A stretch of DNA of 64,000 bases. It comes from Methanosarcina barkeri MS. GTDB taxonomy: Archaea; Halobacteriota; Methanosarcinia; Methanosarcinales; Methanosarcinaceae. A program made the position numbers and the translations under genes. The stretch lies in contig NZ_CP009528.1 of NCBI RefSeq assembly GCF_000970025.1, forward strand, positions 434,001-498,000, written 5' to 3'. The notes beneath the pieces are model-generated. The model searched no databases. It saw only the letters and a program-made list of their open reading frames with translations, and was not told the origin of the DNA. This document shows, in pieces, positions 1 to 64,000 of this stretch (the stretch's first letter is position 1; the number at the start of each line of letters is the position of its first letter).

Positions 1-454
1 TTGCAGATTCCACATCACTTTCTGTGAGGACATCGATTTCTTCCTGTTCAATACTTGCGTTGATCGAGTTGTGGATTGCCCTGTCTGCAACACCGATTTC
101 AGTACAGTACTGTGCTGCGGCTGCACGCACATTTCCGGCTGAGGAGTCGATCAGGAAGGGAGTCCTGTCGTCAATCTCAACGAACCAGTCAATATAGCGC
201 TTGATTGATTCGGGAGTTTCTCCTACAATCTGATTTACGTAGGGGTTTCCAGTGGCATCGCTCAGTGAGACCTGGGTGTTCCAGAGGGTTTCTGCAGCAG
301 CTCTGTCGAAAATACCCTTATCTTCATCAGTCACAATCTTGTGCCTTGCATAGAACATCGTACTGACTAACACGGTTGGGAATTCACCCGGCTGTCCGCC
401 GAATTTAACTCCACCGATTTCAAAAACTTCCTGTTTCTTGTCAAACTTGAACAT
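1..454 (-). CDS. mtrH: MtrH, methyl-H4MPT:CoM methyltransferase subunit H (N-terminal part, cut by window edge)
   Basis: Only the first ~151 codons are in the window; the gene continues to the left. Translation begins MFKFDKKQEVFEIGGVK and runs on with a TIM-barrel-like N-terminus (GGQPGEFPTVLVSTMFYARH). It is the last gene of the mtrEDCBAFGH order seen here. In the family, MtrH transfers the methyl group from methyl-tetrahydromethanopterin (tetrahydrosarcinapterin in Methanosarcina) to the cob(I)amide carried by MtrA. The start is an ATG preceded by GTGAGGG, 13 bases after the mtrG stop, which fits translation from the same mRNA. Nothing can be said about the C-terminal part. Confidence 0.95.
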   Translation of the reverse strand, partial: MFKFDKKQEVFEIGGVKFGGQPGEFPTVLVSTMFYARHKIVTDEDKGIFDRAAAETLWNTQVSLSDATGNPYVNQIVGETPESIKRYIDWFVEIDDRTPFLIDSSAGNVRAAAAQYCTEIGVADRAIHNSINASIEQEEIDVLTESDVESA

Positions 455-467
455 TTTGATCCCTCAC

Positions 468-686
468 TTACATGAACATTGATGATACCACAGTATATAT
501 CAGGAAGAGCAACAGGCCAATAAATCCGCCGTACAGAATTCCAATATCCCTTCCTACTTTCTTTCCGATTTTTTGTGCAACTTCACTGTTGACAAACTCA
601 ATCTTTTCATCTATCTTATCGAGCCTTTTCATTACTTCGTTAAATTCACCTGGCTCTACAAATGCTGCTGGTGCTTTTCCATCCAT
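468..686 (-). CDS. mtrG: MtrG, methyl-H4MPT:CoM methyltransferase subunit G
   Basis: A 72-residue protein with a charged N-terminal half (PGEFNEVMKRLDKIDEKIEFVN) and one C-terminal transmembrane helix (GILYGGFIGLLLFLIYTVV). Size, single membrane anchor and position between mtrF and mtrH match MtrG of the membrane-bound, sodium-pumping methyltransferase complex. A GGTGAAA ribosome-binding sequence precedes the ATG. MtrG has no known catalytic residue and probably helps hold the peripheral MtrA/MtrH part on the membrane core; that last point is inference. Confidence 0.93.
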   Translation of the reverse strand: MDGKAPAAFVEPGEFNEVMKRLDKIDEKIEFVNSEVAQKIGKKVGRDIGILYGGFIGLLLFLIYTVVSSMFM

Positions 687-699
687 GTTATTTCACCTC

Positions 700-921
700 T
701 CACCAGAACAGTAACGGGAGTACAATGACCATCAGCAGCGAAAAGAGGAAACCTGCTGCAAAGCCGGCCATCCCGGTAGCCGCAACCCCGGAATCCAGCT
801 TCTGGTTTCTCGCAATCAACTGTGCTCTATATCGAATACTCTCAACAGTAGCATCAATTGCTCCCATCTGAGGGGCAAGCACCATTGGGACGCCTTTATC
901 GTATTCTTCTGCCATTTTCAT
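700..921 (-). CDS. mtrF: MtrF, methyl-H4MPT:CoM methyltransferase subunit F
   Basis: A 73-residue protein: soluble N-terminus ([20 protein letters not shown]) followed by one long hydrophobic C-terminal helix ([24 protein letters not shown]). Its ATG shares one base with the mtrA stop codon (TAATG), which suggests translational coupling. MtrF resembles the N-terminal region of MtrA in the family, and the MAPQMGAID-type stretch fits this. The identification rests on size, anchor and operon position. A GGGAGGTAAT sequence provides the ribosome-binding site. Confidence 0.93.
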
Positions 922-1643
922 TACCTCCCTAGCAGTAATAATCCAAGCAGGGATATGGTTATTGTCAACCCTATCATGGCGCCTTCGATCTTTCCTGCGT
1001 GAACTCCTGAGTGGAACTTGTTCAAGTTTCCTATATCCATCATACGGGCTTCAATTGCCTTCAGTCTGCCGCGGATAACTGCAATTTCCCCGGAAACCGG
1101 CCTGACAACACCGCCTTCTTCTTCTTCTTCGCCTTCCTCACTGATCTCCACGATCATAGGTTCTGCATCAAAAGCACCCGGGTCTTTTGAGGCGAGTTCT
1201 TTCACTTTGGAGGTTATGGCACCCATATCCTCGGTATCAAGAAGGTTGACAACCTGAACCTGTTCCTGGAAACGAGTAATTGCGTCTGCATTCAGGTTTT
1301 CCACATATGGAATTGCACCCAGTGCTCCTGAAATCCTGTTGTCTTTTACACCGTTTGCATGAAGGCTCATTATTGACTGACCGGTAATGTGCCCTTTAAC
1401 CTCAGAGCCGGTCACAAGCAAGTACCTGATGTTAGGGTTTGAGATAATGTGAGCAACTACCTTTTCAATACCGAGATTTTCGGTTTTACAGGATCCGGTA
1501 ACGGCTGCTCCTGCATCAAGGATTGACCCGCCTGGAAGATGTGACCCGCAGGTAATTACCAGTACACAGTTTTTGACATCGCCTACTTCATATTCTCCTT
1601 TCAGGATAGGCCATCCTGGGGCTGGTTCTCTTTTATCTGCCAT
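921..1643 (-). CDS. mtrA: MtrA, corrinoid-binding subunit of methyl-H4MPT:CoM methyltransferase
   Basis: A 240-residue protein. The N-terminal ~170 residues form the corrinoid-binding domain ([18 protein letters not shown] at the start; [18 protein letters not shown] near residues 78-95). His85 in the GHITG motif corresponds to the cobalt ligand known as His84 in the family. A glutamate-rich linker (about residues 170-178) leads to a C-terminal membrane helix ([16 protein letters not shown]). In the complex MtrA shuttles the methyl group between MtrH and the site where it is passed to coenzyme M. Length is usual for the family, and the gene sits between mtrB and mtrF as expected. Confidence 0.97.
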
Positions 1644-1644
1644 T

Positions 1645-1971
1645 TTACACCACCCCTTTCATCAAACTTGCTATATATATGACAAGGGCAAGCAGCCCGC
1701 TGAAAGCAAGCCCTATAACGACTCCGTAGAAAGTGTTCCCATAAAATCCTGCCATATAGGAGGTGTTCTCACGGCCTGGCCAGGAGTTAAGAAGCGGCTT
1801 ACTGGGCGAAAGGGAATTCACCAGATCGTCTGCAATTGCATCCAGTTTGTCCACTCTCTCAAATACGGATTCCATGGAATACTGAATCGAGTCTTTCCGT
1901 TCTTGTGTTATGGTTCCCGTTTCCGGATCCATAACTAAATTTAACTCGGGAGCTATTCTAACCATGCTCAT
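1645..1971 (-). CDS. mtrB: MtrB, methyl-H4MPT:CoM methyltransferase subunit B
   Basis: A 108-residue protein beginning [19 protein letters not shown], with a hydrophilic N-terminal three quarters and one C-terminal membrane helix ([20 protein letters not shown]). This is the usual MtrB layout. The ATG overlaps the mtrC stop by four bases (ATGA), so the two are probably translationally coupled. MtrB is a structural subunit of the sodium-translocating complex with no assigned catalytic function. Confidence 0.95.
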
Positions 1972-2771
1972 TGTAGTTCCTCCGAACTAGGCAGCATACC
2001 ACTTCCAACCACTGCATATGCATCTCTCTTAATAAGTGCATAGTGCTTGCTGAAAGCGACATACCAGATGACAATTCCTATAAGCATGTTTAAGCCAGCA
2101 GCCATTAATCCTTCATGGAGTGAAGAGGCAAAGCCTGCAATTATTAATGCAATTGCTCCTTTTTCAACAGCAAGCATAAGGGTTCTGTCCTGCGTCTCAT
2201 CAGGTCCCAGGCTAGCGTTGAAGGGGTGAAGGATTCCCATACCACCTATTATAAAGATCAGTGCAATGTATCCGTTTGCAACGACATATTGGACAACTGA
2301 AGCATAATCGAAGGATCCAGCAATGACAACACTCAGCCCGAGAATTACAAGGGTTCCTGCACATGAAATCTCTACCATTGCCTTTTCCATTATGGGGATG
2401 CCCATTCCGATTACTTTGTTTGCAAGGGCACCAATAACGCCACCTATGATTGCTGCTACAACGACGGCTACTATAGGCCCTGCAGGGCCTCCTATTGAAA
2501 GTCCGAAGAGAGCTGCTAAAATACCCATACCAAGGGCAAGCATACCGATTGATGGGACACCTGTACCAAGTCCATAGCTTGCAACACGGCGAACCGCATC
2601 AGCACCCCAGACCGTTGCACAGATTGCTCCAAGACCTCCAAAGAAGGAATATGCTGGAGGTGCGAAATTACCAAGGTAGATTCCGACGAGACCGCCGACT
2701 ATACCTAAAGCCATTATTGTTTGTGGAGGATATCCGCCTTTGGCCTCTCCTCCTGCTCCACCTGCAGACAT
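1968..2771 (-). CDS. mtrC: MtrC, integral membrane subunit of methyl-H4MPT:CoM methyltransferase
   Basis: A 267-residue, strongly hydrophobic protein with about seven or eight predicted helices. I chose the ATG at 2771 ([18 protein letters not shown]) over the longer frame opening at 2801, because 2771 follows directly after the mtrD stop and the family starts with this glycine/alanine-rich stretch. A GGAGGTATT ribosome-binding site lies 5' of this ATG. MtrC, MtrD and MtrE make the membrane core that couples methyl transfer to sodium export. Confidence 0.95.
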
Positions 2772-2772
2772 A

Positions 2773-3525
2773 TTAAATACCTCCGAGCTGTGCGATTGCA
2801 ACTACCGCCACGATAGCACACAGTATTGTTGCTACGAGGGAAGAAACTACCGCCTTTGGCCATTTTTTGAATTTCGGATCGTGGAACCCTTCAATTGTAC
2901 CTCCTATGTTATAGGAAGGAATTACAGCGTTCACAAAGAAAATACCTATTGCAAATATTGCTGCAACTGCTACAAGCTCATGTCCTGTGACCGAGTTGGT
3001 AACTCCAACCGCTTCCAGGCCTGCGTTCATACCCACTTCTATGAGTGAATAGTAAACAAGGGACCCTCCTAGTCCACCAAGGCCACCGCCTATAACTCCA
3101 CTCACAAAACTTACTGTAGGAAGTCCATGCCCTTCAGTACCCTGGGATACATAAAGGTCCTGCCTGTACTTTGTAATAGGGTCAACCTTTACTTTTGCTG
3201 AAGAAGGCACAACACCCACACCATAAACATAGACCCAGGTACCGACAATCATAGTCACAGAGATCATGATCATTGCACCCACTGCGCCTGAAGCCAGAAT
3301 CAGGGGGAGACTGTCTGTTACGTTCATCATGAAGCCTGCACTAACAAGTCCTGTCAGACCTGCGCCTGCTGCCAGCTGCACTGTACCGGTACCGATACCA
3401 GTTGCTTGAGCCATAGCTGCAGGTGCACCGCCCACAGGCACGAAGTGGACACTCCAGGAAATCAAAACGCCGCCGATTGTGATAAGAGCCATCCAGATGA
3501 TATTTCCTAAGATAGCGTCAATCAT
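2773..3525 (-). CDS. mtrD: MtrD, integral membrane subunit of methyl-H4MPT:CoM methyltransferase
   Basis: A 250-residue membrane protein starting [20 protein letters not shown], with about six hydrophobic segments and the conserved central stretch [21 protein letters not shown]. It matches MtrD in length and position. The ATG overlaps the mtrE stop by four bases, so mtrE-mtrD-mtrC look translationally linked. It belongs to the sodium-translocating membrane core. Confidence 0.96.
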
Positions 3526-4430
3526 GCTGAAGCCTCCTCAGCTTTATCTTCTTTATAAGGTCCATATGCTTTGCGGGCATAGACTTCCATCTTCCAGTTC
3601 CAGATAATTAAAATAAAGACAATAACAACGCCTGCAATAACAGAGAGCCAGCCAAGGTTCTTTGCAGGATCAAAAATAGTGGTTATCCAGCTTCCGAGGA
3701 ATACAGTCATACCAAAAGCAAGCCCTGTGACAGGACCTCCGAACTTGGCACAGAACCAGGAGTTATCGAACCCATCCCTGAGACCGGATTCGGCATATCT
3801 TACAATGTTTCCTGAGTTTGAAGCGTTTAGACCAGAACCATATTCAAACTGCTGGAACTCACGTTCTGCACCGTAGTGAACGTCGCCTGTTGATGATCCG
3901 ATTGCACCTACCGTGATACCCCATATAAAAGCCAGCATAGTTAGCGGGAATGGGTGTCCGAGTACAACGGTCATTAAGAACGATACCACTAGAATACAGA
4001 AAGTTGTTATGAACGCATATCCCATAATTGTTGGGATATGACTCCTTATCATATCAAGATAAATCGGCTGCTTGAACCGACTCTGACTGGCACATCTGCC
4101 CATTGTAGCAGTTACCGCAAAGGTTGCGTGCACACATGCTGCAATAAGTGAACCAAATACCAGTGCAAAGAGTGGGGACATGGTAAACTCACTTATTAAT
4201 ACTGTTGCAACGGCTGCACCAATCGAACACATTAATGCATTTGATGGTGGTTCTCCAGATATCGCTTTGTTAAATATTCTGTGGGGAAACATCATTTGGG
4301 GAGCTAACTGTACCTGAGAGTTAGGGTTACTCTGCGAACCGACATCAGATTCCAGGTCTTCCGAGGCACCTGCAATGGTCGCAGCCACTCCAATAAGTGC
4401 AAGCACTCCCATGCTTATGAGTGGTTCCAT
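3522..4430 (-). CDS. mtrE: MtrE, integral membrane subunit of methyl-H4MPT:CoM methyltransferase, first gene of the operon
   Basis: A 302-residue protein with at least six membrane helices and a long polar loop carrying [21 protein letters not shown], typical of MtrE. In the family this subunit is the main candidate for carrying the sodium path; an acidic residue in a membrane helix has been proposed, which I cannot pinpoint here. It is the promoter-proximal gene. A strong AAAGGAGG ribosome-binding site lies six to seven bases before the ATG. The operon order mtrEDCBAFGH is that known in Methanosarcina. About 800 AT-rich bases with no gene lie upstream. Confidence 0.96.
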
Positions 4431-4448
4431 TCATTTTCCTCCTTTGTA

Positions 4449-4464
4449 TTATTACATGTAATAA
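4449..4464. promoter_or_regulatory. Perfect 16-bp palindrome in the mtr leader
   Basis: The sequence TTATTACATGTAATAA is a perfect inverted repeat ending 18 bases before the mtrE start codon, just outside the ribosome-binding site. It is GC-poor, but perfect symmetry over 16 bases is unlikely to be trivial. It could be an operator or an RNA hairpin that hides the ribosome-binding site. No binding protein is known to me. Confidence 0.45.
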
Positions 4465-5239
4465 GGTGGATTCAAAAAACGCTGTACATTTTTTTAAAAT
4501 CGTCTGCCATATCATTACAAAGAATTATGATTATGACGCGCGTTAATTTTTTGATTAGAGAGGATCATTCATAAACCTTTCGAAATATGTAGGCTTTTAA
4601 AATATTATTATATGCCTATATAATATATAATCAATTTTATAAGATAGACCGCGCATGTAAAAATAAACAAAGTCATATATTTATATAAACAAAAAAATTC
4701 TACTCATCCCAATATAATATAAAGATTCCGATTGTAACTAATGAATTTTTGTATTTATTTTTGGGAATATAATTATTAATTTTATATTAATAAGTTATCC
4801 CGATGTGGTTTTTATATTATTAATTTTTATAAAATATATAATTTATTAACTTTCTCGTTTATTTGAGATCAAAATAAAGTATGTTTTCTGTATCATACAT
4901 AAACATATATTTGATACTGTTTATGCCTACAATCAAAATATATTTTCCACAAAAAACTATATACTTATTATAAAAACTACTCATAAATAAAATTGAGTTG
5001 TTCCGTGGGAAACATTTATTTATATATAAATATGTTGGCCGGGTTTGTTATATTAATACGGTAAAAACTGTTTGGCTGCAATTTAAGAGCTACTTACTGT
5101 ATATTTTCAATTTTGCCTATCAAAGAATTAATTATTTTAGAAATTTGGCATTGGAATTTGGCTAATAATTTTAACTCACAAATTTAATTTAGGCATACAT
5201 CAGAAAAGGATTTTTATATTTAGTTCCCTTGCATAATGT
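4465..5239. other. Long AT-rich intergenic region between mtrE and the TIM-barrel gene (divergent promoters)
   Basis: About 775 bases with no open frame of credible coding character. It must hold the mtr promoter on the minus strand and the promoter of the plus-strand gene at 5240. A possible minus-strand box A is the CGAAAGGTTTATGAAT segment (positions 4569-4585), which would put the mtr transcript start roughly 110 bases before mtrE. An imperfect palindrome (AACATTTATTTATA facing TATAAATATGTT) lies at 5009-5034. No RNA gene was recognised. Confidence 0.4.
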
Positions 5240-6049
5240 GTGATTTTAGGAGCTTCATCTTTTGCTGGCAACCCTGAGGATTTAAAGGAACATGTTGAAT
5301 CCATAGAATTGTATATCCCCAAACTTGGGATCTACAATGGTTCGACACTTGAAATTGAAAAGCTTGATCGGGTACTTGACGATATCTCGATATATGATTT
5401 TGCAGTTACAGTTCACGCTCCTTACTTTGCTGGAGACTCAAAATATCCTTCAGCTCTCCAGCTTGATACTGCAAGAATGAGCGAGAGGGAATTTTCCCTT
5501 ATGGAAGAATCAATCTCGCTTGCAAGTCGGGTCGAAGCCCCTGTAGTGGTGCTACATCCGGGTAGGATTGGACTTAATAAGGAAAAATCTTATATTTCTA
5601 TGGTTAAAAACCTCAACAAGCTTGCATCCCTGGCTGAAGATTACGGAGTGACTCTGGGCCTTGAAAACAAGGAAGGTACAGACCCCTCGAACTTTTGCTG
5701 TGAGGCAAAGGAGCTTTCTCGGACCATAGAAGCTGTGAATTCCGAACACCTGAAAGCCACTTTTGATATAGGACACGCAAACCTTACCTGTGGCGGGGAT
5801 CCTGAAAAACTCATGGAGTTTGTCCAGACCTTGCAGAAGCATATCATCCATCTTCACCTGCATGATAATAGTGGGCAGTGGACAGAAATGTACGATGGAG
5901 ACGAGCATATGGCTCCCGGAGAAGGTTGCGTGGATTTTTCAGTCCTGAAACTGCTTTCGGGATATAGAGGCGTCTATAATTTTGAGGTATTCTCTCTCGA
6001 AGATCTTCTTTTTGGAAAAAAGACCCTTGAAAACGCCTTCAAGCTATAA
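5240..6049 (+). CDS. Sugar-phosphate isomerase/epimerase-like TIM-barrel protein (xylose isomerase / endonuclease IV fold)
   Basis: A 269-residue protein with the landmarks of the AP-endonuclease-2/xylose-isomerase-like barrel: VHAPYF (about residue 53), VVLHPGRIG (about 98), LGLENKEG (about 136), ATFDIGHANL (about 173), HIIHLHLHDN (about 201) and a terminal NFEVF. The Glu, Asp/His and His positions in these motifs are the usual metal ligands. The best start is the GTG at 5240; an ATG four bases earlier is out of frame. Whether it acts on a sugar phosphate, an inositol or damaged DNA cannot be told. It stands alone, divergent from mtr. Confidence 0.8.
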   Translation: MILGASSFAGNPEDLKEHVESIELYIPKLGIYNGSTLEIEKLDRVLDDISIYDFAVTVHAPYFAGDSKYPSALQLDTARMSEREFSLMEESISLASRVEAPVVVLHPGRIGLNKEKSYISMVKNLNKLASLAEDYGVTLGLENKEGTDPSNFCCEAKELSRTIEAVNSEHLKATFDIGHANLTCGGDPEKLMEFVQTLQKHIIHLHLHDNSGQWTEMYDGDEHMAPGEGCVDFSVLKLLSGYRGVYNFEVFSLEDLLFGKKTLENAFKL

Positions 6050-6122
6050 GAAAGGATAAATTGTGAAAAAAAGAAGCCAGGGTTCGATCAGGAACCTTAA
6101 CTCGTAGAAGTTTCTAACTAAT

Positions 6123-8042
6123 TTAAATATAGTCAATTTTTACATTTTTTTGACCAAACACGTTTTTCAACTCTTCATAGGCCGTGAAAAGTTCTCTCTT
6201 CTGCGTTCCAAGGGTTTCAAGCCTGGGCTCTGCTTTAAGCCAGATATCTCTTTCTCCGGTACCCCTTGTAACTGCAACACAAGCAAGCATATCTCCATGA
6301 GTCAACCTGTAGACTGAATCAAGCCCTGTAGGAGTTACCCACGCGGGGGATACTACTTTAAGTTTTTCAGTTAGTTCTTGCCAGCTAAGATTTTCGGAAG
6401 TACGGAGATTGAGCTGGAGGTGTGCACGTTCTCCTGTAACTTTTTCGTTGAGATTTTTAAGGAAAGCGCTATATTCTGGATCCTTCTCATTGATTTTTCT
6501 CGTTTCAGAGCGGGAAAGTTCTTTTGCTTCCTCTTCAAAGAAAGGTGCAAGGTTAACCTTGCTTGATGGTTTTGTTATCAGGGAAACTCCAAAGAAAGCG
6601 ATTGCGCTCAGAGACATTCCCACAATAACTCCGTGGCCCATGAGAATGGGGTGAATGCTTTCAAGATAATTAGTGGCAAGGGGTGGTGTATTTATAAGGT
6701 CCAGAGCCACAAGAGCTACCTGAACAATAAACCCTATTACCATACCTGCAAACGCTCCTTCCTTAGTAGCTCTTTTCCAGTACAGGCCTCCCATTAGTGG
6801 GAAGAAGTAAGAAGAGCTTGCAATGAAAGTTGCAATTTGAATGGCATCAAGAATATTAGGAATTATGAATGAGCCTACTGTTGCAGCGAGTATGATAAAC
6901 AGTACACTGGCCCTGTTTACCAACATCATTTCCTTCATTGTAGCGTCTGGCTTTATATACCTCTGGTAAATGTCCCTCGAAATACAGGAAGCTCCTGATG
7001 TTGAAAAAGTGTCTGTACAGGACATGGAAGCTGCTGCAAGCCCGATTGCACTGAAGGCTACTACTACCGGTGCTGAGGCGAAACGCTCACTGACAAATGA
7101 TAGAAGTGCGGGCTCTGCAGAAGCCATTCCTGCGGGGTAGCCCATCCCTGCTATTTCAGGGTATATATCGTTGAGAGCTATTGCAATCACAGCGCAGACT
7201 GCAAAGATCACAGTGATCATTAGAGCGCCAATTATCATTCCGGCACTGGCAGATTTTTCATCTTTTGCAGCCCAGACTTTCTGCCAGGGGTCCTGTTCTG
7301 TAATCCAGCCCGGAATTAAGGCGAAGGAAAAGATCAGAACCATGGGAAGGCCAATTGAAAAGGGGTTCCACCAGTCTCCAGAAACATTCCCGAAAAGCTG
7401 TGAAACGCTTATTGCAGAAGTGTTGAGACCTCCATTAGCGACTGTTCCTACTGTTGCAAAAGCCATTACTATTGTGAAGAGAGCAAGGAATGAAAACTGG
7501 ATAGTATCTGTCCAGATAACTGCATACAACCCTCCGAGAGTTACGTAAAGGGAAACCGCAATTGCAACAATAGCTGCGGCATAGAGAGGGTCAAGACCGT
7601 AAAAAGTTTGCAGCACAAGGGAAAGCCCTGTAATGTCGGATACTGAAAAAAGAATCATTACGACAGTTATGATCAGGGCAATTGGCAATCGGACTATACT
7701 GCCATAACGCTGTTCCAGGAGTTCAGGTTGGGTGATTGCAGGTAAATTTTTGATTTTCTTCACAAGCACAGAAAGGAATAGGAGGGAAATGATGTTTGGA
7801 GCTACAAAAGCCCATATAGAGCCCATTCCCTGAAGCATATAATAACCTATGACTGCAAGAATTCCCCCAGCTGTCAGCCAGGACGCTGCAGCTGAAAAAC
7901 CCAGGGCTGAGGGCCCTATCCTGCGGCCAGCAAGCCAGAAGTCTGTAATGGATTTCTGTTTATTATTGAAGTACCAGCCAATAGCCACAAGTCCGGCTAT
8001 GTAGACTGAGAGCATTATAAGAAAAATATTATATCCATCCAT
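6123..8042 (-). CDS. Sodium:solute symporter family (SSS) transporter
   Basis: A 639-residue protein with about 13 membrane helices over the first ~520 residues. The N-terminus (YFNNKQKSITDFWLAGRRIG, then GFSAAASWLTAGG) is the SSS signature region, and later ASMSCTDTFSTSGA matches the conserved helix-8/9 region that binds sodium. Proteins of this family import solutes such as proline, pantothenate, acetate or betaine with sodium. A soluble tail of ~110 residues (from about SSKVNLAPFFEEE to the end) exceeds the minimal family length. Substrate unknown. Gene is monocistronic as far as seen. Confidence 0.88.
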   Translation of the reverse strand: MDGYNIFLIMLSVYIAGLVAIGWYFNNKQKSITDFWLAGRRIGPSALGFSAAASWLTAGGILAVIGYYMLQGMGSIWAFVAPNIISLLFLSVLVKKIKNLPAITQPELLEQRYGSIVRLPIALIITVVMILFSVSDITGLSLVLQTFYGLDPLYAAAIVAIAVSLYVTLGGLYAVIWTDTIQFSFLALFTIVMAFATVGTVANGGLNTSAISVSQLFGNVSGDWWNPFSIGLPMVLIFSFALIPGWITEQDPWQKVWAAKDEKSASAGMIIGALMITVIFAVCAVIAIALNDIYPEIAGMGYPAGMASAEPALLSFVSERFASAPVVVAFSAIGLAAASMSCTDTFSTSGASCISRDIYQRYIKPDATMKEMMLVNRASVLFIILAATVGSFIIPNILDAIQIATFIASSSYFFPLMGGLYWKRATKEGAFAGMVIGFIVQVALVALDLINTPPLATNYLESIHPILMGHGVIVGMSLSAIAFFGVSLITKPSSKVNLAPFFEEEAKELSRSETRKINEKDPEYSAFLKNLNEKVTGERAHLQLNLRTSENLSWQELTEKLKVVSPAWVTPTGLDSVYRLTHGDMLACVAVTRGTGERDIWLKAEPRLETLGTQKRELFTAYEELKNVFGQKNVKIDYI

Positions 8043-8282
8043 AAAGAAACCTTCAGAAATATTAATTAAAGTGTGTAAGCCACTCGTTTTATCAAAATTT
8101 TTAGGACATTATCCAATTTTTGAGACATCGAATCTTATATTGACATCGTATTGACATGTAGATAAATAAACTTTTACTTTCATTATAATATTTATTTAGC
8201 TCTTTACTGTCTTATGGACTCTGTTTTTTCACCTGTACAAGTTAACTTGAATTAAAATCACATTTATTATTCTAATTAATAT

Positions 8283-8405
8283 TTTTTGTTTGTATTTTTT
8301 TGTTTGTATTTTTTTGTTTGTATTTTTTTGTTTGTATTTTTTTGTTTGTATTTTTTTGTTTGTACTTTTCTTGTTTGTATTTTTTTGTTTGTACTTTTCT
8401 TGTTT
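8283..8405. repeat. 14-bp tandem repeat array (GTTTGTATTTTTTT), about nine copies
   Basis: Eight to nine head-to-tail copies of a 14-base unit, the last ones diverged to GTTTGTACTTTTCT. It lies 240 bases upstream of the symporter start, in non-coding DNA. Such arrays change length by slippage; no coding effect is expected here. Confidence 0.9.
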
Positions 8406-8473
8406 ATATTTATTTACTCTTTATTTTTATGTGTTTATTTTTAGTCTTTGGTAGTGTGCCGAAAGTTATGTAA

Positions 8474-8592
8474 TAGGGCTTACACACTTGAGGAACAAAA
8501 TCAATTATGGTAACGATTATGGAGTATAACCATATTTTATACAGTTGAAGGTTTAATGCTATTGATTTTTCAGTTCAACTGTATAAGTCCTA
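8474..8592. mobile_element. MITE with ends related to the IS4-like element of this window
   Basis: A 119-bp non-coding element. Left end TAGGGCTTACACACTTGA and right end (reverse complement) TAGGACTTATACAGTTGA form terminal inverted repeats. It is flanked by a direct repeat of TGTAA (ATGTAA if one A is shared), a target-site duplication. The right end resembles the TAGGACTTACGCAGTT terminus of the IS copies at 52264 and 62455, and a sister copy of equal length lies at 39529. It probably moves with the transposase of that IS. Confidence 0.75.
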
Positions 8593-8931
8593 TGTAAATT
8601 ATTACTGACTCTGTATCCTTTTTCTTCGCTGTTCCTATGGGATTAGATGATTCTTAATTCAGGACCTCATTGGTTTTTATGAGGACATTATGAGGATAGC
8701 CGCACAAAATAAAGAAGAACCGAAATCTTCTAAAAATCGGTTGATAGTTGAGTAGCCAGCTTCGTAGAGTTTGAAAATATGCTAAATTACAGGGTATCTC
8801 TGTGGACAGCGGACTTCCAGGGACTAAAGTAAGAGTAATTATTCATGCTTCAGGGGATATTAAGGTAGTGAGCTAGTACATGCCTTTCTGATGCCTGAGA
8901 AACATAGTTTTAAGTAAAACTTCCGCACAAT

Positions 8932-8982
8932 CCAGCATCAGAAACTCTCTACAGGGCAGAGTTACCGAATTCTGGATGCTGG
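8932..8982 (+). promoter_or_regulatory. Strong two-part hairpin in the leader of the ModE-like gene
   Basis: CCAGCATCAGAA pairs with TTCTGGATGCTGG (one bulged G), and inside it AACTCT pairs with AGAGTT around a nine-base loop. The structure ends about 150 bases before the regulator's start codon and would be in its 5' UTR if transcription starts further upstream. It could equally be a degenerate repeat or a terminator-like element. Role unknown. Confidence 0.4.
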
Positions 8983-9129
8983 AAACTCTTGTTTGGGTGA
9001 AAGTTGATTGTGGCGTTCTTCATAATGCTCTCATAACCCGAAATCAGCAGAGGAAATGGGTATCCTTCCTGAAGTTCCGGTGTATGCCCAGTTAAGGGCA
9101 AGTTCTGTCCATGTGCTCTGGTGTAAAAG

Positions 9130-9744
9130 GTGAAATTTGTGAAAGCAAGAACAAAGGTCTGGTTTACGGAAGACGGAAAGACCGTCATGGGTGCTGGAAG
9201 AGCTACGTTACTGAAGGCAATAGAAGAAGAGCACTCGCTTCGGAAAGCCTGTAAGAAGCTTGAGATCTCATATAAACAAGCCTGGATAGTACTTAAAAAA
9301 ATGAATGAAGCCCTTGACGAACCCGCAGTCGTCACAGTGCGAGGGGGAAAAAATCAGGGTACCTTCCTGACTGACCTCGGAAGAAAGTTATTGGCTGAGT
9401 ACGAGGCCAGTAAGCAGCTTATTAGTGAAACCATAGGGGATGAAACAGCCTGGGAAAACGTAAGCTTCAAGTTATCAGCCAGAAACCAACTCCCTGGTAA
9501 AGTGCTTGAAGTGAAGAAAAACGGGCTTGTATCTAAAATTACGATTGAAATGGAACCTTCAGTTATAACCTCAGTAGTCACTGAAGAAGCTGTAGAAAAA
9601 CTTGATATCAAACCTGGAGATAGGGTTTACGCGGTCATCAAATCGACCGAGGTAATGGTTGCAAAAATTGTTGGTGAAAAAGAACCTGTCGGTGAAAAAG
9701 AACCTACAAAAATCGATTCAAGGGAGACAGATCGCTCCGACTGA
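9130..9744 (+). CDS. ModE-like molybdate-responsive transcription regulator (HTH plus one TOBE domain)
   Basis: A 204-residue protein. Residues ~1-85 form the winged HTH of the ModE type (VMGAGRATLLKAIEEEHSLR, AWIVLKKMNEALDEPAV, VRGGKNQGTFLTDLG). Residues ~117-180 form a molybdate-binding TOBE/mop domain (NQLPGKVLEVKKNGLVSKIT ... IKPGDRVYAVIKSTEVMVAKI). The tail repeats VGEKEP twice. Bacterial ModE usually has two TOBE units; only one is seen here. GTG at 9130 is used as start; a second GTG at 9139 is possible. ModE proteins bind molybdate or tungstate and control uptake and molybdoenzyme genes. Palindromes that fit ModE operators lie before the genes at 38379 and 40362. Confidence 0.85.
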   Translation: MKFVKARTKVWFTEDGKTVMGAGRATLLKAIEEEHSLRKACKKLEISYKQAWIVLKKMNEALDEPAVVTVRGGKNQGTFLTDLGRKLLAEYEASKQLISETIGDETAWENVSFKLSARNQLPGKVLEVKKNGLVSKITIEMEPSVITSVVTEEAVEKLDIKPGDRVYAVIKSTEVMVAKIVGEKEPVGEKEPTKIDSRETDRSD

Positions 9745-9974
9745 ATAATTATAACTCAATTTGACAGAAGCATACATTTTCCAATACATAGATGGAATTT
9801 GTATTTTTATCATTTCTCTATACTTTTTGCAATTTATAATTTTATGGCGTATTTTTAGATTTTTGTTATTCTTCGTTTTCTCAAAGATTTGTGCCGGTGC
9901 AATGAATTTCTTTTTTGTATCCAGTTTACACCTTTTAGTCCTGAATTCTGATTTATTCATTTTCTCAAAGGCTT

Positions 9975-10480
9975 CTAGTTGACAGAAAGTTCAGCTTTGC
10001 TTTTTACTCTGGACGACAGAACTGGTACTTTCGAGCTTCTTACTACTTTTTCTGCAACACTTCCTATTAGAAACCTTTCAAGTCCGTTTGCTCCAAGGTT
10101 GCCCATCACTATCAAATCAATATTGTTACCATCACTATCAAATCAATATTGTTATTTTCTGCAAAATCAATAATTTCACTACTCAGATACTCTTCTAAAA
10201 GTACCTCTCTAATCTCTACACCTGATGTCTCTTCAATCTTCTTAATTTTAGATACTGCTTTCTACTCATCACGTTTCATCATTTTATAAATTATTTTATA
10301 AATCGTTTCTTTACCAGCAGTCCAATTTTCAGAAATTGTAGAGTGTATATTTACCACGTAAAGAGCGTGGACAATAGCTCTGCTAAGTTTTGCAAACTCA
10401 ATACCGTGAGAAATGGCCCTCTGAGTATTCTCAGATCCATCTGTTGCAATAACTATATTTCAAAAAAGTTATCTCTCCAT
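9975..10480 (-). pseudogene. Broken universal stress protein gene (uspA family)
   Basis: Reading from the ATG at 10480 gives MER*LF*NIVIATDGSENTQ and later a canonical UspA end ([20 protein letters not shown], with the Gly/Ser nucleotide-loop pattern). Three in-frame stops interrupt it (10469-10471 TAA, 10460-10462 TGA, 10262-10264 TAG); each becomes Gln, Arg and Gln by a single T-to-C change. In addition a 26-bp tandem duplication (10103-10128 and 10129-10154) shifts the frame within the NNIDLIVMG motif. Removing one copy restores the reading frame to the stop at 9975. The gene is dead in this genome unless the sequence is wrong. Confidence 0.88.
10103..10154. repeat. 26-bp tandem duplication inside the uspA pseudogene
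   Basis: Two perfect 26-base copies lie head to tail. Since 26 is not a multiple of three, the duplication is frame-breaking. Confidence 0.95.
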
Positions 10481-10688
10481 ATTTTATCCCCCATCCTATC
10501 CCCCCATCCACTTCACATAAAAATACCGATATGACAGAATCAAAATAATTTAGTTATAATAGACTAATTCATATACTCAATAGGTTTGAGCTTTAAATTA
10601 TAATTATTCTTTAACAATTAAGGTAAGGTTCAAAAATTATAAAACTGCACGAAAAACCGTGCGGGTATATTTCAAAAAATAGAGGACT

Positions 10689-10708
10689 GTAGCCTTTTTA
10701 AAGGCTAC
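10689..10708. terminator. Hairpin downstream of the COG1361 gene
   Basis: GTAGCCTTT and AAAGGCTAC form a perfect 9-bp stem with a two-base loop, about 33 bases past the stop of the minus-strand gene that ends at 10741. A second small stem (GCACG/CGTGC) is at 10648-10663. Probably a 3'-end or processing signal. Confidence 0.5.
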
Positions 10709-10740
10709 GTGCATACTTTCTTTTTCTGTGTCTTTTTGTT

Positions 10741-11799
10741 TCAATCCTGTTTCTTTCTTCTGAACATGATAAAACAGACAGCTAGAACCATTGTAATGCC
10801 TGTCCCAAGCTCAAATCCAGGAAGAGACTGTTTTGCTTCCTTAACTTCGGTATTAACCTCGATAGTATCCGAAGTCTGGTCATGCCCGTCAGTATCTTCA
10901 TAGAAAATTTCGCTACTTATAGAGTATGGCTTTGCGGTTGCAGTTTCATCTACATCCATATCAAAAACAGCAACTTCACTGTCTCCGGGTTTCAGAGTTC
11001 CAAGGTAAGCCTGGTCATCAGTGGTACTGAATGGATCAGATGCACTGATTCTAACAGTTGAATCTTTTGCAGTTTCTTCTCCTGTGTTTTTATATGTGAC
11101 GTAAAGCATCCCACCATCATCGGGGTAAAGGTCACCTGTTACGTTTGTAACTTCAAAGTAAGGTTCCTTCTTGACTTCGATGTTTATGGTCTGCGTCTGA
11201 GTCTTATTTTCATACCAGAGACCAACTTCCTTATTTGTCACAAGGCCTGTAACGCTGTCAAAATCGTCTCCGCCTACCTGGACATTGTTCTGGTACTGAT
11301 ACGAAAGATCGAGATTCAGGGGATATACGCCGGCAGGAGTATCTTTGTTAATCTCAATTGTAAACTGCGTGGGACTTACACTCTGTTTTCCCTGCTTGAG
11401 AGTACCAGCTTCTTGGGGTCCAGACTTAACTTTAATGTTAGGATTATCAGATTTAAGGGTTGCAAGAATGCCTATTGCTGTCGTAGCCTGCGCTTCATAC
11501 TGCATCTCTGACTGCTGTAGCATTTCATCTGCATAATTTCCAATATCTGCATCTTTTTCAGATTTAAAGCCGGAAATTTCACCCTTATTCATCATATTTA
11601 GATTAAGAGTTACAGTATCTCCTCTAGAGTACTGATCGTCTCCAACAAGTGTTGCATTAAGGTCAGGCCCTCCGTATACTGAGTAGTAGTTTTCACTAAT
11701 ATCAAAATTATCTGGTACAGCTGCCTGCGCTGGGAAGACTGCCCAGCAAAGGATCAGAAGCGTCGTGACAGTAATAAATAATCCATTTTTATTATTCAT
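10741..11799 (-). CDS. Secreted COG1361 (S-layer-domain-like) protein with a PGF-CTERM-like tail
   Basis: A 352-residue exported protein: signal peptide (GLFITVTTLLILCWAVFPAQA), then beta-rich CARDB/NPCBM-like repeats (EVTNVTGDLYPDDGGMLYVT, YKNTGEETAKDSTVRIS), then SLPGFELGTGITMVLAVCFI followed by RRKK. Pro-Gly-Phe, a hydrophobic helix and basic end are the PGF-CTERM sorting signal that archaeosortase cleaves for lipid attachment. I prefer the ATG at 11799 because AGGTGATGA lies at correct spacing before it; the frame opens at 11826. It is a diverged paralog of the gene just upstream and overlaps it by 8 bases, so it is co-translated. It may be an outer partner of the RND exporter; that is inference. 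Confidence 0.82.
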   Translation of the reverse strand: MNNKNGLFITVTTLLILCWAVFPAQAAVPDNFDISENYYSVYGGPDLNATLVGDDQYSRGDTVTLNLNMMNKGEISGFKSEKDADIGNYADEMLQQSEMQYEAQATTAIGILATLKSDNPNIKVKSGPQEAGTLKQGKQSVSPTQFTIEINKDTPAGVYPLNLDLSYQYQNNVQVGGDDFDSVTGLVTNKEVGLWYENKTQTQTINIEVKKEPYFEVTNVTGDLYPDDGGMLYVTYKNTGEETAKDSTVRISASDPFSTTDDQAYLGTLKPGDSEVAVFDMDVDETATAKPYSISSEIFYEDTDGHDQTSDTIEVNTEVKEAKQSLPGFELGTGITMVLAVCFIMFRRKKQD

Positions 11800-12934
11800 T
11801 TTCATCACCTGATACATTCTCGTCATTCTGGTTTCTTTTCCGGTGTACGCTTACTATCTGGTAAAGGGCGATAACTATAATCAATAAAATTGCTATTCCT
11901 GTTATGCTGAATTTTTGTTCTGTTGCTTTAAGAGGTAAGTCTACTTTCATACTTTCTGAAAATTTAGTATCTCCGTCGTCATCAAGATATTTTATTTCAC
12001 TGTTGACTCCATACTTTTTCACAATAGCATCCGAATCGGCCTTAACTTCAAAACTGGCAGTTTTTTCTTCTCCAGGGTCAATATCCCCTAATCTTACCGT
12101 AGCTTTTTCAGTGCTTAGAGGGCTCATCACAATTATCCGAGCAAAAGCGTCTTTTGCTACGGTTTCTCTTGTATTTTTATAAGTAACATTAACAACCTTA
12201 CTTTCACCCTGCATAAGGTTGCCAGAGACGTTGGTTACTTCGAATTTAGGTTCACTTTTTATGGAAATAGGTATTTTGAGAGTTTCTGTTTTCGTTTTGT
12301 ATTCTCTTGCATAGTCTACATCAGTAATCCCGAGATTTACTGCATCCGCAGTTACAGTTCGGACATTTGACTGGTATTGATAGGTCACTGGAAGAAGAAG
12401 TTCGTAATTTCCAGAAGGTGCATTGCCATCAACTTTTATTGAGTAACTAAGAAGTGCTATATGTCCGGTTTCAAGTTCTTCAAGGTTCTGGAAATTGCCT
12501 GTCGACTCTACTTCAATGTACTTCGTTTCTGATTGAAGAGTAGCTTCTATATTTTTTGCTGTCGTACATTCTTCTTCTTCTCCCATCTCTTTCAGTGCAA
12601 TTGTTTCTTCAATGGAATCGTTTATTCTTTTCTGATTTGCGTTTAACCTCTTAAAACCAGATATAGATCCTGCATTTGCAATTTTTATCTTCAGATCTGC
12701 AGTTTCTCCCCTTTCAAGCACGGGATCTCCTGTAATTGACGCCTGTATTACTGGCGCTCCGTAACTTTTGTAGTAATCTACAGTATACCCATGATCTAGA
12801 GCAATGAAGTTGGTTTCATCATCTTCCCCGAGAGCTGGGAGTGCAGTCACTGATACTATTAATAGAATTAACGCAAACGTAGTAATTTTCGTAATCATGC
12901 TTTGCCTTAATTTTGTTATGGGCACTCGTATCAT
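11792..12934 (-). CDS. Secreted COG1361-like protein with C-terminal membrane anchor
   Basis: A 380-residue protein with signal peptide (ITTFALILLIVSVTALPALG), the same beta-sandwich architecture as its downstream paralog (FEVTNVSGNLMQGESKVVNV, TYKNTRETVAKDAFARI), and a C-terminal membrane helix (SITGIAILLIIVIALYQIV) ending in a charged tail. It lacks the PGF motif of the paralog. Its ATG overlaps the RND gene stop by four bases (ATGA), so translation is coupled. An inner ATG at residue 13 would also leave an intact signal peptide. Function unknown; genomic linkage to RND exporters suggests an envelope adaptor role. Confidence 0.8.
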   Translation of the reverse strand: MIRVPITKLRQSMITKITTFALILLIVSVTALPALGEDDETNFIALDHGYTVDYYKSYGAPVIQASITGDPVLERGETADLKIKIANAGSISGFKRLNANQKRINDSIEETIALKEMGEEEECTTAKNIEATLQSETKYIEVESTGNFQNLEELETGHIALLSYSIKVDGNAPSGNYELLLPVTYQYQSNVRTVTADAVNLGITDVDYAREYKTKTETLKIPISIKSEPKFEVTNVSGNLMQGESKVVNVTYKNTRETVAKDAFARIIVMSPLSTEKATVRLGDIDPGEEKTASFEVKADSDAIVKKYGVNSEIKYLDDDGDTKFSESMKVDLPLKATEQKFSITGIAILLIIVIALYQIVSVHRKRNQNDENVSGDENE

Positions 12935-15177
12935 ATCTTGGCCCCCTGAATTTGCTTTTTTGTCTCTGTCTGTTTTTCTGCTTTCCTAGCTCCTTTTCTT
13001 TTATCGCGCCAGGTATCAAAAGTAATCATAAGTGGGGGGAAGACTACAAATGTTGCCAGGAGAGCCAGCAAGACATCGATAACCGTAACTGTACCGAAGT
13101 CGGTTATTATGGGGAAAGGAGAAGCCAGCAGGGCCATAAACCCGAATACTGTCGTGGCTCCTGAAGCAACAATTGCACTTCCTATTTTGGAACTGGTCAT
13201 CAGAATAGCTTCTAAAGGACTTGCACCTTTCTCCTTTTCTTCAAAGTAACGCTCCATCATGAGGATAGCATATTCTGACCCTACTCCCAGTATCAGAGCT
13301 CCCAGGGTCGCTGTGAGGGGAGTATAACTGATATTAAGAAGGCTCATAACTCCGCCTGACCAGCCAATAACTATTAGCATTGGGATTACAGGAACCAGGG
13401 CTTTCACCCAATCTTTGTATACAATAAGAAGTCCTGCGAGCACGAGAATCAGGCCAAGGAAAGTCATTGCTATTCTTCCGCTGGTAAGAGCAGAGATAAC
13501 CTCTATATACACAACCGAGTTTCCGGTAATCGTGACAGTAGTGCCTGGTGGAGCCGGCATCCACTGCATATCTTGCTTGACAATATTCCTGAGTTCTTCA
13601 ATACCTGTTACTTTTATGTCCGCAACCGCATTCCCGATGTCGAAGTTCAGGAGAAGCATATTATTTCCGTATATATAGTGGTCTTTCTGTGACTCAGGGA
13701 TTTCAGAGTAAATATCCTTTATTTCCTGGCTGGTATCTGGAATTACCCCTCCATTGTATTCCTTTACAAGATCTACAATGCTCGAAGAGCCGTAAATGTG
13801 GCTATTGGACTCTGCTTCATGTTCGGAAAACTGATCAATCCACTTAAGAACATCCGGATCAGCTACATCCTTAACCTTGATGATAAGGTTTAATTCATCG
13901 CTATCACCCATGATATCTCCCATATGGTGAAGATTCACGAGTGCAGGCATGTCCTGAGGCACAAAGGTTTCAACATCAGTCTGAATAGGCACAGATCTGT
14001 CAAGGTAAAGGCCTCCAACGCAGAGCAAGAGTGCAACTCCAAGTACGACAACATCATATTTGATAGTCAGGCTTGTAGTTTTCTGGAGAATCCTCCCTAT
14101 TAGACGCCCGCTTTCGTCTCCGTCCTCAGACTTTTTCTTCTTTTCCGGATTTGCAGGTTTTATCTTACTTAACGCCTTCCTCAGGGGGTTTTTATCCGAG
14201 TATTTGTCAAATAAAGAAATCGTTATAACCCCTACGAAGATAGCGGAGAAGTAACACATTAAAATGCCTATCATGAGCAATTTACCAAAATCCCGGATCA
14301 TTGGTACTGTAGATGTAAAAAGAGAAATAAAGCCAAGGGCTGTCATCACCAGAGCGGTGAGGACTGCAGGCCCGGTATGCTTTACGGTTTCTATAACTGC
14401 TGCTTTTTTGTTTCCTTTTTCCTGCAGTTCCTCCTCAAGTCGGTTATGGAACTGAATAGCATAATCAATTCCCAAGCCTATAAGGATAGGGAATGCAGCC
14501 ATGGAAACCATGGACATGGGAATTCCTACATAACCCATAGCTCCAAAGGTATAAACAATACCAAGAAGAACTATCGGCAGAGGGAGAAGACACCAGCGAA
14601 CGTGCCTGAATACTATAAGCAGTACAATAACCATGAAAACCGCTGAAAGTCCTAGAAGCACTCCCATACTGGAATTCATTTCATCGTTCATGGAAACTAC
14701 GAATGCTGGATCACCAGTAACAATAATGTTGTAGGAAGGTGGAAAATCCGCCAGCGAAACAGCCTCTTTAGTGGAAGCAAGGATATCTTCCTTATTATCT
14801 TCACTAGCTGAACCGGCCATGACTACCGAAATTATCATATGAGTATTGTCAGGAATAAGCTGGCCGAAAATATCAGGGTTTCCGTCTACAATGGCTTTTA
14901 TTTCTTCATCGGTATCAGGGATTTTAGATTTCCCTGTCATCTTATAATTGATTTGTTTGATCAGTGAAGCGGGGCTTGTAGTTTCAATTACCCCATTGGT
15001 TGCCTGGACCTGATGTTCTAGCCTGTCTACAGCTTTCATCACGTCAGCAGTTTCTACATCGTTGCCCTCTACCATTACCACAATAGATTGTGTCTGGAAA
15101 ATTTTTTGATAAAGGTGATCATAATCCTGGTAGAGAGGAGAGTCTTTTCCGACAAAGGTTTCTGTTCCTGATTCCAT
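12931..15177 (-). CDS. RND superfamily exporter (HAE3/MMPL type)
   Basis: From the first in-frame ATG (15177) the protein has 748 residues with two RND halves, each an extracytoplasmic domain followed by a helix bundle (GLSAVFMVIVLLIVFRHVR, LGIDYAIQFHNRLEEEL; second half LILGVGSEYAILMMERYFEE). The coding frame clearly continues upstream: FIQNNRFSVLLIALLCIVIATQ, the expected first membrane helix, is encoded between 15177 and 15291, but no ATG, GTG or TTG starts it. An ATT at 15291 behind an AGGGG sequence is the best candidate (786 residues). Otherwise a one-base change has uncoupled the ATG at 15305. HAE3 proteins move lipids, hopanoids or hydrophobic compounds; substrate unknown here. Confidence 0.88.
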   Translation of the reverse strand: MESGTETFVGKDSPLYQDYDHLYQKIFQTQSIVVMVEGNDVETADVMKAVDRLEHQVQATNGVIETTSPASLIKQINYKMTGKSKIPDTDEEIKAIVDGNPDIFGQLIPDNTHMIISVVMAGSASEDNKEDILASTKEAVSLADFPPSYNIIVTGDPAFVVSMNDEMNSSMGVLLGLSAVFMVIVLLIVFRHVRWCLLPLPIVLLGIVYTFGAMGYVGIPMSMVSMAAFPILIGLGIDYAIQFHNRLEEELQEKGNKKAAVIETVKHTGPAVLTALVMTALGFISLFTSTVPMIRDFGKLLMIGILMCYFSAIFVGVITISLFDKYSDKNPLRKALSKIKPANPEKKKKSEDGDESGRLIGRILQKTTSLTIKYDVVVLGVALLLCVGGLYLDRSVPIQTDVETFVPQDMPALVNLHHMGDIMGDSDELNLIIKVKDVADPDVLKWIDQFSEHEAESNSHIYGSSSIVDLVKEYNGGVIPDTSQEIKDIYSEIPESQKDHYIYGNNMLLLNFDIGNAVADIKVTGIEELRNIVKQDMQWMPAPPGTTVTITGNSVVYIEVISALTSGRIAMTFLGLILVLAGLLIVYKDWVKALVPVIPMLIVIGWSGGVMSLLNISYTPLTATLGALILGVGSEYAILMMERYFEEKEKGASPLEAILMTSSKIGSAIVASGATTVFGFMALLASPFPIITDFGTVTVIDVLLALLATFVVFPPLMITFDTWRDKRKGARKAEKQTETKKQIQGAKI

Positions 15178-15351
15178 TTCAATGAGTTGAGCTCCCTGCG
15201 TTGCTATAACTATACACAGTAAAGCTATCAGGAGTACGGAAAAACGGTTATTCTGAATAAAAAGTCCCAGTTTTTCAAAAAATTTAGTAATAGTGGATTC
15301 CCCTCATAGTTTTTAATATGAAATGCAATTGGAAGTTGGCGCACGTATTGA

Positions 15352-15598
15352 ACTTGCCTTTTTTTCTCTGGGCTGAAGGCTCATTATCTAGCATTTGTGT
15401 ACATTTATAATACTTGCCTTTTTTCTCTCTGGGCCGAAGGCCCAATTATCTAATATTTGCATACATTTCAATAATACTTGCCTTTTTTCTCTCTACGCTG
15501 AAGGCTTATTATCTAAGGTTTGCATACATTTAAATAATATTTGCCTTTTTTCTCTCTATAATGAAGGCTTATTATCTATTATTTGTATAAATTTTAAT
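15352..15598. repeat. Four tandem repeats of about 62 bp between the RND operon and the TrmB gene
   Basis: Four diverged copies begin with ACTTGCCTTTTTTCTC and continue with a centre like GGGCCGAAGGCCC or ACGCTGAAGGC, then TTATCTA and TTTGCATACATTT. The second copy has a perfect GGGCC/GGCCC core palindrome. The array occupies most of the divergent promoter region. Confidence 0.85.
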
Positions 15599-15693
15599 AC
15601 TTATACTATTTTGCTAAAATTATACTATTTTGCGGCAAATCTTCTGTGACTTAGATCTTTTGACGTATACAAACAGAAAAGATTTAAATCTAT

Positions 15694-15712
15694 TGTTACA
15701 TTAGGGGTAACA
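15694..15712. promoter_or_regulatory. Inverted repeat overlapping the TrmB ribosome-binding site
   Basis: TGTTAC and GTAACA are separated by seven bases that contain the AGGGG ribosome-binding sequence. The site ends one base before the TrmB start codon. Its placement would suit autoregulation by TrmB, but no binding data exist. Confidence 0.4.
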
Positions 15713-15713
15713 G

Positions 15714-16475
15714 ATGGTATTACAAACTAATCTTCAATTAATTCGTAACCTTGAAAAGCTAGGGCTAACCGAGAATGAAGCAAAAACATATATTGGGCTC
15801 GTAAGTTTGAGAGAGGCTACAGCCCGCGAAATTCATGAACTTACAAATGTGCCAAGAGCCAAGATATATGAAATTCTTAAAGTACTTGCGAAAAAAGGCT
15901 ATCTGGAAGTGAGACAGGGATCTCCAACGTATTTCCGAGCAGTTGATCCTAAAAAGGTAATCGGAGAAATAAAAAATGAGTTCTTAAACTGTGCAATCGA
16001 GACACTTAGCCAGTTCAATGAATTGAGTTATGAACTTCCAAAAACTTCTCCTGTATGGTATATCCAGAGTGATTGGGGAATAAAGAACCGGATACGTGAA
16101 ATTATGGCCGGAGTAAAAGACGAATTGATTATTTTTTCGTCCAACCCTGAGTTACTCAAGGAATTTAAGCAGGAAATCAAAAAACTAGAAAAAACTTGTA
16201 ATCTAATTCTTATCGTTGATGAACTGGATAGTTTCAGGTCACTTCCTTTTGAGTTCAAAGAAACTAATAAAGAGTTTACGGATTTCATGAATAACATTGT
16301 AATTGATGGCATCCAGTATAAAGAAGAATTTTTTATGATTGCCGATGGAAAGGAATCAATAGGGGTTCACAGCGCAGGAAACAAAAGAGAAGCAGTGATA
16401 ATCAAACTGCCGATTGTCTCTTATATGCAAAAAATGATCTATGAGAGAGTGCTTGAACCAGGTTTTATCAAATAA
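15714..16475 (+). CDS. TrmB-family transcription regulator
   Basis: A 253-residue protein. Residues ~8-75 form the TrmB HTH (LEKLGLTENEAKTYIGLVSL, then VPRAKIYEILKVLAKKGYL). The C-terminal part (SPVWYIQSDWGIKNRIREIM, DELIIFSSNPELLKEF) resembles the PLD-like regulator domain that binds effectors in TrmB proteins. It is transcribed away from the RND/COG1361 operon across the 62-bp repeats, so it is the likely regulator of that operon. ATG at 15714 with AGGGG in front. Ligand unknown; sugar ligands of classical TrmB cannot be assumed. Confidence 0.85.
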   Translation: MVLQTNLQLIRNLEKLGLTENEAKTYIGLVSLREATAREIHELTNVPRAKIYEILKVLAKKGYLEVRQGSPTYFRAVDPKKVIGEIKNEFLNCAIETLSQFNELSYELPKTSPVWYIQSDWGIKNRIREIMAGVKDELIIFSSNPELLKEFKQEIKKLEKTCNLILIVDELDSFRSLPFEFKETNKEFTDFMNNIVIDGIQYKEEFFMIADGKESIGVHSAGNKREAVIIKLPIVSYMQKMIYERVLEPGFIK

Positions 16476-16628
16476 GACAGATAACCAGCATATCAGTAAG
16501 AACTCCCTAATTTTCTCAAAATCTCTTAATGCTTCTGTGAGTACTGATATAAAGCAGGAGTTTGCTAGCTTTTTAAAGGTTATTTTTTCTCTTTGAAGAT
16601 AGAATAAACTCTTTCGGGTACCATTACT

Positions 16629-16684
16629 ATAATCAGAAAACAATCATTCTATAAATATAATCAGAAAACAATCACTCTATAAAT
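16629..16684. repeat. 28-bp direct repeat, two copies
   Basis: Two adjacent copies of a 28-base unit starting ATAATCAGAAAACAATCA differ at one position. They lie 70-130 bases before the metallo-hydrolase start. The rest of the 280-base gap after the TrmB gene holds nothing recognisable. Confidence 0.85.
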
Positions 16685-16755
16685 ATAATCGTGAAATCAT
16701 TGTTCTCTAAGGTTTTCTCATTAAACTCAGTTACAGAAGTCCACAGGTGTATGAA

Positions 16756-17418
16756 ATGAACCGAGTAAAGATTGGAAATGTTACAATTAAGTGGTTGGGT
16801 CACTCTGGCTTTTTACTTGAGGGGGATGAAAAGAAGATTTATATTGATCCCTATGACCTCAGTGAAGAGCCAGCTTTTGAAGATAAAGCTGATATCCTGT
16901 TAATTACTCATGAGCACTTTGACCACTGCAGCCCTGATGATATCCGAAAGGTCCGGCGGTCGGACTCAACCACCCTGATCCCTGAAAATTTATCTCTGCA
17001 ATTCAAGGGAGACGCAAGGCGGGTTGCTGAGGGAGATGTGCTGGCCGATGGGCTTGAAATAAAGGGAACCCGAATTGAAGTAGTTCCGGCTTATAACCTC
17101 GATAAACCTTATCATCCCCATGGATTAGGAGTAGGGTATATAGTGGAACTTGGAGGAATTCGGATTTATCATGCAGGAGACTGTGACTTTATCCCTGAGA
17201 TAAAAAATATAAAGGCAGATGTTGCTCTCTTGCCTATAGGGGGTACATACACAATGGACGAAGAGGAAGCAGCAAGTGCAGCCGCAGCTATTTCCCCAAA
17301 AGACGTAATTCCAATGCACTACGGAAAACCAGATATAACAGATGGGAACCCCGAAAAGTTTAAAACTCTTGTACACGGCAAGAACCCAAATATCAATGTG
17401 ATTATTCTTAATTCCTGA
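16756..17418 (+). CDS. Metallo-beta-lactamase-fold metal-dependent hydrolase (UPF0173-like)
   Basis: A 220-residue protein with the metallo-beta-lactamase pattern: KWLGHSGFLLEG, YIDPYDL, then the metal-binding ITHEHFDHCSPDD (HxHxDH), IYHAGDCDFIPE and VIPMHYG with the remaining ligands. Short size and layout match the UPF0173/YtkL-type hydrolases of unknown substrate. The frame opens with a GTG at 16747, but the ATG at 16756 has AGGTG at good spacing and is preferred. It is followed 60 bases later by rnp4; co-transcription is possible. Confidence 0.85.
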   Translation: MNRVKIGNVTIKWLGHSGFLLEGDEKKIYIDPYDLSEEPAFEDKADILLITHEHFDHCSPDDIRKVRRSDSTTLIPENLSLQFKGDARRVAEGDVLADGLEIKGTRIEVVPAYNLDKPYHPHGLGVGYIVELGGIRIYHAGDCDFIPEIKNIKADVALLPIGGTYTMDEEEAASAAAAISPKDVIPMHYGKPDITDGNPEKFKTLVHGKNPNINVIILNS

Positions 17419-17480
17419 TTTTGATATTTAAGAAGCTTAAAAATCAAGGTCTGAGACGAAAATGCAGGATCAATCTACCC

Positions 17481-17804
17481 ATGTCTAGAATAGCAAGAAA
17501 ACAGCAGAAGAACCTGATTCAAAGAATCGCAATCCAGCGAATGTGGCGACTTTTTGAGCTTGCAAAAAGCGAGCATGCAGAACATCCTGACCGTAGCGAG
17601 CGTTACGTGCAGCTTATCAGGAACATCTCTATGAGAAACCGGATAAGTATTCCGAGAGATATAAAAAGTAGAATTTGCAAACACTGCTACGCTTTTCTCG
17701 TGCCCGGAAAAAATGCCCGTTACAGGCTGAAGGAAGGATATATCGTTGTTTTTTGCCAGCGCTGCGGAAAAGAGATGAGGTATCCTTATAAAAAATTAAA
17801 ATAA
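17481..17804 (+). CDS. rnp4: Ribonuclease P protein component 4 (Rpr2/Rnp4)
   Basis: A 107-residue basic protein starting MSRIARKQQKNLIQRIAI, followed by the zinc-ribbon pairs ICKHCYAFLVPG and VVFCQRCGKEMRYPY (CxxC...CxxC). This is the archaeal homologue of eukaryotic Rpp21. With the RNase P RNA it matures tRNA 5' ends. I use the ATG at 17481; the frame is open further upstream but only with TTG starts, and the family begins at this MSRIARKQ. A strong hairpin terminator follows. Confidence 0.93.
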   Translation: MSRIARKQQKNLIQRIAIQRMWRLFELAKSEHAEHPDRSERYVQLIRNISMRNRISIPRDIKSRICKHCYAFLVPGKNARYRLKEGYIVVFCQRCGKEMRYPYKKLK

Positions 17805-17831
17805 AGACTAGCTGAGCTTATTAAAGCTTAC

Positions 17832-17872
17832 AAAAGCCCAGATAAAAGGATTATCAGGTATCTGGGGCTTTT
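17832..17872 (+). terminator. Hairpin terminator after rnp4
   Basis: AAAAGCCCAGATA pairs with TATCTGGGGCTTTT (one bulged G) around a short loop and runs into TTTTTT. It lies 28 bases after the rnp4 stop. Confidence 0.75.
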
Positions 17873-17956
17873 TTGACCTTTCAAGGTTTTGCAAAATCCT
17901 TTTTTCTCTGTTAACGTTTCTCTACTAACGTTTTCTATTAAGAAGCAATATAAAAT

Positions 17957-18268
17957 TTAAGCTTTAGCAGAGCTCTCCGGCCCTCGCATCTTCTTTATGG
18001 CTACAGCTATCTGTTTTGCAATAACGGTTTTCGGACCATTATCATCCACGAGCACTCTCCCGCTTACTTCCCACCAGGACTTGGGATATGCTTTATGAGG
18101 TTCTACTTCGGGATTCAGGCCAAGTTGTCGGGCTGCTTCTTTTATCTCATTAAGCTGCGGTTCCTTTATAGCATTTTTCCGGGAAATTATTCTGCCGCTG
18201 CTCCTTGATTTTGTCTGGTCGAGATATACAGGCCAGATTACAAGTTTTCCCCTATCTCTCATCATCAT
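17957..18268 (-). CDS. srp19: Signal recognition particle 19 kDa protein
   Basis: About 101-103 residues. The family pattern is clear: RDRGKLVIWPVYLDQTKSRS (RNA-binding start), GRIISRKNAIKEPQLNEIKE, and PHKAYPKSWWEVSGRVLV. Archaeal SRP19 binds 7S RNA helices 6 and 8 and helps assemble SRP54. Three consecutive methionines open the frame, so the true start may be two codons inside. The C-terminal lysine-rich end is normal for the family. It converges with rnp4. Confidence 0.95.
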   Translation of the reverse strand: MMMRDRGKLVIWPVYLDQTKSRSSGRIISRKNAIKEPQLNEIKEAARQLGLNPEVEPHKAYPKSWWEVSGRVLVDDNGPKTVIAKQIAVAIKKMRGPESSAKA

Positions 18269-18424
18269 GGTTATCTTTGTCCTAAATTGCTTTCATGAAA
18301 TTTAAAACTGCCCCGGAGACCTCTACAGACCAGGACTTTTTCCTGTTTATGAGATATTTTATTATATTGAAACTATAACCTGCAATTATTTATCTTTCCC
18401 GGACAAGTTCTGCATGGTGTTAAT

Positions 18425-18670
18425 ATGATTCCGTCGTTTACAATTGATGAAAAGGTAAGAGCTTATATAAGAAAGAGCGGTCAGGATTTCAGGCTCTGCA
18501 CATCCCCTAAGGGCCCTGTGCTTCTTCCAATCGGTACAGCTGAGCCCAAGTCATCAGATATGAAAATCCTGATTGGCAGCAATGTTCTTTATGTCTCCAA
18601 GCTTCAAGCAAAGTATATTAAGAAAGTTGAGTGGGCTATGGTGGAAAGGTTCCTGAATCAACAAAGTTAA
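18425..18670 (+). CDS. Small conserved-looking hypothetical protein
   Basis: An 81-residue protein, MIPSFTIDEKVRAYIRKSG..., without signal peptide or membrane helix. It mixes short strands (GPVLLPIGTAEP, DMKILIGSNVLYVS) with a C-terminal helix (AKYIKKVEWAMVERFLNQ), suggesting a compact alpha/beta fold. I do not recognise the family. It is divergent from srp19. Composition resembles its neighbours, so it is probably a real gene. Confidence 0.65.
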   Translation: MIPSFTIDEKVRAYIRKSGQDFRLCTSPKGPVLLPIGTAEPKSSDMKILIGSNVLYVSKLQAKYIKKVEWAMVERFLNQQS

Positions 18671-19385
18671 GTTAATTATAGATAGATTCAAAATTCCGGA
18701 ACTTGAAACTTAGCAATATATTCATTTAGAAATGTCAGAACATGTTGCTAGGCTCAGTTCCATTTCAAGCTCTAATAACTGTTGGCATAAGACTATGCAT
18801 CTTTGACACATTCCAGTTGAGCGAGTGACTTGGAGTCACCAGGTCGCGTGACTATAAGGCCAAAGCAATAATAATTGCACCTGAGAATCAGGCACAGGGC
18901 TTATAACTTTTTGTTCAAAGCACCTTAAATATGTTATAATGACCTACTCAAGAGTTACAATTCATTTAAAGATAATTTAGTATCGTTTTATAGTCCATTA
19001 TTCATAAGGTTGCCTTAGCATTTAAAGCTTCGAATGTAAGGCTGGAACCTAAAACTGCTACTTTCATGAGTAAACATCGAGCTATTTTTAAGACGTTTTA
19101 GAGCGATTTCAAAGTTAGTTTTGTTATCCTGGACTTGTTCTAAAGACTCAATGGTAAGGCTGAAAATAGGCTAAATTTTTTGTTACTGGTTCTATCTCTC
19201 CAATCCTCAACTCTACTTCTGTACTTTGTTAATAGAAAAATAACTCACACAAGTTCCCAAAATATTGGGGTATTAACATAAATTTAGAAACATTTATCGG
19301 TACAAATCACATTCAAAGAAAATACCGATTTTAGCGTCCCAATCAAGAAGATGAAGAAGATATTAATCTCAAAGGGTAAAGATCT
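18671..19385. other. Intergenic region before the type I restriction locus
   Basis: About 715 bases without a credible gene. A perfect small hairpin (GTGACT-TGG-AGTCAC) lies at 18825-18839. A short run reading KAKAIIIAPENQAQGL before a stop (about 18858-18908) looks like the end of a decayed gene but is too short to name. The hsdR promoter should be at the right end. Confidence 0.35.
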
Positions 19386-22139
19386 ATGAATAGTAACCAA
19401 ACTCCGGAGCAGAAAGCCAGAAATGATATCGATAGAAAATTAAATGTTTCTGGCTGGATAGTGCAGGAAAAGAGCAAAATCGACTGGACTGCTTCCAGAG
19501 GCATTGCAGTTAAGGAGTATTTTACTGACGTAGGACCTGCTGACTATGTATTATTTGTTGATAAAAAGCCCGTTGGGATTATTGAAGCAAAAAAGGATGA
19601 AGAAGGTCACCGGTTAACCGTCTTTGAGGAACAATCATCCGGGTATGCTACAAGCAAGCTAAAATACCTTAACAACGACCCGTTGCCTTTTGTGTACGAG
19701 AGTACCGGGGAACTTACACGCTTTACAGACGTTCGCGACCCAAAACCAAGGTCCAGACCTGTTTTTTCATTTTACAGACCTGAAACTTTTGAGGAATATA
19801 TTAAAAAGAAACCTTTGAGGGAAAGGTTGCTGGATATTCCTAAATTGAGGACCGACGGTCTTCGGGAATGCCAGATTATAGCAATTTCAAATCTTGAAAA
19901 GTCCTTTAAGGACAACCGCCCAAGAGCTCTTATCCAGATGGCGACAGGTTCGGGAAAAACCTATACTGCTATAACCTTCATCTATCGATTGCTGAAGTTT
20001 GCGGATGCAAAAAAGGTGCTATTTCTTGTTGATACCAGGAACCTTGGTGAACAGGCAGAACAGGAATTCAAAAATTATACTCCCAATGATGATAACCGCA
20101 AATTTACCGAACTCTACAATGTACAGCGTTTACGTTCCAGTTATATCACATCAGACAGCCAGGTGTGTATTTCCACAATCCAGCGGCTTTACTCTATTCT
20201 GAAGGGCGAAGAGCTGGATGAGATCAACGAAGAAGAAAACCCTGCTGAGAGAGGCTGGCAGCCAAAGGAACCGCTTCCTGTAGTTTATAATGAGAAAGTT
20301 CCCATTGAAGAGTTTGATTTTGTAGTTGTAGATGAGTGCCACCGTTCCATATACAACCTGTGGCAGCAGGTTCTGGATTACTTTGATGCTTTTTTGATAG
20401 GTCTGACAGCCACACCGGACAAGCGCACTTTTGCTTTTTTCAATGAGAACGTAGTAAGTGAGTACAGTCATGAAGACGCAGTGGCAGACGGCGTGAATGT
20501 GGGTTATGACGTGTATACCATCGAGACTGAAATTACCAAAAACGGGTCAAAAATAAATGCGCAGGAGTTTGTGGACAAACGGGAGAAGCTTACCCGTAAA
20601 AAACGCTGGGAACAGCTGGATGAAGATTTCACCTATACTTCCAAAAACTTAGACCGAGATGTGGTTAGCCTCAACCAGATACGACGTGTGATACGAACAT
20701 TTAAGGAAAAGTTACCTGAGATCTTTCCCGGCAGAAAGGAAGTTCCAAAAACCCTGATTTTTGCCAAGAACGATAGCCATGCCGATGATATTATCAATAT
20801 TGTGCGGGAAGAGTTCGGAGAAGGCAATGCCTTTTGCAAAAAAGTGACCTACAAGGCCGAAGAAGACCCTAAATCAGTATTGTCAGCTTTTCGCAATGAG
20901 TACAATCCCAGAATAGCGGTTACAGTAGACATGATTGCCACAGGCACGGATATCAAGCCGCTGGAATGCCTGCTCTTTATGAGGGATGTAAAAAGCAAGA
21001 ATTATTTTGAGCAGATGAAGGGCCGAGGTACACGAACTCTGGACTATGATGATCTGAAAAAAGTGACACCATCTGCAATTTCAGCCAAGACTCATTTTGT
21101 AATTGTGGACGCGGTGGGCGTTACAAAGACCATGAAAACCGACAGCCGACCTCTGGAACGCCAGAAAAGCACATCTCTGAAAGACCTGCTTGCAGCAGTT
21201 ACCTTTGGGGCTCAGGACGAAGACCTTTATGTTTCTCTGGCTAATCGGCTTGCAAGACTGGATAGACAGATAAACGAAGGCGAAAGAGCTACTTTTGCGG
21301 AGAAAGCGAACGGAAAAACGATCAATCAGACTGTTAAGGACTTGCTCAATGCATACAATCCTGACATCATTGAGCTCAAAGCTTCTGAGATTAACCAACT
21401 CCAGCCGGAGATTTTAGAGGCTGATGCAAGGAATAAAGCGCAGGAGAAACTGATTGATATTGCCAGATCAACTTTCTCCGGCGAGCTGAATGAATATATT
21501 GAAAATGTCCGCAGAGTCCATGAGCAGATTATTGATACCGTGAACCTTGACACTGTTAACAGAGCCGGCTGGGATAAAGACACTGTGGTACAGGCGGATG
21601 AACTGGTTAATGACTTTAAGGCGTATATGGAAGCAAATAAAGATGAGCTCACAGCCCTGAGAATTTTCTACAACCAGCCCTACAGGCGCAGGGAAGTTAC
21701 CTACGCGATGTTAAAAGAAGTGATGGAGAAACTGAAGCTGGAAAAGCCCCAATTCGCTCCTTTGAGGGTCTGGCAGGCTTACGAGCAGCTGGAAAAGGTG
21801 AATGGGAATTCCCCGAAAAAACAATTGACTGCTCTGGTTTCTCTGATCCGCAGGATAACCGAGATCGACCCTGTGCTGACAGCCTATGACCAGACCGTGA
21901 ACCGGAATTTCCAGGACTGGGTATTTAAAAAACAGGCAGGAACTCTGAAATTTAATGAAGACCAGATGAACTGGCTTCGCATGATTAAAGATTATGTTGC
22001 AACCAGCTTTCATCTGGAAATCGATGACCTTGATTACACTCCCTTTGATGCTCTTGGCGGGCGAGGCAGAATGTACCAGCTTTTCGGGGACGAAATGAAT
22101 ATGGTTATCAGCGAATTGAACGAGGCACTGGCGGCGTGA
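19386..22139 (+). CDS. hsdR: Type I restriction enzyme, HsdR subunit
   Basis: A 917-residue protein. The N-terminal nuclease region has the PD-(D/E)xK pattern (GPADYVLFVDKKPVGIIEAK, about residues 52-71). The SF2 motor follows: QMATGSGKT (about 185), VVDECHRS (DECH box, about 314), LTATPDKR (about 340), then IATGTDIKP and MKGRGTRT of the second RecA domain. The C-terminal ~330 residues are helical and should dock on HsdM. Together with HsdS and HsdM it cleaves unmodified DNA after translocation. The stop overlaps the start of the small repeat protein by GTGA. An 18/20-base copy of its last codons recurs at 24218-24237. Confidence 0.93.
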   Translation: MNSNQTPEQKARNDIDRKLNVSGWIVQEKSKIDWTASRGIAVKEYFTDVGPADYVLFVDKKPVGIIEAKKDEEGHRLTVFEEQSSGYATSKLKYLNNDPLPFVYESTGELTRFTDVRDPKPRSRPVFSFYRPETFEEYIKKKPLRERLLDIPKLRTDGLRECQIIAISNLEKSFKDNRPRALIQMATGSGKTYTAITFIYRLLKFADAKKVLFLVDTRNLGEQAEQEFKNYTPNDDNRKFTELYNVQRLRSSYITSDSQVCISTIQRLYSILKGEELDEINEEENPAERGWQPKEPLPVVYNEKVPIEEFDFVVVDECHRSIYNLWQQVLDYFDAFLIGLTATPDKRTFAFFNENVVSEYSHEDAVADGVNVGYDVYTIETEITKNGSKINAQEFVDKREKLTRKKRWEQLDEDFTYTSKNLDRDVVSLNQIRRVIRTFKEKLPEIFPGRKEVPKTLIFAKNDSHADDIINIVREEFGEGNAFCKKVTYKAEEDPKSVLSAFRNEYNPRIAVTVDMIATGTDIKPLECLLFMRDVKSKNYFEQMKGRGTRTLDYDDLKKVTPSAISAKTHFVIVDAVGVTKTMKTDSRPLERQKSTSLKDLLAAVTFGAQDEDLYVSLANRLARLDRQINEGERATFAEKANGKTINQTVKDLLNAYNPDIIELKASEINQLQPEILEADARNKAQEKLIDIARSTFSGELNEYIENVRRVHEQIIDTVNLDTVNRAGWDKDTVVQADELVNDFKAYMEANKDELTALRIFYNQPYRRREVTYAMLKEVMEKLKLEKPQFAPLRVWQAYEQLEKVNGNSPKKQLTALVSLIRRITEIDPVLTAYDQTVNRNFQDWVFKKQAGTLKFNEDQMNWLRMIKDYVATSFHLEIDDLDYTPFDALGGRGRMYQLFGDEMNMVISELNEALAA

Positions 22140-22363
22140 AGATAATGGAAGAAATGAATATTTTAGGTGAAAGGTTCGGAGAAAAGTTCGGAGAAAAGTT
22201 CGGAGAAAGGTTCGGAGAAAAGTTCGAAGAAAAGTTCGAAGAAAAGTTCGGAGAAAGGTTCGGAGAAAACTGTGGGGAAATAGTTGTCAGGATGGTCATT
22301 CAGATCTTCAGTTCTAACTTACATGTAATCGAGTCCGATATTTATGGAGTATATGACTGGTGA
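22136..22363 (+). CDS. Small repeat protein (GEKF tetrapeptide array) coupled to hsdR
   Basis: A 75-residue frame, MKIMEEMNILGERFGEKFGE and so on, consisting of nine GE(K/R)F-type tetrapeptides encoded by a 12-bp DNA repeat (22166-22273), then an amphipathic tail ending in VYDW. GTG at 22136 overlaps the hsdR stop; ATG at 22145 is the alternative. The 4-residue period would form an acidic/basic coil, not a strict heptad. Similar repeat stretches occur in the C-termini of some archaeal AAA_4/AlbA_2 regulators, so this may be a fragment of such a gene. Function unknown; expression not certain. Confidence 0.5.
   Translation: MKIMEEMNILGERFGEKFGEKFGERFGEKFEEKFEEKFGERFGENCGEIVVRMVIQIFSSNLHVIESDIYGVYDW
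22166..22273. repeat. 12-bp coding tandem repeat (GGAGAAAAGTTC), nine copies
   Basis: Nine units differing mainly by A/G changes. The 12-base period keeps the reading frame. A second, shorter set is at 24148-24190. Confidence 0.92.
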
Positions 22364-22397
22364 TTTTTGAAACAAAGTGAACAGAATACTGGTTACT

Positions 22398-22466
22398 GAT
22401 ATACTGACTTATTTTATCGAGTGCCATTATTTTCTTTAACGCATCCATAAAAATAATGCAGTATAA
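22398..22466 (-). pseudogene. Remnant of the start of a lipoprotein gene paralogous to the next one
   Basis: About 70 bases match, with scattered differences, the stretch at 23820-23890 that encodes the FSGCVEENNLTQSNESAYQ lipobox region of the neighbouring gene. Only this 5' fragment remains, and its frame is broken. It points to a duplicated or exchanged lipoprotein gene. Confidence 0.6.
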
Positions 22467-22476
22467 AATCCTGAGA

Positions 22477-23919
22477 TTAAACGAAATGGTAACCTCCGTC
22501 ACTATATCTTACCAGAATTTCATTCAGGTCATCGTTCAGTATAAGATTCTGGTTATTAATCGAAACGTAAACATTCATAGGAGTTCCATAAGTACGTTCA
22601 AATGAAGTTCTAACGAATGTGTGGTTAGTTAAATTCATCTGTGGGACATCTTGATAATTTCTGGAATAGTGCTGATAGGTTCCATTTCTTAGAAATGCTA
22701 TTTTTTCAATCTCGTGTGTGTTAATTAGTTCCTCTCCGGCATCATCAACAACAAGAAGACTGTACGTATGTGAGTCCCTATTTTTTACTGGAAGCGTTGT
22801 TATGTTTCTTTCAGGTTTGACTTCCAATGCATAGACAATTTTGGTCCAGCTTATTTCATCGGGAGAGTAGGGAGAAGGTTTCATCACGTTCTCCGGATCT
22901 GCCTTATTGAAAAATTCAAATACACTTCTGTTTACCCAGCTGCAAAATAACGGAGTCCCTTCACTATAAAATTCAGAAGGGTCTTCAGAATAAGGCGGTA
23001 TGCCAAACACCGTTGAGTAATTGAAGCGTTCGGCAACTCTTAAAGCTTCAATACTTTTTTCTAAAGAGGCTGAGGAAACAGGAGTTTCGTTATACATCAG
23101 TAAAAATGATTCATTGTACAGCGAATTAACCTGAAAAACCACAGATCCGTTTATAGTTTGTCCGGGAGACAGAGTTATATTTTCAATTTTATTTTCTTCT
23201 TTGAGGCTTGAAAGCACCTCCAGATGTGATCTCTCATAAAAACCGTAAGGGTCCAGATTTGTAGTATTAAATGTACGATTTCCATCACGTACATGAAGTT
23301 CGTTTAATTTAAAATCGAGGTCATTTGAACCGTTATTCTTTATTGAAAGGTCATATACCGCGTAATACTTTTCATTGAGATTATATCCGAGCTTGATTTC
23401 TGCGGGATCACTTGAACCACGGTATTCTTTAACTCTGTATATACAAAGCTTACCATTTTCCTCTTTTACTTTTAATTGAATGTTATTAGGAGTTATTAGA
23501 ACCGTATTTTTATCGTCTGCAAGCTTTAACTCCAGAGAATTGTCGGGTGTGAAAACACGGATTGTATTATTGTCATTGGTTTTAACGATCTGCGCGTTAC
23601 TTATCCAATCAATTTTCAGATTATTCTTGAGGTATTTGCTGAGATTATTACTTTCGTTACCCGGGACATTATCCCAGCTAAACAGGTAACTTAATACATT
23701 TTCTGAATTATCGTGCATATAAATGCTTGAGAAGGACGTTACTTCGATTTCAGGGATATCTTCATCGGATGACAGGGTTGTTGAGGACAGATTTTCTGGT
23801 GTCGTATTTCCTGGCCTTTGATATGCTGACTCATTTGATTGAGTGAGATTATTTTCTTCAACGCATCCACTAAAAATAATAAATGTTGTCAGAATAAGTA
23901 GTAATATTCGCAATCCCAA
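22477..23919 (-). CDS. Predicted lipoprotein of unknown function
   Basis: A 480-residue protein with lipoprotein signal (LRILLLILTTFIIFSGC, cysteine at about residue 19), a Ser/Thr/Asn-rich linker and an extracellular beta-rich domain with many NxT/NxS sites. No catalytic motif is recognised. The gene runs opposite to the restriction genes and lies between hsdR and hsdS, flanked on each side by GEKF repeats and by copies of the hsdR 3' end, so it was probably inserted into a formerly continuous hsd operon. Confidence 0.75.
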   Translation of the reverse strand: MGLRILLLILTTFIIFSGCVEENNLTQSNESAYQRPGNTTPENLSSTTLSSDEDIPEIEVTSFSSIYMHDNSENVLSYLFSWDNVPGNESNNLSKYLKNNLKIDWISNAQIVKTNDNNTIRVFTPDNSLELKLADDKNTVLITPNNIQLKVKEENGKLCIYRVKEYRGSSDPAEIKLGYNLNEKYYAVYDLSIKNNGSNDLDFKLNELHVRDGNRTFNTTNLDPYGFYERSHLEVLSSLKEENKIENITLSPGQTINGSVVFQVNSLYNESFLLMYNETPVSSASLEKSIEALRVAERFNYSTVFGIPPYSEDPSEFYSEGTPLFCSWVNRSVFEFFNKADPENVMKPSPYSPDEISWTKIVYALEVKPERNITTLPVKNRDSHTYSLLVVDDAGEELINTHEIEKIAFLRNGTYQHYSRNYQDVPQMNLTNHTFVRTSFERTYGTPMNVYVSINNQNLILNDDLNEILVRYSDGGYHFV

Positions 23920-24147
23920 TCATCCCCGGTCAATTTCAATGGGTTTTGTAGAAATCCTCTGAAATATGAAGTATTCATTAATTTAAAATGAACTACATTA
24001 TATATTTTTGTTTGTTTATTTTCAGCCTCTTGGAGCTATTTTAGAGAAGCTTTCTACAGAGCCTAAGTTTTGATTACATCCAAAGACACAAGTAGACAAT
24101 TATTTAATCAACTGACATCTTAAAAGTACTTCAAAATTGATAATAAA

Positions 24148-24237
24148 AGGTTCGGAGAAAGGTTCGGAGAAAAGTTGGGAGAAAAGTTGGGAGACGAATT
24201 TGAATACAGAATTATATGAGGCTCTGGCGGCGTGAAT
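24148..24237 (+). pseudogene. Remnant: GEKF-repeat tail plus copy of the hsdR 3' end
   Basis: The stretch reads RFGERFGEKLGEKLGDEFEYRII before a stop, the same frame as the repeat protein at 22136. In another frame its end reads TELYEALAA, as in the hsdR terminus (SELNEALAA), with 18 of 20 bases identical at the end (GAGGCNCTGGCGGCGTGA). It is a recombination scar ahead of hsdS. No intact start codon is present. Confidence 0.65.
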
Positions 24238-24303
24238 GTTTTTCATCAATTATTAAAGTAATTTCATATTGTAGTAAAAATAAGATAAGCTTAGATCATT
24301 CAG

Positions 24304-25737
24304 ATGAAAAAAAGTGTAGGTATCATGAAAGAAAGAAGCATATGGTTAAATGCCAAGCTTGGTGAAATTTCAAGAGAAATAAAACCAGGATATCCAAGCG
24401 GTAAACATAATTCTGTAGGAAATGGGAAACTCCATTTCAGGCCTTATAATATATCAAATGAGGGAGAAGTAAATCTTACCCAAACTAAGTTTGTCCCGCT
24501 AAAAAACGAGGACTACTATCTAAAGTCTCAGGACATTATTTTTAATAATACCAATAGCCCTGAGCTGCTTGGTAAGACGTGTATTATCAATAAAGACACT
24601 GATTGGGTTTATTCAAACCATATGACTAGGATAAGGTTGAAACCTAGATTTGATCCAAGGTTTTACGCAAGATATTTACATTATCTAAAATACACGGGTT
24701 TCTATAAAGTTAATTGTTCTAATCATGTTAATCAAGCTAGCATTGCGTCGGGTTTTCTTAATCAAAACTTGGAAGTGCCTATATGCCCTCTCCCCGAACA
24801 ACGCGCTATAGTCTCTAAAATCGAACAACTCTTCAGCGAACTGGACAACGGCATTGCAAATCTCAAACTGGCACAGGAACAGCTCAAAGTTTATCGGCAG
24901 GCGGTGCTGAAGAAAGCATTTGAGGGATACGTAAAAGTACCTTTTTCAGATCTTGTGAAATCATCTCAAAATGGAATTTCTAAGAGAAGTGGGAAAGAAG
25001 GATCTGAGTTTAAAGTTTTGCGCTTGGCAGACATCAGTAATCTGGAAATAGATTATAGCAGCCCAAGATGTATAAGATTAACATCTTCAGAGATAAATAA
25101 ATACAAACTTTTTAAAGATGATTTAGTTTGTATAAGAGTCAATGGAAGTAAAAATTTAGTTGGTAGACTGATAATTACAAGTAAAAAAGACGATTTAAAC
25201 AATTGGGCTTTCTGCGATCACTTTATACGCTTTTCGCTTGATCTTTCTAATACAGTTCCAAAATATTACTATTATTATTTCCAAACGATGGAAGTAAGAC
25301 AATATGTCCACGAAAATATGGTTTCATCAGCAGGGCAAAACACTGTTAGTCAAAGTACTATTAAATCCATATTGGTTCCTTTTTGTTCTCTTCCCGAACA
25401 ACAAGTCATCGTTCAGGAAATCGAAACTCGCCTTTCAGTCTGCGATAAGATAGAGCAAGATATTGAAACCAATCTGGAAAGAGCCGAAGCACTGCGGCAG
25501 AGTATTTTGAAAAAAGCATTTGAGGGGAAGTTGCTTAATGAAAAAGAGCTGGCAGAGGTTCGAGGGGCAGAAGATTGGGAGCCGGCTGAAGTTTTGCTTG
25601 AAAGAATAAAGGCTGAAAAGGTAGGAAATAGAAAGAAAAGGAAGCAGACAACTGAAAAACAGAAAAATATCATTCAAGAAGACAAAGGACTAATTCAACA
25701 AGCTACCCTGCAAGCTTTCGAGCAAATTGACAAGTAA
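24304..25737 (+). CDS. hsdS: Type I restriction-modification specificity subunit HsdS
   Basis: A 477-residue protein with two target-recognition domains (about residues 10-160 and 215-365), each followed by a conserved helical spacer: CPLPEQRAIVSKIEQLFSEL ... VLKKAFEG and CSLPEQQVIVQEIETRL ... ILKKAFEGKL. This half-repeat design is the HsdS hallmark; the two TRDs set the two halves of the bipartite DNA target. The ATG at 24304 or the one at 24325 (MKERSIWLNAKLG) may be used. A Lys/Glu-rich tail follows the last spacer. hsdM starts 55 bases downstream. Confidence 0.93.
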   Translation: MKKSVGIMKERSIWLNAKLGEISREIKPGYPSGKHNSVGNGKLHFRPYNISNEGEVNLTQTKFVPLKNEDYYLKSQDIIFNNTNSPELLGKTCIINKDTDWVYSNHMTRIRLKPRFDPRFYARYLHYLKYTGFYKVNCSNHVNQASIASGFLNQNLEVPICPLPEQRAIVSKIEQLFSELDNGIANLKLAQEQLKVYRQAVLKKAFEGYVKVPFSDLVKSSQNGISKRSGKEGSEFKVLRLADISNLEIDYSSPRCIRLTSSEINKYKLFKDDLVCIRVNGSKNLVGRLIITSKKDDLNNWAFCDHFIRFSLDLSNTVPKYYYYYFQTMEVRQYVHENMVSSAGQNTVSQSTIKSILVPFCSLPEQQVIVQEIETRLSVCDKIEQDIETNLERAEALRQSILKKAFEGKLLNEKELAEVRGAEDWEPAEVLLERIKAEKVGNRKKRKQTTEKQKNIIQEDKGLIQQATLQAFEQIDK

Positions 25738-25792
25738 ACGTTAATAATTAAGTTTTAAACTGAAAATTACTCTCATCTAAAGGATCCAAACC

Positions 25793-27289
25793 ATGTCTGA
25801 ATATACCTCATCCATCGTTTCCAAAGTCTGGAGCTTCTGCAACGTCCTGCGGGACGGGGGAGTGAGCTATGGCGATTATCTGGAACAGTTGACTTATCTC
25901 ATATTTCTAAAAATGGCTGAAGAATTCAGTAAGCCGCCGTATAACAGAAATATCGGCATCCCTGAAGAATATACCTGGGACAAACTGAAACAGCAGCGGG
26001 GAGCCGAACTCGATACTTGTTACAGGGAACTGCTGGAAGAACTTGGTCAAAAACCGGGGATGCTTGGGCAGATTTTCCTCAAAGCCCAGAACAAGGTCAG
26101 CGACCCTGCAATGCTGTACAAGATCATTGACATGATCGACAAAGAAAGCTGGGTCATGATGGGTGTGGATACAAAAGGAGAAATCTACGAAGGGCTCCTG
26201 CAAAAAAATGCTGAAGATACGAAAAGCGGAGCCGGTCAGTACTTCACCCCAAGGCCGCTAATCAAAGTCATGGTTCAGTGTCTCCAGCCTGAGCCCCTGA
26301 AAACAATCGGAGATCCCTGCTGCGGCACAGGCGGGTTCTTTTTAGCAGCCTATGATTTTCTTACCTCACACTACCGGCTGGACAAGGAGCAGAGCCGCTT
26401 CCTGAAAAACAAAACCTTTGGCGGGAATGAAATCGTTGCAGGTACCCGGCGGCTTGCCCTGATGAACATGTTCCTGCACAACATAGGGGAAATCGACGGA
26501 GAACCCATGATCTCAAATTCCGATGCTCTTATTGCCGATCCCGGTTATCGTTACGATTACATCCTCACAAACCCGCCGTTTGGAAAAAAAAGCAGCATGA
26601 CCTTCACAAACGAAGAAGGCGAGCAGGAAAAAGAAGAACTCACTTACAACCGCCAGGACTTCTGGACAACTACAAGCAACAAACAGCTAAACTTTTTGCA
26701 GCACATCCATACTATCCTTAAAACCGGCGGGCAGGCAGCAGTTGTACTGCCGGACAACGTCCTGTTCGAAGGTGGAGCAGGCGAGATTATCCGAAAAAAG
26801 CTTCTCGAAACCACTGACCTGCATACAATCCTGCGTCTGCCAACAGGGATTTTCTATGCAAACGGTGTAAAGGCAAACGTGCTCTTCTTTGAAGCAAAAA
26901 CTGCATCAAAAGAACCATGGACAAAAGAAGTGTGGATCTATGACTACCGTACAAATGTGCATCACACATTGAAAAAGAACCCTATGAAATATTCGGATCT
27001 GGAAGACTTCATTCAATGCTACAACCCCGAAAACCGCCACATCCGAAAAGAAACCTGGAGTGAAGAATCTCCAGAAGGCAGGTTCCGGAGATTTATCTAT
27101 GATGATATTGTAGCAAGGGATAAGACGAATCTGGATATCTTCTGGCTCAAGGACAAAAGCCTTGCGGATCTGGACAACCTTCCGGACCCAGAGATTCTTG
27201 CAAATGAAATAATAGAGAATATGGAAGCCTCCTTAGCGAGTTTTAAGGAGATTATTGCTACTATTAATGGTGAAAGTGAAGAGAATTAA
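25793..27289 (+). CDS. hsdM: Type I restriction-modification methyltransferase HsdM
   Basis: A 498-residue N6-adenine methyltransferase. Residues 1-150 form the HsdM N-terminal domain (YGDYLEQLTYLIFLKMAEE). The AdoMet site DPCCGTGGFFLAAYDFL (about residue 174) follows QYFTPRPLIKVM, and the catalytic NPPFG lies at about residue 260. All motifs are intact, so methylation should work. With HsdS it protects host DNA; with HsdR it restricts. The gene has higher GC than its surroundings, suggesting transfer. Confidence 0.95.
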   Translation: MSEYTSSIVSKVWSFCNVLRDGGVSYGDYLEQLTYLIFLKMAEEFSKPPYNRNIGIPEEYTWDKLKQQRGAELDTCYRELLEELGQKPGMLGQIFLKAQNKVSDPAMLYKIIDMIDKESWVMMGVDTKGEIYEGLLQKNAEDTKSGAGQYFTPRPLIKVMVQCLQPEPLKTIGDPCCGTGGFFLAAYDFLTSHYRLDKEQSRFLKNKTFGGNEIVAGTRRLALMNMFLHNIGEIDGEPMISNSDALIADPGYRYDYILTNPPFGKKSSMTFTNEEGEQEKEELTYNRQDFWTTTSNKQLNFLQHIHTILKTGGQAAVVLPDNVLFEGGAGEIIRKKLLETTDLHTILRLPTGIFYANGVKANVLFFEAKTASKEPWTKEVWIYDYRTNVHHTLKKNPMKYSDLEDFIQCYNPENRHIRKETWSEESPEGRFRRFIYDDIVARDKTNLDIFWLKDKSLADLDNLPDPEILANEIIENMEASLASFKEIIATINGESEEN

Positions 27290-27539
27290 AAGATAAATTT
27301 CTAAATCATTTTGGAGAGTTCAATAGCTGAGTTTTGTTACCTGCCAGCCCTACTTCTTTTATATGATAAGTGATCTTTATGTCATACTTTTTAAAATGCC
27401 TATCCGTGTTGTTTATTAAGAAGAGAGAACATAAGGTAATGTTAACCTGTTCCAGATCCTGTACAGGCTTTACCTCAAAAGCGAGGAAAATTGCCGTGGA
27501 TGATAAGAGACCACTTTAAGCTCAAGGGAGAATTTGTCT
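27290..27539. other. Intergenic region after hsdM
   Basis: 250 bases with no gene seen. The right end carries GGGAG, the ribosome-binding site of the next gene. Confidence 0.4.
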
Positions 27540-28403
27540 ATGAAAATGAAAACGAAAATAGTGTTTATACTCCTTGCCCTGATGGTGGTCTTTGCATCGG
27601 GATGTATGGAGCAAAAAAAGGAAATTGTCATAGATAAGCCTGGTAATGTCTCTAGTTATGAATTTGAGATTTTTCAGAATGAGTCAAGCAATCAGACGCT
27701 TGCAAATACCACTACATACTACCTGCTGGAAAACGATACGAAAGTACAGGTTGTTCACATCGTAGTAAATACCAGTAAGCTTGAGATCTATCCTCCCGAC
27801 ATCCTGGGTGGCAGTTCAGAGGAAAGTCCTATTCAAAATTTCGTACAGCTTGTGGGCCCGGCAAACGAGACCGAAGCGAACCCGAAAACATTTGAAAAAC
27901 TTTCCAGCAAAACGAACACATCGGATATTAATTATACTCTGACTCAGGAAGTTATCCAGGGTGTGAAAGTTATAAACCTGGAGCTTAAGGAGCCTGTTAC
28001 AGGTTTTATTGCATATACGCTTGAGAATTCGGGAGAGCAGAGTTTTGCATTTGTTAAACACGATTCCGAATTCGTTCGCGTGGTACTTCCAGAAGGATAT
28101 GTTACTGGCAACAGGGTATTCGGGATAGCAAGGCCTGAGCCTTCGAGTGTAACTTATGATGAAAAAGGAAGGCAAACTCTCCTGTGGATTCCCTCGAAGA
28201 CGGGAGACCAGGAAGAAACCATTCAGGTGAAATACTATACCCAGTCAGCACCCCTGCTATTCTCAGCCGCAATTATAGTTCTGCTCTTCGGAGTCGGCCT
28301 TGTACTTTTACATTATTCCAGAAGTAAAAAGAAACTTGAGGCTGTTAGAGGAATTCTCGATCTCGAAAAAGAATATGAGAAGAAGCAGCGAAAAAGGAAA
28401 TGA
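27540..28403 (+). CDS. Lipoprotein with C-terminal membrane helix (DUF5803-like)
   Basis: A 287-residue protein: lipoprotein signal with ALMVVFASGC, an extracytoplasmic beta domain, and near the C-terminus a membrane helix (PLLFSAAIIVLLFGVGLVLL) with a short basic tail (RSKKKLEAVRGIL...KKQRKRK). This anchor-at-both-ends design resembles archaeal DUF5803 proteins, an identification from memory of the layout only. The ATG at 27540 has GGGAG at nine bases; a TTG at 27534 would also open the frame. Possible envelope role near the pilin gene. Confidence 0.75.
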   Translation: MKMKTKIVFILLALMVVFASGCMEQKKEIVIDKPGNVSSYEFEIFQNESSNQTLANTTTYYLLENDTKVQVVHIVVNTSKLEIYPPDILGGSSEESPIQNFVQLVGPANETEANPKTFEKLSSKTNTSDINYTLTQEVIQGVKVINLELKEPVTGFIAYTLENSGEQSFAFVKHDSEFVRVVLPEGYVTGNRVFGIARPEPSSVTYDEKGRQTLLWIPSKTGDQEETIQVKYYTQSAPLLFSAAIIVLLFGVGLVLLHYSRSKKKLEAVRGILDLEKEYEKKQRKRK

Positions 28404-28434
28404 TCTGGAAGATATTTTCTCTCCAGATTTTATT
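28404..28434 (+). terminator. Hairpin after the lipoprotein gene
   Basis: ATCTGG and CCAGAT enclose a 14-base loop and run into TTTTAT right after the stop codon. Confidence 0.5.
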
Positions 28435-28473
28435 CATAAATAACAACTTTTTTTTGAAGTTAATAAATTATTT

Positions 28474-29196
28474 ATGACAGTTTATCGTATTTCTTTATTG
28501 ATGAAAACCTGGGGAAAAATACGAGCTAAAGAGTTTTTTTCATCAGAATCAGTATCTGATGCCGTAACTCCTATTATAGGTTCTCTTCTTATGTTGATTG
28601 TTCTGGTTGTACTTGCAAGTGTGACTGCTATCAGTTTTTCCAATATTGCCAATGAAGGCAAAAGCACTCAACCGCTGATGGCAAGGATTTCACTTGAATC
28701 GTGCGAAGGAGGGCTTTCCTCTACTAATTTTAGTGAGATAAACGACGAAGAGACAGCAAATTTTCAAAAAAACAGGATTGTGCTTCTACACAAAGGAGGT
28801 GACTCTCTTCCTCTTGACACCATATCCATAAAGATTTCAGGAGATGGAAATGCCTACCAGGGTATTGTTACAGGAGGTGGACATCTTCTCTACGGAGATA
28901 CACAGGTGATTTACGAAAACTTGGGTTCGAAAGAAAAAAATAACACATATGCAAACCAAAACGATGCACTACTTAAAGATGGTTTCTGGAGCGTTGGAGA
29001 AAGGCTGACTCTCCATGGGCGGGATAGATGGAAGTCCGATATTTCCACTGTAAAAGTAAGTGTCAATGGGGACAGTGATACCTCCAATAATTACGGCTTT
29101 AAAGCAGGATCTGAAATTACCCTCAAGGTTATTGACATTAAAAGCAGCAATGTCATTGCTGAACAAAAAGTTATTGTAAAACATGCAGTAAGCTAA
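28474..29196 (+). CDS. Archaeal type IV pilin-like protein
   Basis: A 240-residue protein with the class III signal typical of archaeal pilins: a basic leader (KTWGKIRAKEFF), SVSDAVTPIIGSLLMLIVLV, then a continuous hydrophobic helix (VVLASVTAISFSN). The SDAVTP motif matches the DUF1628/Pilin_N family, processed by a PibD/EppA-type peptidase just before the hydrophobic helix. The rest is a beta-rich head (ISLESCEGG, VTGGGHLLYG). The start may be the inner ATG at 28501. It likely forms part of a surface filament; no assembly ATPase is nearby. Confidence 0.82.
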   Translation: MTVYRISLLMKTWGKIRAKEFFSSESVSDAVTPIIGSLLMLIVLVVLASVTAISFSNIANEGKSTQPLMARISLESCEGGLSSTNFSEINDEETANFQKNRIVLLHKGGDSLPLDTISIKISGDGNAYQGIVTGGGHLLYGDTQVIYENLGSKEKNNTYANQNDALLKDGFWSVGERLTLHGRDRWKSDISTVKVSVNGDSDTSNNYGFKAGSEITLKVIDIKSSNVIAEQKVIVKHAVS

Positions 29197-29199
29197 AAT

Positions 29200-29224
29200 T
29201 AAAAGAGAAGACTCTTCTCTTTTA
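29200..29224 (+). terminator. Perfect hairpin terminator after the pilin gene
   Basis: AAAAGAGAAGA and TCTTCTCTTTT form an 11-bp perfect stem with a minimal loop, starting a few bases after the stop codon. Confidence 0.75.
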
Positions 29225-29408
29225 GAATATTTCTTATTAATTTTGAGTAATTTCCATTATCGAATATCTTTCCGCAGATCAAATGATACTGGTAGTTGAA
29301 AGATACCTGTTTTCGGAAAATTCCCTTTTTTTTAAAATTATATGACTTTTAAGGCTTCCAGTATGGATTAATCCTCACATTAAAGGTTATATTTCAAATT
29401 ATATACCT

Positions 29409-29540
29409 TATAAAGCTTTTTTTATAAATTTAAATTTTATAATTTCCTTATGCATGTAAGTATGTATATATTTTTTCCAGCTAATTCAAGGTATGTCAAC
29501 CGTTGATGGTTGGCAGGAAAATTAGAAGACAATAAAACAA
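29409..29540 (+). promoter_or_regulatory. Upstream element shared with the leader of the secreted protein at 59899
   Basis: Blocks ATAAAGCTTTTTTT, TATATTTTTTCCAGCT, ATTCAAGG, TGTCA and GAAGACAAT occur in this order and at similar spacing here and at 59375-59500. Both are followed by tandem repeats and then a secreted-protein gene. It probably contains a promoter plus a conserved transcript start. Confidence 0.5.
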
Positions 29541-29692
29541 TAGGACTTATGCTATTGAACTGAGAAATCAATAGCACGAATCTGCAAACCATTCAAATCA
29601 AAGTATGGCAGATTCATCAAAGTATGGCAGATTCATCAAAGTATGGCAGATTCATTCGTGATTTATTCTGAACCTCATATGCATGAGTCCCT
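29541..29692. mobile_element. Degenerate MITE containing a 19-bp triple repeat
   Basis: The left end TAGGACTTATGCTATTGAAC followed by TGAGAAATCAATAGCA matches the inner-end sequence of the MITEs at 8474 and 39529. A weak inverted counterpart (ATGCATGAGTCCCT) occurs near 29680. Between them the 19-base unit ATCAAAGTATGGCAGATTC is repeated three times (about 29597-29653). Confidence 0.5.
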
Positions 29693-29763
29693 TGTAAATA
29701 AAAACAAAATCAGGACAAATTATATTAAACACATTAAATTAAAAACAAAAGTAGGATAGTACT

Positions 29764-30168
29764 ATGGGAAAGAAAACATTTGACGGAATAAAAAAGCTCA
29801 TGTGTATGTTTACACTGGTCTTTTTTGTAATGTCATTGACAGTTGCATCAGTAAGTGCAGGGTCAAATGATACATATAAAGTAGAGAAGGCAAAGTTAGA
29901 TACAGAGAAGGCTAAATTGGAAAATGAAAAAATAGTAATATTAAAAGAGAAAGCTCAGTGTGAAAAAGAAAAACAGAAGCTTGAAACACAGAAAAAGAAA
30001 TTGAGCAAGAAAAATAAAACTGACAAAGAGTATCAGAACTGGCTCAAGAACTATAACAGCTTTTTAACCAAATATAATAAATGTCTAAGCAAATATAAAA
30101 CATGGGAAACCAAATACAATAACTGTTTAAATAACTACAAAGTTCTGGAACAAAAATTTAATAAATAA
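29764..30168 (+). CDS. Secreted lysine-rich coiled-coil protein
   Basis: A 134-residue protein with a signal peptide (LMCMFTLVFFVMSLTVASVSA) and a mature part that is almost entirely charged helix: KAKLDTEKAKLENEKIVILK repeats, then KYNKCLSKYKTWETKYNNCL. The spacing of Leu/Ile/Tyr fits a coiled coil; three cysteines could form disulphides. No known family recognised. The leader upstream is long and resembles that of the secreted gene at 59899. Composition suggests an envelope or cell-cell contact role, which is inference. Confidence 0.7.
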   Translation: MGKKTFDGIKKLMCMFTLVFFVMSLTVASVSAGSNDTYKVEKAKLDTEKAKLENEKIVILKEKAQCEKEKQKLETQKKKLSKKNKTDKEYQNWLKNYNSFLTKYNKCLSKYKTWETKYNNCLNNYKVLEQKFNK

Positions 30169-30368
30169 AGGCAGTAAAAACTGACTATAACATAAAAATA
30201 TAAAAGGTGGCTATAAAAGACAGTGTGCCAATTTTCTGTAAAATGATAAGTTTCTAGAAGTTATCGGATGGAAAATTCGATATGTGCAGATCAATTCCAT
30301 CCATAGCATACAAAAACTTAACTTGAATTTACAGCAAACTTGCAACACTGCCAGGTAATTTCCTTCCG

Positions 30369-30508
30369 GGAATTACGCGCTTGAGGGACAAATAAAAGCA
30401 TGAATTGACCTGTATGAGCATATATATTCATATATTTTAATACTTCATGCCGTTGATTTCTCAGTTCAAGTGCGTAATTCCTTCTTCTCAGTTCAAGTGC
30501 GTAATTCT
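30369..30508. mobile_element. MITE-like element with duplicated right end
   Basis: GGAATTACGCGCTTGAG at 30369 and, inverted, GGAATTACGCACTTGAACTG ending at 30481 form terminal repeats of the same family as the MITE at 39529 (TAGGACTTACGCAGTTGAAC). The last ~25 bases (TTCTCAGTTCAAGTGCGTAATTC) are repeated once more up to 30508. The rest of the gap 30169-30696 holds nothing recognised. Confidence 0.6.
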
Positions 30509-30696
30509 TTCTTAAATATAAGCTCTCTTATTATAAATATATTCATTTTTTTCTGCTTCATTCCCTGTTACGTATATATTATTAAAACTATCTGGGATCT
30601 ACTTATTTGTTCTGAATTTGGAAAAACTGATTTTTTTTTATAAGCGCTATTCTCATTATACTCGTTTTGCCTTTTACTGGATCTGAATAAGTCAAA

Positions 30697-30936
30697 TTAA
30701 AGTCCGGCTCTTTCGATCAATAGATCTGCCACATATTTTGCGTCTTTCAACGGAAAATCCTTTTCAGTAATCAGGCCTTCCGCCTCTCTTGCAGTAACTT
30801 CAGCACCACCGATTCTGCCTGTGGTGTCAAGCCCTTCAGGCAAGGCAGCAATCAACTCATCCATCGTATTTATGGGAAATTTTGCATCTTTAAGTATTTC
30901 AATAATCTGTTCGTAAACTTCTTCCTTTATGCCCAT
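30697..30936 (-). CDS. MTH865-family small protein
   Basis: A 79-residue acidic protein: MGIKEEVYEQIIEILKDAKF, then FPINTMDELIAALPEGLDTT and ITEKDFPLKDAKYVADLLIE, ending RAGL. This matches the MTH865 family of methanogens, whose structure shows an EF-hand-like helical fold without a known function. A GGGAGG ribosome-binding site precedes the ATG. It lies about 100 bases after the methyltransferase of the ABC operon on the same strand and might be its last gene. Confidence 0.85.
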   Translation of the reverse strand: MGIKEEVYEQIIEILKDAKFPINTMDELIAALPEGLDTTGRIGGAEVTAREAEGLITEKDFPLKDAKYVADLLIERAGL

Positions 30937-31043
30937 CTATTCCCTCCTATACGGGTCTCTTTGTTTCTCGATTTAAATAGCCTATGAATATTGACTCCTG
31001 CCTATAATCCTGTTTTCATTTTATTTCCACATTTCCTTCAGGT

Positions 31044-31805
31044 TCACTTTTCCCCGTAGATTAAATGGTACTTGTAACTGTAGGCTATTCGTTTCCTGAA
31101 TGGCATATTCTCTCTCTGAAGATCCATGATATCTTTCAGGTCGATGTCTTTTATATTTTTGAATCCGGCAGCCCTGAAATATTCAAGCATTTTTTCAGGA
31201 GAGACTCCATGCCTGTTTGGAAGTTCGCTGTCTATCTCCTTAGAGTAATTTCCTTTTCTGGGATTCCTTCTTTCAACAAGCAAAGTGCAGAAATCACTTA
31301 CAAGTCTCCTTGCGTTTGTTTCGATTGAACCGTCATTCCAGACTCCATCGATAACAATAAGCTTTCCTCCTTCCACAAGCACTTTTTTCCAGTTCTGGAC
31401 CGCAGTATCAGGGTGCGGAAGGGTCCAGAGGAGGTGGCGGTTGACAACTACATCAAATGACCCTGCCTTAAAAGGAGGAGCCTCAGCATCCCCTTTTTTG
31501 AAAACACTGTCAAACCCTCTTCTGGAAGCTTTTTCCCTGGCTTTTGCAAGCATTTTTTTTGAAAGGTCAAGGCCTGTAACATGATGTCCCATTTCAGCAA
31601 ACAACAGCCCGATTTCGCATGTCCCGCAGCCTACGTCAAGCACTTTCAACCTGCCCGGAGGAAGCAGGTTTTTAAACACTTTTTTCCAGGCTTCTCTTTC
31701 AGCTTCACTCTTAATCCCATGCCCTTCATTGCTGTCATAGGTCTCGGATGAAACATCCCATATGCGGGCAATGGTCTGTTTGATCTGGTTTTCCTGAATG
31801 GTCAT
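31044..31805 (-). CDS. Class I SAM-dependent methyltransferase, distal member of the ABC operon
   Basis: A 253-residue methyltransferase with motif I VLDVGCGTCEIGLLFAEMG (about residues 54-72), then GLDLSKKMLAKAREKA and DVVVNRHLLWTLPHPD. It is a clear paralog of the gene at 37059 (shared HGI..E.EAWK, LLWTLPxP, RRNPRKG/RKNPRKG). Its ATG overlaps the stop of the ABC ATPase by four bases. Two methyltransferases framing one importer suggest that the transported ligand, or its metal carrier, is methylated in the cell. Substrate unknown. Confidence 0.85.
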   Translation of the reverse strand: MTIQENQIKQTIARIWDVSSETYDSNEGHGIKSEAEREAWKKVFKNLLPPGRLKVLDVGCGTCEIGLLFAEMGHHVTGLDLSKKMLAKAREKASRRGFDSVFKKGDAEAPPFKAGSFDVVVNRHLLWTLPHPDTAVQNWKKVLVEGGKLIVIDGVWNDGSIETNARRLVSDFCTLLVERRNPRKGNYSKEIDSELPNRHGVSPEKMLEYFRAAGFKNIKDIDLKDIMDLQRENMPFRKRIAYSYKYHLIYGEK

Positions 31806-32509
31806 ATTTTAACAACTCTCTTTATGTTTTCAATCGAGGTAATGGTCCCGTTATCGAGATAGGCAATCCTGTGGCAGACCTTCCTTAACACCTCAAGGTC
31901 ATGCGAGATCAGCAGGTAGGAAACGCCTGTCTCCCTCTGAAGCTTCTGCATAAGGCGCAGAATCTGTGCCTGCACTGAAACATCAAGCATAGAAGTCGGC
32001 TCGTCAGCAACTATAAAATCAGGAGATAAAGCCATGATCCTTGCAAGTACTATCCTCTGGATTTCCCCTCCGCTGAGCTGGATCGGATAACGAGCAAGGT
32101 GTTCAGGAAGCAGCCCTGTAAGCTCTGCCAGTTCCTCTCCCCGCTTCAGGAGGGCATCTTGCTTCAGCCCGGAATGGAGTTTAAGGGGCTCTATTAGGTT
32201 CTCAAAAGCTTTCATACGAGGGTCAAGAGAAGTCTCAGGGTGCTGGAAAATCATCTGGATTTTAGGGCGCAGTTTCCGGAACTCTTTTTTTCTCATATTC
32301 AGTATATTCGCTTCCTGAACCCGGATTTCTCCCCCTGTGGGTCTTTCAAGCCCTACAATACATTTGCCAATAGTGGTTTTTCCGGACCCGCTTTTTCCGA
32401 AAAGTCCCAGGGTTTCTCCGCGAGATACTGAAAAACTGACGTTTGTGAACACCTCCAGAGTCCCAAAGCTCATTGCCAGTTCGTCTACTGCAAGGACTGG
32501 AAGTGACAT
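31802..32509 (-). CDS. ABC transporter ATP-binding protein (OppF/NikE class)
   Basis: A 235-residue ATPase: Walker A GLFGKSGSGKTTIGKC, signature LSGGEIQRIVLARIMAL, Walker B DFIVADEPTSMLD and switch His in LLISHDLEVL. The ATG at 32509 is chosen because GGAGG lies nine bases before it; the GTG at 32518 touches that site. It overlaps the upstream ATPase gene by about 25 bases. It lacks the C-terminal oligopeptide extension seen in its partner. It powers the importer built from the two permeases at 33423 and 34330. Confidence 0.9.
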   Translation of the reverse strand: MSLPVLAVDELAMSFGTLEVFTNVSFSVSRGETLGLFGKSGSGKTTIGKCIVGLERPTGGEIRVQEANILNMRKKEFRKLRPKIQMIFQHPETSLDPRMKAFENLIEPLKLHSGLKQDALLKRGEELAELTGLLPEHLARYPIQLSGGEIQRIVLARIMALSPDFIVADEPTSMLDVSVQAQILRLMQKLQRETGVSYLLISHDLEVLRKVCHRIAYLDNGTITSIENIKRVVKI

Positions 32510-33426
32510 CTGATCCACCCTCCGTTATGTTTTTTCATTTCAGGGTGTTTTCTGAAACACTCAATACTCGAGTACCTGCATCTCTCATGGAAAAAGCAGC
32601 CCTCAGGAAGGTCTATCCTGCTTGGGCTCTGCCCGCTCAGGGGAACAAGCCCGTTCCTCGGTTGAGCTCGAATAAGCCCTTTTGTATAGGGATGCGAGGG
32701 TGTGTTCAATACCTTTGAAGCTTCATCCAGTTCCACAATCTCTCCTGCATACATCACAGCTATCCTGTCGCAAACCTCAAGAGCCAGATCAAGGTCATGG
32801 GTGATCAGGAGCATTGTCTTCCCATACTCTTTTTTAATCTTAGTGAAAAGCTCCACTGCTCCTTCCTTTGCCTCGGGGTCCAGCCCTTTTGTAGGTTCAT
32901 CCGCAATTACAAGTTCGGGCTCAAAAGAAAGAGACATGCAAGCGATCAACCGCTGCCTCATGCCTCCAGACAGCTGGTGGGGATAGAGATCACAAAGTTT
33001 TTCGGGATCTCTCAAAAGAAGTTTTTTCATAAGCTTCAGCGATTTTTTCATTCCCTCTTTTTTGTTAACTCCTCTTTCTTCGAAAACCTCCTCTATCTGA
33101 AGCCGGTTTTTCAGAACTGGGTTCAGGGCTCCAGCGGGATTCTGAGGCATGAGGGAAATGCGTTTCCCCCGGATTTTTCTGAGTTCTGAAGGTCTAAGAG
33201 AAAAAATGTCCTGTCCATGAAAAAACACTGTTCCCGAAACAATCGCATTTGCCGGAAGCAGCCTCAGCAGGGAAAGACCAATAACAGATTTCCCTGACCC
33301 GCTTTCTCCAATTACCCCAAAAGTCTCTCCTTCCCTTATCTCAAAGAAAACGTGAGAAACTGCTTTTACAGTGTTCTCCCCCGCAGGAAATTCAACCGAA
33401 AGGTCTCTTATTTCAAGCAGACTCAA
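32485..33426 (-). CDS. ABC transporter ATP-binding protein (OppD/NikD class)
   Basis: A 313-residue ATPase with Walker A GVIGESGSGKSVIGLSLLRL, signature QLSGGMRQRLIACMSLS, Walker B ELVIADEPTKGLD, and the C-terminal oligopeptide/nickel extension with Cys-containing FFHERCRYSSIECFRKHPEM, which in this class can hold an Fe-S cluster. The start is a TTG that overlaps the permease stop (TTGA), supported by GGAGG nine bases upstream. Part of the five-component importer. Confidence 0.92.
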   Translation of the reverse strand: MSLLEIRDLSVEFPAGENTVKAVSHVFFEIREGETFGVIGESGSGKSVIGLSLLRLLPANAIVSGTVFFHGQDIFSLRPSELRKIRGKRISLMPQNPAGALNPVLKNRLQIEEVFEERGVNKKEGMKKSLKLMKKLLLRDPEKLCDLYPHQLSGGMRQRLIACMSLSFEPELVIADEPTKGLDPEAKEGAVELFTKIKKEYGKTMLLITHDLDLALEVCDRIAVMYAGEIVELDEASKVLNTPSHPYTKGLIRAQPRNGLVPLSGQSPSRIDLPEGCFFHERCRYSSIECFRKHPEMKKHNGGWIRCHFQSLQ

Positions 33427-34325
33427 TCGATTTCGCCTCCATCGTGGTTCGGGTCAAGGATATCTCTCATACCGTCTCCAAGAATGCTGAAAATGATAAC
33501 AATAAAGGTTATGGCAAGCCCTGGAAAGATCGTCTGGTAAGGAGCTGTCCTCATGAATTCCTTTCCTGCAGAAAGCATTGCTCCCCATTCAGGCACATCT
33601 GCAGGCAGTCCTATTCCGAGGAAACTCAGTGTAGCAATAGAGAGAATTACATGTCCGAAATCTATTGTGGCCAGCACGAGAAGAGTGGCTATGGCATTGG
33701 GCACAATATGCTTGCGGATTATGTAGAAATCTCCGGCCCCTTCTGTTACAGCAGAAAGGACAAACTCCTGTTTTTTGATTGAAAGGACCTGCCCCCGCAT
33801 CATCCTGGCGTACTTTGCCCACTGGACTATAGAGAGGGCAAGCATCAGGTTGAAAACTCCGGTCCCGAGTGCCCCCATAATAGTTAGAGCAAAGATGATC
33901 CCTGGAAAAGAAAGGAAGATATCTATAACCCTGGAGATGCTTTCATCCACAAAGCCTCCATAATAGCCTGCTGCACAGCCCGCAGCAGTTCCCAGAAACA
34001 GGGAAATCAGCACTACTCCTGAAGCAATTGAAAGGGAAGTCCTGGCTCCTATCAGAATTCGGCTCAGGAGGTCCCTTCCGAGGTAATCGGTACCCAGGAT
34101 GTGCTCCTCTGAAGGGCTCAGATTCTTGTTCTTCAGGTCAATTGCATTGGGGTCGTAAGGGGAAAGTAGGGGAGCAAAAATGGCAAGCCCGGCAAAAAGC
34201 AAAAGGGCTGCCAGTGCAAAAAGCATATCTTTTCTTTGAAAAACTCTTTTTGCAAATTGACTTCCGTAAGCTTCTGGAAGCGAGAAATTCTTTTTTCTTA
34301 ACTTATTAGCAAATACATTGTCCAT
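33423..34325 (-). CDS. ABC transporter permease (OppC/NikC class)
   Basis: A 300-residue membrane protein. It has the N-terminal OppC helix (MLFALAALLLFAGLAIFAPL, then LSPYDPNAID), the GTDYLGRDLLSRILIGARTS signature, six helices and the EAA-type coupling loop (VTEGAGDFYIIRKHIVPNA). It pairs with the NikB-like permease encoded four bases upstream. Confidence 0.92.
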   Translation of the reverse strand: MDNVFANKLRKKNFSLPEAYGSQFAKRVFQRKDMLFALAALLLFAGLAIFAPLLSPYDPNAIDLKNKNLSPSEEHILGTDYLGRDLLSRILIGARTSLSIASGVVLISLFLGTAAGCAAGYYGGFVDESISRVIDIFLSFPGIIFALTIMGALGTGVFNLMLALSIVQWAKYARMMRGQVLSIKKQEFVLSAVTEGAGDFYIIRKHIVPNAIATLLVLATIDFGHVILSIATLSFLGIGLPADVPEWGAMLSAGKEFMRTAPYQTIFPGLAITFIVIIFSILGDGMRDILDPNHDGGEID

Positions 34326-34329
34326 AGTA

Positions 34330-35271
34330 TCAGCCGTACCTTATCCGTGGGTCCAGATGCGTATAGAGAATATCCACAAAGAAATGCACAAAGAGGAACA
34401 TCGTAACGATCGCAAGCACACAGCCCTGGACCACAGGCAAATCCCTGGCAGAAATTGAGTCCACAAGAAGGCTTCCTATCCCTGGCCAGGCAAAGATCTT
34501 TTCAATCACAACGGTTCCTCCAAGCAAGCTTCCCATCTGAAAACCAATAACAGTGATAACAGGAAGCATGGCATTTTTAAGGGCATGCCTGCTTACGATT
34601 TTCCATATAGGAAGCCCTTTGGCTTTTGCAAACCTGATATACTCCTGTCCCAGGGTTTCAAGCATGCTTGTCCTTGTAACCCTCATAACAGCAGCAACGG
34701 AATGAAGAGAAAGAGCTGTAGCAGGCAAAAGTAGATTTTCCAGGCTCCCGTACCCTGTCACAGGCACGAGTTTCAGCTTCAGGGAAAATATCAGGATAAG
34801 AAGCAAGGCTACCCAGAAACCGGGCATTGAAACTCCAAAGAGAGTCACAATCCTAAGAATGTGATCCGAAATCTTGTTTTCCCTGAGGGCCGAGTAAATT
34901 CCCAGGCTTACTCCTGCAAGTATTGCAATTAACATACTCACCACTGCGAGCTGAATAGTTGCTGGAAGGCGTAAAGCGAGAAGATAAAGGACTGGCTTTT
35001 TGAAAACATAGGAGGTTCCGATGTCCCCTTTCAATACTGCTTCTTTAACCCATTTGAAAAACTGCAGGTAAAGAGGATCATCCAGGTCGTATCTATCTGA
35101 AATCTGGTTAAGCTGTTCGTCTGTTACGCTTTCTTCCAGGCCCACGAATGTGTGTTTGAGGACTAACTCAGCCGTACCTCCCGGAATTACGTTCATAAGG
35201 AAAAAGGTCAAAGCACAAACTGCAAAAAGCGTAAGTGCCATGAAACCTACCCTTTTTATGAAATATTTCAT
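34330..35271 (-). CDS. ABC transporter permease (OppB/NikB class)
   Basis: A 313-residue membrane protein with the OppB start (KRVGFMALTLFAVCALTFFL, MNVIPGG), six helices, and the EAA loop (YIRFAKAKGLPIWKIVSRHA LKNAMLP). The end YTHLDPRIRYG is the family's conserved C-terminus. The 115-base gap before it follows the binding-protein gene, where a processing or attenuation signal is common, though none is obvious here. Confidence 0.92.
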   Translation of the reverse strand: MKYFIKRVGFMALTLFAVCALTFFLMNVIPGGTAELVLKHTFVGLEESVTDEQLNQISDRYDLDDPLYLQFFKWVKEAVLKGDIGTSYVFKKPVLYLLALRLPATIQLAVVSMLIAILAGVSLGIYSALRENKISDHILRIVTLFGVSMPGFWVALLLILIFSLKLKLVPVTGYGSLENLLLPATALSLHSVAAVMRVTRTSMLETLGQEYIRFAKAKGLPIWKIVSRHALKNAMLPVITVIGFQMGSLLGGTVVIEKIFAWPGIGSLLVDSISARDLPVVQGCVLAIVTMFLFVHFFVDILYTHLDPRIRYG

Positions 35272-35386
35272 GTTTTTTCCTCAATTCGGACATAAAGCAA
35301 GGAAGCCTATCTATCCGTATTACTTTGAGTGAATATGGATCCAGGGTTAGAGTCTGAAAAATCCAGACCCTTCCCTGAAAATCCCT

Positions 35387-37030
35387 TCAGCTTTTATTTT
35401 CCAAATGCATGTCCGCATTTATGCGGTAGTCGTGGGCTGTAGGGTCGAAAACATATCCTTTTACATAATCTTTTTTCACGATTGCACAGCCGTAGTAAGC
35501 CACTATGATCATGGGCTGTTCATCATAAACGATAGATTCTACCTCATTGAACTTTTTATAGCGTTCATTCAGGTCCGTGATTTTTCTGGCTTCCTTTATC
35601 AGAGCATCTACTTTCGGATTGGAGTATCCAGGCCCATTATCAGTGCCATTTGTCATGTACCAGTTCGTAAGAATATATTCCGGATCAGGGACCATTGCAA
35701 TATTGTAAGCGGCGAGGTAGAGGTCCCAGTTGCCCTTTTCTCTTCTGTCATCTATTGACCCCATTTCCAGCACTTCGGTTTCGGCATCTATACCTGCTTC
35801 TTTCAGTTGGGCAGTTATAGCTTCAGCCATTGGGGGAAGTCCAGGCCTTGCAGCATAAGTCATCAGGTTGAGCTTGAGGGGTTTTCCGTCCTTATCCCTT
35901 ATCCCGTCCCCATCAGTATCCACCCAGCCTGCAGCTGTCAGGAGCTCATCAGCTTTCTTAAGGTTCTGACTGTAGGGCTTTAGACTCTTATTTGCCCAAA
36001 CCATTGTTGGCAGGAAAGGTCCACCGGCAGCTTCTCCTACATTATATAGCACATTTTCTGCAATGTCAGACCTGTTAATGGCATAGGACATAGCCTGCCT
36101 TACTCGTACATCTTCAAGGGGTTCATGCTTTAGATTAAGGTCAATTTTATAGACTCTGGGAGTTTTGTACTTCTCCACATTAATGCCATCTATAGCGTTA
36201 ATCCTGTCAGTTTCACTATATGGCACATCGACAGTAAAGTCAAGTTCTCCATTTTCGATTGCCATTGCTCTTGTGTTAGGGTCAGGTATCCCTTTAATGA
36301 TCATTTTATCAAGACCAACTTTCCCTCCCCACCAGTTTTCATTTTTCACGACAGTAAGTGTCCTGGTCTGATCATCAAAGGATTCAAATTTATAGGGGCC
36401 TGTTCCAACAGGTTTTACGAATTCTCCTTTTTCGTCATAAGAAGAAGGACTTATTATAGCAGTATCCGGATAGTGGAGAATTCCAGGAAGAATTGGGTTA
36501 ATTTCCTTGGTTTTGATTTTAATAGTATAATTATCAACTGCTTCTATAGAATCTATATTTAGCATGGAAGCAACTTTCGGATTTTCCGAGATTACTTTTT
36601 CCAGAGTGAATTTCACTTCTTTTGCAGTCATTTCACTTCCGTCATGGAAAGTAACATTATTTCTTAGCTTGAATTCCCATGTGTCTTCATCAAGCTGTTT
36701 CCAGGAGGTCGCAAGCCCTGGCTTAAGAGAGAAATTTTCATTGGCGCCAACAAGCGTTTCGGTTACTGCAGCTTTCTCGCAGATCAAAGTTCCAGCATCG
36801 CCATCAATGGGATTGATCGATTCTATATCCCACATTTCTCCAAGCACGAGTGTATTATTTTCAGAGCCTCCTGCTGTCTGGGAAGCGCTATCTGATCCTG
36901 AGGTAGCTTCCATCCCGGAGACTGCATCTTCCGCTTCATTTTCTGTACTGCTGCACCCGGAAGTCGTCAGGATAGCGCAGGTCAGCAGGATAATTAACAA
37001 TATAATCAAGGGGGAGTTTTTATTTTTCAT
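35387..37030 (-). CDS. ABC transporter substrate-binding lipoprotein (peptide/nickel class, SBP_bac_5)
   Basis: A 547-residue lipoprotein: signal IILLIILLTCAILTTSGC, a Ser/Glu-rich linker, then the SBP_bac_5 fold (GLATSWKQLDEDTWEFKLRN, VTFHDGSEMTAKEVKFTLEK, VGTGPYKF, LEDVRVRQAMSYAINR). The run MAIENGELDFTVDVP is common in nickel or metallophore binders (NikA/CntA-like) as well as in peptide binders. Ligand not decidable. It is second in the operon, 28 bases after the methyltransferase stop. Confidence 0.9.
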   Translation of the reverse strand: MKNKNSPLIILLIILLTCAILTTSGCSSTENEAEDAVSGMEATSGSDSASQTAGGSENNTLVLGEMWDIESINPIDGDAGTLICEKAAVTETLVGANENFSLKPGLATSWKQLDEDTWEFKLRNNVTFHDGSEMTAKEVKFTLEKVISENPKVASMLNIDSIEAVDNYTIKIKTKEINPILPGILHYPDTAIISPSSYDEKGEFVKPVGTGPYKFESFDDQTRTLTVVKNENWWGGKVGLDKMIIKGIPDPNTRAMAIENGELDFTVDVPYSETDRINAIDGINVEKYKTPRVYKIDLNLKHEPLEDVRVRQAMSYAINRSDIAENVLYNVGEAAGGPFLPTMVWANKSLKPYSQNLKKADELLTAAGWVDTDGDGIRDKDGKPLKLNLMTYAARPGLPPMAEAITAQLKEAGIDAETEVLEMGSIDDRREKGNWDLYLAAYNIAMVPDPEYILTNWYMTNGTDNGPGYSNPKVDALIKEARKITDLNERYKKFNEVESIVYDEQPMIIVAYYGCAIVKKDYVKGYVFDPTAHDYRINADMHLENKS

Positions 37031-37058
37031 TTCGGAACACCATCTTTTTTAATGAATA

Positions 37059-37826
37059 TTATTTTCGGCCGCAGATGAGGTAGTACTGATAACTGCGTAC
37101 AATTCGTTCACCTAACGGCATCTTCTCTTTCTGAGCATCTCTTACTTCTTTCAGGTCAAGAATCTGGATATTTTCAAAGCCTGAATTCAAAAGGTACTCC
37201 TTTACTTTTTCAAGCGGAGCTCCTCCGAAATGCGGGAGCCTGGCTTTGAGTTCATCAGAATAGTCCGAGTGTCCTTTTCGGGGATTTTTTCTTTCAAGAA
37301 GCAGGGTCAAAAGATCACCTGCATTTTTGCGAGCCCTGGATCCCAGGGTGCCGCTGTCCCAGACTCCATCAACAATCACGACTTTCCCATTTTTCCGCAG
37401 AATTCTGTTCCAGTTCTCCACGGCTACTTTCGGATTAGGGAGCGTCCAGAGAAGATGACGGCTAAACACAATGTCAAAAGAAGATGTATCAAAAGGAGGG
37501 TTTTCTGCATCTCCCTCCCTAAAGATTATGTCAGCTCCACAGGCTTCAGCCTTTGCTTTTGCGATTTTCAGCATTTGTCCGGAAATATCAATTCCTGCAA
37601 CCTCATGCCCCATCTCAGCAAACAGTAAGCTTAATTCTCCTGTCCCGCAGCCAACGTCGAGAATTTTCAAACTTTTTTCCGGGAAGACCTTCAAGAATGC
37701 CTGCTTCCAGGCGTCTCTTTCTTTTTGAGTCTGGATCCCGTGTCCTGCATGTGTATCAAAAGTCTCGGATGCAAGGTCCCATTTATGGGCTACCATTTCT
37801 TTAATCTGGATTTCTGAAGAAGACAT
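37059..37826 (-). CDS. Class I SAM-dependent methyltransferase, first gene of the ABC operon
   Basis: A 255-residue methyltransferase: AHKWDLASETFDTHAGHGIQ, motif I ILDVGCGTGELSLLFAEMG (about residues 55-73), GIDISGQMLKIAKAKA, then FSRHLLWTLPNPKVAVENW. Paralog of the gene at 31044, which closes the same operon. It opens a run of seven minus-strand genes (37826 to 31044) with overlaps or short gaps. The promoter region 37827-38322 is very AT-rich. Confidence 0.85.
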   Translation of the reverse strand: MSSSEIQIKEMVAHKWDLASETFDTHAGHGIQTQKERDAWKQAFLKVFPEKSLKILDVGCGTGELSLLFAEMGHEVAGIDISGQMLKIAKAKAEACGADIIFREGDAENPPFDTSSFDIVFSRHLLWTLPNPKVAVENWNRILRKNGKVVIVDGVWDSGTLGSRARKNAGDLLTLLLERKNPRKGHSDYSDELKARLPHFGGAPLEKVKEYLLNSGFENIQILDLKEVRDAQKEKMPLGERIVRSYQYYLICGRK

Positions 37827-38322
37827 TAACAGGTACTTAATTATCTTATGATTAATAATTTTCTATTTTGTAATACTATTTGTAATAAAAATATTTTTTA
37901 ATAATATTAAGTATAGTTAAATTTTAAAAAAATATAAAAAAAGAGTTTATCTCTGTTTATTTTTTACTTAACAGCAATCTTCGTAACTGAAGCCCAGGGA
38001 AATGGCTACTGGAAGGTTTCAACGGAGGCAAAAAACTGAAAATCTTGGCTGAAAATTTTGGAAAATATCAAAAACATACGTTTGAGTAAACATGGAATTT
38101 TTCAAAAAACGATAGTAAGGAGTATTGCAAAATTTAACGGTCATCTGTGGAAAGGCGGCCGAAGTACAATAAAGTATATATATAGGTTATAGGAAATAGG
38201 TAACTGTTTTCCTATAAATACTCTGTTTCAGAATTCTAATAACACCATAGACGTTCCTCAATCATTAATTATACATATCCTGCAACCTTGCGTATATTTT
38301 TACAGGGTAAAACCTCTATATG
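37827..38322. other. Divergent promoter region between the ABC/methyltransferase operon and the binding lipoprotein
   Basis: About 495 bases without a gene. It holds short AT-only palindromes (for example TTAATA-A-TATTAA near 37898) and TATA-like stretches (GTATATTTTTAC near 38292, CTCTATATGC near 38314) suited to the plus-strand gene at 38379. Confidence 0.4.
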
Positions 38323-38346
38323 CATTATGTTTGTTTGAACATAACA
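38323..38346. promoter_or_regulatory. Putative ModE operator upstream of the binding lipoprotein
   Basis: Half-sites CATTATGT and ACATAACA are separated by eight bases (24 bp in all). Seven of eight positions match those of the site at 40312, and the spacing is identical. It lies 32 bases before the start codon, a position expected to overlap the transcript start. Confidence 0.6.
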
Positions 38347-38378
38347 GCTAAATAATCAAAAGTGTGTCAGGCGTTTCT

Positions 38379-39491
38379 ATGAATCGAAAAATACATACTA
38401 TAGTGCTTCTCTCCCTCCTGCTTCCAGTTGTTATGCTCTGTGGATGTGTAGAAAATACGGATCAACAGGCTGAACCAAACTCAAGCACTGAGCTTCAGAA
38501 TTCAAGTACCGTGCAAATCACCGACATGCTGGGAAGGCAGTTAACTGTGCCTGTGGAAATATCCTCGATTATAGGTACTTCTTCACCTTCCGCTATCCTT
38601 GTGTATATGCTTGCACCAGATAAACTTGTAGGCTGGAACTCCAAACAAAATTTCACCCAACCCTTCATGGATGAAAATTACTCAAATCTACCTGTAATAG
38701 GAAACTGGTTAGGAAGCAAGACCGGAAATTATGAAACTATAATTGATATGCATCCTGACATTGTTATTGAAAGCACAGCCACAAATGGAGAAACTAATGA
38801 AGCTATAGAACGCAGGCAGGAAAATCTCGGCAGCATTCCAGTGGTAGCTATTAATGATTCTATTCTTTTTGTGACACAATCCGATCCTACTATCGAATAT
38901 GTGGGCAAGCTGCTTAATTGTGAAGCCCAGGCAAAAAAACTGATTGAATTCCGCAGTTCAATCCTTAGTGAGATAAATAACACTGTAAAAGATATTCCTG
39001 AAGATAAAAAAGTACGGGTTTACTATGCCGAAGGCCCTAAAGGTCTGATGACCGATCCTTCAGGCTCGCAACATTCTCAGGTAATTGATATCTGCGGAGG
39101 TGTCAACGTTGCCGACTGTCCCCTTACGTCCGGAAGCGGCATGACTCAAGTCTCAATAGAACAGGTCATGAACTGGAACCCTGAGATAATTATTACCTCA
39201 AATCCACAGTTCTATTCGACAGTTTACTCTGATTCTCTCTGGGCAAGTATAGATGCTGTGAAAAATAAGAAAGTATATCTCGCTCCTCAGAATCCTTTCT
39301 GCTGGATTGACAGACCTCAGGGTCCTCACCTTATCCTGGGAACTGCTTGGACTGCAAAACTGCTGTATCCGGATCTTTTCGCAGATATGGACCTCTCCAA
39401 GCTGACACGTGAGTTCTACTCAGAATTCTTCCACTATGACCTTAAGGATGAAGAACTTAACATGCTCCTTAACCCTGCAACTAAAACCTGA
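38379..39491 (+). CDS. Class III (BtuF/FepB-type) ABC substrate-binding lipoprotein, possible molybdate/tungstate or metal-complex binder
   Basis: A 370-residue lipoprotein: signal HTIVLLSLLLPVVMLCGC, linker, then the helical-backbone PeriBP_2 fold (VQITDMLGRQLTVPVEISSI, IIDMHPDIVIESTA, VYYAEGPKGLMTDPSGSQHS, IEQVMNWNPEIIITSNPQFY). The GTG at 38364 also opens the frame, but the ATG at 38379 gives a standard signal. Relatives bind iron-siderophores, haem, cobalamin or, in the Haemophilus MolA branch, molybdate/tungstate. A ModE-like palindrome just upstream and the nearby fmd operon favour an oxyanion. No permease or ATPase follows, so it must use partners elsewhere. Confidence 0.82.
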   Translation: MNRKIHTIVLLSLLLPVVMLCGCVENTDQQAEPNSSTELQNSSTVQITDMLGRQLTVPVEISSIIGTSSPSAILVYMLAPDKLVGWNSKQNFTQPFMDENYSNLPVIGNWLGSKTGNYETIIDMHPDIVIESTATNGETNEAIERRQENLGSIPVVAINDSILFVTQSDPTIEYVGKLLNCEAQAKKLIEFRSSILSEINNTVKDIPEDKKVRVYYAEGPKGLMTDPSGSQHSQVIDICGGVNVADCPLTSGSGMTQVSIEQVMNWNPEIIITSNPQFYSTVYSDSLWASIDAVKNKKVYLAPQNPFCWIDRPQGPHLILGTAWTAKLLYPDLFADMDLSKLTREFYSEFFHYDLKDEELNMLLNPATKT

Positions 39492-39528
39492 ACATGAGTG
39501 AAAATTTCTCTCTAGGAATCATATGAAA

Positions 39529-39647
39529 TAGGACTTATACACTTGAGAAACAAAATCAATTACGGCAACGGCTGTGGATTAAAGTTCCATTTTAAACAGT
39601 TAGTGGTCTGGTGCTGTTGATTTTTTAGTTCAACTGCGTAAGTCCTA
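39529..39647. mobile_element. MITE (119 bp) with ends like the IS4-like element
   Basis: The ends TAGGACTTATACACTTGA and, inverted, TAGGACTTACGCAGTTGA form terminal repeats; the latter shares its first 16 bases exactly with the right end of the IS copies at 52264 and 62455. A perfect 6-base duplication ATGAAA flanks it. It sits between the lipoprotein stop and a hairpin that may be its terminator. Confidence 0.82.
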
Positions 39648-39682
39648 ATGAAATTTACATTTTTTATTGGGGCAAGCAACGT

Positions 39683-39704
39683 GGGCAAATTTCAATTTTT
39701 GCCC
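39683..39704 (+). terminator. Hairpin, likely terminator displaced by the MITE
   Basis: GGGCAAA and TTTGCCC enclose an eight-base loop and run into CGTTTT. It is almost 200 bases after the gene stop because the MITE lies between. Confidence 0.45.
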
Positions 39705-40134
39705 TCGTTTTACCCTTATTAATTATTTGTCTCTGTTTATATCTGCTTTAAATAGGTACGCTTTAAAATATAATGTATGTAGAGCACGTCTTATCCAAAC
39801 TTTAAAAAAGAATTCCTCTATATTGTCCTTTTTTAACAGGAAATCCCTATTTTCATCGATAATTTTATAAAATATATGTTTATATATATTGAGCGCGAAA
39901 GTTCTGTCTTCCGTTTTTATAGATATGTTGAGCGTTACATATCTGGAAGCTATAGAGCTCAGGCTGGTGTTTTTTTTCTGTGGCCGGCCAATATTAGGTT
40001 CTATCCCTTATATTGGAATTTCGCCCCGATATAAAATGAAAATAAGTAAGTTCCTGTAAAAAAGTTACTTATAAAGTTACCTATAAATACACTGTATCCT
40101 TCTGCGTTATGTTGGAATTTAAAGAATTAGGACT

Positions 40135-40244
40135 TAGGACTTGTGCGCTTGCGAGACGAAATCACGCACAATAAGTCGTAATTACAGAGGAGGTTTAGAC
40201 AGTTAAAGGTTTAACACTATCCACGTTTCAACCGTGTAAGTCCT
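40135..40244. mobile_element. Diverged MITE of the same family, upstream of fmd
   Basis: Left end TAGGACTTGTGCGCTTGCGA and inverted right end AGGACTTACACGGTTGAAAC. TAGGACT is present twice in a row at the left end (40128 and 40135). The element ends 67 bases before the ModE-like palindrome. The stretch 39705-40134 contains no gene. Confidence 0.65.
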
Positions 40245-40311
40245 GACAATATAATTCCTCTAGATAACCTGGCTGTCTTAAATTCATCCTATTGGTACTT
40301 AATATCTTTAG

Positions 40312-40335
40312 CGTTATGTTTATTTAAACATAACG
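40312..40335. promoter_or_regulatory. Putative ModE operator of the fmd operon (24-bp palindrome)
   Basis: CGTTATGT-N8-ACATAACG, a perfect outer palindrome whose inner part (TTATTTAA) is also nearly symmetric. From memory, the Escherichia coli modA operator has half-sites CGTTATAT and ACATAACG at the same N8 spacing. The site begins about 14 bases after a TATA-like ACTTAATATCT and ends 26 bases before the start of fmdE, so a bound protein would block the transcript start. Confidence 0.7.
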
Positions 40336-40361
40336 GTGAAACCCACGGTGGTGTACAAATA

Positions 40362-40964
40362 TTGCATAAAAATTCAAATGAAGAAAAACACCAGATGGAG
40401 ACGATTCTGAAGCAGGTAAAGGATCCAGAACTACTTTCACAGATTGAAAAAGTAGTTCCCTTTCACGGCTTCCTTACCTCTGGGGCGTTAATCGGTATCC
40501 AGATGCTCAATATCGCAAGACGGGAGCTCGATGTTCGGGAAGGGGAACGCATATACGTGACCTGCGAAACAAAAAGCTGCATGCCTGACCCATTCCAGAT
40601 CCTTGCTGGAGCTACCATCGGAAATAATGGGTTAAAGATAATGAACTATGGGAAGATGGCGGTCACGGTAAATAAACAGGCGCCTGAAGGAGCTAAAAGC
40701 ATAAAAGGTATCCGAATTATCCTCGACCCTGAAAAAACGAAGGATTATCCCAAACTCCACGCCTGGTTCCTGAACACTGAAAAACTCCCTCATACGGAGG
40801 TTTTACCAATCCTCCTGGCTGCGGGAGATAAAGTGTATTCCTGGAAATTTGTGGACCTTGAGGTTCCTGTTCGAAGAAAAAAGCGGATACTTTGCTGTAA
40901 AAATTGCGGTGAAATGTTCATTCAACATGATAACGAGCTGCTGTGCGGCGGTTGCACAGAATAA
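40362..40964 (+). CDS. fmdE: FmdE, formylmethanofuran dehydrogenase-associated protein
   Basis: A 200-residue FmdE-family protein (PF02663): FHGFLTSGALIGIQMLNIAR, ERIYVTCETKSCMPDPFQIL (with the cysteine signature), GNNGLKIMNYGKMAV, and a C-terminal zinc ribbon CCKNCGEMF...LLCGGCTE. It opens the fmdEFACDB cluster. FmdE is not essential for catalysis in purified enzyme; a role in molybdopterin or metal handling is proposed. The frame starts with TTG at 40362, with GGTGG at a workable distance; an ATG at 40395 is the alternative. Confidence 0.9.
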   Translation: MHKNSNEEKHQMETILKQVKDPELLSQIEKVVPFHGFLTSGALIGIQMLNIARRELDVREGERIYVTCETKSCMPDPFQILAGATIGNNGLKIMNYGKMAVTVNKQAPEGAKSIKGIRIILDPEKTKDYPKLHAWFLNTEKLPHTEVLPILLAAGDKVYSWKFVDLEVPVRRKKRILCCKNCGEMFIQHDNELLCGGCTE

Positions 40965-40982
40965 CGTTGAGAGGTAAGCAAA

Positions 40983-42023
40983 ATGGAAGAAGATATGCGA
41001 TTGTCTGTCTTTGCCGAAAAAAAAGACAAGCAGCTGATCTATTTCCCCGAAAAATGCATTGGCTGTGGGACCTGCGTACAGGCATGCCCCAAAGGCAACC
41101 TGGCAGTTGGAGCTGTTGGAGCTATAACAAGAGGTTTGTTAGATGCGGATTTTCTGGAAATGAAAGACAGTGAAGCCTGCCTTGTCTGTGGAATTTGTGC
41201 GAAAGTTTGTCCCACAGGTGCTCTTGAAATGAAGCAGGAAGGAAAAATCCTCACTGACGCGTCTTATCTTTTCAGGGCTATGAAGCCGACGTCAGTAAAC
41301 GAAAGCTGTGTCCACTGTGGGCTTTGTGAGGATATATGCCCTCAAGGCTGTATTGAGGTAACCCGCGAAATTTCAGCAGATGGAAAACTGCAACTTGTCG
41401 GCAAGACCAATATTGATACCGAATGCTGTATCCACTGCGGCTGGTGTGCAGCAGTCTGTCCGGTGAATGCTATTTCTGTAGAAAAGCCTTTTGAAGGGCG
41501 CTGGACCAGGGATGAAGATGTCTGCCAGACCTGCCACACCTGTGTGGAAGTCTGTCCTGCAAATGCCATTTTCAATAAAAAAGCTAAACCTGGGGAAAGA
41601 GTCGAAAAGCTCACTCACCGTCCGGATGCCTGCATTTACTGTGGAGCCTGTGCGGTTGCCTGCCCTGTTGATGCCATAGATGTCAGAAAAACTGCAGTTC
41701 TTCCGGAGATGGAGAAAAAAGGCGTTCTTGAAAAAAAACTGCTTGAAGTCCCTGTTCCGGAAGCTTTGCTCCGCACCTGCCTGGAAACGGATGAAAATGC
41801 ATGCCTGGGCTGTGGAAACTGTGTAATAGTCTGTCCAGTGAATGCCCTTTCTGACTGTGAACTTGCAGCCGGGCACCTGAACAACATGGACGAAAAAGCT
41901 CTTCTAGGGGTTAAAAACGGAAGAATTTCAGTCATAGACCAGGAACGCTGTGGAGCAGATGGAGCCTGCGCCATGATCTGTCCTGTTGATGCAATCAGGC
42001 TTGTAAAGAAAGAGGTGGAATAA
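40983..42023 (+). CDS. fmdF: FmdF, polyferredoxin of the molybdenum formylmethanofuran dehydrogenase
   Basis: A 346-residue iron-sulphur protein with eight CxxCxxCxxxCP-type motifs, from CIGCGTCVQACP near residue 20 to CGADGACAMICP near the end, enough for eight [4Fe-4S] clusters. In the last motif the second cysteine is Asp (CxxDxxCxxxCP), as in Pyrococcus ferredoxin, so that cluster may be a labile or 3Fe site. FmdF feeds low-potential electrons from ferredoxin or hydrogenase to FmdB. GAGGT precedes the ATG, and fmdA follows immediately. Confidence 0.95.
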   Translation: MEEDMRLSVFAEKKDKQLIYFPEKCIGCGTCVQACPKGNLAVGAVGAITRGLLDADFLEMKDSEACLVCGICAKVCPTGALEMKQEGKILTDASYLFRAMKPTSVNESCVHCGLCEDICPQGCIEVTREISADGKLQLVGKTNIDTECCIHCGWCAAVCPVNAISVEKPFEGRWTRDEDVCQTCHTCVEVCPANAIFNKKAKPGERVEKLTHRPDACIYCGACAVACPVDAIDVRKTAVLPEMEKKGVLEKKLLEVPVPEALLRTCLETDENACLGCGNCVIVCPVNALSDCELAAGHLNNMDEKALLGVKNGRISVIDQERCGADGACAMICPVDAIRLVKKEVE

Positions 42024-43778
42024 ATGGCAGGAACAATTGCAATTAAGAACGGATACGTCTTTGATCCCCTCAATGAAATAAATGGGGAAATTATGGATAT
42101 CTTCATCAAGGACGGAAAAGTTGTAAGAGAGCTTTCTGCGGCTGAATTGAAAAATGCAAAGTTTATTGATGCCTCTGGTATGACGGTCATGCCTGGTGGA
42201 GTTGACTCCCATTCTCACGTTGCAGGTTCAAAGGTTAACGCTGGCAGGTCGATGCGTCCCGAAGATCATTATAAAACAACTCTCCAGAAAACTTCACTTA
42301 CCCATTCAGGCTCAGGTTACACTGTTCCCTCTGTCTACAAACAGGGATACGATTACGCAGCAATGGGCTATACAACTGTTTTTGAAGCTGCAATTCCCCC
42401 TCTTGAAGCTCGCCATACCCATGAAGAGATGCGTTCTACTCCACTCCTTGATATGGGAGGATACCTGGTACTTGGAAACAACTTCTTTTTGATGCGCTAT
42501 CTCCATGATGGGGACATAGAAAAGGCTGCGGCTTATGTGGCCTGGATGATGAAGACTCACAAGTCCTATGGGATAAAATGTGTCAACCCTGCAGGAGTCG
42601 AAAACTGGGGCTGGGGTAAAAACGTACATTCTCTTGATGAAGCCAACATCCATTTCGAAATTACCCCAAGAGAAACTATAAAAGGGCTTAGCGAGGTCAA
42701 TGAACTCCTCGGCATGCCTGTACCTCTTCACCTGCATGCAAATAACCTGGGACATCCTGGTTGCTACGGAATTACCAAGGATTCCCTCAAAATCCTCGAC
42801 GGTGTAAAGCCCAGGCAGGACATGGATGTGGAATGGGCTGAAACCAAAATAGACCCTTCACGGAACCGTTCCGTATACCTCGCCCACATGATGTTTAACA
42901 GTTTTGCAGGCACTTCCTGGAGAGACTGTGAATCCGGAGTAAAAGATATTGCAGAATACATCAACAATAAAGATCATGTAGTAATCGATAGTGGATGCAC
43001 TCCCTTCGGAGAAGCTACGGTTATGACAGGAGATGGGCCTGCCATCCAGGATATGTACAAGCTTACAGGAAACAAATGGTCTAATACTGACGTTGAGATG
43101 GAGGGTGGGTCAGGTGTTATTCCCTTCACTTACTTCAAAGCCAATCCGGTACACAGCCTCCAGTGGGCAATGGGCCTTGAATGTCTCCTGCTCATCAATG
43201 ATCCCTGGAAGACAATTATGACCACGGACAGCCCCAATGGTGGTCCGTTTACGAAATATCCTGAGGTTATGACCTGGATCATGTCTGAGGCTTTCAGGAA
43301 ACAGACCTTCAGCGAATGTCACAAATGGGCAAACGACAGGAGTGAACTTGGAGGCATAAACCGGGAACTTTCCCTCTATGACCTTGCGATTCTGACCAGA
43401 GCAAATCCCGCTAAAACAATTGGCATGGCTCACAGAAAAGGTTCTCTTGGATTGGGCGCTGATGGAGATGTTACAGTCTATAACATAAATCCACAGCAGC
43501 TTGACACAAACAACTATGAAGCTCTACTTCAGGCTTTCAGGAAGGCCGAATACACCGTAAAGGGTGGCGAAATTGTATCTGTGAAGGGCGATATTGTTTC
43601 CGTACCTGAAAAGCGGACTTATTATTCTGAAGTACATGTAGAAGACGAGCAGGAAAAGGAAATGCTGGCTGATGTTAAGGAGTGGTTCAGGTACTACACT
43701 CTGGGCTTTGCTAACTATCCAACTCCAGAAAAGTATCTACAAAATCCGACTCCCATAAAGATTAACGTTGTGAGGTGA
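42024..43778 (+). CDS. fmdA: FmdA, formylmethanofuran dehydrogenase subunit A (amidohydrolase/formyltransferase site)
   Basis: A 584-residue urease-type amidohydrolase. VDSHSHVAGSK (His63, His65), the lysine in YGIKCVNPAG (Lys185) and PLHLHANNLG are at the places of the FwdA zinc ligands and carbamylated lysine (offset about +6). FwdA/FmdA condenses formate, delivered through an internal tunnel, with methanofuran. The ATG follows the fmdF stop without a gap. Length is normal. Confidence 0.97.
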   Translation: MAGTIAIKNGYVFDPLNEINGEIMDIFIKDGKVVRELSAAELKNAKFIDASGMTVMPGGVDSHSHVAGSKVNAGRSMRPEDHYKTTLQKTSLTHSGSGYTVPSVYKQGYDYAAMGYTTVFEAAIPPLEARHTHEEMRSTPLLDMGGYLVLGNNFFLMRYLHDGDIEKAAAYVAWMMKTHKSYGIKCVNPAGVENWGWGKNVHSLDEANIHFEITPRETIKGLSEVNELLGMPVPLHLHANNLGHPGCYGITKDSLKILDGVKPRQDMDVEWAETKIDPSRNRSVYLAHMMFNSFAGTSWRDCESGVKDIAEYINNKDHVVIDSGCTPFGEATVMTGDGPAIQDMYKLTGNKWSNTDVEMEGGSGVIPFTYFKANPVHSLQWAMGLECLLLINDPWKTIMTTDSPNGGPFTKYPEVMTWIMSEAFRKQTFSECHKWANDRSELGGINRELSLYDLAILTRANPAKTIGMAHRKGSLGLGADGDVTVYNINPQQLDTNNYEALLQAFRKAEYTVKGGEIVSVKGDIVSVPEKRTYYSEVHVEDEQEKEMLADVKEWFRYYTLGFANYPTPEKYLQNPTPIKINVVR

Positions 43779-43782
43779 GGTA

Positions 43783-44688
43783 ATGACAGAGGGAGTTCTT
43801 ATTAATAAAAATGAAATTGAGAGTAATCTTGAGGCAGTTATAAAGCCTGGCTCATTTACTGGTGAAAGTGCTGGAGAAATAGCAGAAGTAATACTTATTC
43901 CTAAAAAAGCGATTGACATTAAACTGGAAGCCGATGTTATAACTCCTGATTCTTTTGCAGGCAAAAGTGCTGAAGAAATAGGAGACCTGTCCGTCTGGCA
44001 GGGGCCAAAGACCTATCCTCTCTCCGATTTTTTTGAAGTAACAGGCAGTGCAGGCATTTCTGCAGCTGATACACTCATCCGCATAAAAGGTGACGTAATG
44101 AGGGTCAAAAGGATCGGGGAAGGCATGAGCGCAGGAAAAATCGAAATTGAAGGTTCTGCTGGCATGCATGTAGGTACCGAGATGAAAGGAGGAGAGATCG
44201 TTGTTTATGGAGACGCCGATTCCTGGGCAGGTATGGAAATGACAGGCGGCCTCCTGACCATAAAAGGCAATGCCGGAGACCATGTGGGCTGCGCTTACAG
44301 AGGAAAATGGCACGGCATGAAAGGTGGTCGCATCGTTATTGAAGGTTCTGTACGCCACCAGCTCGGAGGCGGCATGGACGGTGGTGAAATTATAGTCGAA
44401 GGCGATGTTAAAAGCTTCTGCGGAATTCGCCAGAACGGTGGTCTCATCTTCGTAAAAGGCAGCGCTCTTCGTGGAGTAGGTGCTGAAATGGCAGGAGGCA
44501 CCATAGTTATAGGAGGCAAAATCGAGCGCTTCTCCCCAGGTTTCGAATTTGTATCCATGGAAAATAGCGTTACATCCGGAGAGGTTGAGTTAATAGGGGA
44601 ATTCAAGAAATTCACAGGGGACTATGCAATTAACAAGCGGGCAAAAGGAACGCTTTACGTGGTTGCAGACACAAACCCGGAGCTATGA
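43783..44688 (+). CDS. fmdC: FmdC, formylmethanofuran dehydrogenase subunit C
   Basis: A 301-residue protein. The C-terminal two thirds are a right-handed beta-helix like the GltB C-terminal domain, seen as repeats of GG(E/R/L)I.(I/V)xG...G.M (for example MKGGEIVVYGDADSWAGMEM, MDGGEIIVEGDVKSFCGIRQ). FwdC binds and positions FwdA and FwdB. The N-terminus has two similar ~60-residue halves (VIKPGSFTGESAGEIAEVIL / VITPDSFAGKSAEEIGDLSV), a repeat inside the subunit. Confidence 0.95.
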   Translation: MTEGVLINKNEIESNLEAVIKPGSFTGESAGEIAEVILIPKKAIDIKLEADVITPDSFAGKSAEEIGDLSVWQGPKTYPLSDFFEVTGSAGISAADTLIRIKGDVMRVKRIGEGMSAGKIEIEGSAGMHVGTEMKGGEIVVYGDADSWAGMEMTGGLLTIKGNAGDHVGCAYRGKWHGMKGGRIVIEGSVRHQLGGGMDGGEIIVEGDVKSFCGIRQNGGLIFVKGSALRGVGAEMAGGTIVIGGKIERFSPGFEFVSMENSVTSGEVELIGEFKKFTGDYAINKRAKGTLYVVADTNPEL

Positions 44689-44698
44689 GGTGAGAATC

Positions 44699-45088
44699 AT
44701 GGAAGTATTACTCATTAGCGGAAGTACGATTAATGAAGGCAGGCTTGCCAAAGGTGGGGACAAATTCACAGACGAGTACACTATGGAATGTGCCTCGTGC
44801 TGGATATCTCCTGTAGATTTTTCATCACTATGCGCCCCTGAGAAAGTGAAAGTAACAAGCCATAATGGGAAACATTCGATTGTAGTTTATACCAAATGTA
44901 CGGATGCAGTCCAGCCAGGGCAGGTTTTTATGCCAAGGGCTATCTGGTCGAATGTTATCATAGATCCTGATACTCTTTCCACTGGTTCTCCTCTCTATAA
45001 GGGTGCCCCAGTAATAATTGAGCCCACTGATGAAGAGGTTCTTAGCGCCGAAGATGTAGTATTGAAAGTTTATATCGGAGGTCAATGA
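44699..45088 (+). CDS. fmdD: FmdD, formylmethanofuran dehydrogenase subunit D
   Basis: A 129-residue molybdopterin-dinucleotide-binding protein (MEVLLISGSTINEGRLAKGG, VVYTKCTDAVQPGQVFMPRA). It supplies the fourth domain that completes the molybdopterin fold of FmdB. The ATG at 44699 with GAGGTGAG in front is correct; the frame is open further upstream inside fmdC. The stop overlaps the fmdB ATG by four bases. Confidence 0.95.
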   Translation: MEVLLISGSTINEGRLAKGGDKFTDEYTMECASCWISPVDFSSLCAPEKVKVTSHNGKHSIVVYTKCTDAVQPGQVFMPRAIWSNVIIDPDTLSTGSPLYKGAPVIIEPTDEEVLSAEDVVLKVYIGGQ

Positions 45089-46392
45089 GTATGATTTACA
45101 AAAACATAGTCTGTCCGGTCTGTGGGGCAGCCTGTGACGATATCCAGGTTGAATTCGGAGACGGGAAGATTGAAGCTAAAAACGCATGTAAGATGGGAAA
45201 TGCCAAATTTCAGGAAGTTGTAAGTTCCCACCGTCTCAGGCAGCCCCTTATAAAGAAGGACGGAAAACTGACACCTTCTGCCTGGGACGAAGCTCTTGAA
45301 AGAGCAGCCGATATTCTTGTTTCAGCAAAGCGTCCCCTGCTTTTCATGGGCAGTGAAACCTCTTCTGAGGCACATGAAATAGGGCTCAAGCTAGGGGAAT
45401 ACCTTGGTGCAATTGTTGATTCCAATGCCACTATCTGTCACGGGCCAACAGCTATGGGAATTCAGGAATCCGGAAAAGTCGGTGCAACTGAAGGTCAGAA
45501 GAAAAACAGGGCTGATCTCCTAGTTTACTGGGGAACTAATCCTCTTGAATCCATGCCGAGACAGATGTCAAGGTACGCAGTTTTCCCGAGAGGTTACTGG
45601 ACAAAACGCGGACGTTTTGACAGGACAGTTATCACTGTAGACCCGAGAAGAACTCCAACTGCTGAAGCATCCGACCTGCACGTACAGCTCAAACCCGGTT
45701 CGGATTACGAACTGATCAGTGCACTTATGACCTTGCTTCACGGAAAAACTCCCCATCCTTCAGTAGAAGAAATCACAGGAGTCCCTATCCCTGTTATGGA
45801 AGAAATGCTCGATATGATGAAGAACTGCACCTTCGGAGCTATCTCAGTGGGACTCGGGCTTTCCTCATCCATCGGAAAACACAGAAATGCCGAAATTGCA
45901 ATGAACCTGGTAAAAGAACTGAACAATTTCACAAAGTTCACCCTTGGAGCTCTACGTGGTCACTGCAATGTGGCAGGCTTTAACCAGGTCGCTGCCTACA
46001 TGTACGGCTACCCCTTCGGACTTGACTTCATGCGTGGACACCCGCGTTATAATCCTGGAGAGTTTACAACCGTAGATTTGCTTCGAGAAAAGGACGTGGA
46101 TGCAGCTCTTGTAATGTGTGCTGACCTTGTCTGCCACATCCCTGCAGATTGCGCTTCTTTACTCGCTGAGATGCCTATGATCTGCGTGGATATCGCTCCC
46201 TGCCCCACCGTAGCTGCTTCGGATATTGTACTTCCGGGAGTCATTGACGCTATGGAATGTGACGGGACCTTCTACAGGCTCGACGATGTGCCAGTTCACT
46301 TCGAACCCTTTACAAGCTCGCCTTTCGAGTTCACGAAGAGCAATGAGGACACCTTAAAACAGCTCTTTGAGAAGGTCAAAGCAAGAAAGTAA
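45085..46392 (+). CDS. fmdB: FmdB, molybdopterin catalytic subunit of formylmethanofuran dehydrogenase
   Basis: A 435-residue molybdopterin oxidoreductase. Cys10, Cys13, Cys17 and Cys35 (CPVCGAACDD, NACKMGNAKF) hold the [4Fe-4S] cluster, and NATICHGPTAMG places Cys118 as the metal ligand, the same number as in FwdB/FdhF-like subunits. It has Cys, not selenocysteine. It reduces CO2 to formate with low-potential electrons. The operon order E-F-A-C-D-B is that described for the molybdenum isoenzyme in Methanosarcina, hence fmd rather than fwd; the metal itself is not proven by sequence. Confidence 0.96.
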   Translation: MSMIYKNIVCPVCGAACDDIQVEFGDGKIEAKNACKMGNAKFQEVVSSHRLRQPLIKKDGKLTPSAWDEALERAADILVSAKRPLLFMGSETSSEAHEIGLKLGEYLGAIVDSNATICHGPTAMGIQESGKVGATEGQKKNRADLLVYWGTNPLESMPRQMSRYAVFPRGYWTKRGRFDRTVITVDPRRTPTAEASDLHVQLKPGSDYELISALMTLLHGKTPHPSVEEITGVPIPVMEEMLDMMKNCTFGAISVGLGLSSSIGKHRNAEIAMNLVKELNNFTKFTLGALRGHCNVAGFNQVAAYMYGYPFGLDFMRGHPRYNPGEFTTVDLLREKDVDAALVMCADLVCHIPADCASLLAEMPMICVDIAPCPTVAASDIVLPGVIDAMECDGTFYRLDDVPVHFEPFTSSPFEFTKSNEDTLKQLFEKVKARK

Positions 46393-46446
46393 GTTCAGTC
46401 TGTTCTCACGTATTCTTTAAAGGATAGTGCAAAACAAACAGCTAAT

Positions 46447-46480
46447 GTGGGAGTGATTAAAGCTCTCACTTTTTTTTCGT
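46447..46480 (+). terminator. Hairpin and T-run after fmdB
   Basis: GTGGGAG pairs with CTCTCAC (one G-T pair) and is followed by eight T residues, 55 bases after the stop. The rest of the gap to 46790 shows nothing else. Confidence 0.6.
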
Positions 46481-46790
46481 TTTATTTTCCTGTGGATACG
46501 ATACCAAAATTTAGTGCTGAAGTTAGAATTAAAAATCATTTTATTTTGAAAATGGTTACAATCCTTTGAATATGACCTGCCGGTTGATGCCGGGAAATCT
46601 CGAATTCTTATTTTTCAACCCCTCTTCTTTCCATTACTGTATACCTATTTTTCTTTCAATATCGTGTGACTGCCATAACTGCGACTGTAGTTGAAGTTTA
46701 AGTAATTCTTTAATATGTAGGGGTACATTTATGACTTGCTAAAACTGGCTGAATCACAGTTAACAAAGATTGAAAAAGGAGTATGTGAAA

Positions 46791-47540
46791 ATGCCACAGG
46801 AAAATAAAAACAATAAGCTTTATTACGTTATCATTGCACTATCAGTTGTTCTGGCGCTGATGTCAGCAACGATATATGCCATTTCACAGAGTGGGTCCGA
46901 AAATAATACGGAAAATACGATTTCCATTAGTGGATATGCTGAACAGAAAGTTATCCCTGACACGGCAACACTGAACATTGGTGTTGTAGTTCAATCTGAA
47001 ACTGCAAAGGAAGCGACAGATAAAAACGCAGCCCTTATGAACGCTGTAATAGCAGAACTCAAAGCAACGGGATTGCAGGACAAGGAAATACAGACATCTT
47101 ATGTTTCCGTATCCCCGGTATACAACTATGATGCAAATGATACGCAAACAATTAAAGGTTACTCTGCATCCAATAGTGTGCAGGTCACAACCCAAAATCT
47201 TGACAACCTGAGTGAGATCATTGACAGGTCCACGGCCGCTGGAGCTAATGATATTGGAAGCATTTCATTCTCGGTATCCGATGATAAACAAAAACAGCTT
47301 CGTGAAGACCTGATGAATGAAGCCGTAGCAGATGCATCCTCTAAAGCCACTACGCTTGCTAAGAGCCTGGGAACTAAGATAACCGGCGTGCAAACTTCAT
47401 CTGTAAGTGACAACAGTGGTTCCAGAGCAATTTACGAATACGATATGGCAACAACAGCAAAGGGAGCAGAGTCCACCCCAATTCAGCCAGGCGAGTCTAC
47501 CGTCTCAATGTCAGTACAGGTTACGTACTACATTGAATAA
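46791..47540 (+). CDS. SIMPL-domain (DUF541) exported protein
   Basis: A 249-residue protein with an N-terminal membrane helix (LYYVIIALSVVLALMSATIYA) and a SIMPL domain: ISISGYAEQKVIPDTATLNI, GLQDKEIQTSYVSVSPVYNY, GYSASNSVQVTTQNLDNLSE, and DASSKATTLAKSLG. The family is found at bacterial and archaeal surfaces, function unclear (oxidative stress in Brucella BP26 relatives). ATG at 46791 is preferred (AAGGAG nine bases before); the frame also opens with TTG at 46770 or GTG at 46785. Confidence 0.87.
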   Translation: MPQENKNNKLYYVIIALSVVLALMSATIYAISQSGSENNTENTISISGYAEQKVIPDTATLNIGVVVQSETAKEATDKNAALMNAVIAELKATGLQDKEIQTSYVSVSPVYNYDANDTQTIKGYSASNSVQVTTQNLDNLSEIIDRSTAAGANDIGSISFSVSDDKQKQLREDLMNEAVADASSKATTLAKSLGTKITGVQTSSVSDNSGSRAIYEYDMATTAKGAESTPIQPGESTVSMSVQVTYYIE

Positions 47541-47547
47541 GAAATTT

Positions 47548-47590
47548 GGACTAAGTAATTTGGACTAAGTAATTTGGACTAAGTAATTTA
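47548..47590. repeat. 14-bp tandem repeat, three copies, right after the SIMPL gene
   Basis: AATTTGGACTAAGT is repeated three times, starting a few bases after the stop codon. Confidence 0.9.
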
Positions 47591-47594
47591 AGCA

Positions 47595-47737
47595 CTGAAG
47601 TATATCACTGAAGTATATCACTGAAGTATATCACTGAAGTATATCACTGAAGTATATCACTGAAGTATATCACTGAAGTATATCACTGAAGTATATCACT
47701 GAAGTATATCACTGAAGTATATCACTGAAGTATATCA
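47595..47737. repeat. 13-bp tandem repeat (CTGAAGTATATCA), eleven perfect copies
   Basis: Eleven head-to-tail units of 13 bases without a mismatch, so expansion is recent. The array lies in the 3' UTR of the SIMPL gene, before its terminator-like hairpin. Confidence 0.96.
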
Positions 47738-47739
47738 AT

Positions 47740-47781
47740 GATCAGGAGTTGCAGATAAAGGTTATTTGCAACTTCCCGATC
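47740..47781 (+). terminator. Long hairpin downstream of the SIMPL gene
   Basis: GATCAGGAGTTGCA pairs with TGCAACTTCCCGATC (one bulge) around a 13-base loop, followed by AATGCATCTTTTTG. The two repeat arrays separate it from the gene. Confidence 0.55.
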
Positions 47782-48370
47782 AATGCATCTTTTTGTATCA
47801 TCTATCGGTTGACGCCTATAGTCTTCTTTTTTACTTTTTATACGTGATTTTCTGAGATTGCAATATAATTGCAACAATACGCATCTTTTTCGCTCCACTC
47901 CCCGAATTGCACCTCAAGATTACGCGGTTCTTTTCACTTCGCTCAAGATAACTTATTTTTCATTTTATTCTCATTTTCTGAATTCAGAATTCTCTTCACA
48001 GTACTGACACAGCTTTTTTGACAGAATGCAGTCAAAATAGGTAGAAAAAATATCCCTTAAAGATCATCTTTTTAAGCACATTATCATAAAAATATAAAAA
48101 GTTAAAAAGTATTTTATGCTCCTCCAGTGTCTTACGCAAGGAACTTACATAGTTGAGCTTTGAAGCCCCTACCTATCTGTACTGTCTATCGGAGTTTGCT
48201 ATCAAAAGAGTAAACAATACTGCACTTAAATTCGCGCCCTTTCGAGTATACATTGAATGTTTATAATATGGAATAGAGCATAATGGAATAGAGCATATAA
48301 AGGAATTCAGAGAGATTTCATGGACATACACTATTGCTTGAAGCGGATTGCGCCAGCACAAATTTGATTC
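47782..48370. other. Intergenic region between SIMPL and methyltransferase genes
   Basis: About 590 bases, no gene seen. A stretch at 48126-48160 (CTTACGCAAGGAACTTACATAGTTGAG) resembles one MITE end but has no partner. Confidence 0.35.
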
Positions 48371-49117
48371 TTAAACCTTCTGGGCCTCTGAAGTTCGGGA
48401 TATTATTGCATGATACTTGTACTCATAATACATTGATTTTACAAAGATAGTTTCAAAACCATATCTATCTGCTATTTTTTTAACTGCATAGGGGTTGTGG
48501 GCAAACCCAAGAATATCTCTTGGTCGATTACTCAAGCTTGCAGATAACATAACTTTAAACTCAAAACCTATTTTGCGTAAAATTTTCCAGAGGTCAGCAT
48601 CTTGTGAGAATAGCCCCATTTTCCATAATGGATATAAACGGGGGTCAAGTATGTCAAACAGCACTATTTTACCCCCTTTATTAAGGTAATTTGATGCATT
48701 AGAGATAAAGCTATCAAGTTCTTGCAATGTAAAAAACTGAATCACTCCAGCTGCAGTTATTCGATCAAAAGAACATTCCAGTTTGTCCCAGACAGTTTTA
48801 TCATCAGCCTGAATTAACGATATATTATCATATTTTCTTTCCTTGATTTTTTTGCTTGCTTCATCAAGCATGGATTCGGAAAAATCAACTCCTACGAGCT
48901 GTTCATATTCCGGCGCATAGTAAACCAGGAGCTCGCCTGCACCGCATCCAAAGTCAAGCAGGGTTTTGCCCCCATCAAGATGGAACAGTTTTTCCTTTGC
49001 TTCCATGAAAATAAATTCCTCATCTGAAGATCTGTGGCCACCGTCTCTCCGATCTGCGAAAAATTCTACCCAAAAATTTTTTAGTTTGGATACGTTTTTT
49101 TCACTCTCCACAAACAT
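48371..49117 (-). CDS. Class I SAM-dependent methyltransferase
   Basis: A 248-residue protein with motif I LLDFGCGAGELLVYYAPE (about residues 54-71), then GVDFSESMLDEASKKIKE, FDRITAAGVIQFFTLQELD and GGKIVLFDILDPRLYP. The C-terminus has the YYEYKYHAIISR strand. It is not close to the two methyltransferases of the ABC operon. Substrate unknown; no operon partner. Confidence 0.8.
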   Translation of the reverse strand: MFVESEKNVSKLKNFWVEFFADRRDGGHRSSDEEFIFMEAKEKLFHLDGGKTLLDFGCGAGELLVYYAPEYEQLVGVDFSESMLDEASKKIKERKYDNISLIQADDKTVWDKLECSFDRITAAGVIQFFTLQELDSFISNASNYLNKGGKIVLFDILDPRLYPLWKMGLFSQDADLWKILRKIGFEFKVMLSASLSNRPRDILGFAHNPYAVKKIADRYGFETIFVKSMYYEYKYHAIISRTSEAQKV

Positions 49118-49221
49118 TCTTTCTCTACTCCAAATCTCACTTTTTTCTATATCTTCCTTATAATATCAAAATGAGTTATTATTTAAGAGCTTATATCGCT
49201 TATTTGGCGGCTTAAATATAT

Positions 49222-50938
49222 CGCACTTTCCGCAGTAAAATTTCTGGATTTTATATTTTCGAATCATACATTTACTTTTTATAAAATCTCATCCAATTTC
49301 ACCTTGATGACTCTCTCTCCCAGCTCTGAATCCACAACTCATCTTGGCCATTATGGCCTTATTGCTGGCGTATTTGACGAACTTGAAATTTCAGATTTGA
49401 TTGACACTCTTCTTCCTAAGAAAAGTGGCCATAACATTTCTCATTCTACTGTTCTTAAGGCAATGTGCATTAACGGTTTAGGATTTACTGAACGTCGTCT
49501 TTACCTATTTCCTGCTTTCTTTGAAAACTTACCTACTGAAAGGTTACTGGGAGAAGGTGTTCTCCCAGAACACCTTAATGATGACGTTTTTGGCAGAACT
49601 CTGGACAAAATCCATGAATATGGAGCAACTGAACTCTTCAACCATATAATTCTGCAAGCTATGAAACACGTTCCTATTAATCCTCGTTTTTGTCATTCAG
49701 ATACTACAAATTTCAGTGTTTATGGTGACTATGAAAACGATGATAACAGCAAAACTATCAACATTACTTATGGTCATCCTAAAGATAAGAGAGTCGATTT
49801 ACTTCGTTTTTCTATTTCTATGGTTACTGATCAGAAAGGAATTCCTCTGTTTGTGAGAGCGTTAGATGGTAACAGTTCCGATAAGAAAGTTCTCATCAAA
49901 ACCATAAAGGAAGTAACACAGAACCTGAATCTTGATCAGAGAGTCTATCATGTTGCAGACAGCGCATTTTATACTGAAAGTAATGTCAAAGAAATAGGAA
50001 CTAGCGCTTTTTTCATATCGAGAGTACCTGCAACCATCAATGAATCAAAGGAATTATTGATAACAGACTTAATTCTGGAAACATGCTCTGATGAACGTTA
50101 TTCTTGTTACGCTGTAAAATCCTGTTATGGTGGAATAGAACAGTTATGGGTTGTATTTTGTTCAGAGGAAATGAAAAAGAAGGAAGAGAAGACATTTGAT
50201 GAAAAGATTCTTAAGGAGCTTGAAGCAACAGAAAAATCCCTTAAAAAGCTTTCTACTCTTGAATTTGCCTGTGAAGCTGATGCAAGAATAGCGTCTGAAC
50301 AATGGTTGAAAGAGAATGAATTGTATGAATTCACGAAACTTGAGATAAAAACTAAATCACACAGACTTGAAAACAAGAAAGGAAGACCAAGGAAAGGTGA
50401 AGATGTACAGACTTTTTACCTGATAGAAGCAGAGATAAAACACGATCAGGATAAATTACAGGAAAAAAGAGCAAAGTTAGGAAGGTTCATTCTTGCAACC
50501 AATGATCTGGAGTTGACTCCAGATCAACTCCTAAAGTACTATAAAGAACAGGGAACAGTTGAAAGAGGGTTCAGGTTCCTTAAGGATAAGAGTTTCAGAG
50601 TGTCTGAGGTATATCTGAAAAAAGAATCCAGAATAGAAGCACTTGCAATGGTAATGGTTCTATGTTTGTTATTGTATTCAATAGCTGAGTGGAAACTGAG
50701 AACAAGATTGGAAGAAGCAAAAGAAGCTATCAGAAATCAGGTTAAGAAAAAAACACAGACTCCAACAATGAAATGGGTATTCTTTCTGTTCAGGAGAATA
50801 ACAGAGTTAGAGATCGAAATTGAGGGAAAGAGGATAAAGAAGGTATTAAATCTGGATGAAGAAACAATTAAAGTGCTGAGATTGATGGGAGAAAAATACG
50901 AAAAATATTATATGTGAAAAAATAGTGCGGAAAGTAGG
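49222..50938 (+). mobile_element. IS1634-family insertion sequence, complete
   Basis: A 1717-bp element. Ends CGCACTTTCCGCAGTA and, inverted, CCTACTTTCCGCACTA are imperfect terminal repeats, and both sides are flanked by ATATAT, a 6-bp duplication of the size expected for this family. It carries one intact transposase gene. Confidence 0.85.
49307..50917 (+). CDS. IS1634-family DDE transposase
   Basis: A 536-residue protein: an N-terminal DUF4277-like domain (THLGHYGLIAGVFDELEISD), then the split DDE core with CHSDTTNFSVYGDY (first Asp), YHVADSAFYTESN (second Asp) and YYKEQGTVERGFRFLKD (Glu). All three are present, so it should be active. ATG at 49307; a TTG one codon earlier also opens the frame. 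AT-rich codon use resembles its hosts. Confidence 0.92.
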   Translation: MTLSPSSESTTHLGHYGLIAGVFDELEISDLIDTLLPKKSGHNISHSTVLKAMCINGLGFTERRLYLFPAFFENLPTERLLGEGVLPEHLNDDVFGRTLDKIHEYGATELFNHIILQAMKHVPINPRFCHSDTTNFSVYGDYENDDNSKTINITYGHPKDKRVDLLRFSISMVTDQKGIPLFVRALDGNSSDKKVLIKTIKEVTQNLNLDQRVYHVADSAFYTESNVKEIGTSAFFISRVPATINESKELLITDLILETCSDERYSCYAVKSCYGGIEQLWVVFCSEEMKKKEEKTFDEKILKELEATEKSLKKLSTLEFACEADARIASEQWLKENELYEFTKLEIKTKSHRLENKKGRPRKGEDVQTFYLIEAEIKHDQDKLQEKRAKLGRFILATNDLELTPDQLLKYYKEQGTVERGFRFLKDKSFRVSEVYLKKESRIEALAMVMVLCLLLYSIAEWKLRTRLEEAKEAIRNQVKKKTQTPTMKWVFFLFRRITELEIEIEGKRIKKVLNLDEETIKVLRLMGEKYEKYYM

Positions 50939-51207
50939 ATATATCCTTATTGATTTCCTACTAAAAAGACAATATGTCAATCAGTGATATCTTATTTTAA
51001 TTATTAATGACATTTAATTTTTATGTTTTACAGTTTATATCCTTATTTTTTTGTGTTCGATCTAAAATCGTAAAAATATAACCCTATTTATTTCTTCATT
51101 CGGGAAAAACTTATGATTCCCTCTTTAATACCGTAGTAAGTTATGGCTATCTCTACAATTATTGATCTAAATCGAAATTTAGGTCTAAATTAAGATATAA
51201 TTCTTTT

Positions 51208-51341
51208 AGAGCTGATCCCAAAACTCAAAATTGCTTCTCTGAATCCTGTATTCCGAACAATCAATCAAGTTTCTGATCATGAAAACAGTCCTGAAAATTC
51301 TTGATGATTAAGAACGAAATGGCTTTTGGGATAGGCTCTTA
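51208..51341. mobile_element. Possible MITE or IS relic (AGAGC..ATCCCAAAA ends)
   Basis: AGAGCTGATCCCAAAA and, inverted, AGAGCCTATCCCAAAA bound a ~134-bp non-coding stretch. Such ends are seen in IS5-like elements. No transposase relates to it in this window. The remaining DNA between 50939 and 51520 holds no gene. Confidence 0.5.
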
Positions 51342-51520
51342 GAGAACTATTATTCACCTTGATTAATGGAAAAAAAGAAACACTGTCTAGTGTCGAGTCA
51401 GACATAAAATGTCGTATAAATTCGATTGCAATTATTCGGGATCATTGAATCCTTGATGATTACTTGACACGAGTTTGACAGTAAGTTTAATAGAATCCTG
51501 GTTTAACTCAGATTCCAAAG

Positions 51521-52006
51521 TTATTTTTTCAAAGTCCCGACAACGGGATAACCCTTTAATATTGCAGCTCCGTGTGGGGTCTTGTCCATTTTTCCAGTGA
51601 GGTCTGTCCCGGCGTTGCATCCTTTATGAGTACCATTTTTCCAAATATCACTATCAGAGACATTATAGACCTGACTTTGATAGGCAACATATGCTGTTCC
51701 ATTTTCACCGTTGTATTCTGTAAGTTCTTTAAGTGTGTATTCTTTAAGTTCCGATTTCCTTGTCATATTCTGCATTTCAATTGCAGTCTGTCTTTCAGTT
51801 GTATTTTTTATAGTTGGAGTACCTTCTTCCACAGGACTTATTTCTGTAACAGGAGTTTCCTTTACAGCCTCAGTTATACCCTCAGCTGGAGTTACAGCCT
51901 GTTCAGGAGTTCCTGTTTTATTTGGAGTTACTTGTTTATTTCCCGCACATCCTGTTGCGAGGAATATGCCGAACAACACTACCAATATAATCAGTGCTTT
52001 TCTCAC
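51521..52006 (-). CDS. Lipoprotein with cytochrome-b5-like heme/steroid-binding domain
   Basis: A 161-residue lipoprotein: signal ALIILVVLFGIFLATGC, a ~65-residue Thr/Glu/Pro linker, then a ~70-residue Cyt-b5-like domain (EYTLKELTEYNGENGTAYVA, YQSQVYNVSDSDIWKNGTHK, and GKMDKTPHGAAIL). The HKGC and TPHGA histidines are the likely heme-side residues of this short class (COG4892-like). Methanosarcina has other extracytoplasmic redox proteins, so a role in surface electron transfer is possible but unproven. Confidence 0.82.
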   Translation of the reverse strand: MRKALIILVVLFGIFLATGCAGNKQVTPNKTGTPEQAVTPAEGITEAVKETPVTEISPVEEGTPTIKNTTERQTAIEMQNMTRKSELKEYTLKELTEYNGENGTAYVAYQSQVYNVSDSDIWKNGTHKGCNAGTDLTGKMDKTPHGAAILKGYPVVGTLKK

Positions 52007-52263
52007 TATTTCACCCCCTATGATATAGTCCCCTACAGTATAGTCATTGTATCCTGAAATGATTTCGCAGATTCAAAACCAGTTAAAAGTTCAATATAAT
52101 ACACAACAGCAAGCAAAGAAAAGTTCAACGTTGAATAAATTCCAGTTGCAAAATAAATTCCAGTTGCATTTTGACATTGAAAGTTATTATGTAAATTTTA
52201 CATAGGTTCAAAATGTCCTGTTCTCAGGATAGTTTTACCGAATCAATCTTTTTGAATAATCGT

Positions 52264-53402
52264 TAGGAGTTACGCAGTTGGCTCCTAGCATATTGTTTTT
52301 TCCAAACTTTCAAATATTTGAATTAATTTAACGTGTATTGGGGATTCCTTAAGTATTCTGTCACTGCCACTCTTCTAATTTTCATAGCACTTTCAAACCA
52401 GGATATTCCACTTTTGATTCTTTGTAATTCCAGTCTAAGAAAAGCTCTTAATGAGAACATTATATGTGCTCTTTGTGATTCTTCCTTTCTTGCCTGACAT
52501 TTTTCGACACCACAGAACTGTTTTATTCCCCTATGATATTCCTCAATTTTCCATGACTTCTTTGCCAAATCTTCACGTTTTGCTTCATCCATCTCTTGCA
52601 CATCTGTAACCCAGTGTTGCGTGTCTCCATTTTTTGAAACTATCCTAAACACCTTTACAAATCCATATGCTTTGAGGTGAACCACACGTCCTTTTGGAGG
52701 AATATCTACTGTTTCAAGTGGCACATTTCCCTTGTTGTCAGGATTTACCAAACGATTATTTTTCAATCTTGTAAGGAAATGCCACTCTTTCTGTCTAATG
52801 GCTTTAAGGTTTTTCACACTTGCATACCATGTATCAAATAAAACGAATTTGGGATTAAAACCACGTTCTTCGGCCTTGTCAAGCATATCACGGAAATGGT
52901 CATTCTTTGTTTTGTCGTCTACATCGATGTTATAAATTCGAAAATCGATAGGTATAACGGTTGTACCGTCAGTCCAAACTAAGGTAACCAGGCCTATTCC
53001 CTTTACAGTACGATGATGTTTTCCACTCCACATACGACGAACAAAAGCAATTTCTTCTGCGTATGGTTTATCTAATGTTGAATCATCAACAATTAGGTAT
53101 CCTCCCTTAAGCTTGACATAACTTTTTACTTCCTCCCATAGTGCTTCCGTGTCTGGAGGTTGCCTTTGAAGGCAACGAGTAAAAGCATCATGAGAAGGAG
53201 CATTAGCTATGTCTGGATAACATCTAGCAGCTTCAGTACAGCTAAAAACGTTAGAAGCCGCAATGAGAAAATTAATGTAGTCAATGTCGGTACACTTAGG
53301 TGGATTTATGTCCATAACTCCGTACGTTTTTAGAGAAACACTAAGCCATAAGTATATTTATAAAGATATCAAGTTTTCGGCATTTTAACTGCGTAAGTCC
53401 TA
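52264..53402 (-). mobile_element. IS4-like insertion sequence, copy 1
   Basis: A 1139-bp element bounded by TAGGAGTTACGCAGTT and, inverted, TAGGACTTACGCAGTT. AATCGT flanks both sides (target duplication). The second copy at 62455 has the same length and an identical transposase. The MITEs of this window share its ends. Confidence 0.88.
52323..53315 (-). CDS. DDE transposase (IS4/IS701-like), copy 1
   Basis: A 330-residue transposase: YLIVDDSTLDKPYAEEIAFV (first Asp), KFVLFDTWYAS (second Asp) and SWKIEEYHRGIKQFCGVEKC (Glu in the YHR region). The catalytic triad is intact. Whether it belongs to IS4 proper or IS701 is not decided from sequence by eye. Confidence 0.9.
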   Translation of the reverse strand: MDINPPKCTDIDYINFLIAASNVFSCTEAARCYPDIANAPSHDAFTRCLQRQPPDTEALWEEVKSYVKLKGGYLIVDDSTLDKPYAEEIAFVRRMWSGKHHRTVKGIGLVTLVWTDGTTVIPIDFRIYNIDVDDKTKNDHFRDMLDKAEERGFNPKFVLFDTWYASVKNLKAIRQKEWHFLTRLKNNRLVNPDNKGNVPLETVDIPPKGRVVHLKAYGFVKVFRIVSKNGDTQHWVTDVQEMDEAKREDLAKKSWKIEEYHRGIKQFCGVEKCQARKEESQRAHIMFSLRAFLRLELQRIKSGISWFESAMKIRRVAVTEYLRNPQYTLN

Positions 53403-53750
53403 AATCGTGTTTTTATTAGTTAAAGCTGATGTTATTCTGCAGGCATGACAGATCCAAGATTGGGAATCAATACAATTTTAAGAATCAAACCCTGAAAAAC
53501 AGAAAATATTTTCTTGGTATCACACTGTCTATTTTAATTTATATTCATTTCATTCAGACTTGATATTACCAAACTTCCACAATGGATTTTTTTCCGCATT
53601 GTTTTCGGTTTTTCCTTTCATATTAAGAAAATTAATTCATAAGGTCATGTTTTAATAGTATGACCCTATCAGGGGACATAGTCTATGAACTCATAAATAA
53701 TCACAATCATAAAAAGCAATAACAAGCAGGAGTAAAAAGGAAGTGACGGT
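53403..53750. other. Intergenic region before ppa
   Basis: About 350 bases without a gene. The AT-rich right half (around 53640-53720) should hold the ppa promoter; AAGGAAGTGACGGT before the ATG gives the ribosome-binding site. Confidence 0.4.
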
Positions 53751-54248
53751 ATGACGGAAAGACAGGTTGAAAGCGTACTTATAGAGATCCCGAAAGGAAG
53801 CCGGAATAAATATGAATACGATAAAGAGAAAAAAGTGATTAAATACGACCGAATGCTTTTTTCTTCAATGGTATATCCCTCAGACTATGGTTTTTTCCCA
53901 AACACCCTGGCCCTTGACGGTGATCCTTTAGATGCCATGGTTTTAACCTGGGAACCTACATTTCCGGGATGTATAATAGATGTACATCTTGTGGCACTAT
54001 TTGACATGGAAGATGATAAAGGAAGAGATCAAAAAATACTCTGTGTTCCAAAGAATGACCCTATGTGGAATTATATTGAGACAGTTGAGCAGGTTCCACC
54101 TCATCTATTTAAGGAGATTACTAACTTTTTCCAAACTTATAAAAATTTAGAAGAAAAACGCGTGAAGGTTATCGGTTGGAAAGACCTCGAAACAGCAGTC
54201 ACTATACTTCAGGAAGCTAAAGATCGATATATCGAACAAAAGAAATAA
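53751..54248 (+). CDS. ppa: Inorganic pyrophosphatase (soluble, family I)
   Basis: A 165-residue enzyme: VESVLIEIPKGSRNKYEYDK, YDRMLFSSMVYPSDYGFFPN and LDGDPLDAMVL, the DGDPxD metal-binding signature, then GRDQKILCVPKNDP. It hydrolyses pyrophosphate to drive biosynthesis. Length slightly below bacterial hexameric enzymes but complete. Its last 15 bases, including the stop, are duplicated directly behind the gene (GAACAAAAGAAATAA twice). Confidence 0.95.
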   Translation: MTERQVESVLIEIPKGSRNKYEYDKEKKVIKYDRMLFSSMVYPSDYGFFPNTLALDGDPLDAMVLTWEPTFPGCIIDVHLVALFDMEDDKGRDQKILCVPKNDPMWNYIETVEQVPPHLFKEITNFFQTYKNLEEKRVKVIGWKDLETAVTILQEAKDRYIEQKK

Positions 54249-54403
54249 GAACAAAAGAAATAAAATCATCAGTGAGGGCTTAAGCTCTATAATTTGTCCA
54301 GCTAAGTGACCCTTAAAAATTTATTGCTTTTATAGTCTTGCCTATGCCCGGAGACAGATCTTCCTCATTGAGCTTGGTAAAGTCCCACTCTGATTCAACT
54401 ACC

Positions 54404-55243
54404 TCAGCTCCTCTGTCTTTTTGACCACTCTATCCGTCGATCATGAGCCATTTTCAGCAGGAAATCTTCTGCGGCTTCAGATAAATTACAGTATTCATGC
54501 CAAAGCCATCCGCATGGTTGCTCTGGCACTACAATTATTCCTTTTTTATCCGCAACACCCTGAAGGATTATCTGTGCGGCTTCTTCAGCTGGAATTGCAT
54601 CTTCAGGGGCTTTTATCTCTTCATGAACTGGACCCAGTATAGGCTTTTTCCAGATCCGTGAAACGACAGCTGCGGGACATGTAACTGAAAAATGAATGCC
54701 TTCTTCAGCAAATTCGTACCGCATGCTTTCACTCATCCCAACAACTGCATACTTGGTAGCGCAATAAAGAGACTGGAATGGGAAAGGTATCAGTCCTGCA
54801 AGTGAAGCCGTGTTAACAATATGCCCTCCACCCTGAAGACGCATAAATGGCAACGCGGCATTAATTCCGTATATAACGCTCCAGAGATTGACATCAATAA
54901 TAGATCGCCAGTGTTCAAGCGTAGCGTCAACAGTCGGCATCGTACCTCCAATTCCCGCATTATTAAATAGAAAGTCAATTCTACCTTCCGCGGCAACCGT
55001 ATCCTGAATAGCTTTATCCACCTCCGGCTGTTTTGTCACATCAACAAGCAGAATTCGAATCTGTTCGGCATATGAATCAAGAGTCTTAGCCGCTGATTCC
55101 AGACTTTCCGCATTTCGACCAGCCATGAAGACTATTGCTCCCTTTTTCAGAAGCTCTTCACTTATCGCATACCCGATTCCGGAATTTGCACCGGTTACCA
55201 GACAATATTTATCCTTGAAATATTCATCATTCCCCACTTTCAT
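54404..55243 (-). CDS. Short-chain dehydrogenase/reductase (SDR)
   Basis: A 279-residue SDR: TGANSGIGYAISEELLKKGA (NAD(P) loop), NNAGIGG (the NNAG motif), NTASLAG (catalytic Ser region) and LYCATKYAVVG (Tyr-x3-Lys). The C-terminal 40 residues are longer than in the minimal enzyme (EQPCGWLWHEYCNLSEAAED). The substrate is unknown. Its start codon lies inside a 13-bp repeat array (55232-55309), which supplies several alternative ATGs upstream. Confidence 0.88.
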   Translation of the reverse strand: MKVGNDEYFKDKYCLVTGANSGIGYAISEELLKKGAIVFMAGRNAESLESAAKTLDSYAEQIRILLVDVTKQPEVDKAIQDTVAAEGRIDFLFNNAGIGGTMPTVDATLEHWRSIIDVNLWSVIYGINAALPFMRLQGGGHIVNTASLAGLIPFPFQSLYCATKYAVVGMSESMRYEFAEEGIHFSVTCPAAVVSRIWKKPILGPVHEEIKAPEDAIPAEEAAQIILQGVADKKGIIVVPEQPCGWLWHEYCNLSEAAEDFLLKMAHDRRIEWSKRQRS

Positions 55244-55309
55244 TCCCCACTTTCATTCCCCACTTTCATTCCCCACTTTCATTCCCCACTTTCATTCCCC
55301 ACTTTCATT
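55232..55309. repeat. 13-bp tandem repeat (CCCCACTTTCATT), six copies, covering the SDR start codon
   Basis: On the SDR strand each unit reads AATGAAAGTGGGG and so contains an ATG and a weak GTGGGG ribosome-binding sequence. The innermost unit provides the SDR start (55243). Five further repeat ATGs are at 55256, 55269, 55282, 55295 and 55308, plus one at 55315; the first four of these read MKVGNESGE and then stop. Confidence 0.92.
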
Positions 55310-55376
55310 CCCCATTCTACTTTTCACGTTTCTCTTTCGATTGATTCTTTTTGACTTACTTTACTTTATATGAGGG

Positions 55377-55844
55377 TTAAGACTCACACTGCCTAATTAT
55401 CGCCAGAGTAGCTACTACATAGGCAACAGGCCCTGTATAAATCCCCTTGAACAGTGCCACTCTGTTTACAGAAAGCTCCGTGATGTCGAATAAAAAGAAC
55501 ATGGAAATGGTTAAAGTCACCATGACCAATACGGTACAGATGAACAGCACCGTGCCCAGTAATACCCCTCTCCTCGGCAACCTTGACAGTATCGGCCCGG
55601 GCTGGGGCAGGTTTTCATCTTTGAATCGGCCAGCACGAAGTTGACGATTAATATCAGCTGCCGAGAAGACCGCCACAAGCCAGGTCATCACGATTGAAGT
55701 GATTATCGTATCAACCACAATTCCGGATAAGGCAACGGTATCCACGTTCCTGTTGATGAAAAATGCCAGGAGAGGGTTTACCACCATGTTAATCAGGGCG
55801 GCTGCCAGGGCCTGTTTCTGGATATACGAATCTATCGAATCCAA
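55377..55844 (-). CDS. Small membrane protein coupled to the DUF362 gene
   Basis: A 155-residue protein with about four membrane helices (QALAAALINMVVNPLLAFFI, IVVDTIITSIVMTWLVAVFS, GVLLGTVLFICTVLVMVTLT, IYTGPVAYVVATLAIIR). It starts three bases after the DUF362 stop on the same strand, so the two are probably co-expressed. No family recognised. Confidence 0.72.
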   Translation of the reverse strand: MDSIDSYIQKQALAAALINMVVNPLLAFFINRNVDTVALSGIVVDTIITSIVMTWLVAVFSAADINRQLRAGRFKDENLPQPGPILSRLPRRGVLLGTVLFICTVLVMVTLTISMFFLFDITELSVNRVALFKGIYTGPVAYVVATLAIIRQCES

Positions 55845-55847
55845 GAA

Positions 55848-58247
55848 TCACCATACCTCCGCCCCGCCGTCAAAGTGAGCAGTGAAGACCTTGCCTGGAT
55901 CCTCTGTCTCCTCTACATTGGGGATCCTGCGTGCTTCCAGGCTCCCATATCCCGCAGGGACATACAGTGTGAAGCCGAGAGGATCTGCGCCCTCATAGAC
56001 AGCCTTAAAGTAGTTTTTAATAGAAGCTGGATCGCTGACCAATTGATTTGTGCTTCCGGTATAGGCTCCTCCATTTCGAGTTTTATCTGCATACTGGAAT
56101 GCTGTGCCGTATAGAGATTGGAAGTTGATAGTCTCAGGTGACTGGGAACCATAGATACTGTTAGTGAGCTTGATATGGGTAGCCAGCTGCCAGCTAGGCC
56201 ATATGCCTTTGCCCCAGATCATTCCCGGAACGAAGGGGTCTTCACCACCCTCTTCCCGTGACATCTCAAAGGCCAGGGTTGCCGTCCACACGAGCGCATG
56301 CTCCTGCGCAAAATCATGCCCTCCAGGGTTCCAGTTTTTATTTGTGGGCTTGAGGCTGATTTCGGCAATAGTATAGAAATTCCCTCTGAGCTGGCCGTAT
56401 TCTTCTGTTGCCATAATATCAAAGTAGTGGCTCATCATTCTGAAAAACGGAATCCAGATTCCTTTCCGCCCGTTTTCGTCGTAATCTATTATCCCGTCAT
56501 TATTCTCATCGAAGCCGTCCATGAATTCCTTTAAAAGTGAGGAGCCGGTCAGCTTATCGTGAGCCTCTGCATAACTCAGCAGAGTCTTCTGCATGTCCCA
56601 TAGCATGCATGAAGGGTTATAATACATCGTTTTCGTCATTAGCTCAAGGAATTTCTTGTCCTCTATCCTTCCCAGGTGACCCTCCAGGGAAGCCAGTGGT
56701 GTCTCTGTAAGGGCGTCCCAGCCGACGACATAGTATTTCTGCTGCCCCACACCTCTCGCTTCAGCATAATGGTACAGGTTGTACCTGAAAAGAGGTGAAT
56801 CGAGGTCTTCCTCGGTTGCGATATTTTTTCCGTCAATTATTGCTACGGGTACGTGGTGTACAAACTCTGTGGGCCAGCCGTTTTCATCCTTGAGCTTCAA
56901 TGCTTCACGCATAGGTACCGTTTTGAAACAGTATCTGGCGCAGAGGAGGTCGATAGCCACACAGTCCAGGGACGCCCAGACGTAACCTTCAGGAATTTTA
57001 ACAGATGTTCCATTCCCTTCGTGGTTGATATTAATCATATCTATTCCGTCAATTACATGCACCATGAATATGTTCTGTGCCTGTACTGCCCTGATAACGT
57101 CCACCTGAGTCCCTGGCATTCCTGCGGTTTTTGTTGTGATGTATTCTCCTTTCTCATCTCTTACAGGCAGGTTGGTATCGTCATCCATCTTTACTACCCA
57201 GGGCATATGCGGTAGCCCACCTTTGAAAGATGGGAATCTGGACGGGCACGCATATTTCCATTTCATATCACCACTGCCAGGATCGCAGGGAGCCTGCGTG
57301 GGGTAAAGGCCGATACCAAGGTTCTTGGTAGCATTTGTGAGAAGGTCCTGAGCATGGATCTTCATCTTTGGGACATTAATAAGGATGCACCCGGGATAGT
57401 CTTTCAAGTCGTTACTGTCCCCCGGCTCCCCACCGACTATCACCTTGTGCAGTGTGATCTCTTTATAGTTATCCCCCTCCGGGACTGCGACTGTCCTGCC
57501 CCTTGAAGTGTCTTCGTCAAGTTTGTTCAGGTCATAGACCATCAGCCGGTTTCCGGCTTTTCCTGGCGGGAAGAACCTTCCGGCAACGCTGTCCTCGTAG
57601 CCTCTCATAGGGTCGTCTTCATGGGATGAAGGGTGTCGTTCGGAAAGGTACTTGCGGACAAAGAAAAAACCCCACCCTCCGTAGAAATCCTCACTCTTTC
57701 CTTCAAAAAGGGCTTCTGTGGCGATGTCCTTTCCGGAGGCTAACCTGAGAGAGATTGTCAACCCCAGGACAGCAGTTGAAGCCTCCCCAAGAGCCATCTG
57801 ATGATAGTGTATGTCAAGCCTGTCATGGAACCACCTCATCAGGGCGGCTATCAGAGACCAATCGGTACAGATGGGAGCCCCCAGACCTTCGCCATGTGTC
57901 CCTGCGTCAATAGCGGTTGGGTTTACCAGGTTAGGCTTGAATAACAATTTTTTTCCGTCCTGTATCTGCGATTTCACCTTGCTGGCGAACCCCGTCTCTC
58001 GGTCCAGCCCACCCAGAGAATGATCAAGATTGGCGTAAATATAATCGATTCTTTCAACTATCTCCGCCCAGGCTGCGGTATTATTCTCATCTATTACTTT
58101 CTGGAGCAAAACCGGAATTCCGGCATAGGTCTTTGAGACATCCATCCTGCTGCCAGCGACCGGTGATCCTTCAGAATCGACTTTTCTCTTTCCAAGTTGC
58201 GAATCGACAACTGCACCTTTTGAAGTTTCTTCATTTATGACACTCAT
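55848..58247 (-). CDS. Large DUF362-domain protein with an EF-hand-like loop
   Basis: A 799-residue protein. The first ~530 residues match the DUF362 layout (KLLFKPNLVNPTAIDAG; YPGCILINVPKMKIHAQDLL; IDGIDMININHEGNG; WASLDCVAIDLLCARYCFKT). A C-terminal part contains DENNDGIIDYDE, a canonical 12-residue EF-hand calcium loop, and a long alpha/beta tail. DUF362 proteins often carry ferredoxin domains; none is seen here. The ATG at 58247 has GGGGGG six bases before it; the frame opens at 58310. No signal peptide. Function unknown. Confidence 0.78.
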   Translation of the reverse strand: MSVINEETSKGAVVDSQLGKRKVDSEGSPVAGSRMDVSKTYAGIPVLLQKVIDENNTAAWAEIVERIDYIYANLDHSLGGLDRETGFASKVKSQIQDGKKLLFKPNLVNPTAIDAGTHGEGLGAPICTDWSLIAALMRWFHDRLDIHYHQMALGEASTAVLGLTISLRLASGKDIATEALFEGKSEDFYGGWGFFFVRKYLSERHPSSHEDDPMRGYEDSVAGRFFPPGKAGNRLMVYDLNKLDEDTSRGRTVAVPEGDNYKEITLHKVIVGGEPGDSNDLKDYPGCILINVPKMKIHAQDLLTNATKNLGIGLYPTQAPCDPGSGDMKWKYACPSRFPSFKGGLPHMPWVVKMDDDTNLPVRDEKGEYITTKTAGMPGTQVDVIRAVQAQNIFMVHVIDGIDMININHEGNGTSVKIPEGYVWASLDCVAIDLLCARYCFKTVPMREALKLKDENGWPTEFVHHVPVAIIDGKNIATEEDLDSPLFRYNLYHYAEARGVGQQKYYVVGWDALTETPLASLEGHLGRIEDKKFLELMTKTMYYNPSCMLWDMQKTLLSYAEAHDKLTGSSLLKEFMDGFDENNDGIIDYDENGRKGIWIPFFRMMSHYFDIMATEEYGQLRGNFYTIAEISLKPTNKNWNPGGHDFAQEHALVWTATLAFEMSREEGGEDPFVPGMIWGKGIWPSWQLATHIKLTNSIYGSQSPETINFQSLYGTAFQYADKTRNGGAYTGSTNQLVSDPASIKNYFKAVYEGADPLGFTLYVPAGYGSLEARRIPNVEETEDPGKVFTAHFDGGAEVW

Positions 58248-58445
58248 CTTTTCCCCCCACTCATGCAAAGTGGATAAAGTGGCATTAAACACTTCTCGAT
58301 AACACGACAAAGATTTCTCAATAAAAAGGCAGATTCAAGGCCTTATGTTGACTATCGTGAGATCTCTTTTTTACTCCCTTTGACCTTTTTTACTGTATAT
58401 CCGCGATATCCGGTTATTTTTTACATGTATTCTCAACGGAATTTA

Positions 58446-58475
58446 ATATACCATATTATATGTAATATGGTATAT
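58446..58475. promoter_or_regulatory. Perfect 13-bp inverted repeat between the DUF362 and decarboxylase genes
   Basis: ATATACCATATTA and TAATATGGTATAT are exact reverse complements separated by TATG. It lies 58 bases before the plus-strand gene and about 200 before the minus-strand one, in a divergent promoter. A dimeric repressor operator is the natural reading. Confidence 0.6.
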
Positions 58476-58533
58476 TTTATGTCTTTTATGATATCCTAAA
58501 AATAATACTAAATGTTTTCATATTAGATATTTA

Positions 58534-59159
58534 ATGCCTGAGCTAAACATCTCATCCAGTCAATTTCGAGAAATCGACTGGATGGCGGGAAGAGCGTATA
58601 ATTTATTCCAGGCCAGTGTACCGGTCCGTTTTAATGGAAAACGTGGCCAGCTTGAAGGGAATTTTGTTCTGGTAATCTTGGAGAGTAAAACCGTGCCGAT
58701 ACTCAGGGGCAGGGAACAGATCGGCATGCCAAAAATCGATGTCGATATCGAGGATCTGCATATCATTCGGCCGAACTACTACACCAGCGCCAGTACGAAG
58801 GAAACACATCTCTGCGTCTGGAAATGCTCGGGGCAAAGCCTGTTGATGGGGAAACACTGGCACAGATGCAGGCGTCTATGGCCACAATCAACGCCCTTGG
58901 ATGGCGTTACATCCCAAAAGTCGACGTTCTCGGAGCGGACTTAAGCCAGCCCATCCTGTTTCCGCAGGGTGCCGAGGTTCATAGCACCTGGACAGGGAAT
59001 GGCACTGTCAAATGGACACAATTGAGCTGGGAGCAGAACCCGGGACAGTGGCATATCATCAAGGCACCGGCAGAGCTGCCTATTTTCGAGATAGCTCCAG
59101 TCATCATGTCGAAAGGTATTGTCGTTTTGAAAACCAATAACTGGCGTGTTCTCAAATAA
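58534..59159 (+). pseudogene. Frameshifted, N-terminally short acetoacetate-decarboxylase-like gene
   Basis: The first frame reads AYNLFQASVPVRFNGKRGQL and ILRGREQIGMPKIDVDIEDL (a GRExxGxPK signature of the acetoacetate decarboxylase family) up to about 58790. The rest of the domain (LEMLGAKPVDGETLAQMQAS, LPIFEIAPVIMSKGIVVLKT) is in another frame from about 58795 to 59159. One base is missing or extra around GCCAGTACGAAGG. The N-terminus seems 60-80 residues short of the usual enzyme. A 15-bp duplication (AATAACTGGAAATCG) spans the stop. Confidence 0.72.
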
Positions 59160-59374
59160 CTGGAAATCGAATAACTGGAAATATACCTGCTACAATCTGC
59201 AGATTTTTTTTACTTTTTGCAGGATGACTCGTAAATAAAAACATTTTATGAGTATACCAGCATTCGAAGCTCCTGTGAAATATATAAAGAACCTTTCGGA
59301 ATTCAAACATCATGTTTTAAAGTCCTCGATAAGTATTTAGTCATTAATTTAAGGTTCTTTAAGGTTTTATAAAT

Positions 59375-59500
59375 AGAATAAAGCTTTTTTTCAAAATTAA
59401 ATCTCTTTAAATCCTTTATTCCCGAAAGTAACTTTATATTTTTGCCAGCTCATTTAAGGACTGTCAGCGGATCAATAGTCTGAAGACAATCAAAAATACG
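59375..59500 (+). promoter_or_regulatory. Upstream element shared with the leader at 29409
   Basis: ATAAAGCTTTTTTT, TATATTTTTGCCAGCT, ATTTAAGG, TGTCA and GAAGACAAT recur in the same order as at 29409-29540. Both precede tandem repeats and a secreted-protein gene. Confidence 0.5.
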
Positions 59501-59514
59501 GAAATAAATGTAAT

Positions 59515-59810
59515 AATGGAAAACCCAGACAAGAAAACGTAAAACAACTGAAAAACCAGGCAAGAAACCCACTAAAATAAAGCAAGAAAATCACTGAAAA
59601 ACCAGCAAGAAAATCACCGAAAAACCAGCAAGAAAACAACTGAAAAACCAGGCAAGAAACCCACTAAAATAAAGCAAGAAAATCACTGAAAAACCAGCAA
59701 GAAACCCACTAAATAAAGCAAGAAAATCACCGAAAAACCAACAAGAAAACAACTGAAATCAAGTAAGAAAATCACCGAAAAACCAGGCAAGAAAACCACT
59801 ATAAAATCAG
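59515..59810. repeat. Degenerate direct repeats (AAGAAAATCACTGAAAAACC units)
   Basis: About twelve imperfect copies of a 20-22-base unit of the type AGCAAGAAAATCACCGAAAA. Some stretches would read KKITEKPARK, but frames change and stops intervene, so no coding region is claimed. It fills the leader of the next gene. It is not a CRISPR array, because there are no unique spacers. Confidence 0.75.
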
Positions 59811-59898
59811 ACAACAGAACAATTCAATACAAGATCACTAGCTCGAAAAACAGAACTAACGAAAAAAATAGAGATTGAAGTCAATAACGGAGTACGCT

Positions 59899-60714
59899 AT
59901 GAAAGTAAAAACAAAAGTGTTAAACTCAATTTACCGTTTTACAGCGGTAATGATAGTATTATGCATTCTTCCTTTAGGCGCTTTTGCTTCGGAAAACAAA
60001 CCTGTATTTACTCCTGGAGAGAACATAACTGAAGAAAATTTTACTGATGTCCGAGAGGAAATGCTTGATTCCATTAGCGAACAAATTTCTGAACTTCAGA
60101 GTTTCTATACTAATGTAAGCGAAGCTTCCAGTGCATCCGACCTTCAGGAAGTCCTGTCAAGTCAGAAATGTGCAGGCATACCTGATGGAATGAATATGGG
60201 ACCTGATAGAATGAACCATGTTCTCTGTGGGATGCCTGGATTATTTGACATCACCAAGGTTGAGAACGTAACTGACGATAACTACACTGAGGTTCAGGCC
60301 GAGATGGTTAGTTCCCTTGGAAATATGACTGAAACACTTAACGATCAGCTGGACAACACGACTGATGAAAATATGACTGCGATGCTCAATGAACAAGTAA
60401 CTGATCTTGACAACCTGTCCAGCGAAATAAGTTCAGCATCCAGTGCAGAAGAACTTCAAAATGTTGTATTCACCTATTTGCAAACCCAGGCTACCGACTC
60501 ACTCAAAATGGAAATCGAACACCTTGAAGAGATGGCAAGTGAAAGTGGGAACACAACCGATGAGAATATGAGTGAGAGCCTTAGCATCAGGATCACAGAA
60601 CTCAATGGTCTAATAGAAGATATCAACGGAGCAGAGTCACTCGAAGACCTTATGGAAATCATGTCCTCTGCTCAGGGAATGCCTGGAATGGGATCTGGAG
60701 GTCCGATGCATTAA
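59899..60714 (+). CDS. Secreted protein with three imperfect internal repeats
   Basis: A 271-residue protein with signal peptide (FTAVMIVLCILPLGAFA) and a mature acidic, helical part of three repeats of about 75 residues: NITEENFTDVREEMLDSISE, NVTDDNYTEVQAEMVSSLGN and NTTDENMSESLSIRITELNG. The repeats end in SSASSAEELQNVV-like turns. Many NxT/NxS sites suggest glycosylation. No family known. ATG at 59899 with ACGGAG in front; TTG at 59875 opens the frame. The leader is long, repeat-filled and related to that of the gene at 29764. Confidence 0.7.
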   Translation: MKVKTKVLNSIYRFTAVMIVLCILPLGAFASENKPVFTPGENITEENFTDVREEMLDSISEQISELQSFYTNVSEASSASDLQEVLSSQKCAGIPDGMNMGPDRMNHVLCGMPGLFDITKVENVTDDNYTEVQAEMVSSLGNMTETLNDQLDNTTDENMTAMLNEQVTDLDNLSSEISSASSAEELQNVVFTYLQTQATDSLKMEIEHLEEMASESGNTTDENMSESLSIRITELNGLIEDINGAESLEDLMEIMSSAQGMPGMGSGGPMH

Positions 60715-60938
60715 TAAGGCGAAAAGCGACTTCCCAATGAATTTTTGGAAGGACGCTTGAAAACAGCTCCAAGAACAACACTGAAGCTTAAACTTATACA
60801 TATTTGATGGATCGATTCAATTAAGATGAAATTGATACGAATCGGAGACCGAAGATTAAAAAGGAGATGATATGCAGATCTCTACCTTCCTCTTTCGAAG
60901 CAACCTACGTTAAATCCCAAAATAGTCAAGGAGATGAT

Positions 60939-61163
60939 ATGAAGGATCTCTATAACATACTAAATACCGTACTACTAAATACCGTACTACTAAATACCAT
61001 ACTACTAAATACCATACTACTAAATACCATACTACTAAATACCATACTACTAAATACCATACTACTAAATAACATAGGCAAATTTCAAAAAATTACACCT
61101 AAATTTTGCAGTATTGTTGAATGTAAATTATACCTCCGTCATATGGTTCAGCCAAACATATGA
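60939..61163 (+). CDS. Possible small repeat protein (LLNTI pentapeptides)
   Basis: A 74-residue frame, MKDLYNILNTVLLNTVLLNT and onward, with seven to eight LLNT(I/V) units encoded by a 15-bp tandem repeat, then a basic tail. AAGGAG lies five bases before the ATG, an ideal ribosome-binding site, and the AAGGAGATGATATG string occurs twice (60860 and 60928). The 5-residue period would give a hydrophobic helix or solenoid. It could be a real peptide or a repeat artefact in non-coding DNA. Confidence 0.35.
   Translation: MKDLYNILNTVLLNTVLLNTILLNTILLNTILLNTILLNTILLNNIGKFQKITPKFCSIVECKLYLRHMVQPNI
60961..61065. repeat. 15-bp tandem repeat (TAAATACCATACTAC), seven copies
   Basis: Seven near-perfect units, the first two with CCGT instead of CCAT. 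The 15-base period keeps any reading frame. Confidence 0.95.
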
Positions 61164-61760
61164 AAAAAATTTCTGAGGGACTATTAAAAAGCATGATGGC
61201 TGAACCCCTCCATCAATGAAAGTTTTGCGATGACTTCTAAATCCTTTTTGTATTTTTAGTAATCGATAATTACAAAATGTTATTGAAAAATTTGGCATCT
61301 TTAAATTGACGGACTGGAACACAATATTCCTTGTATTAACAATAGTAATACATGGCGTCATCAGTGAGGACTCGGTCAAGCTATTCAATACAGCCGATTA
61401 GTAGAGGTAGGTTATGATTTTGATCCCAGGTCATTTGAGGATGTACTTACCAAGCCTGAATGCGATAGTTGTCGTGTAATCCCAGTGTTCCTGCGGGCTT
61501 TTTGGCAAGTTCTTCCTTCAGTAAGGCTGCCTCGATAACGAAATATATCTAAAGAAATTATTATTCTATAATAAGTAATACAGAGACTTAATTATACAGT
61601 CATGTTTATATAAATAAATCTTTATATTACTACTTGAATTCTATAAATTATTCTTGCAAGAAGAATTTTAAGCCATTTTTGAGCCAGGTAAGACATTAAA
61701 TAAAGCAATAATGTTGAGAAGAGAGTCTTTTGACTTTACACCTGATTATCAAAGAATAAC
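61164..61760. other. Intergenic region before the sensor gene
   Basis: About 600 bases. Fragments such as WNTIFLVLTIVIHGVISED (about 61315-61375) and YDFDPRSFEDVLTKPECDSC (about 61414-61475) look like gene debris in different frames, not assignable. The DNA before 61761 is AT-rich and should hold the sensor promoter. Confidence 0.35.
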
Positions 61761-62522
61761 ATGAGAAGCGGCAACAGAATTTCTGGTATTGATATTATTG
61801 GAAACGTACAGTGGGGAATACATTTCTGCCAGTTCTACAGGACAAAAGAAGATTTGATGGATATACTTGTTCCTTATTTCAAAGCAGGGCTTGAAAATAA
61901 TGAGTACTGTTTATGGGCCATATCAGAACCTGTAGATGAAGAAGAAGCAAAAGAAGCTTTGAAAGTGGTTATTCCTGATATTGGCGCTTATTTAGAAAAC
62001 GGGCAAATCGACATTGTTCCCTATTCTTGCTGGCATGTAGAAGAAGATGTTTTAGATCCACAAACAGTATTTAACTACTTGACTGAAAAAACCAGTAAGG
62101 CTCTCGCTAGTGGATACGATGGTTTGAGGTATAGTGGAAACAGTTTTTCTGGTCACGAAAAATTACTGGACTCTGCTATAGGCAAGTATTCAATGATGGT
62201 TCTTTGCACTTATCCAATTGACAAATACAGTGCAGTTGAAATTCTTGACATTATCACAAATCACCAGTTTGCTTTGACTAAAAAAGAAGATAAGTGGGAG
62301 CAGATAGAATATTCCTGTCAGAAAAATACTAAGGAATGCAGGCAGGTTGAGGACGCGCTGAGTGCGAGTGAAGAGCGTTTTTGTACTCTGGTGACGGCAA
62401 GTTCAGAAATGGTATATCGCGTGAGCCCGGACTGGAGCGAGATGCGTTATCTTTTAGGAGTTACGCAGTTGGCTCCTAGCATATTGTTTTTTCCAAACTT
62501 TCAAATATTTGAATTAATTTAA
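61761..62522 (+). pseudogene. MEDS-PAS sensor protein, N-terminal part, interrupted by the IS
   Basis: Residues 1-190 match the MEDS domain (GIHFCQFYRTKEDLMDILVP, GLENNEYCLWAISE, GYDGLRYSGNSFSGHEKLLD), a sensory domain of methanogens and methylotrophs related to DcmR. A PAS domain starts (ASEERFCTLVTASSEMVYRV) and is cut at EMRYL by the IS; the last ~20 codons of the frame are IS sequence. The remainder lies at 63594. The full protein was probably a sensor histidine kinase. In this strain it would be a truncated MEDS protein. Confidence 0.85.
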
Positions 62523-63593
62523 CGTGTATTGGGGATTCCTTAAGTATTCTGTCACTGCCACTCTTCTAATTTTCATAGCACTTTCAAACCAGGATATTCC
62601 ACTTTTGATTCTTTGTAATTCCAGTCTAAGAAAAGCTCTTAATGAGAACATTATATGTGCTCTTTGTGATTCTTCCTTTCTTGCCTGACATTTTTCGACA
62701 CCACAGAACTGTTTTATTCCCCTATGATATTCCTCAATTTTCCATGACTTCTTTGCCAAATCTTCACGTTTTGCTTCATCCATCTCTTGCACATCTGTAA
62801 CCCAGTGTTGCGTGTCTCCATTTTTTGAAACTATCCTAAACACCTTTACAAATCCATATGCTTTGAGGTGAACCACACGTCCTTTTGGAGGAATATCTAC
62901 TGTTTCAAGTGGCACATTTCCCTTGTTGTCAGGATTTACCAAACGATTATTTTTCAATCTTGTAAGGAAATGCCACTCTTTCTGTCTAATGGCTTTAAGG
63001 TTTTTCACACTTGCATACCATGTATCAAATAAAACGAATTTGGGATTAAAACCACGTTCTTCGGCCTTGTCAAGCATATCACGGAAATGGTCATTCTTTG
63101 TTTTGTCGTCTACATCGATGTTATAAATTCGAAAATCGATAGGTATAACGGTTGTACCGTCAGTCCAAACTAAGGTAACCAGGCCTATTCCCTTTACAGT
63201 ACGATGATGTTTTCCACTCCACATACGACGAACAAAAGCAATTTCTTCTGCGTATGGTTTATCTAATGTTGAATCATCAACAATTAGGTATCCTCCCTTA
63301 AGCTTGACATAACTTTTTACTTCCTCCCATAGTGCTTCCGTGTCTGGAGGTTGCCTTTGAAGGCAACGAGTAAAAGCATCATGAGAAGGAGCATTAGCTA
63401 TGTCTGGATAACATCTAGCAGCTTCAGTACAGCTAAAAACGTTAGAAGCCGCAATGAGAAAATTAATGTAGTCAATGTCGGTACACTTAGGTGGATTTAT
63501 GTCCATAACTCCGTACGTTTTTAGAGAAACACTAAGCCATAAGTATATTTATAAAGATATCAAGTTTTCGGCATTTTAACTGCGTAAGTCCTA
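62455..63593 (-). mobile_element. IS4-like insertion sequence, copy 2, inside the sensor gene
   Basis: A 1139-bp element with the same ends as copy 1, inserted into the PAS domain of the sensor. TCTTT (ATCTTT if one A is shared) flanks both sides. The transposase is residue-for-residue the same as in copy 1, so the transposition is recent. Confidence 0.92.
62514..63506 (-). CDS. DDE transposase (IS4/IS701-like), copy 2
   Basis: A 330-residue transposase identical to that at 52323, with the Asp-Asp-Glu residues in the VDDSTLDK, LFDTWYAS and EEYHRGIKQ motifs. It is encoded antisense to the interrupted sensor gene. Confidence 0.92.
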   Translation of the reverse strand: MDINPPKCTDIDYINFLIAASNVFSCTEAARCYPDIANAPSHDAFTRCLQRQPPDTEALWEEVKSYVKLKGGYLIVDDSTLDKPYAEEIAFVRRMWSGKHHRTVKGIGLVTLVWTDGTTVIPIDFRIYNIDVDDKTKNDHFRDMLDKAEERGFNPKFVLFDTWYASVKNLKAIRQKEWHFLTRLKNNRLVNPDNKGNVPLETVDIPPKGRVVHLKAYGFVKVFRIVSKNGDTQHWVTDVQEMDEAKREDLAKKSWKIEEYHRGIKQFCGVEKCQARKEESQRAHIMFSLRAFLRLELQRIKSGISWFESAMKIRRVAVTEYLRNPQYTLN

Positions 63594-64000
63594 TCTTTAT
63601 GGTCGAGGTTTTCTTGTCAATACGGAAAGCCCAAATCGTAACTGGCTTCAGGAATATGTTCCTCCGGAAGATCAAACGCATGTAATGGCAGTCATCAATG
63701 AAGCTATTCGGACAAAGAGCACTTACGAACTGGAACACAGGGTCCGTCTAGCAGACGGCAGTTTGGGATGGATTTTCTCGCGTGCGGTTCCGATGCTGAA
63801 TGCGAATGGCGAGATTGTTGAATGGTTTGGTACCGCCAGTGACATCACAGAGCGCAAAAAAGTGGAAGCTAAACTGAAAGACACACTCGATAATTTAGAT
63901 AAACTGGTTAAAGAACGTACAGTAGAACTTCAGAATGCTTATGATTCATTGAAACAGAGTGAAAAAAGTCTTGCAGAAGCTCAAGAAATAGCTCATCTTG
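63594..64000 (+). pseudogene. MEDS-PAS sensor protein, continuation after the IS (runs off the window)
   Basis: Directly after the IS the frame reads LYGRGFLVNTESPNRNWLQE, then the PAC part RVRLADGSLGWIFSRAVPML and GTASDITERKKVEAKLKDTL, completing the PAS domain begun before 62455. A coiled coil (LDKLVKERTVELQNAYDSLK) leads on to the next domain outside the window. No start codon of its own is evident at the junction. Confidence 0.85.

Follow-up and report, generated by a model that had tools for sequence, protein, structure and literature searches.

A 13-bp minisatellite at the start of a short-chain dehydrogenase/reductase (SDR) gene of Methanosarcina barkeri MS represents, with a probability that we put at about 0.8, a recent slippage expansion of the gene's own initiation region, which would be near-neutral and whose decoy start codons would alter translation of the gene modestly. 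The origin of the array from the SDR start region is well supported by sequence comparison with related species, slippage being the process that we infer; a regulatory switch is unsupported. Near-neutrality is suggested by the absence of the array in relatives, although a new, lineage-specific adaptation would look identical; most likely, a genome prone to repeats has generated the array as a side effect that does no harm. The features of the region are collected in Table 1, where positions refer to the window, i.e. the whole stretch of 64,000 nucleotides that was analysed, unless another sequence is named.

Table 1. Position of the SDR gene, of its start-codon array and associated reading frames, and of a second start-codon array.
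Feature	Position	Strand	Description
SDR gene	54404..55243	-	279 aa; opened by ATG 55243 of the last full unit
13-bp minisatellite	55227..55314	-	6.8 perfect copies (Tandem Repeats Finder) of AATGAAAGTGGGG, as read on the minus strand
uORF0	55292..55315	-	ATG 55315; MGNESGE (7 residues); stop overlaps ATG2 as ATGA
uORF1	55279..55308	-	MKVGNESGE; ATG at the ancestral SDR start position, according to the 5' alignment
uORF2	55266..55295	-	MKVGNESGE; stop overlaps ATG4
uORF3	55253..55282	-	MKVGNESGE; stop overlaps ATG5
uORF4	55240..55269	-	MKVGNESGE; stop TGA 55242-55240 overlaps SDR ATG 55243-55241 (ATGA, 4 nt)
uORF5	55227..55256	-	MKVGNESGE; ends out of frame within the SDR gene, overlaps ATG 55230
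Out-of-frame ORF	55195..55230	-	MMNISRINIVW; inside the SDR start; landing site of the odd chain (1-3-5-7)
TATA-like TATAAAG	55364..55370	-	precedes the array by about 50 nt; read from the sequence, putative promoter
Upstream co-directed ORF	55377..55844	-	155 aa; ORF call
Methyltransferase start-codon array	L123 18530-19411 (G000:C2 ~558530-559411)	-	conserved gene

Analysis with Tandem Repeats Finder revealed a period of 13, with 100% matches and zero indels, over positions 55227-55314. All six matches of AATGAAAGTGGGGAATGA in the genome fall inside this array. Searches for the unit junction retrieved no second site in the genome, in the other genomes of a genus sample of 31, composed of one genome per species, or in viral contigs; the array is therefore locus-specific and not dispersed, which rules out a dispersed repeat or a mobile element. 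As a perfect tandem repeat of 88 bp, unmatched elsewhere in the 31 genus genomes, it is beyond chance. An assembly artefact was judged unlikely, the array being only 88 bp long and the genome being assembled in two contigs, i.e. a chromosome of 4,533,209 bases and a second contig of 41,698 bases. A repeat coding on the plus strand was also considered, and the corresponding ORF (55125-55373) merely overlaps the SDR start in antisense orientation. As a side observation, a piece of the second contig matches an M. barkeri 227 plasmid, with 100% identity over 77% of the query.

Each unit is composed of a purine-rich GGGGA tract, followed by ATG AAA and by a GTG in frame. The original prediction described a 13-bp array with a start codon in each unit, and an ATG is indeed found on the minus strand in every full unit, at positions 55308, 55295, 55282, 55269, 55256 and 55243, with a GTG sharing its frame two codons further on. 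The five upstream units (ATGs 55308-55256) open the nine-residue peptide and terminate at a TGA two units later, as predicted, and the nearest of these uORFs (ATG 55256) stops within the SDR gene as foreseen, at 55229-55227, out of frame. The statement that the last ATG opens the SDR is correct in that the ATG at 55243, in the last full unit, opens the gene, but needs amending, as two out-of-frame ATGs, at 55230 and 55227, come after it; the SDR could instead start at the in-frame GTG at 55237.

Besides the in-frame GTG, features that had not been anticipated include an additional ATG at 55315 and the overlap of stops and starts. All uORF stops in the array, including that of uORF4 at the SDR start, overlap a start as ATGA, where the start codon runs into the AAA codon. 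Two interleaved chains result, ATG0-2-4-SDR, headed by uORF0, and ATG1-3-5-7, which lands out of frame. The ATG of uORF0 is missing from the aligned relatives, which carry AAGGGGG or a similar sequence in its place. Since the unit holds ATGA and the period of 13 equals 1 modulo 3, such a ladder is produced unless an earlier stop intervenes, and about 60% of random ATGA-containing 13-bp units place the stop identically. The regularity of the ladder is therefore no evidence of selection, and a design by selection was rejected on this basis; regular ladders of uORFs can emerge from arithmetic alone, which calls for caution.

The array is present in 1 of the 31 genus genomes, while the start region is single-copy, consisting of GGGGGAATGAAAATGGGGGTTGA or a sequence near it, in all six aligned relatives. 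In G014 this region reads GAAAAGGAGAAGGGGGAATGAAAATGGGGGTTGACGAGTATTTC; those of G030, G006, G013, UBA9310 and UBA8098 resemble it, and their flanks align with the window. The distance between shared anchors is 114 nt in the window, compared to 49 nt in G014, G030 and G006 and 48 nt in UBA9310. The excess over the 49-nt relatives is 65 nt, i.e. 5 x 13, or exactly five units. The single-copy regions of the relatives contain the motif GGGGnnTGA twice, at a spacing of 13 nt and across the start codon, and this imperfect direct repeat is the likely seed of slippage. The start itself varies among the relatives, codon 1 being ATG or GTG and codon 3 ATG or ATA; in UBA9310 a 1-nt deletion throws the first GTG out of frame, and the ATG at codon 3 remains.

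According to this comparison, the ancestral start region would have carried the imperfect repeat across its start codon, and five further 13-bp units would have been gained in this lineage by replication slippage. The upstream copies of the unit would be leftover starts, with the last unit retaining the SDR frame, and comparison with the single-copy relatives would thus show how an imperfect repeat that already surrounded a start codon gave birth to a minisatellite. An array at this position is tolerated because each unit brings its own start codon, which keeps the gene in frame at any copy number.

The SDR protein matches the Pfam family adh_short (PF00106, E=1.6e-50) and carries the motifs of classical SDRs, namely the cofactor motif TGxxxGIG (TGANSGIG), NNAG and the active site YxxxK (YCATK). 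None of the 25 NCBIfam matches listed was a model above its cut-off, and PDB and NCBIfam searches returned general SDR relatives, with no substrate indicated. Orthologues, 85-94% identical, are present in a minority of the genus, and dN/dS against relatives is about 0.08-0.12; the protein is therefore under constraint by purifying selection, though members of the genus can do without the gene. The G006 orthologue has an internal TGA, and partial or stop-bearing matches only were obtained in G004, G020 and G028 (L004, L007, L008, L009), a pattern that suggests decay of the gene in several species of the genus. At 54234-54263 of the window, two copies of a 15-bp repeat, GAACAAAAGAAATAA, are located at the stop codon of an inorganic pyrophosphatase gene (53751-54248), the unit encoding the C-terminal EQKK and the stop. 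G030 carries 3.0 copies at the matching place (L003 2480-2524); copy number thus differs between relatives, and the pyrophosphatase frame is again unaffected.

The SDR array is probably contained within the transcript, because the TATA-like element and the upstream ORF precede it and because methanogens usually have leadered mRNAs, with 5' UTRs (PMC3600222). A similar TATA-like element, AATATAAAAG, is found at the corresponding place in G013. The upstream ORF has no Pfam or NCBIfam match; the sequence of its end also precedes the SDR in several relatives, and read-through transcription is therefore possible. The same observations argue against an inert leader, in which translation of the SDR would use the last copy alone, with its ATG at 55243 or its GTG at 55237, or transcription would begin within or after the array, the uORFs being unused. 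This alternative is unlikely, though it deserves consideration: SD-like pairing is weak in each unit, which favours it, but the local context of the last copy is the same as that of the upstream copies and offers no reason for exclusive use. Pairing of the unit with the anti-SD was evaluated at -4.7 to -5.8 kcal/mol, weaker than that of the relatives' leaders (-6.2 to -11.2 kcal/mol), and SDR expression may therefore really differ; the sequence GGATCACCTCCT, the expected 16S 3' end, was found three times in the genome.

If the array is an expansion of the initiation region in which the leftover starts are used, ribosomes starting at copies 0, 2 or 4 could reach the SDR via termination-reinitiation, those starting at copies 1, 3 or 5 would finish out of frame, and some would start directly at the last copy. 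The net effect, which presupposes translation of the uORFs and reinitiation, would be a modest alteration of SDR translation, and not its switching. ATGA overlaps are known to couple translation in the archaeon Haloferax volcanii and in E. coli (Huber et al. 2019, PMC6728339; 2023, PMC10666635). Coupling requires an overlap or a very short distance, and 15 nt of the upstream gene sufficed in E. coli (PMC10666635). The uORF4/SDR junction shares with these pairs the 4-nt overlap of stop and start; its upstream frames, however, are 9-codon products of repeat expansion, and not genes, and coupling is putative. Translation boosters, in which a synthetic short upstream 'nonsense' ORF is provided with a strong RBS, have been described in E. 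coli (PMC13255528). They similarly rely on a short, meaningless ORF ending beside the start of the target gene, but they are designed, whereas the uORFs of the array are natural, tandem and preceded by weak SD-like pairing.

The regular GGGG runs on the mRNA strand raise the alternative that an RNA (or DNA) G-quadruplex hinders SDR translation and may destabilise the array. When quadruplex energies are included in the folding model (ViennaRNA), the predicted MFE of the array with its flanks changes from -12.6 to -30.2 kcal/mol, while that of the single-copy G014 leader is unchanged. The G4Hunter score of the array, 1.38, exceeds the threshold of 1.2 used for archaea, but about 97% of the predicted archaeal sites share this low score class, 1.2-1.4 (PMC7565180), and the predicted loops, of 9 nt, are long. 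Units containing GGGG are also rare, being found in only 2 of 111 arrays sampled from the genome, which speaks for the quadruplex; on balance, this explanation appears improbable.

The number of uORFs depends on the copy number of the unit, as the original prediction held, and this is a fact of the sequence. The prediction went further and proposed a tuning switch of translation; as an evolved trait, it would let copy number set uORF number and thereby SDR output, giving heritable variation under selection. The uORFs and the ATGA overlaps on which it would act are present, and, under reinitiation, an odd or even copy number changes the chain that reaches the SDR. Such tuning is nevertheless unsupported, and we consider it highly improbable: the array is private to a single genome of the sample and the relatives have a single start, the ladder is automatic at period 13, no change of frame is possible, and tens of satellites per Mb, located mostly outside the longer ORFs checked, form the background of this genome. 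A switch by parity is likewise highly improbable. In such a switch, an odd or even copy number would decide whether the reinitiation chain that begins at the favoured first start arrives at the start codon of the SDR or ends in another frame; if real, it would provide reversible expression variants without a frameshift of the gene, and the methyltransferase array of Table 1 would be a second site at which copy number changes the starts before a gene.

In phase-variable contingency loci, such as Haemophilus lic1A, the repeat follows the start codon and shifts the frame on and off. Like these loci, the SDR array is repeated in tandem where a gene begins and could affect translation through its copy number; it differs from them in that its unit holds the start codon. 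The SDR frame was computed to be opened by the ATG of the last unit at every copy number from 1 to 12 units. Because the start codon lies in the unit, no change in copy number alters the frame, and switching on and off by frame does not occur. What could vary with copy number is the count of decoy starts and which of the two ATGA chains, odd or even, reaches the SDR.

Satellites are abundant in Methanosarcina: a survey reports 1908 of them in nine species, and 71.7 per Mb in NZ_CP009528, at a genome size of 4.57 Mb (PMC6749651). The SDR array is, like them, a head-to-tail array with a unit shorter than 30 nt in a Methanosarcina genome; as far as the satellites are described there, it differs in containing the start codon of a gene and in deriving from the initiation region of that same gene. 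Translation is not mentioned in the main text of the survey, whose supplementary list may include the SDR array itself. Literature searches on start-codon tandem repeats and on Methanosarcina TSS and uORF work yielded nothing on arrays of this kind. Our own scan, which covered 2.06 Mb (about 45% of the genome), detected 111 strict arrays, defined by a period of 7-40, at least 4 copies and at least 95% match, corresponding to 53.8 per Mb.

The ORF scan listed 13 arrays overlapping a start, including that of the SDR, most of them associated with spurious-looking ORFs or with genes that probably start later. A second start-codon array, made up of about 12 units of 17 bp similar to AAAAATGGATAAATCGC, extends into the initiation codon of a methyltransferase-like gene, where relatives carry one or two diverged copies; the formation of start-codon arrays therefore recurs. 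With two of them in about 45% of one genome, the satellite-rich Methanosarcina may offer a natural system in which to study how archaeal ribosomes reinitiate on tiny uORFs. Two other sites are possible start-codon arrays: a 19-bp array at L057 11867-11934 reaches the start of a protease-like ORF, nearly 700 aa long, and a 16-bp array at L125 4371-4435 reaches that of an ORF of about 275 aa. Within the window, two more near-perfect arrays are located outside ORFs of at least 120 aa, at 47593-47741 (13 bp x 11.5) and 60958-61076 (15 bp x 7.9).
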